This document shows, piece after piece, positions 1-64,000 of a stretch of 64,000 nucleotides of DNA. The position numbers were made by a program, and so were the translations under genes. Source of the DNA: Sycon ciliatum. Its lineage: Eukaryota; Porifera; Calcarea; Leucosolenida; Sycettidae. The stretch is taken from assembly GCF_964019385.1 (NCBI RefSeq), contig NC_088654.1, positions 16,824,018 through 16,888,017 of the forward strand, in the 5' to 3' direction. The notes under the pieces were generated by a model that did no database searches, was not told the DNA's origin, and was given only the letters and a program-made list of their open reading frames with translations. Numbering within the stretch: position 1 is the stretch's first letter; every line of letters begins with the position of its first letter.

Positions 1-1373
1 TAATTTTAGATTCAATTGCGTTGTCTAGGATGCTGAGTTTAAGATCTAACATAATAATCTCTACCTTACTTGTTTCGTATGTGAATTTGACAGGGCAATT
101 GGTTTGAATGGGTTCGTCGGTAATTTGTTTGATTCGTTCCTCAACAGTGACGGCGAAAAGGTCGTCAATGTATCTCTTTGCCAGAAGAGAGGAGGCGAAG
201 AAAGTTGTAAGGTGATACCGTTCCATTCGAAACATAAAGATATTAGCGTAAGCGACAGCTGCGGGGCTGCCCATCGCTGTACCCTGGAGTTGGTGGTAAG
301 TAGAGTCATTGAAAGTGAAGTAGTTATTCATAAGAATAATTCTCATGATTTTTATTACAGCCACTCTCCATGTACCTGGGACATCCTGCTGGCGGAGGTG
401 CCACGCAAGTGCCTGGAGGCCATGGACGTGTTTAATAGATGTATAGAGGGAAACCACATCCATAGTCATGAGTACGGAGTTATGCGTTAGGGGCAGGTTC
501 CGTGTACTTGTAAGGAGATCAGTAGAGTTGATGAGTGTGGATGGGTGTTTAAGTATTGTAGGCCAGAGGGTGAAGTGGATGAAGAGGGCCCAGTAATACG
601 TAGGTGATAGAATGGATGATACGATGGGGCGTATCTTAAGTGGATTTTTGTGAAGTTTCGGGAGTCCGTAAAAATTTGGAATACGGGTTCCGGGCGTCCG
701 GAGTTGTTTGGTAAGGCGTTTATGTAAGTCGTCCTCAATAGGGAGTAAAGCTTCTTCAAAGGCTGGTTGGGTGTCATGGATGGAAACAACGGTTTCGTAC
801 GTGTCTTTGTTTAGAAGGTGGTCTAGACAAAGGGATTTATACTTGGCCGCTGTCATGACGACAGTGGTGGAACCTTTGTCAGCTCTACATTATTATGAGA
901 TCGGAGTTACGGAGAGTATCCAGGGCTTCGAGTTCAGCTGGTGTGAGGTTCTTTTTAGTGGGTTTTGGTTTAAATTGTTGTATGGTAGTACCGATATCCA
1001 TACTAAACTCTATTAATTCGATAGGAATGGAGTTTAGAGGTGGTGTCCAGTTTGATCGGGCAAAAATTCTAGAATATTGGTTCCTGGTACTTGGCTGGCC
1101 CAAGAAGAATGCATGGACATGTAAGTTGCGCAGGAATCTGGGGACATTGTCGACCCAAGATGTGTGTGGGAGGGTGTTAGTTCTGGGAACGAATTTTAAA
1201 CCGAGACTTAAGATGTCTTTGGCAGTATCAGAGATGTCTATGTCCCCGATCATCGTTACCAGTGTTGTGTTCTTAGATTCGTTAAATATAAGTTCAGCTG
1301 CTCGTTTTTTAAGTCTTTTCCTGTTCCGGCGGCGTTTCGATTTTTTAGCCGTATTCTTGGAGTCAGTTGGTTG
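1..1373 (-). pseudogene. PLE reverse transcriptase, copy 1 (partial, one frameshift)
   Basis: This is the minus-strand copy of the RT ORF described at 3357-5146, running off the left edge. It keeps the uninterrupted frame through the conserved YGLPKLHK motif, where copy 2 is shifted, but has an extra T near 890 that breaks the frame about 140 codons into the ORF. The two copies are therefore broken at different places, which suggests each lesion arose after duplication or is a sequencing error. The thumb and C-terminal end lie outside the window. Confidence 0.8.
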
Positions 1374-2288
1374 TCACGAACGTGGCGGAGGAGGAAAATA
1401 GGTGGGCTGGCGCCTCTGTTGTGGGTATGGTGTTGGCCTAGTTACCTGTCTAGGTATGAAGTGTTGTGGTGGCAGCATAGGGCCGATGAATCGGGGCGGC
1501 CCTCGAGGTTTGTAAGGTTGGACACGAGGGGGTTGATAGTATCTAAGAGGTTGCGGCGGGCCCATTAGGTGAGGTGGTCCCCGGGCTCTCGGAGGGTTAA
1601 CAACATGCTGGGGCCGAATTATTTGTGGCTGTTGTTGGTAGGGGGTTCTTTGTTGTGTTGTATTACGTTGGCCGGTGGCATGAGTTCTAGGTGGTTTATC
1701 AAACGTAGGCTGGATTTGTACAAAGTTTTGCCTAGGTCTGGAGACATGTTGATTTTGTCTTCGAGGTGGGGCCTGTGGAGGTGGTCGGGCAATAAGGGGC
1801 TGAGTTTGTTTACCCATTTGTTGCTGGGGTTTTAGTGGTTTTGCTTTATCAGAGAGTGCTAGAATGTGTTTAGCGAGGCTCGGGCGGTGAATGAGCGGTG
1901 TATCGCTCATTTTTTCGCAGATAACGGAATCTATGGCTCTAGGTAGGTCCGTGATAGCTGTAGATAGCGTTTTACGTGCCTCCTGGAAAAGGTCCTGGTG
2001 ACGGGCAAGTTCGATTTCGAGCACTTTTAAGTTAGTGTCGGCAGCGATTTGCGCTAGTTTTTCATCTGAGGGGTCATGGCCAGTTTTACGTGGTTTGTAT
2101 CTAAGGGCATTGTGAGGGGTTTTGGAGCTATGGCGTACCTGTTCATCAAGAAGGTTGGTGCCTGCTATCTGTAGGTTGGCCTTATGGTCACGTAGTTTCT
2201 TTAGAATTGGCCAGAAGAGATTTTGGTATTTTCTCCAGACTCTCCAGACTGTGTCAGTAGGGAGGAAGGTATCTGTGTCTTGTATCAT
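1374..2288 (-). CDS. PLE ORF1, copy 1 (P/Q-rich, 304 aa)
   Basis: Same protein as the ORF at 2442-3356, differing by at least one residue (Pro versus Ser in the P-R-A-R-G stretch of the proline-rich tail). It is an intact 304-codon ORF ending at the same UGA as copy 2 and followed in frame by the RT ORF. The start ATG lies about 70 bp from the palindrome centre. No known domain is recognised; ORF1 proteins of PLEs are usually poorly conserved, so function (RNA binding or recruitment) is inference. Confidence 0.75.
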   Translation of the reverse strand: MIQDTDTFLPTDTVWRVWRKYQNLFWPILKKLRDHKANLQIAGTNLLDEQVRHSSKTPHNALRYKPRKTGHDPSDEKLAQIAADTNLKVLEIELARHQDLFQEARKTLSTAITDLPRAIDSVICEKMSDTPLIHRPSLAKHILALSDKAKPLKPQQQMGKQTQPLIARPPPQAPPRRQNQHVSRPRQNFVQIQPTFDKPPRTHATGQRNTTQQRTPYQQQPQIIRPQHVVNPPRARGPPHLMGPPQPLRYYQPPRVQPYKPRGPPRFIGPMLPPQHFIPRQVTRPTPYPQQRRQPTYFPPPPRS

Positions 2289-2441
2289 ACCAGGAGCGAT
2301 TTCAAGTGGTGGGGGCTCGTCTGGGGCTAAATCGGGCTGCTAGCATTCATACACACATGCCTCGTCACCACATGTGTGTATGAATGCTAGCAGCCCGATT
2401 TAGCCCCAGACGAGCCCCCACCACTTGAAATCGCTCCTGGT

Positions 2442-3356
2442 ATGATACAAGACACAGATACCTTCCTCCCTACTGACACAGTCTGGAGAGTCTGGAGAAA
2501 ATACCAAAATCTCTTCTGGCCAATTCTAAAGAAACTACGTGACCATAAGGCCAACCTACAGATAGCAGGCACCAACCTTCTTGATGAACAGGTACGCCAT
2601 AGCTCCAAAACCCCTCACAATGCCCTTAGATACAAACCACGTAAAACTGGCCATGACCCCTCAGATGAAAAACTAGCGCAAATCGCTGCCGACACTAACT
2701 TAAAAGTGCTCGAAATCGAACTTGCCCGTCACCAGGACCTTTTCCAGGAAGCACGTAAAACGCTATCTACAGCTATCACGGACCTACCTAGAGCCATAGA
2801 TTCCGTTATCTGCGAAAAAATGAGCGATACACCGCTCATTCACCGCCCGAGCCTCGCTAAACACATTCTAGCACTCTCTGATAAAGCAAAACCACTAAAA
2901 CCCCAGCAACAAATGGGTAAACAAACTCAGCCCCTAATTGCCCGACCACCTCCACAGGCCCCACCTCGAAGACAAAATCAACATGTCTCCAGACCTAGGC
3001 AAAACTTTGTACAAATCCAGCCTACGTTTGATAAACCACCTAGAACTCATGCCACCGGCCAACGTAATACAACACAACAAAGAACCCCCTACCAACAACA
3101 GCCACAAATAATTCGGCCCCAGCATGTTGTTAACCCTTCGAGAGCCCGGGGACCACCTCACCTAATGGGCCCGCCGCAACCTCTTAGATACTATCAACCC
3201 CCTCGTGTCCAACCTTACAAACCTCGAGGGCCGCCCCGATTCATCGGCCCTATGCTGCCACCACAACACTTCATACCTAGACAGGTAACTAGGCCAACAC
3301 CATACCCACAACAGAGGCGCCAGCCCACCTATTTTCCTCCTCCGCCACGTTCGTGA
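2442..3356 (+). CDS. PLE ORF1, copy 2 (P/Q-rich, 304 aa)
   Basis: A 304-aa ORF. Residues 1-150 are predicted helical and charged; about 150-304 are very rich in Pro, Gln and Arg and look disordered, a composition common in nucleic-acid-binding ORF1/Gag-like proteins. The stop is UGA in the context UCG-UGA-CAA. The RT ORF follows in exactly the same frame with no ATG for about 120 nt, so the RT may be made by stop-codon readthrough (inference). The start chosen is the first ATG, 70 bp from the palindrome centre. No homologous domain is recognised. Confidence 0.75.
   Translation: MIQDTDTFLPTDTVWRVWRKYQNLFWPILKKLRDHKANLQIAGTNLLDEQVRHSSKTPHNALRYKPRKTGHDPSDEKLAQIAADTNLKVLEIELARHQDLFQEARKTLSTAITDLPRAIDSVICEKMSDTPLIHRPSLAKHILALSDKAKPLKPQQQMGKQTQPLIARPPPQAPPRRQNQHVSRPRQNFVQIQPTFDKPPRTHATGQRNTTQQRTPYQQQPQIIRPQHVVNPSRARGPPHLMGPPQPLRYYQPPRVQPYKPRGPPRFIGPMLPPQHFIPRQVTRPTPYPQQRRQPTYFPPPPRS
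3354..3356 (+). promoter_or_regulatory. Candidate readthrough UGA between PLE ORF1 and RT
   Basis: UGA followed by CAACCA; the same stop occurs in both palindrome arms, whereas the frameshifts differ between arms. ORF1 and RT are in the same frame across it, and the RT side has no ATG for 120 nt but encodes a basic stretch. Gag-pol-like recoding is an inference; internal initiation is the alternative. Confidence 0.4.
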
Positions 3357-5146
3357 CAACCAACTGACTCCAAGAATACGGCTAAAAAATCGAAACGCCG
3401 CCGGAACAGGAAAAGACTTAAAAAACGAGCAGCTGAACTTATATTTAACGAATCTAAGAACACAACACTGGTAACGATGATCGGGGACATAGACATCTCT
3501 GATACTGCCAAAGACATCTTAAGTCTCGGTTTAAAATTCGTTCCCAGAACTAACACCCTCCCACACACATCTTGGGTCGACAATGTCCCCAGATTCCTGC
3601 GCAACTTACATGTCCATGCATTCTTCTTGGGCCAGCCAAGTACCAGGAACCAATATTCTAGAATTTTTGCCCGATCAAACTGGACACCACCTCTAAACTC
3701 CATTCCTATCGAATTAATAGAGTTTAGTATGGATATCGGTACTACCATACAACAATTTAAACCAAAACCCACTAAAAAGAACCTCACACCAGCTGAACTT
3801 GAAGCCCTGGATACTCTCCGTAACTCCGATCTCATAATATGTAGAGCTGACAAAGGTTCCACCACTGTCGTCATGACAACGGCCAAGTATAAATCCCTTT
3901 GTCTAGACCACCTTCTAAACAAAGACACGTACGAAACCGTTGTTTCCATCCCTGACGCCCAACCAGCCTTTGAAGAAGCTTTACTCCCTATTGAGGACGA
4001 CTTACATAAACGCCTTACCAAACAACTCCGGACGCCCGGAACCCGCGTATTCCAAATTTTTACGGACTCCCGAAACTTCACAAAAATCCACTTAAGATAC
4101 GCCCCATCGTATCATCCATTCTATCACATACGTATTACTGGGCCCTCTTCATCCACTTCACCCTCTGGCCTACAATACTTAAACACCCATCCACACTCAT
4201 CAACTCTACTGATCTCCTTACAAGTACACGGAACCTGCCCCTAACGCATAACTCCGTACTCATGACTATGGATGTGGTTTCCCTCTATACATCTATTAAA
4301 CACGTCCATGGCCTCCAGGCACTTGCGTGGCACCTCCGCCAGCAGGATGTCCCAGGTACATGGAGAGTGGCTGTAATAAAAATCATGAGAATTATTCTTA
4401 TGAATAACTACTTCACTTTCAATGACTCTACTTACCACCAACTCCAGGGTACAGCGATGGGCAGCCCCGCAGCTGTCGCTTACGCTAATATCTTTATGTT
4501 TCGAATGGAACGGTATCACCTTACAACTTTCTTCGCCTCCTCTCTTCTGGCAAAGAGATACATTGACGACCTTTTCGCCGTCACTGTTGAGGAACGAATC
4601 AAACAAATTACCGACGAACCCATTCAAACCAATTGCCCTGTCAAATTCACATACGAAACAAGTAAGGTAGAGATTATTATGTTAGATCTTAAACTCAGCA
4701 TCCTAGACAACGCAATTGAATCTAAAATTAATTTTAAACAAACTAACAAATTTCAATACATCTCCCCAAGATCTTCCCACCCCCACCATACCTGGAAGGC
4801 GGTGGCGCTTGGTGAAATGATTCGAGCAGGCAGGGGATCTACATCTGAAGCTACATCTTTAGGTACCCGTTCCTTTTTAGCTGCAAAACTAATCGAACGT
4901 GGCTACTCTAAATCTGTAGTCAGCGCTGCACTCTCCTCTAAGCACCGTAGACGACCTGCTCACACCAAAACTAACACCACACCTCCACTTATACTACCAT
5001 ACCACCCTGGCCTCACTGATCTCAACAAGGTGCTAAGATCCCTATGGACCAAGCATAAACTTGACACAATTTTAGGCCAGGCGCCGTTTATCGCGTGGAA
5101 AAAGACAAAATGTCTGGCTAGCCATCTGAAACATAAACATGTTTGA
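3357..5146 (+). pseudogene. PLE reverse transcriptase, copy 2 (one frameshift)
   Basis: PLE-type RT. From the UGA, a K/R-rich stretch (A-K-K-S-K-R-R-R...) resembling a nuclear localisation signal is followed by the N-terminal RT region with L-G-L-K-F-V-P and A-D-K-G (RT0), then YGLPKLHK, motif A (M-D-V-V-S-L-Y-T), motif B (T-A-M-G-S-P), motif C (R-Y-I-D-D) and a thumb with S-S-H-P-H-H. The frame is lost at 4044-4047, where this copy has an extra CG compared with copy 1, splitting it into 3357-4244 and 4262-5146. All catalytic Asp residues are present, so damage is recent. No GIY-YIG endonuclease follows the stop at 5144-5146. Confidence 0.88.
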
Positions 5147-5247
5147 GTTCGCGCTTCCCAGCCGTCCTTTTTCCACACCTCCTATGGTTCTCACCCACAC
5201 ACCTTAATCCTATTGATAAGAAACTGTTCCTCTTCTTTTGACTCCAT

Positions 5248-5296
5248 TGGTCTGATGAAGCACTCCTTTAATAGTGCAGAAATAAGCTTATCACCA
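5248..5296 (+). ncRNA. Hammerhead-ribozyme-like motif in PLE 3' tail
   Basis: Core CTGATGA (5252-5258), stem II GCACT/AGTGC (5260-5264 with 5273-5277), GAAA (5279-5282), palindromic stem III ATAAGCTTAT (5282-5291), cleavage-site C at 5292, and a short stem I TGGT/ACCA (5248-5251 with 5293-5296). Hammerheads with very short stem III are known in Penelope-like elements, so position and form fit. One deviation: the first stem II pair is A5259-A5278 instead of the conserved G-C, so activity may be weak. Confidence 0.65.
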
Positions 5297-5299
5297 TCT

Positions 5300-5985
5300 C
5301 CCTTTGGACAGTTTCTTTTTCTTCTTCACAATACACGACTCATCCACATACATCATTGCGTTTTTTAACTTTTACTATTGCGTTCAAATTTCTCTTGCAT
5401 TGCTTTGTGTTCCTATATTATCCACTACACTTTATTCATACATTGCTTTGCATTTCCATACACTTTTCTGAGTTTTGCCGCCCTACCGCCGATCTGCTTG
5501 CAGATATCTTTAACCCCCGGCCTCCCCGCTCCCAAACAATGATGTTCGTTTCAGGGATGACAAACAAATTTTGCGACGACCCCTTACATTTTTGTTCTGG
5601 AAGTGTTGGGTCTTCTGATTAAAACAAAAATAGCCTACCCGGGTTGGACATTTGCCGCTTGCATTCGGATTTCAAGCACATAACGAGAAAAACGGACCTA
5701 CCATGTGATCCTTTGCAGGTCAGCTGCCTTCTGTTTCTTTCTACTCTTCGTTACTTTCTTTGCAACCCCGTTTTGCCCGAATCATCGATACTGGACAAAA
5801 ATCTGTGGCGCACAGTGAACACAGCGGAGATAGGAAAATGTTCAAAATGGTAATACTGATGACTGTCACACACAAATATTGTGGTGGATAACGGATAAAC
5901 TCTCGCTCAGCCGATGATGCGCTAATTGTGAACCTTGGTAGAGAGGATATTCCCTGCTGCATGACTCATTGCAGTTTTAAACTGC

Positions 5986-5987
<2 letters not shown>
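5300..5987. other. AT-rich non-coding, with a TTA-flanked TIR-like end
   Basis: No convincing gene. Bases 5545-5583 (TTCGTTTCAGGG, TTTTGCGACGACCCC) resemble the right end of the TTA-flanked MITE at 58415-58933 and are followed by TTA (5584-5586). The matching left end was not found, so this is probably a MITE remnant. Confidence 0.4.
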
Positions 5988-6023
<36 letters not shown>

Positions 6024-6025
6024 GC
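5987..6025. repeat. (CG/CA)n microsatellite
   Basis: GCGCGTGCGCGCGC followed by about 13 CA units. Confidence 0.95.
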
Positions 6026-6343
6026 AGTAGACAGCTTTGCTGAGTGGTCAACAGTGACACAAGAAATGCTGTTAATTCACAGGTGTCAATTGGTGTCCGA
6101 CGATACTTTTAAAACTACAAAGCTGCCTACGACACGGACAGCGTGCCGCAAGGGTTCCAAACTGTGGAAAGTTCCACGCCCATCTTTTGATAAGCAAGTC
6201 AGCCCCTGCATGTTCACATCCATAATGATGTGGTGTCCCAACATGAAGTAGCCTACTTTGAACTACACATACATTTTATCATGCCACTGACCGTCACTAC
6301 CTGTTACTGCTACACATGATACATGCAACCTATGTCTTCAGTC

Positions 6344-6709
6344 CCACCAAGAGTGCATAACTCCCAAGAGTGCATAACCCCCAAGAGTGCATAACCCCCA
6401 AGAGTGCATAACCCCCAAGAGTGCATAACCCCCAAGAGTGTGCAGCTGCCTGCACAACCTCTATGCTGCGCTGCGACGGCAGAACTTCACATCACGTGAC
6501 ATGGTTCAAAAGGTTACGCTGGCAAACAGTGCAAAGTGACCACAAGAGAGCTGAGACCAAAGCTGGGTTGCGGACAACCCTGTATCAATCATGCACAGAG
6601 TGCAACTAATGTGTACGGGTTCATCACGTGATGTGAAATTCTGCCGTCGCAGACCCCATAGCTGGAGTTGCACACTCTTGGGGGGGGGGGGGTTATGTAC
6701 TCTTGGTCC
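6344..6709. mobile_element. MITE, Merlin-like family, with terminal minisatellite
   Basis: Left terminus ACCAAGAGTGCATAAC and right terminus its complement GTTATGTACTCTTGGT; internal inverted segments CGACGGCAGAA..TTCACATCACG face each other at 6474-6500 and 6618-6652. The left end has grown into about 5-6 copies of a 17-bp unit (AAGAGTGCATAACCCCC, 6348-6437); the right end has a poly-G run instead. The termini and inner motif match the larger element at 59187-60320, which contains an IS1595/Merlin-type transposase fragment, so this is probably its non-autonomous relative. Confidence 0.7.
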
Positions 6710-7279
6710 CACTGGCTTGTCTTCATCGCTCTCAACCGCCTTGAAACTGAATTGTAAGGAAAGACAGCATCTTGTTTTGTTGTGATTGCATTCAGAACGC
6801 ACTTGCGTCGATCCCCAAAGTGAGTAGATGTACCTGGGATAAGTGGGATATTCGGACCCGCATACTCGGGTGTTACCGTACCGCCTCATAGCAATTCCTT
6901 CTGCTTTGCAGGCGGGGTTGATATTCGAGAGGTATCACCCTCGTACTTGCGTAATATTCTCTACTTATGGTTGGAATACCATTGCGATGGATAGATGCGA
7001 TTCGGCACGAAGTGAAGGCAGCGGATCTCTTCGTGGAGAGCACTCTCCAAGCTGCAGGAGATAGGCTAACTTGGCTCGACACTGTTGACAGATGCGTCGA
7101 CCCTGCTTCTGTCTAACAGGTTCAGGGAAGATGCGAGCAGTGTGTATTATTATGGTTGGAAGATCAGTGAAAAAACGATAAAGGACCGTACTGAGCAGGT
7201 GTATGTCTTAACCCGGGTACGCACTAAGTGAGTTCCACTGTACTTTAGAATACAGGCGACTACTTATACCAACGCATAT

Positions 7280-7345
7280 GGCCGATTGGTTTGCAGGCCT
7301 GCCTGCGAATCATGAGGTCCCGAGTTCAAGACCTGCGCTGGTAGC
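7280..7345 (+). repeat. tRNA-like SINE remnant
   Basis: GGCCGATTGG, then a tRNA-like anticodon arm (TGCGAATCA) and a B-box-like GAGTTCAAGACC at appropriate spacing. The acceptor stem does not pair, so this is a tRNA-derived repeat rather than a tRNA gene. Confidence 0.4.
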
Positions 7346-7410
7346 AGGGAGCGTGTGAAAAGACTTTATACGCGTGTTGAACTGCGTCGACACCCACGGT
7401 CAACTGGGTA

Positions 7411-7927
7411 CTCACAGCTAGCCCTTTCCCAAAGGTGCTCTTTTAATTCGCACTTAGTGCTTTTCGCGTCCCTCAAAATAATTATGCTGAAAAAGTGCTC
7501 TTTTTCAGTGAAAACAGGCAAAAAGTGCTCTTTTTTTCAGTGAAGCATAGCCATGATACATGTTCAGATATGAACCTAAGCTGAGAAATGAATACGCACT
7601 CTTCCATTTATGGGTCCACGAAAGGCAAAACAGGAAGTAAAGTTCAAAAACCCATTTTTTACAGCATTGTGTACACCTGGTACACCGGGTACAAGCTTCA
7701 CCAACTTGTTGCCCCCCAAAAAAGCGGCTTGCCAAGGCCCATCAAGCACTCGGAAACTGTGATCGCATGCATGCGCAAACAGATTTTAGCACTTTTCAGC
7801 TAAAAAAGCTCAAAAAAGGCGATATTCACCAACAAACGCAATAAAGGGCGAAAGAAACGGGCTTTTCCAAAAGGGCCAAAAAGGGCGAAAAAAGGGCGAG
7901 CACCTTTGGGAAAGGGCTACTCACAGC
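7411..7927. mobile_element. hAT-like MITE with perfect 8-bp TSD
   Basis: Element 7419-7919 begins TAGCCCTTTCCCAAAGGTGC and ends with its complement GCACCTTTGGGAAAGGGCTA. It is flanked by CTCACAGC at 7411-7418 and 7920-7927, an 8-bp target-site duplication typical of hAT transposons. Inside are repeated AAAAAGTGCTC motifs and no transposase. A second copy lies at 51651-52531. Confidence 0.85.
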
Positions 7928-9280
7928 TCGGAGTGAGAATAACAAGGATGCAGTTTACAGGGTTATGGGCCGTTACACGCCCGATTGGTTGAGAGACTAA
8001 CCTCCTCTCCCCGGGCTCACTTGTGAGGTCTGCATTCGCCACTAAGGTTAACAGGCATAGTGGTGGCCTGCGGATGCGAAGGCTAGTTTGTTTGTTTCTG
8101 AACATTCAAGCGATGCCGCCGCGGATCCCGCGAATATTATTACTTTATAATACAGCCGAGGTCCACCATCTTCTTTATTTATTTTTATTTATTTTTTACT
8201 AGGAACAAAGCCCTACCAAAAGACATGTGGAGACAAACACAAAACAAGACGCAATGGATGTAGGGACGGCGTGCCGATGTACGGGGAGAAAATCGACTTA
8301 CCAGAGGTCTCCCCAGTATAATGTGAAACTGGATGCCACTCACCTTAGCTTTGCAATTTTCCGGAGCTCCACAGGAAAGGTGACCGCGAAGCGTTCCAAG
8401 AACGTCTCCCTTGGGCAATGCGCTACGGGAATCAGCAGCGCGTCTTGCGCTGTGTGTTCATCATGATTGTATCGATGTGACACGAGACTGGACCTGGCCA
8501 GTCTGGTTTGCACTGCGGAGTTGTAGCTCGCCCATGAGGTATCTCTTGGTCCTCGAACCACCCTGCATGCCTCGGTCGAGCAAGTAGTATCCATGACGGA
8601 TAACCGGCGGTGTCGAGCCAGCTAACGTTTCAAACGAGCCGCGCGACAGTAGTAAGCAGCGGAAGTCGAGAACACACCTGTATCATCCATATTCAACCGA
8701 CATACAGTGTGCTTGCTGGTGGGGCGGCACGAACAACTAATTACTTCCTTTGCTGCAGAAGCTCTGCTATCATTCTTTTGGCCTACACTACAGGCTCAGC
8801 GCACCCTGCCTGAGGCTTGACCAGAGTCAGCCGAAATACAAGCGTTGCATGGGATGTCCAGTCTTCTCAGTACTACAGTAGGTTCCAAAGAAGACTGCCG
8901 TGGCATGGCCATATGTGGCTGTACAAGACCTCCATCATTGTCGTGATGTCCATTCTCCGAACCGCCAGAACCGCCACAAGTAGTCGTCGGTCGACCCTCA
9001 CGCAAGTCAAGTTAGTTCTTCTCTTTCTGTCGTTCTGTCGTTGGACGAATATTTCCGACGGGATGCACGTTCGCCAACATCCATTTCCCATCCACACGGA
9101 CCCTGTGGTTGTCATTTTCCAACCTGGTGGCAGCTGCCGAGGTTCGCTGCAGGACAAGTGAGCTGGACTCGTCGGCACGTCGAAAGCGGAGGTGAGCGGC
9201 TTCGCAAAGACAAACTACACATTATACCTGTTCTCATTATTGTCGACGATGTGCATGTCGTTCGCTGATACGGTCACCAC
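7928..9280. other. No gene recognised
   Basis: Short ORFs on both strands only, none with recognisable domain or splice structure. 8170-8200 is a T-rich TTTATTT tract. Confidence 0.5.
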
Positions 9281-9282
9281 CG

Positions 9283-9367
9283 GAGAGTCGTGTTGTGTGA
9301 AAGCCCTTCACGACTCTCTGGTCATCACCAGGGAGTCGTAGAAAGATACGACTCCCTGGTCATCACC
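9283..9367. repeat. Triplicated inverted motif, hairpin-forming
   Basis: GGAGAGTCGTG, CACGACTCTCTGGTCATCACC, AGGGAGTCGTA and TACGACTCCCTGGTCATCACC occur in alternating orientation, so several mutually exclusive hairpins are possible. GGTCATCACC is repeated directly. Confidence 0.8.
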
Positions 9368-9454
9368 ATCATCGACATCATGGCAACACGCCAACAGACC
9401 AGTGGCACAGCGCTAGTAGTAAACATATTCTTCTAAATGTAGTAGAGTGCTGCG

Positions 9455-9590
9455 TGTGGAATCCAACCGCGTGAATCAAGTAAGTAACGCGCCCTGCACC
9501 TCCAACCAGCTCCCGGGATCCGCAGGTCTTGGGCAGCACAGCACCCAGCGCGGCATTCGCTTGATCAGTAGTACAATCATGACTGTAGTG
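9455..9590. repeat. Diverged dispersed repeat (partner at 20134-20262)
   Basis: Shares an ordered series of blocks with 20134-20262: CGCGTGA, CCCTGCACC, CCAGCTCCC / CCAGTTCCC, GCAGGTCT, GCACAGC and GGCATT, ending in a TTGATC block. Probably two old copies of one element; class unknown. Confidence 0.5.
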
Positions 9591-9599
9591 TAGTACTAG

Positions 9600-10313
9600 T
9601 AGTAGTGCCTGCATCAATTTTGGGAAAACCACAATACAGAGAATGCCAAAACCATTAGCCTGATTAGGCATTACCAAAATCCAGTAGTCAGGTAGTGTGA
9701 AACTGCTGCTTGTTACTGCTGCTGCTTGCTGTCCATCTAAATTGTCATGGTCCAAGTACAGTGCTGGTTTACCAAGGCGTTCGGTTTTGCACGATTCTTG
9801 TTCGCATAGCTTCCTGATCTTCGCATCTTTGAGCCACACGAGTAACAGTTGTGTGGAAAGTTGCTTTGCGTCCTTGAATCGTGGTTTGACCGTATTATAT
9901 TGTCCAATGGTCTTGGCAGTATCGTCATCCACATGCATGTACTATTATAAGTGTCCACTGTTATTACATGCTCCCATCATACGACTATGTAAAAATACAA
10001 GGCAATTTTTTCTAAGTGAATGCATGCTTGCTTGCTGCTCTTTAAAAAAAAAACAGGATCAAAATCTGTCCAAATTTGAGAGAGAAAATGGAAAATTGAT
10101 TTTTTTACCTCGCTTTGCTGGCTGATTTCTGTGCGCCGCTGCTTTGTCTTTGAAGAAGTCATGCACCTTATTGTTCATCTCAACGCATCCACGTGGGGTG
10201 TTCCCCTGTCAGGCTGGCGCTGGCCTACATGTAGAATCCATGGGGCATACACAATGCCAATGGCCCTTTGACTGGATGGAAAAGAGGGCACACTTCTAGT
10301 AAATGGACTGTAG
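9600..10313. other. No gene recognised
   Basis: A 186-codon minus ORF (9378-9938) has no recognisable motif and mixed composition. Otherwise AT-rich sequence with short homopolymers. Confidence 0.4.
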
Positions 10314-10329
10314 TCTAGTACTTCCGCCA

Positions 10330-12509
<2,180 letters not shown>

Positions 12510-12510
<1 letters not shown>

Positions 12511-13320
12511 GGCTCTCCATCCGAGTCCATTCCAGTAAAAGAACCCGAAATTCATTTTAACAATGTCAATCGGCTGTTATCAAAGATCACTTGCAAACCC
12601 ACAAAATATGCAGCTTCTTACCGTATTACCGTATTACTCATTGGTTTGAGGAAACGATGAAAACTGGAAAAGTCTGAAGTAAAAGTGACTGTCACCACCA
12701 GGACTCGAACCAGGGTCCTTGGCTTGAGGCCATACCAGCGATGCTCTAACCACAGAGCTACATGTACATCCCGTATTGTGTATAGCTGTCAAGCCTGTCA
12801 TACCATCAGAGACCGTTCAACATTTCCTTCAGACTTCGAAACTCACGAAAACCGTTGCTTGCTGAAGGCTCAACTATTGTATCAGCCAGTTTGATGCCTC
12901 TGGCTCGCTGGCAACACCCAGAAGCTTCCTCTGTGAGAAACTCACGTGGGCCTCGAATTTTCAATACACGTATAACTATTGGCCGCAAGATGTGCTCTCC
13001 GGGTTCGCACACTCCCCAGTAACCCTTGGCGGCCCATATATGGCGGGTATTTCCGGGAGAAACAGTGGAAGAATTTGGTAATTTTTCTGGTACATGAAAT
13101 TTCATACGTGTTGTTAGTTTGACAGCATGAAACAAGGTGGAGGACACTGTGTTCGGAAACCGTGACCTTGCTACAACCATCCACGGTCGGTAGAGCCCCG
13201 GTCCGTTGGGACCATCGGAACCTTATGGGTGTTGAACCCAGTTCTGTACAACATGTGTGAACTATGACAAGGTTTATCTAATACTAGTATTGAACTAGTA
13301 TTGGGTTATGATTATATAAT
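12510..13320. other. Non-coding, contains a tRNA-like SINE remnant
   Basis: Apart from the tRNA-like sequence at 12691-12766 nothing is recognised. Several short ORFs without motifs. Confidence 0.4.
12691..12766 (-). repeat. tRNA-derived SINE-like sequence
   Basis: On the minus strand: A-box-like TAGCTCTGTGG, GAGCATCGC, then a perfect B box GGTTCGAGTCC at tRNA spacing. The acceptor and anticodon stems do not close, so it is not a working tRNA. A related sequence is at 17805-17862. Confidence 0.55.
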
Positions 13321-13324
13321 GGAA

Positions 13325-13430
13325 TTTCATGCAAGTTTGGTACGTGGATAAAGAAATGAATCAGTATTCAAGGAAGTGCCTGCCGTAAGGTTTGTATGGT
13401 TCTGCCAATTATTTCACTGCCCCAAGTTGT
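13325..13430 (-). mobile_element. Fragment of the GGACCGGCGGATTC MITE family
   Basis: Reverse-complement match to the internal part of the elements at 17034-17215 and 28733-28930 (TTTGGTACGTGGATAAAGAAATG, GTAAGGTTTGTATGGTTCTGCCA). Termini are missing. Confidence 0.65.
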
Positions 13431-13442
13431 AAGGATTATCCA

Positions 13443-13740
13443 CCATAGGCTAATACGACCTACATGTATTGTCATACAAAGATTACACAGCACTGAAGCA
13501 AACAAATCTCTTTCCGCTGTTACTCGGACTCTTGGTCATATGCGGTCTGATGAGTGTTATCACACGAGACTCCGAGTAGCAGCGTAAAGAGATTTGTTTG
13601 CTTCATTGCTGTGTAATATTTGTATTACTTGCTCTGTCCACTGAACATTGAGTACTGTAAGCAGCCTGAGGACTTTAGACAACTGTGTATTGTTACACAT
13701 ATAATATTTTATTTAATAGGCTAATACGACCTATTGTCAC
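13443..13740. repeat. 133-bp hairpin between direct repeats
   Basis: 13486-13534 (ATTACACAGCACTGAAGCAA...) pairs with 13570-13618 with few mismatches, forming arms of about 49 bp. The hairpin is bracketed by the direct repeat AGGCTAATACGACCTA at 13446 and 13718. Probably a MITE; superfamily not assigned. Confidence 0.7.
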
Positions 13741-14079
13741 ACAGAGATAGAATTCAATCATTCTTCAATCTTCATGCTATTGATCATTCAATGGGTGGAT
13801 GTCACTGTCCAGTCAAGTGGTATGTGCCAGCCGGCCAAGGACGTTGAAACTCTCGGATGAAACCTAGCAGTTGACGGCAGGTCCATTTGCAGTGGTTGGT
13901 AAGTTGGTAGCTGACTTTAAATCCGTGATTCGATATACATGTACATGTACATCATTTCTTGATGGCAAGGAGGTGAGACAACAAGAGCAATGTGATGACT
14001 GCACAGTGACACAAGCAGGCCATGCCATGCCATGAACTTGCGAACACGCCAGTGATATGTGGTGATGACTGCAGGAGTT

Positions 14080-14292
14080 AGGCATATGCGGATAATGCCG
14101 GCAGAAAAATTGGCAGAATTCGGTACTTCTTCTGGTAAGTTTCATGCATATTTGGTATGTGGATAAAGAAATGGAGCAGAATTCGAGGAATTGCCCGCCA
14201 TAAGGTTTGTATGGTTCGGCCAATTTCATTGCTTTTACCAGAAAAAGTACCGAATTCTGCCAATTTTTCAGCCGACATTATCCGCAAAGGCC
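14080..14292 (-). mobile_element. MITE of the GGACCGGCGGATTC family, rearranged
   Basis: CGGATAATGCCGGCAGAAAAATTGGC at the left and GCCAATTTTTCAGCCGACATTATCCG at the right are inverted; the interior matches the family at 28733-28930 (TGGTATGTGGATAAAGAAATG, GCCATAAGGTTTGTATGG). Ends differ from the standard copies. Confidence 0.65.
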
Positions 14293-14299
14293 TTTAAAC

Positions 14300-15500
14300 A
14301 CTGTGTACTAATACTAGGGATGCATCAGGGGAGTGGATTTAAAATCAGTCCACACCAAGGAATGCAATACAGTCATGTAGATCTACATGTACATGTAGAT
14401 GTGTGCAGAGCTCGGATATCATATGTAGCGATTGAGACTCCCTCGATTTAGGCTCAGGCCTGTGGAGAGTTCATAAAATGCAAATTCAAGTTTCTTGTCG
14501 ATTGAAGAAACCTTTACAAAGCCTTATGATAGTACAAGCCCTGGTCTTGAAATTAGGGACTGAGAAAAGGGCTAAGCAGGTCATTCACAACAATTCCACC
14601 AGGGTTCAGCTTCTCAGGGGAGACAAAAGCAATTCACCGAGCAAGCGCTCCTGCGTTGCGTGCGTGCGTAAAGGGACAAAACCTGAAATATGCTACCGTT
14701 CGACGAGCACACCTGTCACGTCCCAGAAAGCCTGCCGACACCATCCATTCGACATAGGGCTTCGCCGTGTCGTGATCAATACTCAAAGCGCGAGTTCCAA
14801 TGTCGGGAGTAAGCGAATTTCTGAACCGGCAGATGTCCACTTGGACATTGATAGCATCAAGAGTACAATAACCATGGTTTTGTAGAATGTGTACTCTTGA
14901 CAGCATTTTAGAAGCGTTGTGCAGCGTTTCCTGGACCTGCATCGGCATTACTTGGGTTAGTGACACCGAGTGGCAGTGTGCACTGGTCTGTCCTGTTTAA
15001 CCATGTGTAAGGTGGCGATGCGGCTTCTCGAGGACGAACCGGGCAGCACTGGACACGACCTAATCAAAGTGTCGGAAGTAGTTTGTCGCTGCCACGGCTT
15101 TCACTTCAGCCTGTAGCCGGACAACGAAGCATGTCGTGACGATTGAGTTCTGCGTTCCATGGCCTTTTCGACCTCCAGATTTCCTGTTTTCTCGCGCGAG
15201 CCTGAGATTAAAATTATTTTGTCTTGGGCCACATTTTACCATCGACACTCTTGGTAACACCGTCATGGTAATACATGTACTAGTATTGGTGATATTTCTC
15301 CCACTCGGCAACAGATGTGGTAACGGGAACGGCAGCGATTTTATCATCGCTACTCTACCCTGATACAACAAACAGCACCGCCGCACCAAAACGGACTCAG
15401 CGCAGCTGCAAGCCAAGACTACGGACAGTGGCCGCACCGCGCTTCAATGCCGGAACTTGATTATGTGATTATCCGACAATCTCTATGGAGTATGGAGCGA
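14300..15500. other. No gene recognised
   Basis: Several short ORFs, none with motif or splice support. A palindromic ATCTACATGTACATGTAGAT-like run lies at 14379-14400. Confidence 0.4.
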
Positions 15501-15514
15501 GATCCGGCAACCTT

Positions 15515-15545
15515 GCTATAAAAGCACGTCGCCCTCAGGATCTGA
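15515..15545 (+). promoter_or_regulatory. Candidate TATA box
   Basis: GCTATAAAAGC at 15519-15529, upstream of the candidate exon at 15897. No second promoter element is certain. Confidence 0.35.
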
Positions 15546-15896
15546 TTGTTATAAGAGAACTGCAGAGAAGTCACTTCCCTATTCCGTGCAAATCCAGGTT
15601 GTTAGGGAGAAAGAACGCGAACTTACTTTTCACAAACGTGTGCGTGTGGCCTACTTAATTGGCTGAGCTGAGGTACGGCAGGATTACCAGCGAGGCTCAC
15701 ACGTACCCTCTCCAAGAAAGATCAAAACAACAAGGGATCGGTACTGACAACTGACACGACCCACCTAACTCTGAGTGGCTGATACCCAGCCCCTATCGCT
15801 GGCGTGTTCCTCCGAAAAACCTACTACTACTTGGTTTCAAGTAAAAATTCCCCTAGGTGAAAATCGTCGACCGTAAACCGTGCAAAGCCTGGCGAA

Positions 15897-16281
15897 ATGG
15901 CTCAAGACCCGTGTACATGGGCTCGTGTGTTACGGAGTGTGGAGGCGATGGTGGCGGTGCTAGACGGCTCTGATATCGCCGCCACTCCCCCTGCCCTGGC
16001 GTCAGCACGGTTGCGGTCACCCACTGCGTCAGCCGACAGGGTTAAAACAAGGCCAGCAGCCGTGACTGTGCACAGAGGCCAACAACGCCCCGAGCGGAAA
16101 CAATGCCACCTGTCACCAAGCAAAATGGACGCAGACGGAGCAGCAGCAGGCCTGCGTAAGGTTGCGGCATCTCGGACTGGAGCAGAACCGCGGACGCTGC
16201 CATCGCTGCCAAGGACCCTGCAGAAGAGTCGGCGACCGGTTCGGAGCAGGCACATGTCATCTGGCCAACTCGTCACGTTAC
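15897..16281 (+). CDS. Candidate first coding exon, unrecognised protein
   Basis: A GC-rich open frame starts at ATGG (15897) and reaches a strong splice donor at 16282 (TTACTG|GTAAGC), giving 128 codons and phase 1; the ORF would stop at 16379 if unspliced. The predicted protein is Ala/Arg/Ser-rich, without domain, signal peptide or repeats. A TATA-like sequence lies about 370 bp upstream. No downstream exon in matching phase was identified (the IL-17-like ORF at 21019 is in a different phase). It could equally be a GC-rich non-coding segment. Confidence 0.25.
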
Positions 16282-16389
16282 TGGTAAGCCTACTAAGTCT
16301 TGTAGAAGTGAACGATGTTCCGCTATTTCCGCCCTGTCCCCAGTTGTCCGTTGATGGTGTCTGCACTCTGCAACCATAATAATAATTAG

Positions 16390-17030
16390 TGGCGCCCCGG
16401 TCATAGTTCAGCAAGAAAAATGTTTGAAGAAAAGCACAAACATGTTCACAGTGAGCAGCCTTTTATTACGCAATTGCTAGTTGGCCCAAAACGGAGTACA
16501 GCACCGTGCACAGCCACTCGCACTAGATAGTAGATGTCACACACTTATAAGTATTAGTTACACATCACACTTGCTTCGCACTTCACACGGCCAAGTTCGA
16601 CTCTTTCGAGCTTTTGCACCAGGCGCTAGACTTGGGACTCTATCTGACCGTTTGACCTTCGAAACGCAAAACCTCAATATGTACCTCAATATGCACAGCA
16701 ATGACGTACTTCAAAAACTTCCAGAGGCTGCAAAGACTCAGCAGGTACTAGGTACTAGACCCAAGTGCGCCACAGAAGCTCACAAGTCACAACGCGTTAA
16801 CGAAGGACTATCATTACGTCATAATTATGCAGTAAAACCTGTGACTAACGACCACCCTTTGGGGCCAGAGAAAGCGGTGTTAAATTTTAGTGGCAGGTGG
16901 TCCCTAGTTAGAGGTTTGCACCGCACAACCGTAATGAATGTGAGACCGTCCGTGCCTGGCGAAGTGGTCTGTAGACAAGTGTACAATCATTATACTGTAG
17001 TATCAAGCTGGTCGCTAGTCACGGTGGTCC
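16390..17030. other. No gene recognised
   Basis: A 201-codon ORF on the plus strand (16481-17086) has no motif and overlaps the MITE that follows, so it is probably fortuitous. Confidence 0.4.
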
Positions 17031-17033
17031 TAG

Positions 17034-17215
17034 GGACCGGCGGATTCTGCTCGAAAAGGTGGCAGATTCTGCTCGAAAAGCAGTGAAATTGGCAGTACCA
17101 TACAAACCTTATGGCGGGTAATTCCTCGAAGTCTGCTCCATTTTTTTATCCACATACCAAACATGCATGACACTTACCAGAAAAAGTACCGAATTTTTTT
17201 GGCAGAAATAAGACT
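17034..17215 (+). mobile_element. MITE, GGACCGGCGGATTC family (right end degraded)
   Basis: Begins GGGACCGGCGGATTCTGCTC like 28733-28930 and stays collinear with it (CAGTGAAATTGGCAG, CATACAAACCTTATGGCGGG, ACCAGAAAAAGTACCG) until about 17200, where the right TIR is lost. Confidence 0.75.
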
Positions 17216-17800
17216 ATGCCTCACTGTCACTGAAGGTGATCTTTGCTTTGCTTTTCTCGCTGCGGCACTAGTACATCTGCTTCATTGAGAGTGTATTTGA
17301 GACCTGGTGCCGCATTTCACTGACTGAGAGGTGATCGGCAGGACCGCAGGGTCCACTGTACCCAAGCAGAGTTACACAATGTTTATGAACGCTGTCCGCA
17401 TGTTGATCCAATGCAAATGAAAAAGAAGCGAAGCCACATGAGAACGTAACAGAACATAATAGTATAAAGAATAGGCGACAAGGAGACAATAACTTGTATA
17501 GCGATGAATAGTGTTTCTGACGTAGTCCTTACGAAAAAACAGAGAGAATAATAATATTATGGGAAATCTAAATGCAAATTTCCTAATCGATTTTCATGAG
17601 ACATTCATCATTGGAAAGTCGCGTCAACAACAGAAGCTATGCGGGGAAACAACTACTTATACATGTATGTCTGGATGATAGTGCGAATAGGATAGTGCGT
17701 AGTATAAAGGTGAGGTGTGAAAAACAAAACAAAAACTGGGAGAGAATATGCATGTAAAGGTTGCTGGAGTTGAAACGGGAAATCTCTGAAGAAAGAATTG
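17216..17800. other. No gene recognised
   Basis: AT-rich, no ORF with support. Confidence 0.4.
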
Positions 17801-17804
17801 ACTG

Positions 17805-17862
17805 CCACCACCGGGACTCGAACCCTCGTCAGCGATGTTCTACGACTAGAGAGCTACAGTAA
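17805..17862 (-). repeat. tRNA-derived SINE-like remnant
   Basis: Minus strand carries TGTAGCTCTCTAG, AACATCGCTG and the B box GGTTCGAGTCCCGG, parallel to 12691-12766 but shorter in the anticodon region. The adjoining mariner-like MITE inserted at its TA. Confidence 0.5.
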
Positions 17863-18037
17863 AACCTGGTTTAAGCGACCACCCCACGGTGCAAGCAAAG
17901 CCAGGCAGTCGTTAAAGCCAGGTGGTCTTTAGAACCAGGTCCCACAGTGTCTGTGTAGAACTGTCGATGCAGGGGAAAACGGTCGTTAAGAGCAGGTGGT
18001 CGCTAAACACAGAGGTCGCTTACACCAGGTTTTACTG
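17857..18037. mobile_element. Tc1/mariner-like MITE, CAGTAAAACCTGG family
   Basis: Termini CAGTAAAACCTGGTTTAAGC and ACCAGGTTTTACTG, flanked by TA at 17855-17856 and 18038-18039. Contains GCGACC/GGTCGC modules repeated inside. A second, inverted copy lies at 36894-37074. Confidence 0.85.
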
Positions 18038-18049
18038 TATAGTGTAGTC

Positions 18050-18815
18050 ATCATCCCAGCAGCACAGCATGAGAGATTCATGTTTTTTTACTGAACGTTT
18101 TTGAACTTTTCTAAAACCTCGCAGACTCCACGATGCAAAATTTAACTCGGACACAGAGCCAATAATAGATTGTAAAATGGAAGAAAACACGTGGAAACGA
18201 TTTATGAGTACTATCCACGACTGTAACAAGATAATAATAATAAAGTGCTATAACAGGGCACAACACTGGCAAGATACTGAAACACTCAACGACCTGACAC
18301 CTAGCTCTAACACATCTCCAGTGCGCAAACCAACAGCCTTCCAATGGGGGAACTATGTTACTTAGAACGGTTAGGTAGGCCCAGTTACCGCACTTTATGA
18401 CTGCATGCGTTTTATCGTGATGCAGTCATGGACAGTTGCTTCATAACTAGTACCCATGGCACCAGCTAGGGAGAAGTACTTCAATGTGTGTCAGTGTGGT
18501 ACTTCCGTTCGAGCTGAAGTACATGTACAACAATCATGTACTGCAGTACTTGATGACAATGAAATCCGGGGTCCAGAACAGCTGGCCAAGTTGTGCGGAA
18601 CATCTTGAGTGGTCCCGTCGCTGCTCACATACATGTAGGCATGGCGCGACTTTTCCTCTCACCTTGGCTTGGTACATGATGCATGTTTGGATTTAATTAG
18701 GCTGTCATGGTACACCAATGTACATGTACACCTTATTTCAGGTGATACAAGCTATTGTTTTAATCAGTGAAATTGGTCAGAAAATGTTGAGTCACCTCCA
18801 CCATTGCACTGCACT
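18050..18815. other. No gene recognised
   Basis: Only short ORFs. Several TACATGTA palindromes at 18525-18725. Confidence 0.4.
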
Positions 18816-18884
18816 CTTTAGCCGACTAGACCTTCCTGCACACAACCATCACCACTGCGAGGACACTTTCGTAGACGATAATTC

Positions 18885-18915
18885 CTTCATACAGCTGTTT
18901 CGTTAATGCATAGCT
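18885..18915 (-). pseudogene. Broken hammerhead copy in unit 1
   Basis: Keeps GAAA, the ACAGCTGT stem III and the TGAAGG arm, but the CTGATGA core is reduced to CTGA, the cleavage C is A, and the other stem I arm is deleted. Confidence 0.75.
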
Positions 18916-19104
18916 CAGGCAGCGGGTGCATAGTGGGATTTCAAATACACGAAAACGCTACTTCAAAGTACTAATTAGCTCAAAGTAATTGTTTTAAGTG
19001 AATTTCCTGGGAAACCCTTGAAGAACGCCGACTTAGCCGACTAGACCTTCCTGCACAAAACCATCATCACTCCGAGGACACTTCCGTAGACGATACTGAT
19101 AATT

Positions 19105-19154
19105 CCTTCAGACAGCTGTTTCGCTAATGCATGTACATAGCTCATCAGTGAAGG
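19105..19154 (-). ncRNA. Hammerhead ribozyme, type I, minimal stem III
   Basis: On the minus strand, in order: stem I CCTTCA (19154-19149), CTGATGA (19148-19142), stem II GCTA (19141-19138), loop of 11 nt, GCTA complement TAGC (19126-19123), GAAA (19122-19119), stem III palindrome ACAGCTGT (19119-19112), cleavage-site C (19111), stem I TGAAGG (19110-19105). Every invariant core base is present and stem I is a perfect 6 bp. Stem III of 4 bp without a loop suggests cleavage as a dimer, as known for animal retrozymes. Confidence 0.85.
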
Positions 19155-19399
19155 TAGAGATTTTGAATGATTAGATATAGACCACACTGCTATTATTATA
19201 GGGCTTTTCACATACACAACTGGCATACATGTAGCTGATGTGATACCGCGGGAAAAGGAAAATATTGGTCAGAGCCTGCATACTGGCAGCAGGTGCATGT
19301 GGGATCGCAAATACACGAAAACACTTCTTCTAAGTAGTAATCAGTTCAAAGTAGTTATCGAGTGCATTTCCTGGGAAACCCTTGAAGAACGTTTTGTCT

Positions 19400-19982
19400 T
19401 GCAGAGGAGGATCTTGACTGACAGTTAGCTCCAGATTATGCTTCATCAAGTTGAAGGAGGTGGACATTCCAACTCCAACCCCACATCACATCCACCTTCC
19501 CTGCCATGTCGAGGTGACCACTCCTGGAGAAGCGAAAACCATCATCCTTCACTTTCGTGTTATTGGGCAACCTGTCCGTTTGAATCTGCGAAGTAAAATA
19601 AACAACAACAACAACAAAGGCCTTCACAGTAGCCTAGAAAGTGTCATGCATGATTGTTATATCCGGCCATACCCAATCTCCGCCAAATGAATAGCTACTG
19701 ACAGTCTGTCGTACTGAAGTAGCTGTTTCAACCTCGTTTGATCTCATCAGCGGAGCTCAAAGTAATGGACTGAATGGATAGAAATGAAGTCGAGACAATA
19801 GCAAAGCACTTGTATTTCGGAAATGTCGAAACTCGACAGCCTCTTTCTTATACGAGCAATCACGAAGCACTAGAAAACTGGCCCAGCAGGAGACAGCACT
19901 GGAACACATTACTGTACCGACTCCGAGGCATTGAAGACTATTAAGTTCAGGGAAGGTCATTTTGGTGGTGTGCTTTGCCTCC

Positions 19983-20014
<32 letters not shown>

Positions 20015-20640
20015 GTTTACGCATCCGGCTGCCCTAGAACCAGAGAGACTGCCACTGTGGCATGCATACACTGATACAGCAAACATTGTACCTGTCAATG
20101 CAATAACAATGTACAGTGATGCTCAATAAAATCCGATCGCGTGAGCCGCGGTGAGCCATGCACCCTGCACCAGTTCCCATAACAGTGTTGGCAGGTCTAC
20201 GGCTGCACAGCGCCCTTCGTGGCATTGACCGTCACCATGGTCACTTGATCGGACACTGACTGTACGTATTCCAGAGGACCACTACAGCTGTACAATGTTC
20301 AAGGACTCCTGGATGCTGTAAAACCGGAAAGTTTAACAACCAACACGTTTTAAAACGTTCAACGTAGCATTTAAAACGAACGTTTATCGCCATCTGCGAA
20401 GCACAAACTGGCTCTGGGCAGTCGACTCGCTATGAATCATGCTGCTCTTGTCTATCCCTATCTATGCACCACAATTAACTGGCTGGGACAATCGACTCGC
20501 CATGATCAGCCATGGTGATGCTCCTCTCGCCTCTCGGTCACACCCCCTGTAATCATAGTCTCACAGTTTCTCGCGCACACTCGCTGGTGTTAACCCTTCC
20601 TTTCTTTTCACTTTGCTGACTCGCACGGCTCTATCTTTTG
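19400..20640. other. Non-coding with a CTG repeat
   Basis: Contains (CTG)n at about 19985-20013 (10 units) and a diverged dispersed repeat at 20134-20262 with short ends CCGATC..GATCGG. No gene is supported. Confidence 0.4.
20134..20262. repeat. Diverged dispersed repeat (partner of 9455-9590)
   Basis: Same ordered blocks as the copy near 9.5 kb; ends TCCGATC / GATCGGA are inverted. Confidence 0.5.
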
Positions 20641-20649
20641 TTTTTTTGG

Positions 20650-20852
20650 TGCGCGTTTTTGGCCGTGATGCCGAGACCTCAGGTCGGCAGAGCCATCAAT
20701 GCCAATGGCGATTCAATGCCCCACCATCACTGCTGCGTCTCGGTGCAGCCCCTGCTCAATAGTTGTCACGTTTGTCCTAGTCTCAGTACCATTGTCTTTC
20801 TTTATTATTTTCGAGCTGGGAATGTGAACATAGTAAAAATAAATAAAAAAGT
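20650..20852 (+). mobile_element. 3' end of a non-LTR/SINE-like element, copy 1
   Basis: GTTTTTGGCCGTGATGCCGA onward matches 27163-27345 nearly base for base, ending in TAGTAAAAATAAATAAAAAA. The A-rich tail and variable 5' truncation are typical of LINE 3' ends or SINEs. This copy has an extra 15 bp (CCAATGGCGATTCAA) absent from copy 2. Confidence 0.75.
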
Positions 20853-21018
20853 GCACAGACTACAGTACTATAGAGTATAGTGTAGTAGTGCAACGCCAAA
20901 GCATTGCCATGGCAACGTACGTGAATTCTCATTATCGATCAATGACACTACACTGTATAACGAACTGAAATAATAAAAACCAAACCAAACCAAACTGTAT
21001 CTCTCTTCTTGTGCCCCG

Positions 21019-21546
21019 ATGCAGACAGTCCTGGTCACGGTATGGTTGTCAATAATGTCATCCAGCCTAGCCACTGACGTCATGCCTACGCCCAGCAGCA
21101 GCAGCTCCGCCACGGGTGCGAGCGGTGACGGCGCCGCCAGCACTAGCAATGTCCAGGATCAAGAGCAGCAGCAGTGCTCCTCGTCGTCGCCGGGGGAGAC
21201 AGACTCAAGTCACGTGACCGTGAACGCCAGCGAGCTGGGCTGGGAGTGTCAGACGTGCTGCACATCGCTGCGCATGCCCGACACGCCGCCCGACATGAGC
21301 CCCGGCTGCGAGTTTAAATACGAGTGTGCCGAGCCGGACTGCAGTCGAATACCCAGCGTGTACTACGAAGCGCGGCTGGTCTCGGGCAACGGCAGGTGCG
21401 CTGTGAACAACACGTTCGGCTCGTGCCGTCCGCAGGAGTACTACATTATCGGACAGAAGCTGAAGCGCAATAGACGCACGGGCCTGGTGCGCCTCAAGTC
21501 CGTTCAAATACCAGTGGTGGTTGGGTACACGTGCAAACTGGATTGA
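21019..21546 (+). CDS. IL-17-like secreted cysteine-knot protein
   Basis: A 175-residue ORF. Residues 1-20 look like a signal peptide (VLVTVWLSIM core, Ala-Thr cut), 21-70 are a Ser/Gly/Gln-rich linker, and 75-175 form a Cys-rich domain. The end of the domain has the IL-17 order: C-x5-C-x4-C then SRIPSVYYEAR (109-119), two further Cys (127, 136), a strand I-I-G-Q-K-L-K-R-N, then V-R-L-K-S-V-Q-I-P-V-V-V-G-Y-T-C near the C-terminus. IL-17s carry R-x-P-x-x-x-x-E-A and V-x-V-x-C-T-C at these positions; here Leu replaces the usual Cys after E-A-R, and Tyr the first Cys of C-T-C. An N-x-T sequon is at 130. The ORF may be the only coding exon; the ATG lies in a pyrimidine-rich, acceptor-like context, so an upstream exon is possible. 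Role as an extracellular cytokine is inferred from family. Confidence 0.6.
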   Translation: MQTVLVTVWLSIMSSSLATDVMPTPSSSSSATGASGDGAASTSNVQDQEQQQCSSSSPGETDSSHVTVNASELGWECQTCCTSLRMPDTPPDMSPGCEFKYECAEPDCSRIPSVYYEARLVSGNGRCAVNNTFGSCRPQEYYIIGQKLKRNRRTGLVRLKSVQIPVVVGYTCKLD

Positions 21547-21626
21547 GCTACATCGCTAGAACCATACTTTTGTAATTTTTAAAATTATTAGGATGCTTTG
21601 CCTTACAGCAGGGCCGGGTGACATTG

Positions 21627-21752
21627 AAATCACCATGGCAACTGGAATTCGCCTAGCAGCCAGGTAACCACTCAAATTATCACCACGGTAACTTTAATTC
21701 GCCTCGCGGCCACGTAATCGTTCAAATTTTCACCGTGGCAACAAGACATTCT
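21627..21752. repeat. Short tandem duplication, about 50 bp unit
   Basis: ACCATGGCAACTGGAATTCGCC..AACCACTCAAATT, then ACCACGGTAACTTTAATTCGCC..AATCGTTCAAATT, then CACCGTGGCAAC. Lies just downstream of the IL-17-like ORF. Confidence 0.7.
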
Positions 21753-22017
21753 TTGCCCGGGCAAGCAGACACAATGCGGCACCAGGGAGTACTGGTGTGG
21801 ATGATATTCTATTGGAAATCTTGTGCACTATGCTAGGAGTGTCACTGGTCCCATGCTCTTGAAAGCATGTGCACTTTAGGATTTTGGCAAAGCACTTTTT
21901 GGATTACTTGATTGCTAAATGCACACACATCCTCACAAGACTCTCTGAACTCCACTATTTAAATCTAAAATATACTTCAGTAGTACTGCAGATGATGGTG
22001 AGCCAAGGAACACATTT

Positions 22018-22123
22018 GTAACATGGAAATTGTGGGCACAAGTTATGCGATGTCTGACCGTTCAAAACCTGGTTTAGTTGGTGGACTCGACCGCATAACT
22101 TGTGCCCACAATTTCCATGTTAC
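22018..22123. repeat. Perfect 32-bp inverted repeat, 42-bp loop
   Basis: 22018-22049 (GTAACATGGAAATTGTGGGC...) is exactly complementary to 22092-22123. No terminal duplication was identified. Perfect arms imply a recent origin. Confidence 0.9.
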
Positions 22124-22129
22124 ATATTT

Positions 22130-22560
22130 GTTATAGTGTTCGAATTTTCAGGTTTGCATCTTGAGAAACTGAATGCCAAAGAAGTGGAAATCATCCACAG
22201 GTCTGGGCCGGGGCTGAAAATGAGACTTTTCATTGACAAATTTCTGAGAGAAAAGAGGTTTGGGTGGACACACCCATTTAAAGAATTTCTGAGAGTAGTA
22301 CAATGTTCCACCCCCCCACCTCTCCCCCTCATTCCACCACCTCCAGGGAGGAGAGAATCTTGGCGCATATCACAGGAACTGGCCATGTATGAGTGAAGAA
22401 CTGATACACTGTAGGCTGTATACGGCAGAAACATGTTGTGACTCGTAGCACTACACTGAACCGTACACACACACCTTGGTCCTTGGTAACACTGCCATCA
22501 AATGGTCACGTGTCCCCTGTGCAGGGGTCGACAGCACTGAGTTCAGCATTGGACCCAGAA
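22130..22560. other. No gene recognised
   Basis: Short ORFs only; may include the 3' UTR of the RTE-like LINE on the minus strand. Confidence 0.4.
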
Positions 22561-22568
22561 ACGCCGCT

Positions 22569-25391
22569 CTACTTCCTGGACAGGAAATTAGCACAGCTAT
22601 GCAGGTCGAAACCACGGGATGACTTGCAGCAGCGACCGCAGCCGAGACAATGCGCTCTGCAGCAGGGCAGGGCAACCCGCTGTTTCCGGACCGAGTCTGC
22701 CGATGCCACAGCCGAGACCGACGCCACTTCAGCAGCCGAGTTGGAGAGACACTTATGCGAAGCTAGCCCGCCAGCACTCAAGAACCATCTCCCGCACGCA
22801 TTACATAGTCGGCTGCCGGACTGCTCAGATATGGGCTTCCTCCTCTCGGCCAGGCACTTGTGGCGATTCTTGTATTTCTGGTTGGCGAAAGTACGCTGGC
22901 AAACATCGCAGAGCACAGAAGTGTCACGCTGAGCCGATCGCGGTACTGGTTGAGCGGAATACGCACTGCGCCATTTCCCACGCTCCTGGGCGAGGTCGTA
23001 CCATTCCGTGTGGTCGATGTTCACTGCGGAGAGGTCAGCTCTGACAGAGTCTCGCCACCGTTTCCGAGGACCGCAAGCCGGCCTCGGCGGAAGGAGCGCA
23101 CCAAACAGGAGCTGGCGCGGAGTTCTATCGCCGTCCATCCTAGCTAGATGGCCTAGCCACTCCAGACGGCGGCGAAGAACACGTGTGGTAATATCCACTG
23201 GATCTCGACGATTCCAGGCCTCCAGAATGGTCTTCCTGTTGATGTGGAAGTCCCAGGTGTCTCTTCTACCGAGGGCTAAGATTGCGGAAATGCAGCGAAG
23301 ATGGAAGGCGGACAGCTCCGCAAGCTCGCTTTTCAGTGGTACCCAACACTCCGCTCCGTAAAGGAGAAGAGAAGCCACACATGCATCATACACCATTCGC
23401 TTCGTTGCCAGTGAAAGATCGCCATCATCAAAGACAGATCGACCCAATGCTCCGAATGCCCTAGATGCTGACGCTATTCGGGACCGAGTGTCCACTGCGG
23501 TGCGGCCACCAGTATGGATGATGGAGCCTAGGTAGCGAAAGTCATGCACATTCTCGACAATTTCCCCGCCAACCACCAATGGACGACGATCCTCCGGAGA
23601 AATGCCGAAGCCGACCGCCATTACTTTGGTTTTTGATAGGTTGATGGTGAGGCCGAAGCGAGTTGCGACGTCCATGAACCGGCTGAGCGCAAGTGTGGCA
23701 CCATGGTGAGTTGTAGCAATAAGTGCCGAATCGTCTGCGAATTGACAGTCACGATGGATGTTGATTGTGTCAGTCTTCTGGCGTTTGAAAAGGAGAGACG
23801 GTCCAGAGTTAGAGGAGACGGGAAGTCCAATCTCAGGTATGTCCGCAACCTCACGCTGCCACAGCTGGAATACTGCCCACATGAATATATTGAACAATAC
23901 TGGGGCCATACAACAACCTTGTCGAAGGCCATTTTGCACCTCAATAGGCTCGGCCTCGATGCCCGGGATCGACAGGTTTGCAGACATAGAGGTATGAAAT
24001 GAGCTGATAATGGTAACCAGCTTGTCAGGTACGCCCGCCTTCCGGAGAATTTCCCACATGCACTTACGGGTGACGGAATCATAGGCCTTCCGTAGATCAA
24101 CAAAAACCATGAAACCAGAGCAGCGATGTTCATATAGTTTCTCAGATATTTGTCTCACCGCGAAGATCATGTCCGCACAAGATCTGCCTTTGCGGAATCC
24201 ACACTGCGTGTCTGGCAGGATGTCTTCCGCGAGCCGCTGCAATCTTGTCTGGACGAGGCCAGCAACAGCTTTTCCTACCACCTCCAGAAGAGCGATGCCC
24301 CTCCAATTGTCACAGCTGGATAGATTTCCTTTTTTTGGTATCGGGACAAGCTGGCAGTCCACCCACTCCTGGGGCACCCGCTCTGCATTCCACACTGTCT
24401 GGACAAGGTCCAGTAGTGCCATCATGAGGCCATCCCCACCAGCCTTCAGCAGTTCCGGTAAGATTCCAGAGCCTCCTGCTGCTTTTCCGTTCCGTAGTCG
24501 GCGCACAGCTTGCCTAAGCTCTTCCAGAGTAGGTGGATCGGCGAGGTCTTCACACACTTCTTGTTGCTCAATGGTGGCAACAGTTGCAGGTTCATACGAG
24601 GTTGGAACATTGTAAACCTTGGAGAAGTGGCGGTGCCATGTGCGGCCCTGATCCGCCGGTGAATTACAGACATTTCCGTTCTCGTCCCGCACAGCGACTG
24701 CAGTTACACCCACAAGCCCTCGCCGAGCCGTCTGCATGGTCTTGATACCGGCCCAAATGCGCGCCGAGTCAAAGCGCCCCTTCTCAGTACGTTGTGCCAT
24801 GGCAGCAAACCAATCATTCTTCGCAGCTCGGGTGGCAGCGCGAGCCCTCGTGCGCGCAACACGGTAGCGCGAATACTCTTCCTGATTCCGGCCACTAGTG
24901 ATCCATGTTCGATAGCATGCATTGCGCGCGTCCAGCAGTGGCCGCAGCCCGTCCTGGCTTTCCGTAAACCAATCAGGCTGCTGTCTCCTCTGATGACCGA
25001 GAGTGTCCGCAGCCGCCGCCGTCACCACGTCCCGCATCGCATTCCATTTCTCGTCGACCGTTTCCGCGCCCGCCACTGCATCAATCTTGGCATTGATGTT
25101 TTCCTGGTAGTCGTCAACCTTCCTCCGGTGGTTTCCCTCAGCATCTGTCGAAACCACTGCGGGCAGATTATGCACTGCAAATCGTACTCTCTTTGTAGAT
25201 TTCCGCGGTTTCCACAAGACCCTGCCGAGCCTAAACCTGGCGGCAACAAGACTATGGTCGCTCCCACATTCTGCCGAGCGAATAACCTGAGCATCAGTGC
25301 ACCAGTGCCGGCTCCCTTGCGCTGTGATGATGAAGTCAATACAATGGACATGTTTAGTTCTGGGATGCTGCCAAGTGCCTATTGTAATAGG
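22569..25391 (-). pseudogene. RTE-like LINE, endonuclease C-term, RT and Zn fingers
   Basis: Open frame of about 940 codons on the minus strand. It starts inside the AP-endonuclease domain (T-W-Q-H-P-R-T-K..C-I-D-F-I, then S-D-H-S-L) and runs through a complete RT: F-V-D-L-R-K-A-Y-D (motif A), L-R-Q-G-C-C-M-A-P (motif B), Q-F-A-D-D-S-A (motif C), and the RTE-type W-L-G-H-L-A-R-M segment. The C-terminus has C2H2-type fingers (C-D-V-C-Q-R-T-F..H, C-N-A-C-G-R-W-F..H). The upstream half of the endonuclease is at 26096-26875, separated by a 0.7-kb LTR-element insertion, so the LINE is inactive although this part has no stop. RTE clade is judged from motifs only. Confidence 0.85.
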
Positions 25392-26095
25392 TGTATGTAT
25401 GCTACGACCTGAATACTCACTATTTGTATTTCCCGCTCGTTCCCCTTGGCAATGAGCACTCACATAGAAGAGCGCATGCTCCAGTTCTGTTCTAGTCTAG
25501 TCTTGAGTTGTCGTTGTCCTGTTCTCCTTCTGTCTACACTCTTATCGAATACTTCTATAAATTATCCAATCATATAAAACCCCTGTGTTCCGGTGTGAGG
25601 GGGCATCATTAGCCGGGAGCAGCTAACACTGGTGGCAGCGGAAAACGTCCACCACTACATCGCTGGCGGAGTATGTACGCCTTCGGAGATCGCCGACTAT
25701 GAAGTACCACGAAGGCCCACGCAAGTGAAACCATATCCTCATCCACTCTCTCCGTCAATATTTTCCTTTCTGCATTGTGTTTCTTTCTGCTCGTCGTTTT
25801 CTTGTTGCATGCATTGTTTACCATGGTTTACAGTCCATAGGTCAAGCATTGGCGCCAACCTGTCTGGCCAAACATTTTCGGAACATTTTCTGTGTCCGTG
25901 TTTTGTGCATACTGGCTGCTGTCTAGTGTCTTGTTAGGATATCTGCTAGCTGGGTAGTAGAGTCTAGCTACACTGTGTCCGTAGAGTAGTTGCCTATTTG
26001 GAATTGTCTCTGCCAAATTTAGTTGTTTGCCGCTACGCACGATAGGTTACGTAATAGATTTTAGATCGATGCGTCGCGTCGATCGAGTCCTGCTT
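25392..26095 (+). mobile_element. Partial LTR retrotransposon: 5' LTR, PBS and leader
   Basis: A TG..CA LTR of about 237 bp (25392-25628) with ATATAAAACC at 25576 is followed by a primer-binding site TGGTGGCAGCGG (25630-25641), complementary to the CCA end of a tRNA-Leu. About 450 bp of leader follow, without Gag or a second LTR. The insertion splits the endonuclease ORF of the RTE-like LINE. Borders are approximate and no TSD was resolved. Confidence 0.65.
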
Positions 26096-26875
26096 TTTCC
26101 TGAACCAGGTGTTCGCGATCCAGCATTGATGCATTGCCAGAAACTGAAGTAGCTCCTCCCCAGACGAATTCAGGCAGCCCAAGCCATGTGAGCCACGCAC
26201 AGCGCTCCAATCATCACCTGGCTCTCCAGATCCCACTCTGGCATTGAAATCTCCAAGTAGAACAAATTTATCTGTGCACGGTATTGAGTTGAGTACTCCT
26301 TGCAGAGAGTCATAAAACGCATCCTTTTCACAGCGCTTACTGTTGAATGTTGGCGCATAAGCTGTAACCAGCGACATCCATTCAACCTCTCCACTCGCCA
26401 GATCAAACTTCAAGCGTATGGACAACAACCGAGCGGATACTGCGACGAGTTGACAACCTCCTTCGCGCCAGGCCCGAAGCGCATTTCCCCTCAGCACAAA
26501 CGCAACGCCCTCACCTCGCCGTCTGGGCGCTCCTTCCCCAGGCACAGGCCGACCCGAAGCAATGACCATTGCTCCGTGGACTTGATAGTTTTCCTGACCA
26601 AACCAGTGGGTCTCTTGAAGAGCAGCGGCGTCCATCTCCAAGCGTTCCAGATGTTGTACAATTTGATAAATTTTTTTATCGTCGGCAACAATTCCACTCG
26701 CGGCAGCCGTCTGAATGTGGCCCTCACTCTCAACCAGAGAGCGTACGTTCCAAGAGCCTATGCTGAATACTCCATGCTGTCGTTTTCTTTGTGCTGTAGA
26801 TGTCACCACTCGCGGGCTCGCAACGCCTCGCGAAGGCATCTGAGAACGGGACGACGACAAGAGTGTCGACATCAA
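26096..26875 (-). pseudogene. RTE-like LINE, N-terminal AP endonuclease
   Basis: Minus-strand ORF giving the first half of an exonuclease/endonuclease/phosphatase domain: G-S-W-N-V-R-S-L, L-Q-E-T-H-W (catalytic Glu), V-T-A-Y-A-P, L-L-G-D-F-N-A-R-V-G (catalytic Asp/Asn) and I-A-N-T-W-F, where the LTR element begins. The reading frame then runs into inserted sequence and stops. First Met-Met-Ser chosen as the start; upstream is a 5' UTR reaching the CA repeat at 27040. Confidence 0.85.
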
Positions 26876-27036
26876 AAATCGTCGACCAAGTCCGCCGCCG
26901 ATATTCCCGCCTCAGTATGTTATCCTGGACGGCTGGGGAGGCCCCAGGCCGCCCAGGCCTGTCTCACTATGTCCAGAAACAGTCAGGAGAGGAAGACTTA
27001 CAGAGAGCAAAAAAAACTCAAACTGTCCCCACCCAA

Positions 27037-27038
<2 letters not shown>

Positions 27039-27098
<60 letters not shown>

Positions 27099-27151
27099 AA
27101 CACACACACGCACGTACTCACACGCGCACGCACACACACACACACACACAC
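27039..27151. repeat. (CA)n microsatellite
   Basis: Two CA tracts separated by CG-containing interruptions. Confidence 0.95.
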
Positions 27152-27162
27152 CTGACGGAAGT

Positions 27163-27345
27163 GTTTTTGGCCGTGATGCCGAGACCTCAGGTCGGCAGAG
27201 CCATCAATGCCCCACCATCACTGCTGCGTCTCGGTGCAGCCCCTGCTCAATAGTTGTCATGTTCGTCCTAGTCTCAGTATCATTGTCTTTCTTTATTATT
27301 TTCGAGCTGGGAATGTGAATATAGTAAAAAAATAAATAAAAAAAG
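27163..27345 (+). mobile_element. 3' end of non-LTR/SINE-like element, copy 2
   Basis: Near-identical to 20650-20852, ending in an A-rich tail (AAAAAAATAAATAAAAAAA). Confidence 0.75.
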
Positions 27346-27596
27346 GCAAATGCCCCAGTTGATACGTCCCAGCCCCAGACTCCCAGTTCCCAAAATTGTC
27401 ACCCACGGTATTCAATTGAGTGGGAACTGACAAAGTAATTAGTTCATAGACAAAAAGGGGATTGTACGCAGAAATCCGGTACAAGCAACACAGAAGAGGT
27501 CTTGCTTAGCCTACAGGAACATGGCAGGGGAATGGTCATGTTTGTGCCATGGAGCGGTACGTCCCACGGCATGTCATAGTAGTGTTTCGAATTTCT

Positions 27597-27692
27597 ATTT
27601 TCTGCCACGAGACCGTGCTGCAGTGATGGTGGAGCATTGATGGCTCCGCAAACTTTTAAGGCCTCGGCGCCACAGCCAAAAACACCCACCAA
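27597..27692 (-). mobile_element. Fragment of the same element, copy 3
   Basis: On the minus strand GTTTTTGGCTGTGGCGCCGAGG..GGAGCCATCAATGCTCCACCATCACTGC, a diverged copy of 27170-27225. Confidence 0.65.
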
Positions 27693-28059
27693 AAATAAGA
27701 GATAGAACTGTATGACGCTGTAAGCGGTCAGCCCATTCCTTGTGCCCGCTTGCATGCGGTAGAGCTCTCTTCTGCTTGCTACCTGCCCCGTTCTGACAAG
27801 CTTGAGGAGTAGCATGTACCGGGGCAGCATGACAGGAGCAAGTCTTGAAGCAGACGAAGAGTTGCACCACGATTCCGGCAAATCCTCATCTCCGTCAGAA
27901 CACAGCAAGTAGCTCTGCCCTCGGGCATTGATCACTCTTTTGGATAGCCTGCAACCTTTCTGTGTCAGAGTCCGATTACCGGAAACTCAGGGGGAGGTGA
28001 TGTCCGTAGCGGTTCGGCAGGCTCCTGTTGGATTGTACCGGCATTGTCTAGCTGCTGAA

Positions 28060-28376
28060 CCTTAGCTGTTATGACGGGCGTAGCATGCACGATCAAGTGT
28101 TCGAAACTTGAGTGGTGATGAACACCTCACCATGCGCCGCTCACCGGGCCTGTTCTTCAGCTCGCAAAACGGTCTCAGTATCCGCTGCTGTGCCGTTGAT
28201 AACGTACACGTAGCAATGGTAGGTCAATTAGAACCTTGAGTAGTGATGAACACCTTACCATGCGTCGCCTGCATGATCTTCAAACCGTAAACGGTCTTAG
28301 TATCCGCTGCTGTACTGTTGATATCGCACGCATAGTGACGGTAGGTCGATGACCTCCCATGCGCTGCTCAGAACCT
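28060..28376. repeat. Tandem repeat, about 120-bp unit, 2.5 copies
   Basis: GAGTGGTGATGAACACCTCACCATGCG..AAACGGTCTCAGTATCCGCTGCTGT recurs as GAGTAGTGATGAACACCTTACCATGCG..AAACGGTCTTAGTATCCGCTGCTGT, with a third partial copy ending CCCATGCGCTGCTC. Confidence 0.85.
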
Positions 28377-28426
28377 GCGAGGAAATCAGAGAGCCAGCAA
28401 CAACAACAACTGCTGTGGTTCTGATA

Positions 28427-28594
28427 CAGTGAACTTTGCGTATAACGACACTCGGCGGAGCATCAGAAAAGTGTCATACACGAAGTCTCATTATATGTAT
28501 TACAGTTAGATGAGACTTTGCTCTGGGCATGGAAGTTCTGTCGTTATTCGCGAATTGTCGTTATATCCGCAGTCGTTATTAGCGAAGTTGACTG
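28427..28594. mobile_element. Tc1/mariner-like MITE, CAGTCAACTTCGC family
   Basis: Termini CAGTGAACTTTGCG and GCGAAGTTGACTG with TA on the left. Internal ATAACGAC modules. An inverted copy is at 52625-52807. Confidence 0.85.
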
Positions 28595-28730
28595 ATACAC
28601 TGCTACCTTGCTGATTTCTAGCCTCAGACAATCCACAGCAGGCCAGCGGTCCAGTTGTTCAAGTTATCAGTTATCACCGTACCAATCTTTTGTCCACCAG
28701 TACAGTCATGTTTACAGCCATGCAGGTAGG

Positions 28731-28932
28731 GACCGGCGGATTCTGCTCGAAAAGGTAGCAGATTCTGCTCAAAAAGCAGTGAAATTGGCAGAACCATACA
28801 AACCTTATGGCGGGCAATTCCTCGAATTCTGCTCCTTTCTTTTTATCCACATACCAAACATGCATGAAACTTACCAGAAAAAGTACCGAATTCTGCCATA
28901 TTTTCTGCCAGCAGAATCCGCCGGACCCTACC
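28731..28932 (+). mobile_element. MITE, GGACCGGCGGATTC family, complete
   Basis: GGGACCGGCGGATTCTGCT at the left and AGCAGAATCCGCCGGACCC at the right, flanked by TA on both sides. Other members at 13325, 14080 and 17034. Confidence 0.85.
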
Positions 28933-29360
28933 GTGGAGGATACTGTAAAACATGTAATTTTAGGTGCATTTAAATTTCGGTGCCAGGGACCTGCCGGGTT
29001 TCAGGTGTAATTTAGAATTAGGTGACCAGCTTTCCCTTCACATACAGTTCATACTCTAGTGCCTTTCAGGTGTAATTTTAATTTAGGTGCTTGTTTTCTC
29101 TACCGAAATCACCGAAATTAAAGTCACACCGAAAATAACATGTTTTCCAGTTGTGTACCCGCCATATCATAGATTAATTTATTAATTTTATTAATTTTAT
29201 TCAACATCTCCTGGCCCGTCCGAAGACTGCCAATAAACATGAGAGGTCAGGTGATAGCCAACCACGGCAAGCTAAAAGGGAGAAAAAGAAAGATGCTGTC
29301 AGAGAGGGAAAGGAGATAGGGAGAGAAAAAGAAAGGGAGGCACATTAGTAATACATGGGA

Positions 29361-32324
29361 TCACTTCGGATGAGACAGTGTGGAAAGCTGGACTTTGAAT
29401 TTCCTGATATCCTGGCATGTCTTAATGCTAGTAGGCAGGTTAGACCAAAGGGAGTATGCTGAGAAGAAAGGGGATTTCAAAAACAGAGAGGAACTAGCTC
29501 GGGGCAGTGATAAGGCATTGCGTGTTGGTCTAGTGGTAACAAACCAGTTGTACTTGGCAATATGTTTCGGGACTTGGGCTAGGAAGATTTTTTGCACAAG
29601 GATACAAAGATGCTGCTGATGTCGGGCAAGAAGAGGGTGCGTGGAAGCAAGTTTATAAAGACAAAGGGAGGCAAATGTTTGGTCTTTTCGAAACAGAATT
29701 TTCAGAAGCAAGCGTTGATGTACTTCCAGTCTGTGGAGTAAAGTCTGAGACAACCCGCACCAAGCTATATCGCAATAGTCAAATATAGGCAAAATGTACG
29801 ACTTAAAGAACAATTTTCTGCAGTTATCATTCATGTGTTGGCAGTGGGGTTGTAGCATACCTAAGGACGCACTCGCACGCTTGCACACAGACTGGACTTG
29901 TGGAGACCAGGAGAGTTGGCGGTCGAGAATAACGCCCAGGTGCTTGTGCTCGTTAACAACTTTAATAGGTGTACTATTTAGACCAGGAAAATACAGAAGC
30001 TGAGTGGGGGGCGAGGGAGAGAAGAACATGGCCTCGGTTTTGGCGAGGTTAGGCTTCAGTTTCCAGGTTTCCATCCATGTTACTGTAGCGTTGACCCCGG
30101 ACTGCATGGAGGCCGTGAGGTTGTCTGCCGAGCTGTCGGAGCACAACAGAGCAGTGTCGTCAGCAAAAAGACTTACATTTGGTACAAGGGCTGGCAAGTC
30201 ATTAACGTACAGTAGAAATAGGAGCGGCCCAAGTATGGACCCCTGGGGTACCCCAGACACGACTAGTAATGGGTCTGACAGGGAGGTAGATACTCTGACA
30301 GTCTGGTGGCGGCAGGAAAGATAGGATGAGAGCCATTGCAGGGCTGGACCATGTACCAAGAAGACGGACTCTAGCTTTGCAAGCAGACCACGATGCCAGA
30401 CGGTGTCGAAAGCTTTCGCTAGGTCAAAGAACACGATGCCAACATGCCGCCTGAGGTTCCGCTGGGTGTAGATGTCTTGTACTAGACGTGTTAGTTGGAA
30501 AGTTGTGGAGTCTCCACGGCAGAAACCGGATTGAGATGGTGAAAGCGCTGGGGTGACGTGGCAGTACAGAGACTCAAAGAAAATACGTTCACAGACCTTT
30601 GACACAGCGGGGAGGAGAGAGATTGGTCTGTAGTTGCCAGCCTGAGAGCGTTGGCCTTTCTTATAGATCGGGACGATAACAGCAGATTTCCAGACGGACG
30701 GAAATACTCCTGTACGATATGACATGTTAAAGAGCAGGCACAAGGGATAGGACAGAGATGGCGCAAGCCATTTGAGAACCTCATTGGGTATGCCATCTTC
30801 GCCAGGGGACTTACAATTCTTCAGGAGTTTGAGGTGCTTACAGACGGTAGCAGTCGTGGTAACGACGCGTGTGAGTGGTGCGCTAAGTTCAGGGGCTGGG
30901 GACAGCGATGGAATGTCCCAATTCGGATCCTCCGGAATGCCGGATGAAACAAACTGCTTGTTCAGTGTGTCTGCAATCGCCTTCACATCGTGCTGGCGGT
31001 TGCCATTGGAGTCCGTCAGGTACTGGATTGGCGCGCGGGAGGTCCCGCGGCACTGGTTGCGAATGAATTGGTGGAGTGATGGGCGATCGGGGGAGGAGAG
31101 TGTTGCAGAAAGAGAGTTTAGAAAGGAGCGGTGTGAGGTACGAGAAAGGTGCTTGACAAAGTTGCGTTGAACTCGGTAAGCCTCCCGGTTAACCGGCGTT
31201 GGGAATTTCTTGTAGATGCTGAAAAGATCACGCTTGCGCTTCACTTCAGATACGAGGGACCGTGTCACCCATGGGGGACTAGATGTCGAGGATGTTGGGT
31301 TGGAATGTTTCCGGTTGTTGTAGCCGATAGCAAAGTTAGAGAGGTGCTGTTGGAACCCTCGTTCAAGGACGGCTGCAAAGTGATCTACCGCGGCGTCAAC
31401 AGTTGGAGAGCCTTCTGGTTGCAGAAACGACCAGTCGTGGCAGGAGAAATCAGCGTTCATAGAGTCCCAGCACTGAGAGGGAACTCGACGGAAGCGATAT
31501 GGGAACGGTTTGCGAGAAGGAAGTGGCAGGTCTGGGTCCGAGGGCAATGAGACGGCGAACTGGCATGAAACCATGAGATGGTCCGAGGAGCCAAGAGCGC
31601 AAGCTGTGTGAACGTCCGTCGCCAGCAGGGGTTGGTTTGTGAAGACAAGGTCTAGACATGACTGTGTTCCGGAAGATGTTGTGTGCGTTGGACTCTGCAC
31701 CAGCTGATCCAAACCGAAGCAGGTAAGGGTGCGAAAAAGTGCCGCCCCAGCAGGACACGTTAAATCCGATGGGCACCACCGTTTGTGCTTACTGTTGAAG
31801 TCCCCAGCCATTATGACATGGTACGATGACATGGGAACGGTTACCAAAGCACTAGCTAGCATATCACAGAAGTGGTCTATTTCCGTGGTTTTGACTGAGG
31901 GCGGACGGTAGGTACAGCAGACGAGGATGGGTGTCGGGGAGCCTAAGATTGGGTGAAGCTCAACCCATACGGATTCACAGGTCGGATGAGCAAGGTCGTC
32001 GCGAACTTGGACTCTTCCGAAGCGATTTTGCCGGACAAGAATCGCAACTCCACCATATCCTCTGGTTGCCGTACCGGATTTGTTATCATGAGGTGGTCGG
32101 TCGCGACGAAATGTGGTATAACCGGAGATGGTGAGCGCTATGCTTGGATTTAGCCATGTTTCATTTAGACAGATGACATCAGGTTTGTTGAAATCAGCAA
32201 TGACAGACAGTTCGGCAGATTTGTTAACGATTGAGCGGCAATTTACGGAAAGCAAGGTCAGTTTACCCTGGCAAGGGGGGAAGTAGGGCCGAGCCAGTGG
32301 ATTCAGCTGTGGTCGCGCCATCAT
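29361..32324 (-). CDS. LINE ORF2: AP endonuclease and reverse transcriptase
   Basis: 987 residues, uninterrupted. Endonuclease about 20-240: L-S-V-N-C-R-S-I, L-N-E-T-W, Y-R-P-P, A-G-D-F-N, and S-S-D-H-L. RT about 480-760: N-Y-R-P-I-S-L-L, F-F-D-L-A-K-A-F-D (motif A), G-V-P-Q-G-S-I-L-G-P (motif B), L-F-A-D-D-T-A-L (motif C), then the C-terminal N-E-H-K-H-L-G-V region and helical tail. All catalytic residues are present. Its ATG overlaps the ORF1 stop as ATGA (32321-32324), so translation by termination-reinitiation is likely. It nicks target DNA and primes reverse transcription there. Clade within the CR1/L2/Jockey group is not fixed. Confidence 0.92.
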   Translation of the reverse strand: MMARPQLNPLARPYFPPCQGKLTLLSVNCRSIVNKSAELSVIADFNKPDVICLNETWLNPSIALTISGYTTFRRDRPPHDNKSGTATRGYGGVAILVRQNRFGRVQVRDDLAHPTCESVWVELHPILGSPTPILVCCTYRPPSVKTTEIDHFCDMLASALVTVPMSSYHVIMAGDFNSKHKRWCPSDLTCPAGAALFRTLTCFGLDQLVQSPTHTTSSGTQSCLDLVFTNQPLLATDVHTACALGSSDHLMVSCQFAVSLPSDPDLPLPSRKPFPYRFRRVPSQCWDSMNADFSCHDWSFLQPEGSPTVDAAVDHFAAVLERGFQQHLSNFAIGYNNRKHSNPTSSTSSPPWVTRSLVSEVKRKRDLFSIYKKFPTPVNREAYRVQRNFVKHLSRTSHRSFLNSLSATLSSPDRPSLHQFIRNQCRGTSRAPIQYLTDSNGNRQHDVKAIADTLNKQFVSSGIPEDPNWDIPSLSPAPELSAPLTRVVTTTATVCKHLKLLKNCKSPGEDGIPNEVLKWLAPSLSYPLCLLFNMSYRTGVFPSVWKSAVIVPIYKKGQRSQAGNYRPISLLPAVSKVCERIFFESLYCHVTPALSPSQSGFCRGDSTTFQLTRLVQDIYTQRNLRRHVGIVFFDLAKAFDTVWHRGLLAKLESVFLVHGPALQWLSSYLSCRHQTVRVSTSLSDPLLVVSGVPQGSILGPLLFLLYVNDLPALVPNVSLFADDTALLCSDSSADNLTASMQSGVNATVTWMETWKLKPNLAKTEAMFFSPSPPTQLLYFPGLNSTPIKVVNEHKHLGVILDRQLSWSPQVQSVCKRASASLGMLQPHCQHMNDNCRKLFFKSYILPIFDYCDIAWCGLSQTLLHRLEVHQRLLLKILFRKDQTFASLCLYKLASTHPLLARHQQHLCILVQKIFLAQVPKHIAKYNWFVTTRPTRNALSLPRASSSLFLKSPFFSAYSLWSNLPTSIKTCQDIRKFKVQLSTLSHPK

Positions 32325-33451
32325 GCTGAGCCTGAGGAGAGGACGTTGTTTGCCTGGTTGGCATTGCTGGTGTCAAAACTGTCCGCGGCAAAACGCCAGG
32401 GCCTAACCGTGTGCGAAAGAGCATCCGGCCAGAACCCTTTGTCACCGACTGTGTTCTCATCAGCTGCCTCGACGGTCACCCGTGCGTAGGCAGTTCTGAA
32501 GTGCTTGGATGCAAATATGACACCTTCCTGAATCTGCACTCCTCGGGCAGAGCACCATTCAGCAATTGATGATGCGGAGCAGTGTGGCTGCACGTTGCCA
32601 ACGTAAAACACTTTGCGTTTGGCCCGGGGTGATGCCGTGAGGTCTACTGCCGGCTCGCTATCACGAGCCGGCTTGGTGTAGCGGGATGTTTCCACCCGCC
32701 TTGTTATGCTTTGAGCTAGCTGGGACTGACTACTAGTATCTGCCGCGTGCCTTTGTCTCTGGGCGGCTTGAGTGCGTCTGCCCTGGTGTTCCTGCCATTC
32801 ATGTACTTGTTGTTCAGTATCGGTGGACCTACGGGATGCATCCAGGCCTGCTGCGGGGCTGGAGCTACGACTTGTAGTAGTGCTGGACCTACGGGATGCA
32901 TGCACGCCTGCTGCGGGGCTGGAACTACGACTTGTAGTAGTGTTGGGTTGTTGCACACGCGTTTCTCCTGGCAGGCTGCCACTGCCGGCGTGTGTACCGT
33001 ACGTTTGTACAGACCTGCCCGTTGTGGTGCTGAGCCTCGCACGTGCACTTGCAGTTTGTGTGGCGGTTCCTAGTACTACGTCGCTGTACTGGTGTGGCAT
33101 GGCGTGCTGTGTGTGTACGCTAGTATCTCGCAGGTCAGCCATTTCCCGCCTCAGCTGTTGAATTTCAAGCTTCAAGGAAGCAATTTCATCATCTCTTCCC
33201 ACCCTAATTGCCACTATTTCTTTATTCAGGTCCATTATTGTCGAGGACAATGCGGCCAAAGCAGTCGTGACATGTCCTATACCGGTCATACCTTCCAGGA
33301 TGGGGTGGGACCCAATCCCCTCCTTCCGGAGCGCTCCCACCAGGTCGGGCCGTGAGAAGGAGTCCGCTTTCGGGATGCCAGTCCGGGTGGCCAGGTTTTG
33401 TAGACAGTCGAACGTCAGAAGGGCCAGGTCGACATGCTCATTGGTGGCCAT
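32321..33451 (-). CDS. LINE ORF1: coiled coil plus RRM-like domain
   Basis: 376 residues. About 60-110 is a heptad-like helix (L-N-K-E-I-V..L-K-L-E-I-Q-Q-L-R-R-E-M), a likely trimerising coiled coil. About 165-215 has two tandem copies of a 20-residue T-T-T-S-R-S-S-S-P-A-A-G unit, visible in DNA as a 60-bp duplication at 32820-32940. About 270-350 (K-V-F-Y-V-G-N-V..A-Y-A-R-V-T-V) looks like an RRM fold. The layout matches RNA-chaperone ORF1 proteins of LINEs, which form the RNP. The stop overlaps the ORF2 start. Confidence 0.8.
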   Translation of the reverse strand: MATNEHVDLALLTFDCLQNLATRTGIPKADSFSRPDLVGALRKEGIGSHPILEGMTGIGHVTTALAALSSTIMDLNKEIVAIRVGRDDEIASLKLEIQQLRREMADLRDTSVHTQHAMPHQYSDVVLGTATQTASARARLSTTTGRSVQTYGTHAGSGSLPGETRVQQPNTTTSRSSSPAAGVHASRRSSTTTSRSSSPAAGLDASRRSTDTEQQVHEWQEHQGRRTQAAQRQRHAADTSSQSQLAQSITRRVETSRYTKPARDSEPAVDLTASPRAKRKVFYVGNVQPHCSASSIAEWCSARGVQIQEGVIFASKHFRTAYARVTVEAADENTVGDKGFWPDALSHTVRPWRFAADSFDTSNANQANNVLSSGSA

Positions 33452-33544
33452 AGTCCGCAGTACAAGTCACAGCTCCTGTAGGTTACAGTTACAGACTCGG
33501 AAAGGCTGATAGGAGCGGAGCTCCTAAAACTGCATCCGCACTCT

Positions 33545-33920
33545 AACTGGTACTTATCTCTACTAATGTATTATGTATATGATGGTTCTGTGCAAAATAG
33601 CAGGGGAATTTTTTTGGAGAGGGCGTTGTACTGTAGTAGCAGAAGTTCGATAACGTATGAAGTCTATGGTACTCCCGGACCAGTCAAGTACTGCTTCCCA
33701 GAGTCCTGCACAGTTAACTGGGAGCATGTGGCTCCGCATCAGGGAAAGATGGATGCAGAAAATGGGATTTTCGGTGATTGAACACATTGTGCTGGGTCTA
33801 ATCCAAGGCCGTCGTCACAGCTGGGGCGGCTGAGGCTGCCCCACTTTTTCGGCCGGTTTTTTTTGTTTTTTGTTTTTTTTGAGCACACTCCATGCATGAT
33901 CGCAGCTCAGCCCAAACGTG
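33545..33920. other. No gene recognised
   Basis: Short ORFs only, ending in a T-rich stretch. Confidence 0.4.
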
Positions 33921-33924
33921 GCAA

Positions 33925-34222
33925 ATAATGAAGAATCCTTGTCCCCGATCGTGGTTTATTGCAGAATCAAAAAAGTCTTTCATTGCACTCACAACACACT
34001 GAAATGGCACCAAATGCCTGGAAATGCTTGCAAATTGGCTTCAATTTTTGAAATTTTTCCCGTGGGAAGATAATGAAGAACCCATGTCCCCGATCGTAGC
34101 GTCTTCTTGGTTTGTTGCAGAATCAAAAAGTCTTTCATTGTAGTTACACTGAAATGGCACCAAATGCCCGGAAATGCTTGCAATTGGCTTCAATTTTTGA
34201 AAATTTTTCCCGGGGGAGGACC
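33925..34222. repeat. Tandem duplication, about 150-bp unit
   Basis: AATAATGAAGAATCCTTGTCCCCGATCG..GAAATGGCACCAAATGCCTGGAAATGCTTGC..TTTTTCCCG is repeated once from 34070 with few changes. The flanking GGGGGAGGACCCCTGG / GGCCGCCCC motif also appears, inverted and diverged, near 44340-44400. Confidence 0.85.
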
Positions 34223-34269
34223 CCTGGACCCCCCTTCCAAGGCCGCCCCACCTCCAAAGTCGGTGCGAC

Positions 34270-35500
34270 GGGCCTGTAATCTACTTACTTCCCATCGATT
34301 TTTTGAGCACTGACAACGGTTCAAATTTTTTTCTTGAATGCAGAGAAATCTCAATGAGAGTCCAGACTAAAAAAATGTGTGTTTGGGGCCAAGTTCGAGC
34401 TTAATATTCCCTTCATGAGCCAGATAGTAGGGTAAGGGCCCGGGGGGGGGGGGGGGGGGGTGGGGAGGTATATGATTGGAATGCTGGCTCTGGCCCTGGG
34501 AATTATTGTGATTTCAACTGCCCCACTGGAGGCCACTTCACTGCACGGGTCACGTACCATTCTGAAGTCTGCGGCAGTGCTGATGGCCATGATGCTGGTA
34601 CGCAGCACACTGTGACAGGCCAACAGCAGAGCTATCATGCAGCTCTCGGAGAAACCGGTCAGAAACAGCTGGTCCCAGGCGAACAAGAGAGCGTCCCAGT
34701 CCAGCAGCGGTGTGAACAACTGACGAGCGGCAAACAAACGAAAAGGGCAAGCACACAGTACGGGTGCACTAGAATGTGATGGTGGTGGCGATGGTGGTGG
34801 TGGTGGTGGTGGTGGTGATGGTCAGGCGCGTGCACCGTATGAGTTTTTTGGTGTCTGGAAACCACCTTTTTTCGGGCAATCTTGCCAAAGGAAAAGCGTG
34901 CCTATTGCAGTACTGGATTGGTTATCGTGCATACGCGTCGATCGCCGGGCAGTTTACAGTACAGTGACTATGTCCTTATTTCGAAGTGAGAGAGAGTTGC
35001 TTTGCATGCAGTTCAAAATACATTATTCTCTCTTCTGGTTCGCTCCTGGATTGGCGATGACGTTCAAGAAATCCGTTTTGTCTCGAAATTTGAGTCAAGC
35101 ACGCGTGATGCAAGTCAGTTCAAGGATATGATTGACGATATCTCCTTCCAAACTGTTGACTCAAATCAAGGCCTCCATAGCCTTTCGTTCTCGCTCATGT
35201 ACGCAACAGAGATGTTCGTCAAAAACGTTGTCGACTGGAAGACGTAAAAATGTGCGTCCATGATCCACTTGCGCTGCTTCAGAACGAAGCGCTGCTCCAG
35301 CCGCGACTCAAGGACGCGGGGCTTCGCTTTTCTTCTTCGAGCTTCCATCGAAGCAAGGTCCATAACTCTTTATTGAAATCATGTGGAACATTGCCAATAC
35401 AATCATGCTGAAAACTTCGTCATAAGAACAGAAAGAAAGATATTGGTACGCGGTACGTCGAATAAGCAGTGTTTTGATGAAACAAACATGCCTGGAGTGG
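34270..35500. other. Simple repeats; no firm gene
   Basis: Poly-G (34441-34460) and (GGT)n (34777-34816). A minus ORF at 35166-35363 (65 aa, charged) has coding-like composition but no recognised domain or splice partner. Confidence 0.35.
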
Positions 35501-35504
35501 ACTA

Positions 35505-35865
35505 GTCTGTCCCTCCAGGAAATCGCGATTCCACGGATGCAACAAATTTCGCGATTTTCGCCCAAACCCGCGATTTTCAGCAAAATCCGGGATTTCCCGC
35601 GTTTTTTGTTGTTTTCTGCACTTTTCACGCAGTGCTTTCCTTGATCCTGTAGGTTATTTGCACTCGTACTACTCCCGAGTAGATATACGATGCAACAAAT
35701 TGCGTGATTTGGCCCAAATCTGCAATTTTCTGTAAATAATTCCTCGAATTCCTGGCAAGTTCTGCATCGTTCCGCACTTTTCGTCGCATTTTTTGTTGTT
35801 TTCTGCCGCAATTTCTTGCGCAAGTTTTCGAGAGTTTTTTCCGCAAATTCCCGCAGGGACAGACT
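35505..35865. mobile_element. TIR element, TCTGTCCCT termini
   Basis: ACTAGTCTGTCCCT (35501) and AGGGACAGACTAGT (35855-35868) are complementary; CTAG flanks both ends, so a 4-bp TSD is possible but overlaps a palindrome. Inside, GCGATTTTCGCCCAAACCCG-type blocks are repeated in diverged form. Confidence 0.65.
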
Positions 35866-35869
35866 AGTG

Positions 35870-36400
35870 AAGTACCATAGACGTAGTGTTATTCTGTAGA
35901 CTAGCGTAGTGTAGCCTGGGCGGCTAGGCCTATCAAACTTTTACGTGTTCAATGACAAACATGTAATATGTATGAGTACAAGTTGACTTTTGCGCCCTCT
36001 TTGCAAATACTTTTTGAAGTGCTGGTATGTAAAAGGTACCCCGTTTTATCCTGCTACCGGTTATACATGTACCAACACTTCCATGTAGCATCGTCCCCTC
36101 CCTCCATTCCTCTTATTTCTGTCCATTCTACCCCTGGACCTGGTTCCCTCTCAGACGCGTTTGTGTCGGCATGATCTGATGATAGGAGTCGGACGAGCCC
36201 CGCATCTCATCAGCACCAGTGTTCATTGGTGCCCTGCACCCCTGATCTTGAGTCCCCCCCCCCCTCCTCCCTTGCCCTCGCCGTTCTCTCCGACGGGATG
36301 TTTGGGGGATGCACATGTGCACAAATGCATAATTATACAGTGGGTCTCCAGAAAAATTTACCAACTCTAGAAACCCCCTTTTCAAGACTCGGTGCACGCC
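35870..36400. other. No gene recognised
   Basis: AT-rich then C-rich tract (36247-36262); no supported ORF. Confidence 0.4.
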
Positions 36401-36403
36401 ACT

Positions 36404-36548
36404 GATGGTGGTGGTGATGGTGGTGGTGGTGATGGTGGTGGTGATGGTGGTGGTGATGGTGGTGGTGATGGTGGTGGTGGTGGTGGTGGTGGTGGTGGTG
36501 GTGGTGGTGGTGGTGGTGGTGGTGGTGGTGGTGGTGGTGGTGGTGGTG
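36404..36548. repeat. (GGT/GAT)n microsatellite
   Basis: Degenerate GATGGTGGTGGT units, then about 25 pure GGT. Confidence 0.95.
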
Positions 36549-36674
36549 AGAAGGAGAGCTCTGTGCCAGAATAACTTTGCAGCTTAGAGAGCGTGTGTGG
36601 GCAGGCGTGTATTTACCGTCATCTTGTCAGGTGTGTATTTCCCAACATATTAAGCAACCATAGGTATAGCCGTG

Positions 36675-36765
36675 CCTTGATCCAAGAGGGCGGTGGCATT
36701 TCTGTGGACGCGAAAACTCGGCCTTTGGCCGAGTCTCACGCGAACCGTGAATTTAAAAAAAAAGT
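36675..36765. repeat. Short dispersed repeat, copy 1
   Basis: CCTTGATCCAAGAGGGCGGTGG, CTGTGGACGCG, AACTCGGCC/GGCCGAGT hairpin, ACCGTGAATTT, A-rich tail. Related copies at 38543-38622 and 55178-55248. Resembles a small SINE or structured-RNA-derived repeat. Confidence 0.6.
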
Positions 36766-36893
36766 ACAGCTGCAGTGGAGTCTTCATCTTCATTTACACT
36801 AGAATGCGATCAGACTTTCCAGGCACGTAGGTCGTGTATAGTCAGCGTAGTGCAGTCACTGCACCATCAAATGTCTGTCATACGTACTACGTA

Positions 36894-37074
36894 TTGTAAA
36901 ACCTGGTGTAAGCGACCTCTGTGTTTAGCGACCACCTTGCTCTTAACGACCGTTTTTTTTCATGCACCGACAGTTCTACACAGACACTGTGGGACCTGGT
37001 TCTAAAGACCACCTGGCTTTAACGACCGCTTTCGCTTGCACCGTGGGGGTGGTCACTGAAACCAGGTTTTACTG
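36894..37074. mobile_element. Tc1/mariner-like MITE, CAGTAAAACCTGG family
   Basis: Inverted copy of 17857-18037; right end CAGGTTTTACTG, left end TTGTAAAACCTGG, TA on both sides. Confidence 0.85.
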
Positions 37075-37396
37075 TAGTCAAAATGGGCAAAGTGGCGGCT
37101 ACGAGGTTGCCGGTGGCGCATGGTCACAACGACAACACAGATGTGGGCGCTACGCCCTTGTACTTTATATTATTATCATTATCCGCCTTTTCGGGTTGAC
37201 ATCACCAAGCAAGCTTGGCTACTCTCCGTGTAGGCCAATTAGAATGAAGAATGAGTAACGAGCGGGGTCAATGAGGTGCTAATACACACGCAACAGCAGA
37301 GTAGGCAAGAAATAAAAATGAATAGTCCCTGTGCTTGTACAGGAGAATGGGCCGTGATCGGGCAAGCATCCGACAAATACCGGTGAAAACACTCAC

Positions 37397-37504
37397 CTCG
37401 GCAAGAAAGTATTCTAGTAAGTCACTGACATCCTGTGTGATGGACTCCGTGTTACTCTCTCCGGTCTGGGGCGTACCTTGGAACTTTGTCACGTGTGATA
37501 GTCC
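37397..37504 (-). CDS. Unrecognised minus-strand gene, exon 5
   Basis: 36 codons, phase 0 to 0. Acceptor TTTGCTCCAG|GGA, donor GAG|GTGAGT. Protein begins G-L-S-H-V-T-K-F and ends E-Y-F-L-A-E. It joins the preceding exon (37748-37923) in frame. Any further downstream exon was not found before 36 kb. Confidence 0.7.
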
Positions 37505-37595
37505 CTGGAGCAAAGCAGAAAAGAAATACACTTGGCATGGCTTTAAATGCATGCATGCATACATTCATCATGTGTGTGGTGTGAGCGTGCAAACA

Positions 37596-37596
<1 letters not shown>

Positions 37597-37649
<53 letters not shown>

Positions 37650-37709
37650 CACACACATGCGCACGTGCACACACACACGTGCGTGGGTATGCACACATAC
37701 ACAGACACA

Positions 37710-37740
<31 letters not shown>
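37597..37740. repeat. (CA)n in intron 4
   Basis: Two CA tracts directly beside the exon 4 donor (GTAAGT at 37742-37747). Confidence 0.95.
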
Positions 37741-37742
<2 letters not shown>

Positions 37743-37747
37743 CTTAC

Positions 37748-37923
37748 AAACATCGTGGGCATGGAGAGCTGAACAAGGCTGCTGAGCTTTCGGTGCAGTG
37801 CCGGATCTTGACGCTCTAACATAACACTTGCTCTCTGTGCAGCTACCCGGAGCTTTGCCCTACTGGGCAGGATTGTGTATTGTAGCAAATAGAACAGTGT
37901 GGCATTGTCAAGAATTGGCAGCC
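37748..37923 (-). CDS. Unrecognised minus-strand gene, exon 4
   Basis: 176 nt, phase 1 to 0. Acceptor TTATGCTCAG|GG, donor ATGTTT|GTAAGT, which abuts a CA repeat. Encodes a helical segment [14 protein letters not shown], then Q-D-P-A-L-H-R-K-L and M-P-T-M-F. Frames agree with exons on both sides. Confidence 0.75.
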
Positions 37924-38048
37924 CTGAGCATAACAGCAAGAAGCAAATACAAAAAATCAAGATACTAGTACAAGTCAAGGACAACTGGGAAGCGTATCCA
38001 ATGTTAAAAGACGTTTTAACGTGGACGCAATCCACACTAGTCCAGTAT

Positions 38049-38451
38049 ACCGTAGACTCCCGCGGATACGCCCATGGGCTTATCCGTTTCACAAGGACAT
38101 TTCGGTGGGCTTATACAAGAACATGGGCTTATACGCGGGCATGGGCTTATACGCTGACACCAAAAGTGCGCATTGCAAAGGTACCAAGGAAGTGAGAAGT
38201 ACATTGCTGAAAACCACTGTGCATACAAAACAACCGATGATTGTGTTGAAATGTAAAAATATAATAAAAACTACATAAGTATGCTACGTATATGGTACGA
38301 CCAAGAGTCCATAGTTTATGGACTCTTTGTACGATTTAGGCCCATGGGCTTGTACGATGAAGCTTTGTGATGTTCGAACGTTCCCTGGTCTTTATGCGCG
38401 AGCATGTGCTTAAACGCGCGTGGGCTTATCCGCGTGATTCTACGGTATACT
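38049..38451. mobile_element. MITE in intron 3, CCGTAGACTC / GATTCTACGG ends
   Basis: CCGTAGACTCCCGCGGATA at the left, TATCCGCGTGATTCTACGG at the right, TA on both sides. Interior has several GGGCTTATACGC units and a small hairpin AAGAGTCCATA / TTATGGACTCTT (38300-38325), a motif also found at 58657-58700. Confidence 0.75.
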
Positions 38452-38542
38452 TGAGTATTTAAATAATAATAACATTCATTCATTCGAGGGAAAGGTGCAA
38501 AAGTGGTGACATTGTATTTGTATTATACTGCATGAGAGTGGT

Positions 38543-38622
38543 GATCCTTGAGGGCGGTGACGTTCCTGCGGGTGCGGAAACTCAGTCTAACTGAGCTTTG
38601 CGTGACCTGTGAATTATAGATT
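38543..38622. repeat. Short dispersed repeat, copy 2
   Basis: ATCCTTGAGGGCGGTGACGT..GGTGCGGAAACTCAG..CTGAG..GCGTGACCTGTGAATTA. Confidence 0.6.
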
Positions 38623-38670
38623 TTAATATAAGTGTGCGTATGTGCGCACTAAAGTGCGCGTACGTGTGCA

Positions 38671-38673
38671 TGT

Positions 38674-38735
<62 letters not shown>
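38671..38735. repeat. (TG)n in intron 3
   Basis: About 28 GT units. Confidence 0.95.
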
Positions 38736-38840
38736 CCGTGTGTGAGCGAGTACATGTATGTGTGTGTGCACACACATAGCATGCACACATACAATAGAGA
38801 GAGAGAGAAAATCTAGAAAATGAACCAAGCAGAAACTCAC

Positions 38841-39189
38841 TATCCTCCGCAGTGGGAAAAGTACATGTACTGATGACGGACACAAGCACTGACACGGGTA
38901 GGACAGCCGTCATCATCTTGCCATGTTGGTGCGGTCGTTGCCATACAGATTCTGCACCAGCAGCACGACTAACACCGTGTTTGCCGTGACACCTCTCACC
39001 CGCCTCTGCTATGCACAGCAGATCCAGCACGGCAGTCGTTGAGCTAAGCAACGCGTCAAGTGCACTCGAGTGTGGCGCTCGCTCCCCGTCGTCGCGTCGC
39101 ACATCCTTGCCGCCGTGGCTGCTGGACGCGTCGTGCTGCTCGCCACACCGCTGTGCGTAGGTTGAGAGAGCCGGAACGGTGGCGAAAAC
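38841..39189 (-). CDS. Unrecognised minus-strand gene, exon 3
   Basis: 349 nt, phase 0 to 1. Acceptor AACGTTTCAG|GTT, donor GAGGATA|GTGAGT. The split codon completes in exon 4 without a stop. Protein: V-F-A-T-V-P-A-L-S-T, a polar insert (S-S-S-H-G-G-K-D-V-R-R-D), then helices A-L-D-A-L-L-S-S-T-T-A-V-L-D-L-L and T-A-V-L-P-V-S-V-L-V-S-V. Confidence 0.75.
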
Positions 39190-39263
39190 CTGAAACGTTA
39201 TCACAGAACACAGTGTGCAGGCAACCAGTGCAAGAAGAAAGCAGACAGTGGTGAAAATACAGT

Positions 39264-39555
39264 AAACCCTTTACAATCCGGCACGGCGGACCCTTAACGC
39301 CTTGCCCTTGTAGCGAACCCTTGTCCATGTCGCTGTTTGAACCCATGCAGAACTTCATACCGAACAGTTTGCGTTTATAACCAACTAAATCTCGTAGGAT
39401 CGCATGTAAACCAAGTGCACCTATACTGTCATGGGTCACTTGCCAGTCATGACTTGATGCTTGTACAGTGTGAGTGCATTTCTGTTACAACAAACTTCGG
39501 CTATAAAGAACTAATTCTCCTGCACAATGGTGTCCGCTATATCAGGAGTCGACTG
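39264..39555. other. Intron 2, possible mariner-like MITE
   Basis: Starts TACAGTAAACCCTTTACAATCC and ends AGGAGTCGACTGTG with several AACGCC/TATAACC modules; terminal complementarity is short, so only suggestive. Confidence 0.35.
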
Positions 39556-39663
39556 TGTCTTTCAATCATGGCCTTAGACCATCCAATTATGCCTGCCTAC
39601 ATACTTATAACACTTGTACAAATCTCCTGGAGTGGGAAGAAGGACGAGCGATTGGACACTCAC

Positions 39664-40644
39664 CTTGTCTACTGCGTCGCGGAAAATACTGTTCTGAGGT
39701 GATCTCGTTTCATCCACACCCAACGCTAGACTGCGACGGCCTTCGCACAGCAGGGCTTGCATTGCACTGCTGGCTCCTCTCAGAACATCCCGACTGGGAA
39801 CTGTACGCCGCCGATCATGGCCCTCGTATGACGCTCGCTCGGCGCGGGCTCTTCCATGTGTAGGTATACGGCGTGTTGGTCCGTCACTGCTACTCGTAGG
39901 GCTTGGTGTGTGCTGGCTGCTCCTGCCAGCTTCCGCCCTTTCATTCCCGTGCTCTGTGTGGCCTCCAAACACAGACACTGGGCCAGCAGTGGCGTTCACA
40001 AACGATGGCATCGCCTCCGCCGCTTCGTACAGAACCACCTGCTGCCACAGCAACCAGCGCATGGAATCCGACAGCCAGCTCCCGTGAAGACGGAGCCGCA
40101 TGCGTGGCAACAGCCATGGCGATGCGGCGGTGCACGCCACGATGCCTCCTCCGGCAACGTCACTCTCCGATCGCTGCGGTGGGCGGCAGTGCTGCGTTGC
40201 GAGCGAGGTTTGAGCGTGAGTACTCTCGGCTTGCGTCGACTTTATTCCTGGGTCGTCGTCAACGCGAAATCTTGGCTCAGACGGTGTCGGATTCGCCCGC
40301 TCGGATTCAACTCTTGCCATTTCGTGATCTATCCAAGCAAGCGTAGTATCCTTACAGTGCTGTATTGTGCATGCCGCCATGTCGTGCAGAACATCAGATC
40401 TCACTGGCCTACCCTCCATGGTGGAGCTTGCTGTAGAGGCCGGGCATGAAGAATTGCTTTGCTCGCCAGAAGTGGACTGTGTTCGACTGCCGGATATAGG
40501 TGATGATCTTGGTCCGGCAGAGGTGTTGTCTCTACCCATGCGCATGCCATTCTGAATCGTGTTCACACAAGCTAGCAGCAGCTCTTCGGCCCGGTCCTCC
40601 AGATATGTTCGCCGATTCGTCGAGCATTTTGCCGGCCACTCACT
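39664..40644 (-). CDS. Unrecognised minus-strand gene, exon 2 (large)
   Basis: 981 nt, exactly 327 codons, phase 0 to 0. Acceptor CCTCTTCTGCAG|AGT, donor GACAAG|GTGAGT. Begins S-E-W-P-A-K-C, continues with helices (Y-L-E-D-R-A-E-E-L-L-L-A-C-V), then a long Ser/Thr/Arg/Pro-rich disordered middle, and ends F-R-D-A-V-D-K. The open frame runs further upstream through the intron, so the acceptor, not an ATG, defines the start. No domain is recognised. Confidence 0.75.
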
Positions 40645-41031
40645 CTGCAGAAGAGGAATTTGCATAACCACACAGTCGACATATCCACACAGTCGACATA
40701 TGCACAAGAAGAAATGTCTGAGAAAAACTGCACGGACAAACAAATAGACGTGTGTGTGAGCACGCATGTACACGCGCGAACACACGCGCACGCACACACT
40801 TTCTATTGCCCCTGTGTACCGTAACCGTACAGGAAAGCAGCGGCATTCCGATCAATCCTCATGTCTGAATACTCCAATATTTGAACACATTCACACACAT
40901 ACACGAGCACACACCCTCAACTCGTGGTCTCTGGAATGCAGCCCCAAATTATTTGCCCCCCCCCCCCCCAACCCCACTGCCAGCCATTGTGTGGACACAT
41001 ACGTACTCTGATATGATTCTTATTATTATTA

Positions 41032-41463
41032 GGGAGGTTTCGCTCTACGTAATTACATATGAAAATCCGTATGTCGTATGCGCCGGGGAGCGAGGGCAAC
41101 TTTCATACGTAAATCTCTCTACGGATTTTCGTAGGAAATCTCTTTCCTACGTTGGGTCCTCCGTAGGACTTTTGAAATATTTTTTCGCATTTTCCGCATT
41201 GGTCCATGGCAACGTTCAAGCCACGCAAGACACAAGGTACACACACCGTACACCACGTGCAAAGTAAAATGGAAACGTGGTTTCGGTTCATGGTGCATGC
41301 CGTGGGCGCATGCAGCCAACGCGTCTCCAAAGCAACAACGCATGTTAAGCAGTCGTGGAGAAATCACGTAGAGGGAAACCCAACAGCTCTGATTTTTACA
41401 TATGAAAATTCCGTGCAGTTCCTATGTTATTTTCATACGTAATTCCGTAGAGCGAAACCTCCC
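41032..41463. mobile_element. MITE in intron 1, GGGAGGTTTCGC family
   Basis: GGGAGGTTTCGCTCTACGTAA at the left and TTCCGTAGAGCGAAACCTCCC at the right; TA (within TATTA) on both sides. Repeated TACGTA/CATACG words inside. The MITE that interrupts the exon at 52974-53368 shares the GGGAGGTTT terminus. Confidence 0.8.
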
Positions 41464-41648
41464 TATTATAAGGAGGTTCTCCACGCTGGTATCAATGCAA
41501 TGTAAATATACACGGTATATGCATAGCTATCCGCATAAGCCGAGGCGACAACAGCCAGACAGAATATTCATGTTGATATAAAACGTGTGACGGAAAAAGA
41601 AAGCGAACAACCGAACAGCTCAACCTTGAGTTGCATAACTCTTCTTAC

Positions 41649-41798
41649 CTGCTCCAAGTGAGTAGACCACTGGGAAGCGCAGTACTGAGACACAAAGCGG
41701 TGGCCAAGCCGACGACACAGAACAGACGCCAAGCCTGGCTCTTCTCTCAGGCGAGGAGCGAGTTGTGCCGCAATGTGAGCACCGATGACCGGCTCCAG
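41649..41798 (-). CDS. Unrecognised minus-strand gene, exon 1 seen
   Basis: 150 nt, exactly 50 codons, phase 0 to 0. Acceptor CTTGTGGTGTCCAG|CTG, donor GAGCAG|GTAAGA. Protein L-E-P-V-I-G-A-H-I-A-A-Q-L to W-S-T-H-L-E-Q, strongly helical. With the exons at 40644, 39189, 37923 and 37504 it forms a chain of five exons with matching phases and consensus splice sites, encoding about 488 residues of a larger, mainly helical protein with no recognised domain. Confidence 0.75.
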
Positions 41799-42239
41799 CT
41801 GGACACCACAAGAGAGGCAAACAAATGAGAATGACCCCAGGACCGGCGGAAAGAGTTTTTTTTTTGGTCCGGCCACACCCTAGCCTTTCATACTTTGTGT
41901 GTACTTTGTGTATGATATGGCAGGTAGACATGAGTTTTTATTCTTGCTTCAAAACATTTCAGTTAGAACGCTTGGAATAAATACATGGAGATGCCCATAG
42001 CAAAGTGGCGTAAAAGTAACACAAATCCTAATTTTGTATCCGGTTGCCATGGTAAATATAGCCAATTTCAATCGCAGTTTTCACCACCTTTCAGAAAGTT
42101 CTGAGAATGACAACAAGTGGTAGGGTGATCCACCCATGGCCCTCCGATCATATGAGCCAAAAAAATCGTGGTGCACCCAAGGTGGGAATGGGAAGTCACA
42201 TGTTGCCCCCTTGGCTCCTGTACACATGACCTAACTAGC

Positions 42240-42363
42240 AGCAAACACATGTTGGTGTTCAAACAGTTGGTCCAGCCATGGCCTGACTAAGTTGACCGGT
42301 TCCGCCGGGTCTGTGATCTCAGGAAAGACAAATGGGCCAAATAGAACGCGTCCACGCTCCATG
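42240..42363 (-). CDS. Possible upstream exon of the same gene
   Basis: Minus frame I-Y-G-I-T-M-E-R-G-R-V-L-F-G-P-F to W-L-D-Q-L-F-E-H-Q-H, with ACCATGG inside it. It could join the exon at 41798 in phase 0 through CAT|GTGTTT, but that donor is weak and the acceptor lacks a pyrimidine tract. It reads like real protein; borders are uncertain. Confidence 0.35.
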
Positions 42364-42477
42364 GTTATGCCGTAGATCTGGTGGTGGTTTGCGCAGCATT
42401 ATTCGCATCGAATCGATGAGATCTTGTACAATTCCTGCTTTGGTTCTCTGCGGTTCACATTTACAGGTTTGCTGATG

Positions 42478-42925
<448 letters not shown>

Positions 42926-43520
42926 GAAAAAGTGACTGGACCATTACACAGAAGGACAGAAGTGATTACGACTGAGTTGGTGTTGGCAACATACGGCTTC
43001 AGAAAGAATGATCTGTTGGTGGAGGGAAGCCACTGATCAATGGGAATGAGAAGCATGAGTGTGCAAATTGGCGCACTGTCATACTGTCTGTCTGCCTGTC
43101 TATCCGCATGTCTCTCTATTCACGTGCATGTGGGTGGGTGTGCCTGTGTGTCTCTCTGTCTGCCGCTGTCCTGATCAATGGATATAATTGATTGAGGATG
43201 GTTTGAGGGCAGCTGCAATGTGGGTCCATGCACGTGAAGCTATTGCGTGTTGCGATGCGTCCTCAAGTGCCAACACAAGTGTGAAAACAAGCAGTCCTTG
43301 GTCGTGTCACCCACCATCTCACTGACATTTTGCATGCCCTACTCCTACTAGGACTAGTCTGCCTTCCGTGAAACACGACAGCCAACAAACACAGCTAAAG
43401 TTACCCTGCACATTTACAGCTGTGGCCAGAGACATCAGACCCGTGAGCCAAAACCAGCGCCAAGGCTGCGCGGCCTGCGGGTGGGTTTTTGGACCGTTCA
43501 TGGTGTAATCGAAACGCGGC
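42926..43520. other. No gene recognised
   Basis: TCTG-rich relics and short ORFs only. Confidence 0.4.
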
Positions 43521-43526
43521 GCTGCT

Positions 43527-43642
43527 TTCGACTCGAGGGTCGGAATTTTTTTCTTTTGACTCGAGGGTCGGAATTTTTTTCTTTTGACTCGCAGGTCGGA
43601 TTTCTTTGCTTTTGACTCGAGGGTCGGATTTCTTTGGCCACT
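43527..43642. repeat. Tandem repeat, about 31-bp unit, 4 copies
   Basis: GACTCGAGGGTCGGAATTTT followed by TTTCTTTT, with one GCAGG variant. Confidence 0.9.
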
Positions 43643-43934
43643 GTTGTAGATACCTGTTCATGCCATGCTGATCCGGGTAGGAGTGTTTCACTGCAAGCAT
43701 TCTGCAGCCACTGATCTGCAGCCATGTCCTGTATACTTGACACGCGGCGGCGGCAGCTGCCTAGTCGGGGATGCTGGTAACCTTGGTAACTACTGTGGGT
43801 ATGCTGGTGTTGCTACTGCCATCACTGCTGTTGCCATCTCAGTGTGTTGAGGTGTCAGTGGCAGTGCCTGCCGCTTCTGTTGCATGGGGTCTGTGTTACA
43901 TAGACACATTCACGCACACATGCAAACACGTGCG

Positions 43935-43935
<1 letters not shown>

Positions 43936-43968
<33 letters not shown>

Positions 43969-43998
43969 CGCGCGCGCCCACACACACACACACACACG
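43936..43998. repeat. (CA)n / (CG)n microsatellite
   Basis: CA tract, GCGCGCGC, CA tract. Confidence 0.95.
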
Positions 43999-44295
43999 CA
44001 CATGCTCATACTCCTGCCCATCGCTGAAGCGATGATAGTGAACAGCTATGTTAGACACAGCAACATGTGCTGGGATTACACCATTCGACAGCTTGCAAGG
44101 CTGATGAATTGACGGCCACTGATTTTAGCCTGGTCTACACCACACTGATTGCAGGGGCTTTTTCCGGCAGTGAACCCCTATTTCTCTTTTTTCTTTTTTT
44201 AAAACACACACACCACACCACATACTCTGGCATGAACTGGCTGTTGGTAACAACCCAGGAGAATGAGAAAGAGGAGAAAGACGTGTGCAATCATA

Positions 44296-44673
44296 ATCTT
44301 CAGGGGCGTGGGAGGGGTTTTGGAAGTGGTACGACCGAAGGTGGGCGCGGCCGAAGGCCGTGTCGGAGGGGGTCCGGGGACCTCCCCCGGGGAAATTTTG
44401 TAAAAAAGACACAAAATCCTGCGTTCTGGGAACTTCTGGCACAGTTTATAAAGTCATAATTTCACGGTCAGAAGAGACGTGCATGGACATGCAGAGATGC
44501 ATGGCAGATCTACGAGTACGAGTCTAGAAAAAGGTCAAAGTCTGATGCGCATATGCATCGATGGATCCTGATTTTTTTATTATGGTTTTGCACGTTCCGG
44601 ACGGACCACACTTTTCGAAAAGTGGTACGGCCATGGTTGTACCAGTCGTAGCGGGTGCTACGCCCCTGATCTT
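44296..44673. mobile_element. TIR element, CAGGGGCG termini, 5-bp direct repeat
   Basis: Element 44301-44668: CAGGGGCGTGG at the left, CTACGCCCCTG at the right, ATCTT on both sides (44296-44300, 44669-44673). Probably a hAT-group MITE, some of which make 5-bp duplications; superfamily unproven. Confidence 0.6.
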
Positions 44674-45019
44674 AGAAAAGAAAAGAGAAAGGACCAAGGA
44701 ACTACAAGTTACGCTATAACGTCCACTAACACCACCAGTTACGAAATAATCAGCTCATGCGATAACATTGCACGACACTGACCGGCGGTCCTGACGTTCT
44801 TCAACTAACTGGCTAACAGCTCTAGCACATCTTGGATGCGCACTCCAACAGCCTTCCAACTTGGAAGGTTCTAAGTTATATGATAGCAAAAGAGGGGAAG
44901 GTGAGCGCAACCAAGACAAGCACGAGCTGAAAGTCTCAGCAGTGAAGGACGTTGGCGGATGGTGGTGTCAGTGGGCATTATAGCGTAACTTGTAGTTCCT
45001 TGGTCCTTTTTCTTTTCTA
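44674..45019. mobile_element. Inverted-repeat element (array-free partner of 10.3 kb)
   Basis: AAAGGACCAAGGAACTACAA..GTTACGCTATAA at the left pairs with TTATAGCGTAAC..TTGTAGTTCCTTGGTCC at the right, arms of about 45 bp. The interior includes a hairpin around GCCTTCCAACTTGGAAGGT. It is the reverse-orientation partner of the repeat that carries the TTG array. Confidence 0.8.
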
Positions 45020-45052
45020 GAAATCTATCCTTGGCTCTCCATGCGAGTCCAC

Positions 45053-45125
45053 TCTTGCAACCATAATCGTCGGGAACCCGCAACCTCTCGATTGGAAATC
45101 AACTGCGCATACCACTGCCACATAT
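45053..45125 (-). repeat. tRNA-like SINE remnant
   Basis: Minus strand GTGGTATGCGCAGTTGA, loop TTTCCAA, stem TCGAG, then GGTTGCGGGTTCCCGAC, in tRNA order and spacing. No intact acceptor stem. Confidence 0.45.
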
Positions 45126-45128
<3 letters not shown>

Positions 45129-45177
<49 letters not shown>

Positions 45178-45218
45178 GACACACACATACACACACACAC
45201 ACAGTGACACACACAGTG

Positions 45219-45292
<74 letters not shown>
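45129..45292. repeat. (CA)n microsatellite
   Basis: CA tracts with GTGACA interruptions. Confidence 0.97.
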
Positions 45293-45294
<2 letters not shown>

Positions 45295-45336
45295 AAGACA
45301 TGCCACAGGTGACCATGTATATCTACCATTTTACTA

Positions 45337-45539
45337 CTGTCGTGGACATGGAAATCCAGTCGATTGACTGGAGCCGGCGCCCTCAGCGCGTACAGAACGT
45401 TGTGCACAATCATGTTGATCTGATGCGACCAGTGCGCTAAAGCGCATGTACATTACATGCGTGTACTGCTTACCCACGGCTGCATGGCCAGCGTCCTGGG
45501 GCCGCTAGACGTGCGACCGGATTTCCACGTCCACGACAG
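45337..45539. mobile_element. Mariner-like MITE, CTGTCGTGGACATGG family, copy 1
   Basis: CTGTCGTGGACATGGAAATC at the left and GATTTCCACGTCCACGACAG at the right with TA on both sides. Confidence 0.85.
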
Positions 45540-45541
45540 TA

Positions 45542-46380
45542 CTACTCGAGCCCTTATGTATTCGCCAGTCGCAACAAATCTGCAAAAATAATGATGCACT
45601 GGGTGTACGCTTCCAGATGTTCTATCTAATAACAACGCTAGCGGACACGATTTGAATGGAAGAGATCAATACTCAGGGCGATACACACAAGCTCATTCAG
45701 TGAGGTTACTAACCCGTGACTCAAGTTTCCTCCGTCCTCTCAAGCTTGTTCACTCCCAAATTTGTTCCTAAAACGACTGTGCATGGATCAATCATTCTTT
45801 GCGTCAACATCTGCGGAACGGTCGACGGGCGCCTAGCTCACTAAAAACCACGATTGAACAAGACCAATATTCCCTTTAATAAAAGGAATTTCATTCAAAT
45901 CACTTTCCAAAAGTTGAAACATGCCATTTCTAGGCCTAGAGAGTAGAGGTCATGTCGTGAACTAGCGCTATAGCAGTAAGTACTTTATGCGAAACCATTC
46001 GCTAACTATTCTCTTCGAATCACTAGCAGCTCTGTGGCCGTACCCCGAGTTCAGAGTATTTACGAATGCAGATCTCAGACGAACAGTTTCGTCCGCTTCA
46101 GCCTTCAGGGCCATTCATTCCACATTTTTCAGTGCGACGTGAGGATGACAGCGATCATAACAATGTTGAATCATTCTAAAATCTGATAATAATCATCGCA
46201 GTGCATGTCACACGGATAGGGATATACGTGAAATTCGACTCCAACTCCCGCGTGCACGCGTGGTGCATGCAGAGGCCCTGCTCAATGGCTCAAATCAAAA
46301 CTGTGTGGTTCAAAGACAAAGGTACGGGTTTGAGTCACCATGGTCACTAAGCTCTACAAAGTTGTTGTAGTGCTGGATGT
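45542..46380. other. No gene recognised
   Basis: No ORF of note; no repeat recognised. Confidence 0.4.
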
Positions 46381-46384
46381 ACTG

Positions 46385-46579
46385 ACTGTCGTGGACATGG
46401 AAATCCAGTCGATTGACCGGGGCCGGCGCCCTCAGGCTCAGCTCGTACAGAACAGCGCTTGATCCGATGCGACCAGCGCGCTGCAGCATGTTTGTACATG
46501 CTTACCCACGGCTGCATGGCCAGCGCCCTGGGCCTGGGGCCGCTAGACGTGCGACCGGATTTCCATGTCCACGTTAGTA
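46385..46579. mobile_element. Mariner-like MITE, CTGTCGTGGACATGG family, copy 2
   Basis: Collinear with 45337-45539 in the same orientation (GCCGGCGCCCTCAG, CTTACCCACGGCTGCATGG, GGCCGCTAGACGTGCGACC), with a diverged right end. Confidence 0.85.
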
Positions 46580-46835
46580 GATCTACAAAAATATGTAATG
46601 TAAATCCGAACGTAGAAGGGCGTCAGCTTGGACCGCGGCTGCAAGAAAAGAGCTAGCAGAAGAAGCAGCAGCAACCGCATCATCAGCAGCTGTGTGCGGC
46701 GGTATATCTACTTCGTAGACGTGTGAGGATGTTGAGGTTGTGCTGGGGGTTCAGACCTACAACACAGGCTACTGGCTACTGCAGCCATCAACTCAGTACA
46801 ATGATCATGTCAAGTAAAATTGTAAATAATTCATT

Positions 46836-46839
46836 TCAT

Positions 46840-46874
<35 letters not shown>

Positions 46875-46885
46875 GTCACGCGCGC
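46836..46885. repeat. (CA)n / (GC)n microsatellite
   Basis: CA tract followed by ACGCGCGCGCGC. Confidence 0.95.
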
Positions 46886-46889
46886 GCGC

Positions 46890-47609
46890 GCACATGCCCA
46901 TCTTCAGTCTTTCCCCGGCATTCTTCTATGACTCCAGACCTTGGACTGCCATGAGGGCAGATAATAAGCGCATAGTAGTACATGCACAACAGACACAGTC
47001 AGTACACCAGTGCAGCAAGGCTAATTTGTTACAGCTCTGAATTTAATGCTCAGCGAAATCAAACATGTCGACTTAGTTTGAACATCAGCTATCGGCGATT
47101 CGCCACGCACGAACTTCAAAGTTCTACTGGCACTTCTTGCTGGGATTTTAGTTCAAGGACGAAAATATATAATGCTATAGCCGAATCAGCTTGCTGTCTC
47201 CAGAATTGGGTAATAAAGTCTTGCCAAAAATGTCTAAAAATTCTCAATTGAGCGATACCGTTGTGCAGTATTGTTCTTGGCAAGGTCAAGATCAACTCAA
47301 TCAAGTTTAGAAGTAATCGTAAATTTTAGTTCATCATTCCTCGGTGCATGGCAGTGCAGAGGTGCGGAGGTTTAGCAGTGACCATGACTTTCGTGTGCTG
47401 CACTGCACGACACGTTACTCCGCCATGGGTTTGTGCGACGCTCTGTCATGTCATTGCATGCCATGTGGCAAGTTCTGCACGCGTCTAGAGCGCGGTATGA
47501 CCAACATGCGTCATGGAATTGTGGGGGAGATGCGGGTGTGCGCGCACGCGGGCACTTGTGTGTATTGAAAGGATGCGGTTGAGGTGGGGCACAGACACTT
47601 GCTGAAAGC

Positions 47610-47610
<1 letters not shown>
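46890..47610. other. No gene recognised
   Basis: Downstream flank of the TRIM-like gene; short ORFs only. Confidence 0.4.

Positions 47611-47611
<1 letters not shown>

Positions 47612-47649
<38 letters not shown>
47612..47649. repeat. (CA)n microsatellite
   Basis: About 18 CA units beside the TRIM-like stop codon. Confidence 0.95.
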
Positions 47650-47654
<5 letters not shown>

Positions 47655-49745
47655 TCAGCATAGTTTCACGCAAGAAAGGTTGTAGAGCCTGTACATGAAC
47701 ACCATGGCACGCAGGCACTGACATCCATCCGCCGACACTCCGTGGATGGTAGCCGTCTTGCCGGTACGTTCCTGGTGTAGCTTAAGAGTGCTCTGGTCAC
47801 AATCTAATGTAAGTGTTAGCACGCCAGATGTGACTTGTTCTCCCTCATCAATAGCAGCACCAGACTTCCGGGTCCTTCCGCCGTGAGAGGAACCGTTGGA
47901 GTACCACCCGTACCAGTCTGCGTCACGTGGCTCGGTTTCGTAGCTGGCCATAGGGCCACGGTACTTGAAAACTCCGATGGCGCACGACACATCGTGTACC
48001 TGTAGCTTCCATGTGTAGGTACCCCGCACGTACGGCTTAGCTCCAAGGACGATTGCCCGCTTCCACCTATTGTCGGGCTTGTGAACTGCGACTTGGTTGC
48101 CGTCCTCTAACTGAATACACCTTGCGCAAGCATTTGAATCAAAGCGTTGCGGCTCAGTGAAAATGTATTCCTTCCACAGCGCCTTTCCAGCGCCGACACG
48201 GAATGCATAACAACCATCTTCGTCGGGACTAAGCGAAGCTCCCAGTTTGTCGCGAAGCCGTCGATTGTACTCAGCCTGTAGTCGCCGCACTTTTCCATCA
48301 GGATACCGACATTGAACATAGACACGTGACTGCTTGAGAGCGTGCCATGGAATATTGGCCTGGCCCATCTTAATTTCTATAGTGAGCTCCCGGCCTCCAT
48401 CACTCAGTGTCAGTTCGCCGATAGTGCATTGTGCAGGATCTATGGCGTAATCGTGCACAGAGATCGCTTTGCCGGCGGCCACGCGAATGCTGTTCACTGC
48501 TGCGGCAGTTGTTGCTGTGTCGACATGTAGCAGTGTTTGTACACATGCACTCTGCTCGTCCTCCCAGGCTTTGCGGAGTTGTTCTGCATGCTCGACTAGC
48601 TTGCCGGCAAGGTGAATGACGTCAACTGAAGATGCACGTGGACTTTGCACTTGGGTTGCGATACGCTTGATGGTTAAACCCTCTCCATCGTGCCTTTCCA
48701 AGACTTTGCGTTTGAGACGCAAGCGACCCTCTTTCGAACGGCAGATCTTGTCAATTTTATTTAGCGCTGCTTGCTCGCGTTCTTCAAGAGCAGAGCGCAG
48801 TTTCCGAAAAGCCCGGCTCACGCTCTCTGACGCCGTTTCCTCTTGCTCCACAATATCACCCAGATTGGTATCGATCTCACTCAGTACATCACTCACTCGC
48901 AGAGATCCTCCGCCGGGACGTGCTGAGCGACTCAATCCTGGAACAAGGACAGCGGGGATGGCACTTGCAGCAGTCAACGCGGCCGCATGATCAGCAGCAA
49001 CAGCAGCAGGAGGGGCTTCTTCTAAACACTGAGCATCCGTAGCGGAGTACGCAGACAGCCACTTCGGAATACTCTCCAGCTTGCGAGACTTCTCCCTGGC
49101 CACGTCCTGGCAGCTTAGTACCGTGTGGCCCTTGTTGTGTCCAGACGTTTTGCACAACTCGCACAGGAGAACGTGGCATGACTCGCACCACCAGACCAAC
49201 GGTCGACTGCAGTGTATCTGGCACAGCTGTTCGCTGACCCGGACTTCCTCCTGCTCCTGGCTTTGGTCCGATGGTGGCTGGTGCACAAGATCTCGCGGAC
49301 GATGCGACACTCCGCCACGTGCACGCGAGGCATGCTTCGTCGCGTGCTCGTGGCAAAATAGCGTTGGCGACGCGCAATCTTCACAAACAGACACTGCCGC
49401 TTCTTCACAGGCAATGCAAATTTTCTCGTGATCATCCTCGATAGTTTCTTTACTGGGGTACAGAAATCGCTCGGCCAGTGGGAGACTTTTGCGTAGGTCC
49501 CATTCGCCCGCACCGGCTGACTTCGTTATTTTGCCGCAGCGCTGGCATCTAATTTGGTTATTGGCATCAAGTGATTCGTCCAGACAGCGGCCCCCGCACA
49601 GAACGTGCAGGCAGTGCAGCAGTCTACCAGCTCTTGGCTCTCTGCAGCCGCACTTCACGCACGACGACGCTGCCTCGTTCATCGTTGAGCTCCTGTCGGA
49701 TCGCGGAGTATCCTCAGCCTGTGAGTGAGATTGCACGGATGACAA
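47655..49745 (-). CDS. TRIM-like RING/B-box protein with SPRY-like C-terminus
   Basis: Intact single-exon ORF of 696 residues. RING about 29-70: C-V-K-C, H-C-L-H-V-L-C-G-G-R-C, R-C-Q-R-C; spacing after the His differs by one from the commonest form. A degenerate B-box at about 108-150 (C-I-A-C..C-E-D-C..F-C-H-E-H) and B-box 2 at about 175-212 (C-Q-I-H-C..C-E-S-C..L-C-E-L-C..H-N-K-G-H). A helical, K/E/R-rich coiled coil about 280-400. The last 170 residues look like B30.2/SPRY (R-G-T-Y-T-W-K-L-Q-V, W-Y-G-W, L-T-L-D-C-D). Such proteins are RING E3 ubiquitin ligases, the SPRY domain binding the target. A second Met at about residue 22 could also be the start. Intronless form and location among transposons raise a retrocopy as an alternative. 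Confidence 0.85.
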   Translation of the reverse strand: MSSVQSHSQAEDTPRSDRSSTMNEAASSCVKCGCREPRAGRLLHCLHVLCGGRCLDESLDANNQIRCQRCGKITKSAGAGEWDLRKSLPLAERFLYPSKETIEDDHEKICIACEEAAVSVCEDCASPTLFCHEHATKHASRARGGVSHRPRDLVHQPPSDQSQEQEEVRVSEQLCQIHCSRPLVWWCESCHVLLCELCKTSGHNKGHTVLSCQDVAREKSRKLESIPKWLSAYSATDAQCLEEAPPAAVAADHAAALTAASAIPAVLVPGLSRSARPGGGSLRVSDVLSEIDTNLGDIVEQEETASESVSRAFRKLRSALEEREQAALNKIDKICRSKEGRLRLKRKVLERHDGEGLTIKRIATQVQSPRASSVDVIHLAGKLVEHAEQLRKAWEDEQSACVQTLLHVDTATTAAAVNSIRVAAGKAISVHDYAIDPAQCTIGELTLSDGGRELTIEIKMGQANIPWHALKQSRVYVQCRYPDGKVRRLQAEYNRRLRDKLGASLSPDEDGCYAFRVGAGKALWKEYIFTEPQRFDSNACARCIQLEDGNQVAVHKPDNRWKRAIVLGAKPYVRGTYTWKLQVHDVSCAIGVFKYRGPMASYETEPRDADWYGWYSNGSSHGGRTRKSGAAIDEGEQVTSGVLTLTLDCDQSTLKLHQERTGKTATIHGVSADGCQCLRAMVFMYRLYNLSCVKLC

Positions 49746-49936
49746 TGAATGATCGGACCAGCTTGCTGAAGCTCGGGAGCCGAGCCGATCGACAGACGGA
49801 CTACTCCCTCAATGAGTTGTTCTGCTACCGCCGGGTCCTTGTCTGGAGCAAAAACTAGAGTACCGTCACCTGGTCACCTGCATGCACTGGCTACAGCAGT
49901 GCAGAGTACGCCGCCAGCATTCAGTACAGGCTACAC

Positions 49937-51633
49937 TTAGGGCTTGAAAGTGATGACGTCAAAAACGGCCTGGGAGTAGTAAATTGACATCAGATTTCTA
50001 TTTTGGATCCACTAAGGTGTGACTTTGCTATTGCCCCAGTATATGGGTGCATAGCAACCCACTCATGTCGTATGCAGGTGCAACTTTTACTTCGCCACCA
50101 GTTGTCACCCCGCCCCCACTAGCCAAATCAGTCAGTTTCACTGGCAACATCACCTTGCTGTGAGTGAGACCGCTTGAAATGTGCTTGGATCCATACAAAA
50201 ACTGGATCCAGGTGGATCCAGTTTTCGAATTTTTCAAATAGACCAATCCCGAAAAGATTGTCTGGGTTCGAAAGGGGGCATGTCAACTGAGAGTACACTG
50301 TACAACACATACATGGCACTACCTGATCAGCATGCGGCACAGGACGTGTTTGATAGTTCGCGTGTGAATGCGAGGGTAAGTACACGGTTTTCTCGTTAGT
50401 TGCATGCAAGAGAGACGATGCGACAGAAAGCAAAGCCCTTTGTAGTTTTCTCTCTCGCACTGGTAATGGTCTGCTGTTGGAGTGGAAATGCTAAGACATA
50501 ATCCTTGTTCCGCTCTTCTGTGTAGTGTGAAGAGGGCAACGAACATGTAGAGCTCACTTTGATGAAGTAGGCAAGGCTGTGAGCGCTGTGGCTCAAAGCG
50601 ATAGGCCCTAAATCTTACGAGATATTTCGAGTGCTATTGTTTGTTGCGAGCGCTTCGTCTTCGATGAGTCCTGCCTCTTTCCTGGCAGCTGCCCTCCTAT
50701 AGGATCAACCACGAAGTGACTGTACTCATCTGCAGCCGATCAATGTTATATTGCACAAGAAGATATCGTTTTCGCCAAGCCAGTGCCCCGCCAAAGACCA
50801 TCGCCGTGTCACACCGTCGGAACGAGTTCATGATGAGAAACATCATTCGCGCGAGCGTGATGAAGAACTTTCGAAAGACAACATAGTCTTTACCCCCGGG
50901 ACGACAACTATGTGCACGTCCTGCAAGGGGAGAATGTCACCAGCGACATCAACGAAGACGACGGCAGTATTTCAGAAACCTGGAGTCAGCGGAGGTCGTC
51001 AAGCTCCTCCGCGACCCGGTACATGTACAGTATACATGGTATAGGTGACATGTCGACACGAGCGTGCGGAAACACTGCATACACTGTAGTAATGTTGCGA
51101 GAGTTTGCGGAAGGAGTCCAAGTCGGGAAATCCATCAGCTCCAAAAGCTACCTGTAGAGTGTAGGTGGGCGATGAGACTCCAGCTTCAGACTACAACAGT
51201 CAGGACTTGTAAATAGTTGAACTTTGTGAAACAGCAGATCGAGAAGTAAGTTAGCTGAAATCGTAGCTGTTGCAGTATGTCGGCGCTATGTAGCCTGCAT
51301 TTTTTACGGAGAGTCGATCGCCACGCGAATGTTTCTCTCCTCACCGAGAGCTATCTGGCCTCCAAACTCCGTCAGGGTCTGCCTAAGGTACCGAAGGTCC
51401 TTTGACTAGCTGCTGGCAGGACTCCATCAAATCCTTTAGCTTCAGCTCGGCGAGCAAAAGTCTCTCTCTCCTCCGCCATGAGCTGACACACACAAACTGA
51501 ATACAAAACGATGCACTTCACACGTGCTGGCTTGCACGCGTGCCCCCTTTCACGAACCCAGACAATCTTTTCGGGATTGGTCTATTGTTGCTATGCCATT
51601 GCTATGGAGTGACGTAGCACTTTCAAGCCCTTA
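49937..51633. mobile_element. TTA-flanked TIR element (PIF/Harbinger-like, non-autonomous)
   Basis: Element 49940-51630: GGGCTTGAAAGTGATGACGTCA at the left; the right end reads, inverted, GGGCTTGAAAGTGCTACGTCA. TTA at 49937-49939 and 51631-51633 is the duplication expected for PIF/Harbinger. ACCAATCCCGAAAAGATTGT (about 50242) is repeated inverted near 51580. No transposase ORF. Confidence 0.75.
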
Positions 51634-51878
51634 TATCACCATGGCATTACTAGCCCTTTCCCAAAGGTACTACTCGCGTCCCTCAAAATATGCTGAAAAA
51701 GTGCTCTTTTTTCAGTGAAAACAGGCAAAAAGTGCTCTTTTTCAGTGAAGCATAGCCATGATACATGTTTAGATATGAACCCAAGATGAGAAATGAATAC
51801 GCACTCTTCCATTTATGGGTCCTAGAAAGGCGAACCAGGAAGTAAAGTTAGTTCAAAAAACCCACTGTTTACAGCATA

Positions 51879-52220
51879 TGTAGTATCCCTGCCCGACCAA
51901 TACGGAAGCAGTACGGAACTAATACGGAGCTTTGCCTGATGTATATTTAGTGTATCTCCGTATGTAAGCGTACGGCGTCTGCTGCATATAAGCGGCTGCG
52001 CATTTCTGTTTTGATGAAGAGAAGATTAGATTAGATTGGATAGCAATGAAAGCTAACTCGAAGAATAAGGATTCAGCCTCTAGGTGAGCACCGGAGAGAA
52101 AGTTATTTATTTTGCCGCTTCTTCTTTCACGAACGATTATATCTCAGGTGTGTACCTGAAAGTAGAATAAAAGTAATTATTGTTGATTTCACCGCGCCTA
52201 CCACTCGGCTACCTATTACA
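51879..52220 (+). mobile_element. Solo LTR inserted in the hAT-like MITE
   Basis: TGTAGTATCCCTGCCC to CCTATTACA, 342 bp, TG..CA ends. AATAAAAGT (52165-52173) looks like the polyadenylation signal and ATATAAG (51988) a TATA-like box. It runs straight into a tRNA-Leu sequence rather than internal coding DNA. Confidence 0.8.
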
Positions 52221-52269
52221 TTGGTGGCAGCGGTGGGATTCGAACCCACGCCTCCGGAGAGACTGGAGG
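52221..52269 (-). other. Reverse-transcribed tRNA-Leu 3' half fused to LTR
   Basis: On the minus strand: CTCCAGTCTCTCCGGAGGCG (variable arm), GTGGGTTCGAATCCCAC (T arm), CGCTGCCA plus CCA. Eukaryotic tRNA genes do not encode CCA, so this is a copy of mature tRNA. It occupies the primer-binding position right after the LTR and extends about 48 nt, beyond the usual 10-18 nt PBS. Confidence 0.8.
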
Positions 52270-52624
52270 AGTACACATACAAGCTTCACCAGCGTGTTAC
52301 CCCCCCCCCCCCAAAAAAGCGGCGTGCCAAGGCCCATCGCGATATCGAGCACTCGGAAACTGTGATCGTATACATGCATGAGCAAACCGTGAGATTTTAG
52401 CACTTTTTCAGCTAAAAAAGCTGAAAAAGGGCGATATTCACCAAAAACGCAATAAAGTTCGAAAGAAACGGGCTTTTCCAAAAAGGGTCAAAAAGGGCGA
52501 AAAAAGGGCGAGCACCTTTGGGAAAGGGCTAGTCACCATGGTCACGTGGGGGTTAGCTGATAAGCCATACGTATCTATTATACCTCACTCCATATTCACC
52601 CACATACAATTGGCCATCTACATA

Positions 52625-52807
52625 CAGTCAACTTCGCTAATAACGACTGCGGATATAACGACAATTCGCGAATAACGACATAATTTCCATGCCCAGAGCA
52701 AAGTCTCATCCCACTGTAGTACATGAGACTTCGGGTATAACGACACTTCGCGAATAAGGACACCTTTTCGATGCCTCGCCGAGTGTCGTTATAAGCGAAG
52801 TTTACTG
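52625..52807. mobile_element. Mariner-like MITE, CAGTCAACTTCGC family, copy 2
   Basis: CAGTCAACTTCGCTAATAACG and CGTTATAAGCGAAGTTTACTG; TA on the left. Reverse orientation relative to 28427-28594. Confidence 0.85.
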
Positions 52808-52937
52808 TTTACCACTTACCTCATATTCTCCACTTATATTCACCACTTATATTCTCCACTTATATTCACCACTTTTCGATACTTACATTGTACTGTAAAG
52901 AGAGCAGTACTCGGTGCTGCGCTTGATTCCTCTTCAG

Positions 52938-53629
52938 TCAGCGCACCGGAGCTATCGAGTGCCCTAGAAAATAGGGAGGTTTAGTTCCCACGTAACGGAA
53001 ACGCGTGCGTGGGTGATCCACGTAAAGTGGATGAAGGGCACCCACGTTGCAATAATGTTGTGTTTAGTCACACGGAACAAACAAAAGCATGAAGCGAAAG
53101 GCCCAAACCTGGTCAAAGACGAAGCTATCCGGGCCTAAGAAGCTCATCCAATATTTTTGATTTCGTTCTTCGGAAACTTCTTCAGCTGAGCACCCTCACA
53201 GCTCGCACAATGCGCTCCATTCTGATTTTCACCCACGTTCTGGCGGAACGTGAGTGAGCCTCCATACACGGTATGTCGTGAATCAGAAAACGTCTGTACG
53301 TAGGTCACTGAGTATCACGTGGTACACACACGTAAAGTACCCACGGATTACGTGGGACTAAACCTCCCTACAATGTCTACGCTAACTTCCGTAGACAGGA
53401 CTTTTCTGAGTACAAACGAAATTCCTTGCTTGCCATTGCCGCTGGATCCACATGCGACCAGGTGCTGACAGTGAGCATCTTCACAGACGGAGCGTTCCAG
53501 CGATCAAACAAGGTTTTGGACGCTCAACATGTCAATGGCCCGATGATTGCGGATCAAGCGGCAAGCCAGGCATTTCGTTTGTACTCAGAACAGTCCCTGT
53601 TCAAGGACGTTAGCGTAGAATTTTCCTAG
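52938..53629 (+). pseudogene. Terminal exon of an unknown gene, MITE-disrupted
   Basis: Acceptor TTGATTCCTCTTCAG precedes an open frame ending at TAG 53627-53629. The frame is interrupted at TA by a MITE (52974-53368); removing the MITE and one TA leaves one continuous frame on both sides, encoding about 97 residues (Y-A-N-F-R-R-Q-D-F-S-E-Y-K and V-S-I-F-T-D-G-A-F-Q are landmarks). With the MITE present, the codon at the junction is TAG, so the last 85 or so residues are lost. Domain and upstream exons were not recognised. Confidence 0.6.
52974..53368. mobile_element. MITE inside an exon, GGGAGGTTTAG termini
   Basis: GGGAGGTTTAGTTCCCACGTAA and TTACGTGGGACTAAACCTCCC, TA on both sides. Shares the GGGAGGTTT terminus with the intronic element at 41032-41463. 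Confidence 0.85.
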
Positions 53630-53634
53630 GGTAC

Positions 53635-54290
53635 ACACTACTACTCACATTACCAGCAATTATATGACATCCCACAGAGTCCGAAATTCCGTAAAATATT
53701 TGCGCGTTTACTGCAGAGATTGATCTTGGAAGGAAGAAAATTGCTCTGAACTATGGCCATAATCGAAATGTAAGGCATCAAACCAGTGAACCACGCCAAC
53801 AAGACAAACAGTTACACAACGAAAAAAACGAAAGTGAAAAACATTGAACAACCGATGCGATCTCAACTCCTAAGAATCATGATTTTCTTCTCCACTGAAA
53901 AGTATCTGTTACCTTGGTGATCTTGAGGAAATAGCAAGAATTGACCTTCTTCATGGTCATTTCTGAAGCTTCCTCCAAATATTGTCAGCCAACAAACCAC
54001 AGCATTGTCACCTGGCTAGCCTGATCTCTGTCCTCAAAAAGGACCAGTTCCAAAAGATTGCAGGTCCAGTGCGCTTTCTAGCTTCAAAGATCTAGGAAAT
54101 CGCCTCATTCTGCACATTTCAAGCAGCTTCTCAATTGTTTCTGGCTTGACATTGAACAGCAAGAAGATGAAAAGCACTTCTTTCTCAGTTTTTTTTTCGA
54201 GTAAACTACCTCTCCAACCGCGTGGCTTTCTCTGAAGGCCATTTTGTAGGGGCTTTCCCATATCCATGTGCTGGATGCATGCCATGTCCA
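53635..54290. other. Probable 3' UTR/intergenic, no gene
   Basis: AT-rich; an 85-codon minus ORF (54034-54291) has no supporting features. Confidence 0.4.
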
Positions 54291-54294
54291 TGTA

Positions 54295-54480
54295 CAGTGG
54301 TCCCTCTATAATCCGGCACCATTTGTGCCACGAAAATCTGCTGGATTAGGGAGGGTGCTGGATTAACAAATCTGATTTACTGCTGCAATGTACATGAAGA
54401 GGACATTTTGGCTACTGAAAATTGTGCTGGTTTATCGAGGGTGCTGGATTATAAAGTGCCGGATTAGAGAGGGACGACTG
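54295..54480. mobile_element. Mariner-like MITE, CAGTGGTCCCTCTATAATCC family
   Basis: CAGTGGTCCCTCTATAATCC and GATTAGAGAGGGACGACTG, TA at 54293-54294 and 54481-54482. Interior GTGCTGGATTA repeated. Confidence 0.85.
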
Positions 54481-54489
54481 TACTGACAT

Positions 54490-57420
54490 GACATGATGCA
54501 TGCTGCCATGCACAAGGACGTAGACTACTCACTCAGTGACTTCAGTCAGTACTCTGTAGTCTACTGTCTAGTGTAGAGTGACTGAGTCAGGGAGTCGAAT
54601 TTTATGACTGCCTGTTGACAAATAGCAGCTTGTTTGGTGTAAATTTCTGGGTGGTATGGTTTGAGGACAGCGTTTAGAGTGGCTGACAGCTTTGCCAGCT
54701 TGATACTTGGTTTCATTCTGCAGCTCACTGGTTTGAGAAAAACAGTGTTTTTTGCGGCTTCTTCAACGGATATTGTGCACCATCATCAAGGTGGTTACCT
54801 GTTTGTGATGCAGTTTCAACTAAAAGTACAACAACAAAAGCAACAGCCTACATTCAACAGCCACAGCCCATGACAACCAGAACAACAACAACAATAACAC
54901 CAATTCTCGTTCCTCATATACTGGCACGCACAGAGACATAGACAGCAATAGCGACAACACACAAATTAAAGGGTAGTTGGCCGCAGTCAGATGTGACACT
55001 TGCGCAGCTAGTGGGGAAGCACTAGCCATCAGTATTTGTTATGAAAAGATAGAATATTGCGGCCTACGTATATTGAATGCCTTGAAAAACGCGTCAACAT
55101 GTTGAAGGTATGACCAGCATCAGCCAAGGACTGATGGTCAAAACAAATAACAAAATACACTGTTATAATAAACACACGATCCTTGAAGGGTGGTTGCGTT
55201 CCTATGGATGCGGAAAACTCGGCTAAAGACGCGAACAGTGAAATATACAAGTAATAATAAACAGAACTACAAGGACACATTATGTCACCATAATGTCGGC
55301 TGCGCAACCAGTCACTCATCTGACATAAGAATTTTTGAAGCAGCTAGTTGTCTGAAAACTGGGCATGCTTCCAGTTTGTGTTGGTACTTTCAAACTCTGG
55401 TTGCTGCAGGTGAAAAGAGATTCTCGCAAACCTATTAAAATGCACGGTTGCAGGCAGCGGCGTACAAGAATAAAAAGAAACGGAAAGAAATAACAAGGGT
55501 GCTTCAACGTTGACTGGGTTCGATCACTGATAAGAATGTTTGCAAAACAAAGGTAGAAGAATTGGTCAGCCTCAAATGCTACCTCAAGGACACACAGCGT
55601 AGCCAAAAAGTAAAGAAAAAAATGGAAAATGGTGAGCTGGAGGCGACTGTCGCCGACATCACTGAGCAGTGCAAATGGTATGGGCAGACAAAACAAATTG
55701 AAGAAGACCTACACAGTACTGAAGGAGATGTCAAGCATGAATGCCAAACCTACAAGTGAACCTGAAGGAGAGGAGGATGTGGGTGATGCCATCTTGGCTA
55801 CCCTGGTCAAAGATTTCTCTGAGCTACGGCAGCACATACCTGCACAGGAAAACCAGCAGAAGCATAACGGAGAGCCTCATCATATCGTTGGGAAACGGCA
55901 ACAGCAGCGCAACATGAAGAAATAGAAAATGTGTGCTGAAACTGCATTCTGGTTTACAAGAATGTTTGGGTCTCACTGCTAAATTACCTCGTACACATGG
56001 CCTGTGTAATTGCTTTAGCCTTTTCTCTGCTCTTTCCGGTTGCACGGATGTTTAGCTTGTACAAGTGCTTTCACTTACTCCCACCCACTCTAACCCCTCT
56101 TTCCGGGTATATACGGATATCATTGCTTTTTCTTCTATCTTTCACACTAGAAATGTACTGCGTCCGGACTTCGCTAAAGCTTAGATAAATATTGATACCT
56201 AAATCTATAACTTGCACTGCTTCCAGGAATACAATGCTGGTGATGCTATGCTTTACCTCCATTAGCCGCCTGTGCCATTATGCAGATTTGTATTCAGACA
56301 AATTAGTTTCATGCTACAATGCTTTCGTTGTGCTCTGCGGTAAGCTCATGATTAATCAATGCCCTTTTCTGTGGAAGAGACAAACTGCCGGGCAGCACGA
56401 TCCCCTCCTGTCATAGATCCAAAGGAGTCTTGCAGGAACGTACATGGACTACGGCGAATCATAGGCTTGGTGGTAACCAGGTAGTGAGCTCGTGGGCCTT
56501 GTCCATGTACGTTCATGCAAGCATCCCAACCTGGAGGAAAGAACTTCACAGGGAAATTCTTCGGTCCCAACCCCCTTTGTCCAGTTTCTGATTCGAAAGT
56601 CAGAAATAGACTATTTCACTTCTATTTTTTCACTGCAGAGCAGTGCAAGCTCCATCAGCAGCCTCAAACATTCGTCATCTGAGAAAGGGCCCAACATTCC
56701 CCGAACCAACAAAAGATCTACAGCAAACAAAAGGGAGATTTCCAAATTCATGCAAGAATACATTCAATAAATTCACCCAAAATGAAATGAAATCACCTGA
56801 TAGATCGTCACTGATATCTTCTTCATACTCCCAAGTTCGTAAAGGATAAAGTCTCTCCATTTCACAAGGTACTGCATGCTGCCACCCCAACGCAACAAAA
56901 TTCACAGTGCAACGAACAGCTCATCTCGAACAAAAAGAGGGAACAAAACAAACCTTGAAGAGACGAATGTCGAATAACTGCTCAACTCAAGCAAAGTGTC
57001 TTGAAACTATTATTAATTTTACTTGAAAGACACTGTTTTTCCGCCAAGCGTCACTCCCATCAGCGGCAACGCAGCCGATTTCCCCACGTCAGACGCAGCA
57101 GCGTCTGACGCTCAAACTTCCCGCGTTGCGTCAGTTGCCATGGAAAAGCTCATGATTCTGACGCTGACGCAGCATTTTTGCCAAGCTGCACGAGCGTGTT
57201 CTCCATGGTGATTGGCACGAGCGTGTTCTCCAAGGTCGTCACCTCCCATGCCACATGCACCAGTACGTGTACACGATCGATTGAACAAGATTCTGAACAC
57301 GCCGCCCTCCTATTCAGGCAAGAACACGCCAGTCGGTCTGAAGTGAAGGCTCAGTGAAGCAACAACGACTTCCGTTAGTTCTGCGTACATGCACATGTAT
57401 GACCAACAGGACTCGTTTGT
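54490..57420. other. No firm gene; one dispersed repeat
   Basis: Contains a short dispersed repeat at 55178-55248 and a region 55560-55925 with overlapping short frames of Gln/Glu/Lys-rich composition that may be a decayed coding copy. A GAGCGTGTTCTCCA direct repeat lies at 57191-57231. Confidence 0.35.
55178..55248. repeat. Short dispersed repeat, copy 3
   Basis: GATCCTTGAAGGGTGGTTGCGT..GGATGCGGAAAACTCGGC..CGCGAACAGTGAA. Confidence 0.55.
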
Positions 57421-57484
57421 TGGGTTTTAGAGACGAGACTCGAGAGGGTGAATATGGAGAGGTATAAGTCTAATATTACCTTCA

Positions 57485-57705
57485 GCCTCGTGAATATGGG
57501 CGAATATTCACTAGTTATACAAACCTCGGCTTCGCCTCGGTTTGTATACTAGTGAATATTCGCCCATATACACTCGGCTTCAGGTAATATTATACATATT
57601 GACTGAGTACGAGGTCAATATAGGAAATAAAAGCCGAGTAAAAGACCGAGGCGAAGCCGAGGTCTTTTACGAGGTCTTTTATTTCCTATACTGACCAAGT
57701 ACGAA
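57485..57705. repeat. Two adjacent imperfect palindromes with a shared core
   Basis: Palindrome 1 (57490-57572): GTGAATATGGGCGAATATTC..CCTCGGCTTCGCCTCGG..GAATATTCGCCCATATACAC. Palindrome 2 (57611-57705): ATATAGGAAATAAAAG..ACCGAGGCGAAGCCGAGGT..CTTTTATTTCCTATA. The core CCGAGGCGAAGCCGAGG is common to both. Confidence 0.9.
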
Positions 57706-58157
57706 GTCAATATTAGATTTATCACGACTAACCAAAGCATGTGTTCAACCGCTAAAAAGGAGTCAAATATAAGCGGTCAATATAGCCGTGAAATATGCAG
57801 GAATATTTGACTGCTTAGGTATGGCAAAAATCTATGTGAGTCAATACTAAGGGAGTGATAACTAAGAATATTGATGTTTGTTGTCTCTTCTTGATTTTAA
57901 TAATAATACCAAACGAGCAGAGGTACGCTCGTACATCATGTACATACAAGGAAGCGAGTGGTTGAAGGTCTTTTATTACTTAGGAGTTAGGTGCCAAGCT
58001 TGGAAGTAGATCTACGAGGGGGCGGGTAGGTGGAGTCTGGTCCGAGACGGACAATGCAGAGCTCTGTAACCGAGGGGCAAACATCTGGGAGAGAAATATT
58101 TTAGAGGCCGGGCCCGGGGGATTGTCAAGATGGTAGTGCCATGTAAAACACCAGCAC

Positions 58158-58281
58158 CACAAAAGCAGAAGAGAACAGAGACAGCCGGCTAGGTCATTGT
58201 TGTAACGCTGCGTTTCATGCGCATAGCCCGTTACAACAATGTCACCTAGCCGGCTGTCCCTGTTCTCTTCTGCCTTTGTGG
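58158..58281. repeat. Long hairpin, about 50-bp arms
   Basis: CCACAAAAGCAGAAGAGAAC..GACAGCCGGCTAGGT..ATTGTTGTAACG pairs with CGTTACAACAATGTCACC..TAGCCGGCTGTCCCTGTTCTC..GTGG with a few bulges. AACACCAGCACCA occurs on both outer sides. Confidence 0.9.
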
Positions 58282-58411
58282 CAATGCTCCATCCTTGTGG
58301 TGTTGAGCACTCTAGGCAATCTGGGAAAAACACCAGCACCATACACAATCATGATACATGCAGATATGGAGATAGCGATGCAGTCTCGACTTGGTGAAAG
58401 TGTCGTACAAC

Positions 58412-58936
58412 TTAGGGACCATCGCAAAAGTTCGCAGAAGCCCCCGAAACGAAGACCGTGAGTTTCGGGCTTGACCCCCCTCCCTCCCCCCTCAAACGAT
58501 ACGACATTCACAATATGGGCTTCATTATTTCACTTGGATGCTGCACACATAATAATTATTATAATAATTATACTACACAGCAGGGGTTCATAAACCCTAT
58601 CATATCATCGGCCTATGAACCCCTGCTACTAGTGCTAGTACTACTACTGTACTAGTACTAGCAAGAGTCCATAAACCACGCGTTTTATGGACTCTTGGTA
58701 CTAGACTACACACAGTGTACAGGCAGCCAGCTACGCGACACGCGCATGACTACGCGTCCTGACAAGCGATCTACGCCGGCTAGCTGTGATGGCATGCTAA
58801 TCTATATCAGCTCCTACATGTCGTCAATACTTTTTTGAATTGAAGCCCGGTTTGCGATTTTCGACACGACTCCCTCCCCCCCAAACGTATGCTCTTCGTT
58901 TCAGGGGCTTCTGCGAACTTTTGCGATGGTCCCTTA
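58412..58936. mobile_element. PIF/Harbinger-like MITE with TTA duplication
   Basis: Element 58415-58933: GGGACCATCGCAAAAGTTCG at the left, CGAACTTTTGCGATGGTCCC at the right, TTA at 58412-58414 and 58934-58936. Inside are two hairpins: AGCAGGGGTTCATA..TATGAACCCCTGCT (58578-58627) and AAGAGTCCATAAA..TTTATGGACTCTT (58664-58698). Confidence 0.88.
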
Positions 58937-58950
58937 CAAGAGCCGGAACA

Positions 58951-59170
58951 CTGTAAAGCGACCAACTTTCGCGGCGCGCAAATTTAGCGTTTTCATAGAT
59001 TGGGCTGATTCACGACAAGAAACTTTTGCGATTCCACTATCTCTTCAGTCGGATCTCGTACTGTCTACAATCAATGTACGGAGAGGTTTGCGGAGATTTA
59101 TATTCGCGAATGTGTGGTGGTCGCGAAAATAGCGAAATTTAATCTCTAGCGAAAGTTTCTCAATTTACAG
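58951..59170. mobile_element. Mariner-like MITE, CTGTAAANCG family, copy 1
   Basis: CTGTAAAGCGACCAACTTTCGCG and GCGAAAGTTTCTCAATTTACAG, TA on the right. Related to 60402-60608. Confidence 0.7.
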
Positions 59171-59186
59171 TACATGTACCAGTACA

Positions 59187-60322
59187 GTCAGACCAAGATC
59201 ATAACCCCCCAAGGCCAAGAGTGTGCAACTCCTGATACCCTTTCGGCGAGTCGCCGACGGCGGAAACTCACATCATGCATGTGGTGTAGTGTCCCAGTTG
59301 TACGTTTCCAGTCCGGGTAATCATGCACGTTTAGGGTCCCAAATTATTTCGCACTTTCCCAGTGTTCAGTGTACTGTCACACGCGTTTTCAGTGTACTTT
59401 CACATCGTGAACTATATTTTCATGAAAACATGTGTACTTTCACTATGCTTCTTCTTTTCTCGTGTCAAAGTTTTGTTTCCTTTGTCAAAGTTTTGTCTCC
59501 TTTATGGAAGTTTTTCTTTGACTTTGTGGTAATGGCTGGGCGTCCCGGAGCGCCGATACGCATTGTCCCTCAGGCACACATTCTAAATGATCATGCGATT
59601 TTGATGGAGAAGTGGACGGTGTTCACACTACAAGTGTTGCCGATCTTTTCCAGAACCCAACTTGGTCAACTGGAGTTCCTTGCCGCTCGGCGCTGTATCA
59701 GCAACGAAATGCCTTGTGCCAAGTGTGGGGCGCTATGTGGCCTCACTAGACGGCAGGAGAGCAGCGACGGGTTTCGCTGGAGATGCCGACTGTATGTCCG
59801 GAGCGTTCGCGGTGGTTCTTTTTTTCCCTGAAGCGCAACTTCGGCACATCGCGAGAGTTGTTCCCGACGTGCCTCTGCGAGTTCGTGTGGAGACAGAGAG
59901 TTCGCGCGGAAGACAACACGTTCGGTTCCCTGCTCCGCAGTGTTCACCAGCAGTACCCAGTCTGATCTGTCCTCGGTTTTCATGAAAATATAGTTCATGA
60001 TGTGAAAGTACACTGAAAACGCGTGTGACAGTACACTGAACACTGGGAAAGTGCGAAATAATTTGGGACCCTAAACTGCATGATTACCCCAGTCCGTTTC
60101 TAGCGAGCAGCGGAGTGATAATATCAGCACTCCCTGGCAGAAACTCACTGCGGGTATGCAACTCGCCAGCATAATCATGGCAGATTTTCGGATTGCGCGC
60201 ACGCTATCCTTAGTTGTACGTAGGACAAAACGCAATTCAGACCGGTGACGTGAGTTTTCGCCTTCGGGGACCCCACATGCAGAGTTGCACGCTCTTGGGG
60301 GGTTGCACCCTTGGTCAGACCT
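59187..60322. mobile_element. Merlin/IS1595-like element with nested inverted repeats
   Basis: Outer TIRs: GTCAGACCAAG..ATAACCCCCCAAG..GTGTGCAACTCC and its inverse ending GGTTGCACCCTTGGTCAGAC. A second inverted pair lies inside (59325-59425 with 59975-60080: GGGTCCCAAATTATTTCGCAC..CATGAAAA), with arms of about 100 bp. The interior carries a broken transposase N-terminus (59534-59960). No clear TSD. Confidence 0.7.
59534..59960 (+). pseudogene. IS1595/ISXO2-like transposase N-terminal fragment
   Basis: Frame beginning M-A-G-R-P-G-A-P-I-R has helices, then a zinc-ribbon-like C-A-K-C-G..S-S-D-G-F-R-W-R-C followed by S-V-R-G-G-S-F-F, the N-terminal signature of ISXO2/IS1595-type (Merlin) DDE transposases. 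The frame stops just after G-S-F-F-P; a shifted frame continues briefly. The catalytic DDE part is absent, replaced by the right inverted repeat. Confidence 0.5.
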
Positions 60323-60401
60323 CGCTTATCCGGATCCCTCGCCATCCGGAAGAACATCGTTGCTTACAGATTTACAGCATATGTCATGCATACATACAGT
60401 A

Positions 60402-60608
60402 CTGTAAACCGTGAAATTATTGCCATGGTCTAATTTCTGCGAAATTCGCGACCGCGTGGAAATCGCGAAATTTAGACAGCGCGAAAAGGAGATCCATGAA
60501 AGGTTTAGCAAGAATGCCATTCTGCAATCGCAAAATTAAAACCTCGCAAACCTGTCCGGATTCTGAAAACGTGAACTAAAAACGCCACGAAAATTTCACG
60601 CTTTACAG
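60402..60608. mobile_element. Mariner-like MITE, CTGTAAANCG family, copy 2
   Basis: CTGTAAACCGTGAAATTATT and AAATTTCACGCTTTACAG with TA at both ends. Confidence 0.8.
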
Positions 60609-60611
60609 TAT

Positions 60612-61300
60612 GTGTGTTCGATTATCAGGATATTTTTTTTGCGAAAAACGGATGTGTGCGGTTAGTGATCACGTGCCCGGCCGTCCATTTTGCATACTAA
60701 AGCCCATGCGCAAGGCACGATTCGTGCTGGTTTGTTGGATGGATTTGGGGAATTCTGGAGAATTTTTCGATGTTTTTGGAGAATCTTTCGACTTTCCGCG
60801 GGAATGCCCAAAAGCATAATATTGGGTGCGCACGGGCATGATCCGTGCACCCCTGCCGACGGTCGACACACGTACACACACACGTACACGCACATAAAAA
60901 AATTTCTTGCAAACATTACTTTATCACGAAGCCCTAGGCCCTGGTTAGATGACACGATCTTGATCTTGTTGCAGGCAATGGCCAGGGTTCTCCATCATCG
61001 GCTGAAGATTCCAGTTTTATCATGTGAATAGGTCGTGCAGTAGTCACTCCATTGGGTCCATTCACAAGGCACACACCTCATGAACGGAGAAGCGCAAGCA
61101 ACGCACCAATGCAGAAAAATAATTAAATCATCGAGCATGGAGTTTAGACACAGACTGCGTGAGGAATATATTCGAAATGGCAAATGGAACATAGCAGCGT
61201 TCAACAGCACGCTTGCGCCAGCCGCCTAGAGGCGTCCAATCGAAACGCGCATGCGCTGCAACATCAGTTGGCATGAAACAAAGACAGTCATAAGTGAGTG
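60612..61300. other. No gene recognised
   Basis: Short ORFs; a GGAGAATTTTTCGATGTTTT / GGAGAATCTTTCGACTTTCC near-repeat at 60758-60798. Confidence 0.4.
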
Positions 61301-61307
61301 AGTGAGA

Positions 61308-61413
<106 letters not shown>

Positions 61414-61419
61414 CCGACC

Positions 61420-62037
61420 AGTGCAGTCGCTACTGCAACTGCAGTCATGACACAGGCAAGCAGTGCGAGTGATACATGCATTCTTCGAAAATACATTAGA
61501 ACCAAAACTGCGGCAGCAACTACGTGACACGACATCAAACAAGATACGACGCAGAAAGCAGATGACAAGCAAGGAAAGGAAAGCGGACGAAAAACATCGC
61601 TGGCTAGAATCAGCCACAAAAGTAGACAACCTGGAAACGTGTACCGGCAGCACGTAAAGCAAACTGCTCGGTTGCTGTGGCAGATAAGTTTGGCTTACCG
61701 CCGCGCCACATGTGTGATACATGACGCGCCAACGACGCCCGCAGCCCGAAGAAAGGCTTAGCGTTCTTGGCCGTGGCCAGCTTCAGTGGCAGCGCAGCAG
61801 CAGTGCCGTGTCAGCTTCCACCCCTAGCCTCACACTCACAGGACGTCCCGGGCACGAGCTAAATTCGCACTGGAAGTCGCACCGTTGTCCGTCGGGCAAT
61901 ACACAAACGGCCGGTGCATCCCGACGTAAAGTCAGGCGCAAACGATGGCCACAGGGGATCATGCGGGGCCCAAAGAAGTGCAGCTTTAAACTAACAGTAG
62001 TTCACGGTAGTTACAGCTCGGACGCAAGCGGACCGTT
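61420..62037. other. Probable 3' UTR/intergenic of the 62-63 kb gene
   Basis: No supported ORF; no polyadenylation signal identified. Confidence 0.35.
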
Positions 62038-63057
62038 TTACCGGTCTTCAAACTCGCACGTGATCGTTAAGGAGCCGGGCATAGGCGCTTTGAAGCGTCC
62101 CTGGCCGGATGACAGCACGCCAGCAGAGGACGCCTGCTCTTTCCGGTTACGGCGCAGACGGTGGCGAAGGTCGTTGCTGCCGGAGGCACGATAGTCGTCA
62201 CGGCGACCGTCTTCCTCCGCCTCGTCTTCGTGCTTGACGGGTGGCAGAGAGCGGTGGTGCGGCTCGTACTCGGAACTCTCGTAGTTTGATGCTGCGTGCT
62301 GCTGCTGCTGCTGCGAGCCGTGCGATCGTGAGCTGTTTGGCCGAACCACCACTGATGACAGGTTACCCGGTTTGTGTCCGAGCTTCTCCCTCTGGCGTCG
62401 CCGCTCCAGGATGGCTTCCCGCTGCTCGTCCAGCAGGCGATTCTGCTCGCGCTGCTGCCTCTGTCGCTCCCGCTCCTCCGCCTGGCGGTCCACCGTTATC
62501 GTAATGCACATCTTCTCCGTGTGGTCCGGGTCGGTGTGAGGTGCCGCCGATGACGACGGCGCTGCAGTGTCCACGCTGGTGCGAGCAGCATCCGCGCGGT
62601 GACGAACACGCTTCGGTGACGGCGAGCGATACGGGCGGGGAGAGGGAGTGCCACGGCTAGCCGCGTGGTGACGCCGCGCAGCACTGCTGTCGTCGTCCGA
62701 GTCCTGCTCCACTTTGATCGTCAGCGTCTGGACGTTGCCTGGTTTCGTTGCACTGCCAGCGGCGACAGGCATCGTTTCCTCATCATCGTCGTCGTCGTCT
62801 TCGCTGTCGGAGCTGCTGGAGCTGTCGCTGGTCGAGCTGCCAGGCTGCTGCTGTGGCGGAGGTGCGTCGGCTTTCGTGTTGCTGACCTCGATGAGTAGGT
62901 GGGCGTTCTGTGCGTCCTCCTCGTCCTCTTCTTCCCGTTTGATCTCCGTCGTTTCGTGCGCCACTGGTGGTGCGCTCGGTGCATCCTCGGCGGCGTGCAT
63001 TGAAGCTTCCTCGGTGTCCTCGTGCGGTCGCTTCTTGGCACGCCGAGCTCTGAAGCA
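62038..63057 (-). CDS. Last exon of an acidic, RS/E-rich nuclear-type protein
   Basis: Acceptor GATCCTTGCTTCAG|AG at 63058 opens a frame of about 339 codons to the stop at 62038. Composition: basic start (A-R-R-A-K-K-R-P), acidic and Ser-rich segments (S-S-S-S-D-S-E-D-D-D-D), a P-S-P-R-P-Y-R-S-P-S-P-K-R-V-R RS-like patch, a charged helix (Q-A-E-E-R-E-R-Q-R-Q-Q-R-E-Q), a poly-Q, and C-terminal G-S-L-T-I-T-C-E-F. Looks like a disordered nuclear/RNA-processing protein, but no family is recognised. Upstream exons would lie beyond 63.06 kb. An ATG at 63069 exists but is 5' of the acceptor. Confidence 0.6.
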   Translation of the reverse strand, partial: CFRARRAKKRPHEDTEEASMHAAEDAPSAPPVAHETTEIKREEEDEEDAQNAHLLIEVSNTKADAPPPQQQPGSSTSDSSSSSDSEDDDDDDEETMPVAAGSATKPGNVQTLTIKVEQDSDDDSSAARRHHAASRGTPSPRPYRSPSPKRVRHRADAARTSVDTAAPSSSAAPHTDPDHTEKMCITITVDRQAEERERQRQQREQNRLLDEQREAILERRRQREKLGHKPGNLSSVVVRPNSSRSHGSQQQQQHAASNYESSEYEPHHRSLPPVKHEDEAEEDGRRDDYRASGSNDLRHRLRRNRKEQASSAGVLSSGQGRFKAPMPGSLTITCEFEDR

Positions 63058-63339
63058 AGGATCACACACAGATCAAACACAGATAGGATAAAGTGAAAGA
63101 TGTTTTCTGACGATCGCTTAGTGCGTGAAACTCGGAGTAAAAAAACGCTTTTCCATTCTCTTATTCTTGTTTGACCTAGCTCTGCTTTTCGGTATTGAGC
63201 ATTCTATTGGGCAGCCTGGAACCTCTCTTTTTAAAAGTGAAAGAAAGAGCACACGGAAACAAAACAAGAGGTTTAATAGGGGCCGTCTATTATTCTTGTC
63301 TTTTTTCTAAGGAGCGAAACGATTTCGTTTCAGTGGCCG

Positions 63340-63702
63340 ACCGCGCACCAAAACGAAGGATGCGCTCGCAGTCCTTTCATCCTCCTGAAGGTTTACGAGG
63401 TTCTCCGAAGCTTTACAGGCTCTCCGCACTTCATAGGTGGCAGGAACGTGGCAATGCCCGCACCAATGGGTGGGCACAAAGTACACGTGTACCGTCGGAT
63501 GTGTGCTCGTGAGCAATACCAACATATCAATGCATGTGTCTCTCAGGGCTATGACCCGCTTGCTGCTTCTCGCTGGCAAAAGCTTCCAGATCCGTCCTTT
63601 TATTCTCGCTTGTTCTCTCGAAGAGAAAGTTACAAGAAACCGGTGGACCTTAGCTCTTTTAAATATTCATCCATCATTTATCCCCATGCCAATACCTAAG
63701 TA
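63340..63702 (+). CDS. Possible coding exon, unrecognised
   Basis: Plus-strand open frame without stop from about 63360 to TAA 63700-63702, with protein-like composition (H-V-Y-R-R-M-C-A-R-E-Q-Y, then D-P-L-A-A-S-R-W-Q-K-L). First ATG at 63448 gives 83 residues. No splice site, domain or repeat match was found. Confidence 0.25.
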
Positions 63703-63865
63703 GTATTTTCGATTGCTTCAATATTCTTTCATATTAAATATCAATTTTTTTCGTCATAGAAATAGAATTATCCCACCTACCACTTGGGGAATTTTTGGTG
63801 AGGCAACATATATAATTATTCAAAATATTTGAAACAAGGACGGCGGCAGAAAATATTACAAAAAA

Positions 63866-63942
63866 TGTATTGTCTACGCAAGTACGCATGCATCTACGCA
63901 AGAATCACCGCCAGCCAATTAGGAGTGGTGATTCTTGCGTAG
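63866..63942. repeat. Inverted repeat, GTCTACGCAAG motif
   Basis: TCTACGCAAGAATCACC (63892-63908) pairs with GGTGATTCTTGCGTAGA (63926-63942); the GTCTACGCAAG word also occurs at 63872 on the left. Small cruciform or MITE relic. Confidence 0.75.
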
Positions 63943-64000
63943 ACAGATATTTACGCTCCTCGGCTTTCGCCTTGTTGAGCACTCTCAGTGGGCTGTTCCA

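Follow-up and report, generated by a model that had tools for sequence, protein, structure and literature searches.

A two-unit hammerhead repeat of Sycon ciliatum as a probable relic of a dispersed noncoding element with a proposed link to Penelope-like machinery

Introduction

Two similar units of DNA stand side by side in the 64,000-nucleotide stretch of Sycon ciliatum DNA that was analysed here (the window), and one of them carries a hammerhead ribozyme motif. Which kind of element left them there? The initial annotation took the pair for a retrozyme-like tandem repeat of a 358-bp unit. Our analysis leads to a different answer, that the feature is probably the relic of a dispersed noncoding hammerhead-bearing retroelement, which would be mobilised in trans by the reverse transcriptase/endonuclease of Penelope-like elements (PLEs). 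The window copy itself is damaged and matters only as an entry point to this family. The features of the locus, in window coordinates, are the following:

18772-18781, no strand: left copy of the putative 10-bp target duplication, ATTGGTCAGA, a word with two occurrences in the window, one at each edge of the family match
18782-18817, minus strand: 3' end of the element in its short-tail form, placed by BLAST against the 788-bp reference at about element position 748
18818-19032, minus strand: repeat unit 1, 215 bp, element part plus duplicated neighbouring DNA (repeat search and alignment)
18884-18919, minus strand: what is left of the unit 1 hammerhead, which lacks the 5' strand of stem I and some of the core (sequence)
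19028-19032, no strand: CCGAC between the units, also contained in the following AGCCGAC (sequence and alignment)
19033-19263, minus strand: element part of repeat unit 2, 5'-truncated, element positions 495-712 by BLAST
19105-19154, minus strand: hammerhead ribozyme motif of type I, with cleavage predicted between 19111 and 19110
19264-19273, no strand: right copy of the putative target duplication, ATTGGTCAGA, at the edge of the family match
19274-19391, no strand: neighbouring DNA apparently copied along in the tandem duplication, with its counterpart in unit 1 at about 18918-19027

The hammerhead motif of the window

The minus strand from 19154 to 19105 contains CUGAUGA, GAAA and GUC, and its stems I and II have 6 and 4 bp, as had been annotated. 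A type I descriptor (stem I of at least 4 bp, stem II of at least 3 bp) matched the 64-kb window only here, and gave 0 matches in 60 dinucleotide shuffles of the window. The hammerhead motif at this locus is real. However, to call it a textbook hammerhead, as the initial annotation did, is too strong, since no covariance-model score passed the threshold: with 71 bases around the motif as query, Rfam Hammerhead_1 (RF00163) reached 25.6 bits, against a gathering threshold of 34 bits. The whole 64-kb window contained no Rfam family at gathering score, and the best result of an 801-base search around the motif was a shifted Hammerhead_3 (17.4 bits, E 1.1).

Stem III had been described as a palindromic 4-bp helix, but in a single molecule it consists of one C-G pair beside the core A-U, closed by a loop that is the self-complementary AGCU. 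In this sense it resembles the axolotl Amex1 ribozyme, which is described as having a single stem III pair with a palindromic tetraloop, and cleavage that is poor alone and better as a dimer (PMC7229834). The native hammerhead fold was calculated at -5.5 kcal/mol, and the predicted minimum, a different fold, at -12.7 kcal/mol. The fold z-score of the motif against shuffles was only -1.54. With regard to the loop 1-loop 2 tertiary contacts of canonical type I ribozymes, stem I was not seen to extend to an internal loop in a constrained fold of the flanks.

Insertion and local duplication in the window

The two-unit repeat exists as annotated. Unit 1 (18818-19032) measures 215 bp and unit 2 (19033-19391) 359 bp; the two are identical at 182 of 207 aligned bases and differ in length by a net 144 bp. 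Tandem Repeats Finder did not report the pair. In the initial annotation the first unit has a 138-bp deletion that took half of the ribozyme; here the loss is put at about 140 bp.

The larger unit is not one element. About 231 bp of unit 2 belong to the element, and the remainder was found only at the window locus. We searched the assembly (538 Mb, 313 contigs) with 19034-19391, as the initial annotation had proposed; dispersed copies were indeed recovered, but among the best 40 of 598 candidates all matches outside the locus lay within query positions 1-230, ending by 19263, and the end of the query was confined to this locus. The edge of the family match in unit 2 falls at 19261-19263. A search with 19262-19391, in which very common words were skipped, returned two matches, the sequence itself and the sister unit (2/2 candidates scored). 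On the other side, BLAST against the 788-bp reference placed unit 1 at element positions 606-751, and the family match also covers bases to the left of this unit. Beyond the annotated start at 18819, the element extends left to 18782, and the target duplication begins at 18772. The short-tail end of the window copy coincides with the 3' end of another genomic copy, L016.

The word ATTGGTCAGA occurs at 18772-18781 and 19264-19273 and nowhere else in the window. It is the best word shared by the element edges; 10 bp was reached by 1 of 500 random pairs, and in a further control 9 of 5000 random 28-mer pairs shared a word as long. As the unit contains locus-only DNA, and the dispersed element in it is truncated and accompanied by a 10-bp target duplication, insertion would have come first and local tandem duplication second. 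A copy lacking the 5' part of the element, and spanning its positions 495 to about 748, would have landed with the 10-bp duplication; the element and its neighbouring DNA would later have been duplicated in tandem, CCGAC at 19028-19032 being a probable filler at the junction; and the left unit would then have lost about 140 bp, including half of its ribozyme and the right copy of the target duplication.

A dispersed 788-bp family

The extracted loci L009-L012 are 96.2-99.4% alike over several kb; in this class, referred to as the L009 class, a 788-bp insert lies between two copies of ATAGAAGTCAT. Two further copies, L053 and L016, begin within one base of its 5' end (best 40 of 205 candidates). 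The longest stop-to-stop frame of the complete element has 96 aa, and by its sequence the element is noncoding. The ribozyme occupies element positions 596-639 with a predicted cut after 633, about 115 and about 155 nt before the two alternative 3' ends. GC content is 0.437 and 0.426 in the window units and 0.493 in the 828 bp around the complete element. A pol III promoter was considered and rejected: loose patterns gave no B-box in the element and an A-box at two places.

One exact form of the family ribozyme core occurs 196 times genome-wide, against 0 for the reversed control. Among the 100 of these 196 cores that were listed, six neighbour pairs lie within 2.5 kb, five of them head to head and one in the same orientation at 2104 bp, and no same-orientation pair is closer. 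A type I hammerhead in a multi-copy family, as the initial annotation supposed, is borne out by 196 exact cores of one form and by the best 40 of 598 and 40 of 776 candidates scored. The annotation had taken the lack of both other genomic copies and a covariance-model match above threshold as telling against its reading; other copies exist, while such a match was not obtained. An exact 22-mer of the unit had 0 matches in viral and genome contig collections, and a hammerhead pattern had 0 matches in the viral contig collection.

We examined the structure of 11 independent insertions, namely those with both outer ends inside the extracted DNA (in L051, L052, L053, L057, L058 and L059 an end lies outside it), counting L009-L012 as one insertion and L014 with L015 as one. 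The 12 extracted stretches were picked from the matches of two genome searches so as to include varied and paired copies, and are no random sample. Putative target duplications of 10-13 bp flank 5 of the 11 insertions (L009 class, L013, L049, L050 and the window); in L012 an extra weak match hid the duplication in the edge count, yet ATAGAAGTCAT is present twice. The remaining six (L014/L015, L016, L054, L055, L056, L060) share no word of at least 8 bp at their edges. Among the 11 insertions, L013, L014/L015, L016, L049 and L050 have a head-to-head arrangement, and all five combine one long outer end (778-788) with one short end (747-752), about 30-40 nt apart. Family structures are not uniform, since L016 holds an extra internal piece, the inverted part of L014 is only 33 nt, and in L054 a 40-nt same-strand ribozyme fragment abuts the element copy. 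A DNA transposon with terminal inverted repeats was considered and rejected: the 31-33-bp inverted ends of L014/L015 derive from the 3' end of the element itself, a short stretch of which stands there in inverted orientation, and at the 5' end of several other copies such a piece is lacking.

Conservation of the family ribozyme

In an alignment of 20 copies from 16 loci, minority letters account for 10 of the 880 ribozyme cells and for 180 of the 5691 flank cells; as alignment cells are not independent, the Fisher value of 3e-4 should be taken as a guide only. The ribozyme window shows the sixth lowest variation of 304 windows, the lowest starting one base further on. Hence the ribozyme is among the least variable stretches of the element. 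As read from the alignment, core bases and pairable stems are kept in 17 of the 20 copies, the exceptions being L050_183, L051 and the first copy of L013. These counts leave out L012 and L057, which belong to the L009 class, and L015, a segmental duplicate of L014; of these, L012 has GAAG for GAAA, L057 has a stem II mismatch and L015 is intact. The family ribozymes of five loci failed to reach E 0.5 in cmscan, and the family ribozyme was found in 0 of 30 loci extracted from a genome-wide RF00163 search.

Penelope-like and other elements in the window and the genome

PLE reverse transcriptases abound in this genome, with at least 112 matches (109 of 1919 candidates scored). The window itself contains, at 2-2339 (minus) and 2391-5146 (plus), a head-to-head inverted pair of a reverse transcriptase element, which we take to be Penelope-like from its PLE signature; Pfam RVT_1 scored 21.8 bits, below the cut-off of 29.6. 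A pseudo-LTR of this PLE (1-5146) was rejected as the source of the feature, as it has no similarity to the element. Five further PLE stretches likewise showed no similarity to the element, and neither the descriptor nor Rfam found a hammerhead in them; a PLE partner with a matching tail or hammerhead was not found among the five stretches and the window PLE.

Relatives of the window PLE form tandem rows near contig ends, for example in 3819-bp steps at C2:201-20384 and C13:9537-29708, on C173 and at the end of C1, and may be telomeric PLEs. At C1:78527000-78530100 (L061) there is a 902-aa Penelope frame, one of five matches at 2935-bp steps, whose end resembles a GIY-YIG endonuclease in its motif.

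Elsewhere in the window, a 1720-bp (TGT)n run at 10598-12317 is open in all six frames. Two frames of 975 and 1003 aa with reverse-transcriptase domains lie on the minus strand at 22569-25496 and 29361-32372, the latter also with an endonuclease/exonuclease domain; from these predicted domains, both are LINE-type elements.

Retrozyme arrays of a different sequence

A genome-wide RF00163 search (E up to 10) gave at least 74 matches scored of 76236 candidates, four of them over the cut-off; of 14 control genomes, 11 gave weak matches and 0 a match over the cut-off. Contig C189 holds two arrays (L039, L040), each with 13 ribozymes that mostly follow one another in 226-bp steps, and shorter runs of the same family are found in L018, L019, L020 and L035. 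The hammerhead of this 226-bp retrozyme family is of type I (CTGACGAGTCC..GGACGAAACAGTTCTGTC). One exact core of it occurs 1093 times genome-wide (reversed control 0), and among the 100 of 1093 places listed many are 226 bp apart in the same orientation. Retrozyme-type arrays of a sequence other than the window element thus exist in this genome.

The family also has single copies, of which we took 18 loci out of 30, leaving out arrays and near-identical loci. Several of them (L017, L022, L026, L030, L031, L032, L041) end at GATTGAG shortly behind the ribozyme, an end that is absent in 4 of the 18 loci. A word of 8-13 bases following the GATTGAG end is repeated upstream in 7 of 14 single loci (6 if L022 and L041 are one insertion), and it is possible that these words are target duplications.

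A third hammerhead type (..CUGAUGAGUCCAGCGGGGACGAAACGUACGUC..) scored 35.4 bits, above the Rfam cut-off, in L014 and L030. In L014 it forms a head-to-head pair at 3385-3428 (minus) and 3573-3616 (plus).

Discussion

A possible route of mobilisation

How would a 788-bp noncoding element spread? Since the longest frame of the complete copy has 96 aa, it is at most a non-autonomous relative of PLEs. We suggest that a PLE enzyme would take the 3' module of the element, ribozyme plus tail, in trans. Both target strands would be nicked about 10-13 bp apart, and either strand would prime cDNA, which would begin at one or the other of two sites lying 30-40 nt from each other. These cDNAs would reach the 5' end or stop early, often meeting head to head. 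We infer alike the choice of enzyme, the order of events and the role of the ribozyme.

Similar features are published for PLEs. In Penelope elements of Adineta vaga, pseudo-LTRs (pLTRs) occur in inverted orientation, for the most part head to head, and one of the inverted copies may carry a 31-bp tail; several cases show target duplications of 8-10 bp, and integration in trans by pLTR sequences is also described (PMC3846280). The PAc protein (Poseidon PAc) cuts and extends both DNA strands; its reverse transcription has two adjacent start sites, and the 30-40-bp tail is the piece between them (PMC11167929). Counted along the ORF, the hammerhead of that system cuts at +26 and reverse transcription starts mainly at +111-118; the PAc protein helps the ribozyme to cut (PMC11167929). 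For the element described here, the ribozyme probably serves in protein-assisted or dimeric cutting of the element RNA.

Alternative explanations

The feature might be a pseudo-LTR or a deletion remnant of one autonomous hammerhead-bearing PLE, and not a member of an independent noncoding family. We consider this unlikely. It would account for the likeness to published pLTRs, which carry hammerheads and an optional tail (PMC11167929, PMC3846280), it agrees with the abundance of PLE reverse transcriptases, and in the L009 class a PLE-like reverse transcriptase fragment does lie on the strand opposite to the element, some 2 kb away. However, complete copies share a fixed 5' end with no reverse transcriptase on the ribozyme strand, and the five PLE stretches show no similarity to them. 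A diverged PLE parent may be hidden, because scoring covered no more than the best 40 candidates out of 205, 598 and 776.

It is quite improbable that the ribozyme is an inactive resemblance within an ordinary repeat. The score below the Rfam gathering threshold, the fold z-score and a native fold that is not the predicted minimum would fit such a view, but it is difficult to reconcile with the descriptor result in the shuffles, with 196 exact cores against none in the reversed control, and with the intact core and stems of most aligned copies in one of the least variable windows.

Finally, the pair could be the genomic dimer of an animal retrozyme, whose 358-bp unit self-cleaved, circularised and was reverse transcribed into tandem copies, the first being damaged later; this original reading is very unlikely and does not hold, for although the hammerhead is of type I with a helix III of the weak amphibian kind, the unit of 359 bp and 43-44% GC lies within the published 150-450 bp and less than 50% GC (PMC7229834), and elsewhere in the genome L054 repeats a small part of the element on the same strand, the portion 19262-19391 is found only in the window pair, a copy of the target duplication lies inside unit 2 and a single truncated copy is enclosed by one duplication, the ends of complete copies are fixed, with the ribozyme inside, and are not permuted and ribozyme-bounded, no same-orientation exact cores lie within 2104 bp of each other among those listed, and the retrozyme arrays of this genome look quite different.

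Significance

Hammerheads in Penelope elements and animal retrozymes are already published. In the excerpts of the literature on non-autonomous Penelope-like hammerhead elements we met no description of a noncoding hammerhead-bearing Penelope family. As a tentative interpretation, the genome may carry a SINE-like satellite of PLEs, a noncoding RNA of 788 nt in which the hammerhead and the two-start tail behind it, its best-preserved part, could be the minimal handle for template uptake by PLEs. In this sense, one Penelope machinery may move both the element and the 226-bp retrozymes, since single 226-bp copies mostly end shortly behind the ribozyme and some have 8-13-bp target duplications. 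If true, such a shared machinery would constitute the missing link between retrozymes and Penelope elements. Mobilisation of animal hammerhead-bearing retrozymes by PLEs has been put forward as a proposal, not demonstrated (PMC7229834), and an element with a Penelope insertion signature, beside retrozyme arrays and long Penelope frames, makes that proposal testable. It will be interesting to analyze which parts of the RNA are needed by the enzyme, and whether it is cutting or binding of the enzyme that keeps the ribozyme in place.

Comparison with known systems

With Schistosoma W-elements, as described in PMC8490949, the element has in common that both are noncoding hammerhead repeats with signs of mobility; W-elements, unlike the element, are satellite-like tandem repeats, and the two are likened by description, not by sequence.

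Closer is the relation to animal non-LTR retrozymes, which according to PMC7229834 are also noncoding and multi-copy, and whose type I hammerhead has a weak helix III and a palindromic loop. A GC content below 50% is likewise found in the window units and in the 828 bp around the complete element. Nevertheless, element copies are dispersed, often head to head and with fixed ends, and are not head-to-tail multimers with one ribozyme per unit; the window unit, half of it locus-only DNA, is no ribozyme-bounded monomer of 150-450 bp in a head-to-tail row.

The hammerhead-bearing PLEs (PMC11167929, PMC3846280) resemble the element in that a type I hammerhead precedes two 3' ends lying 30-40 nt from each other, that inverted insertions pair a long end with a short one, and that copies stand head to head or are truncated at the 5' end. 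They also have short target duplications, which were seen here in 5 of 11 insertions, the other six having none of at least 8 bp. The element differs from them in having only 788 bp and no frame for a reverse transcriptase or GIY-YIG endonuclease, and in that, save for the 40-nt fragment of L054, no tandem or partial-tandem pseudo-LTRs were seen in the extracted copies.
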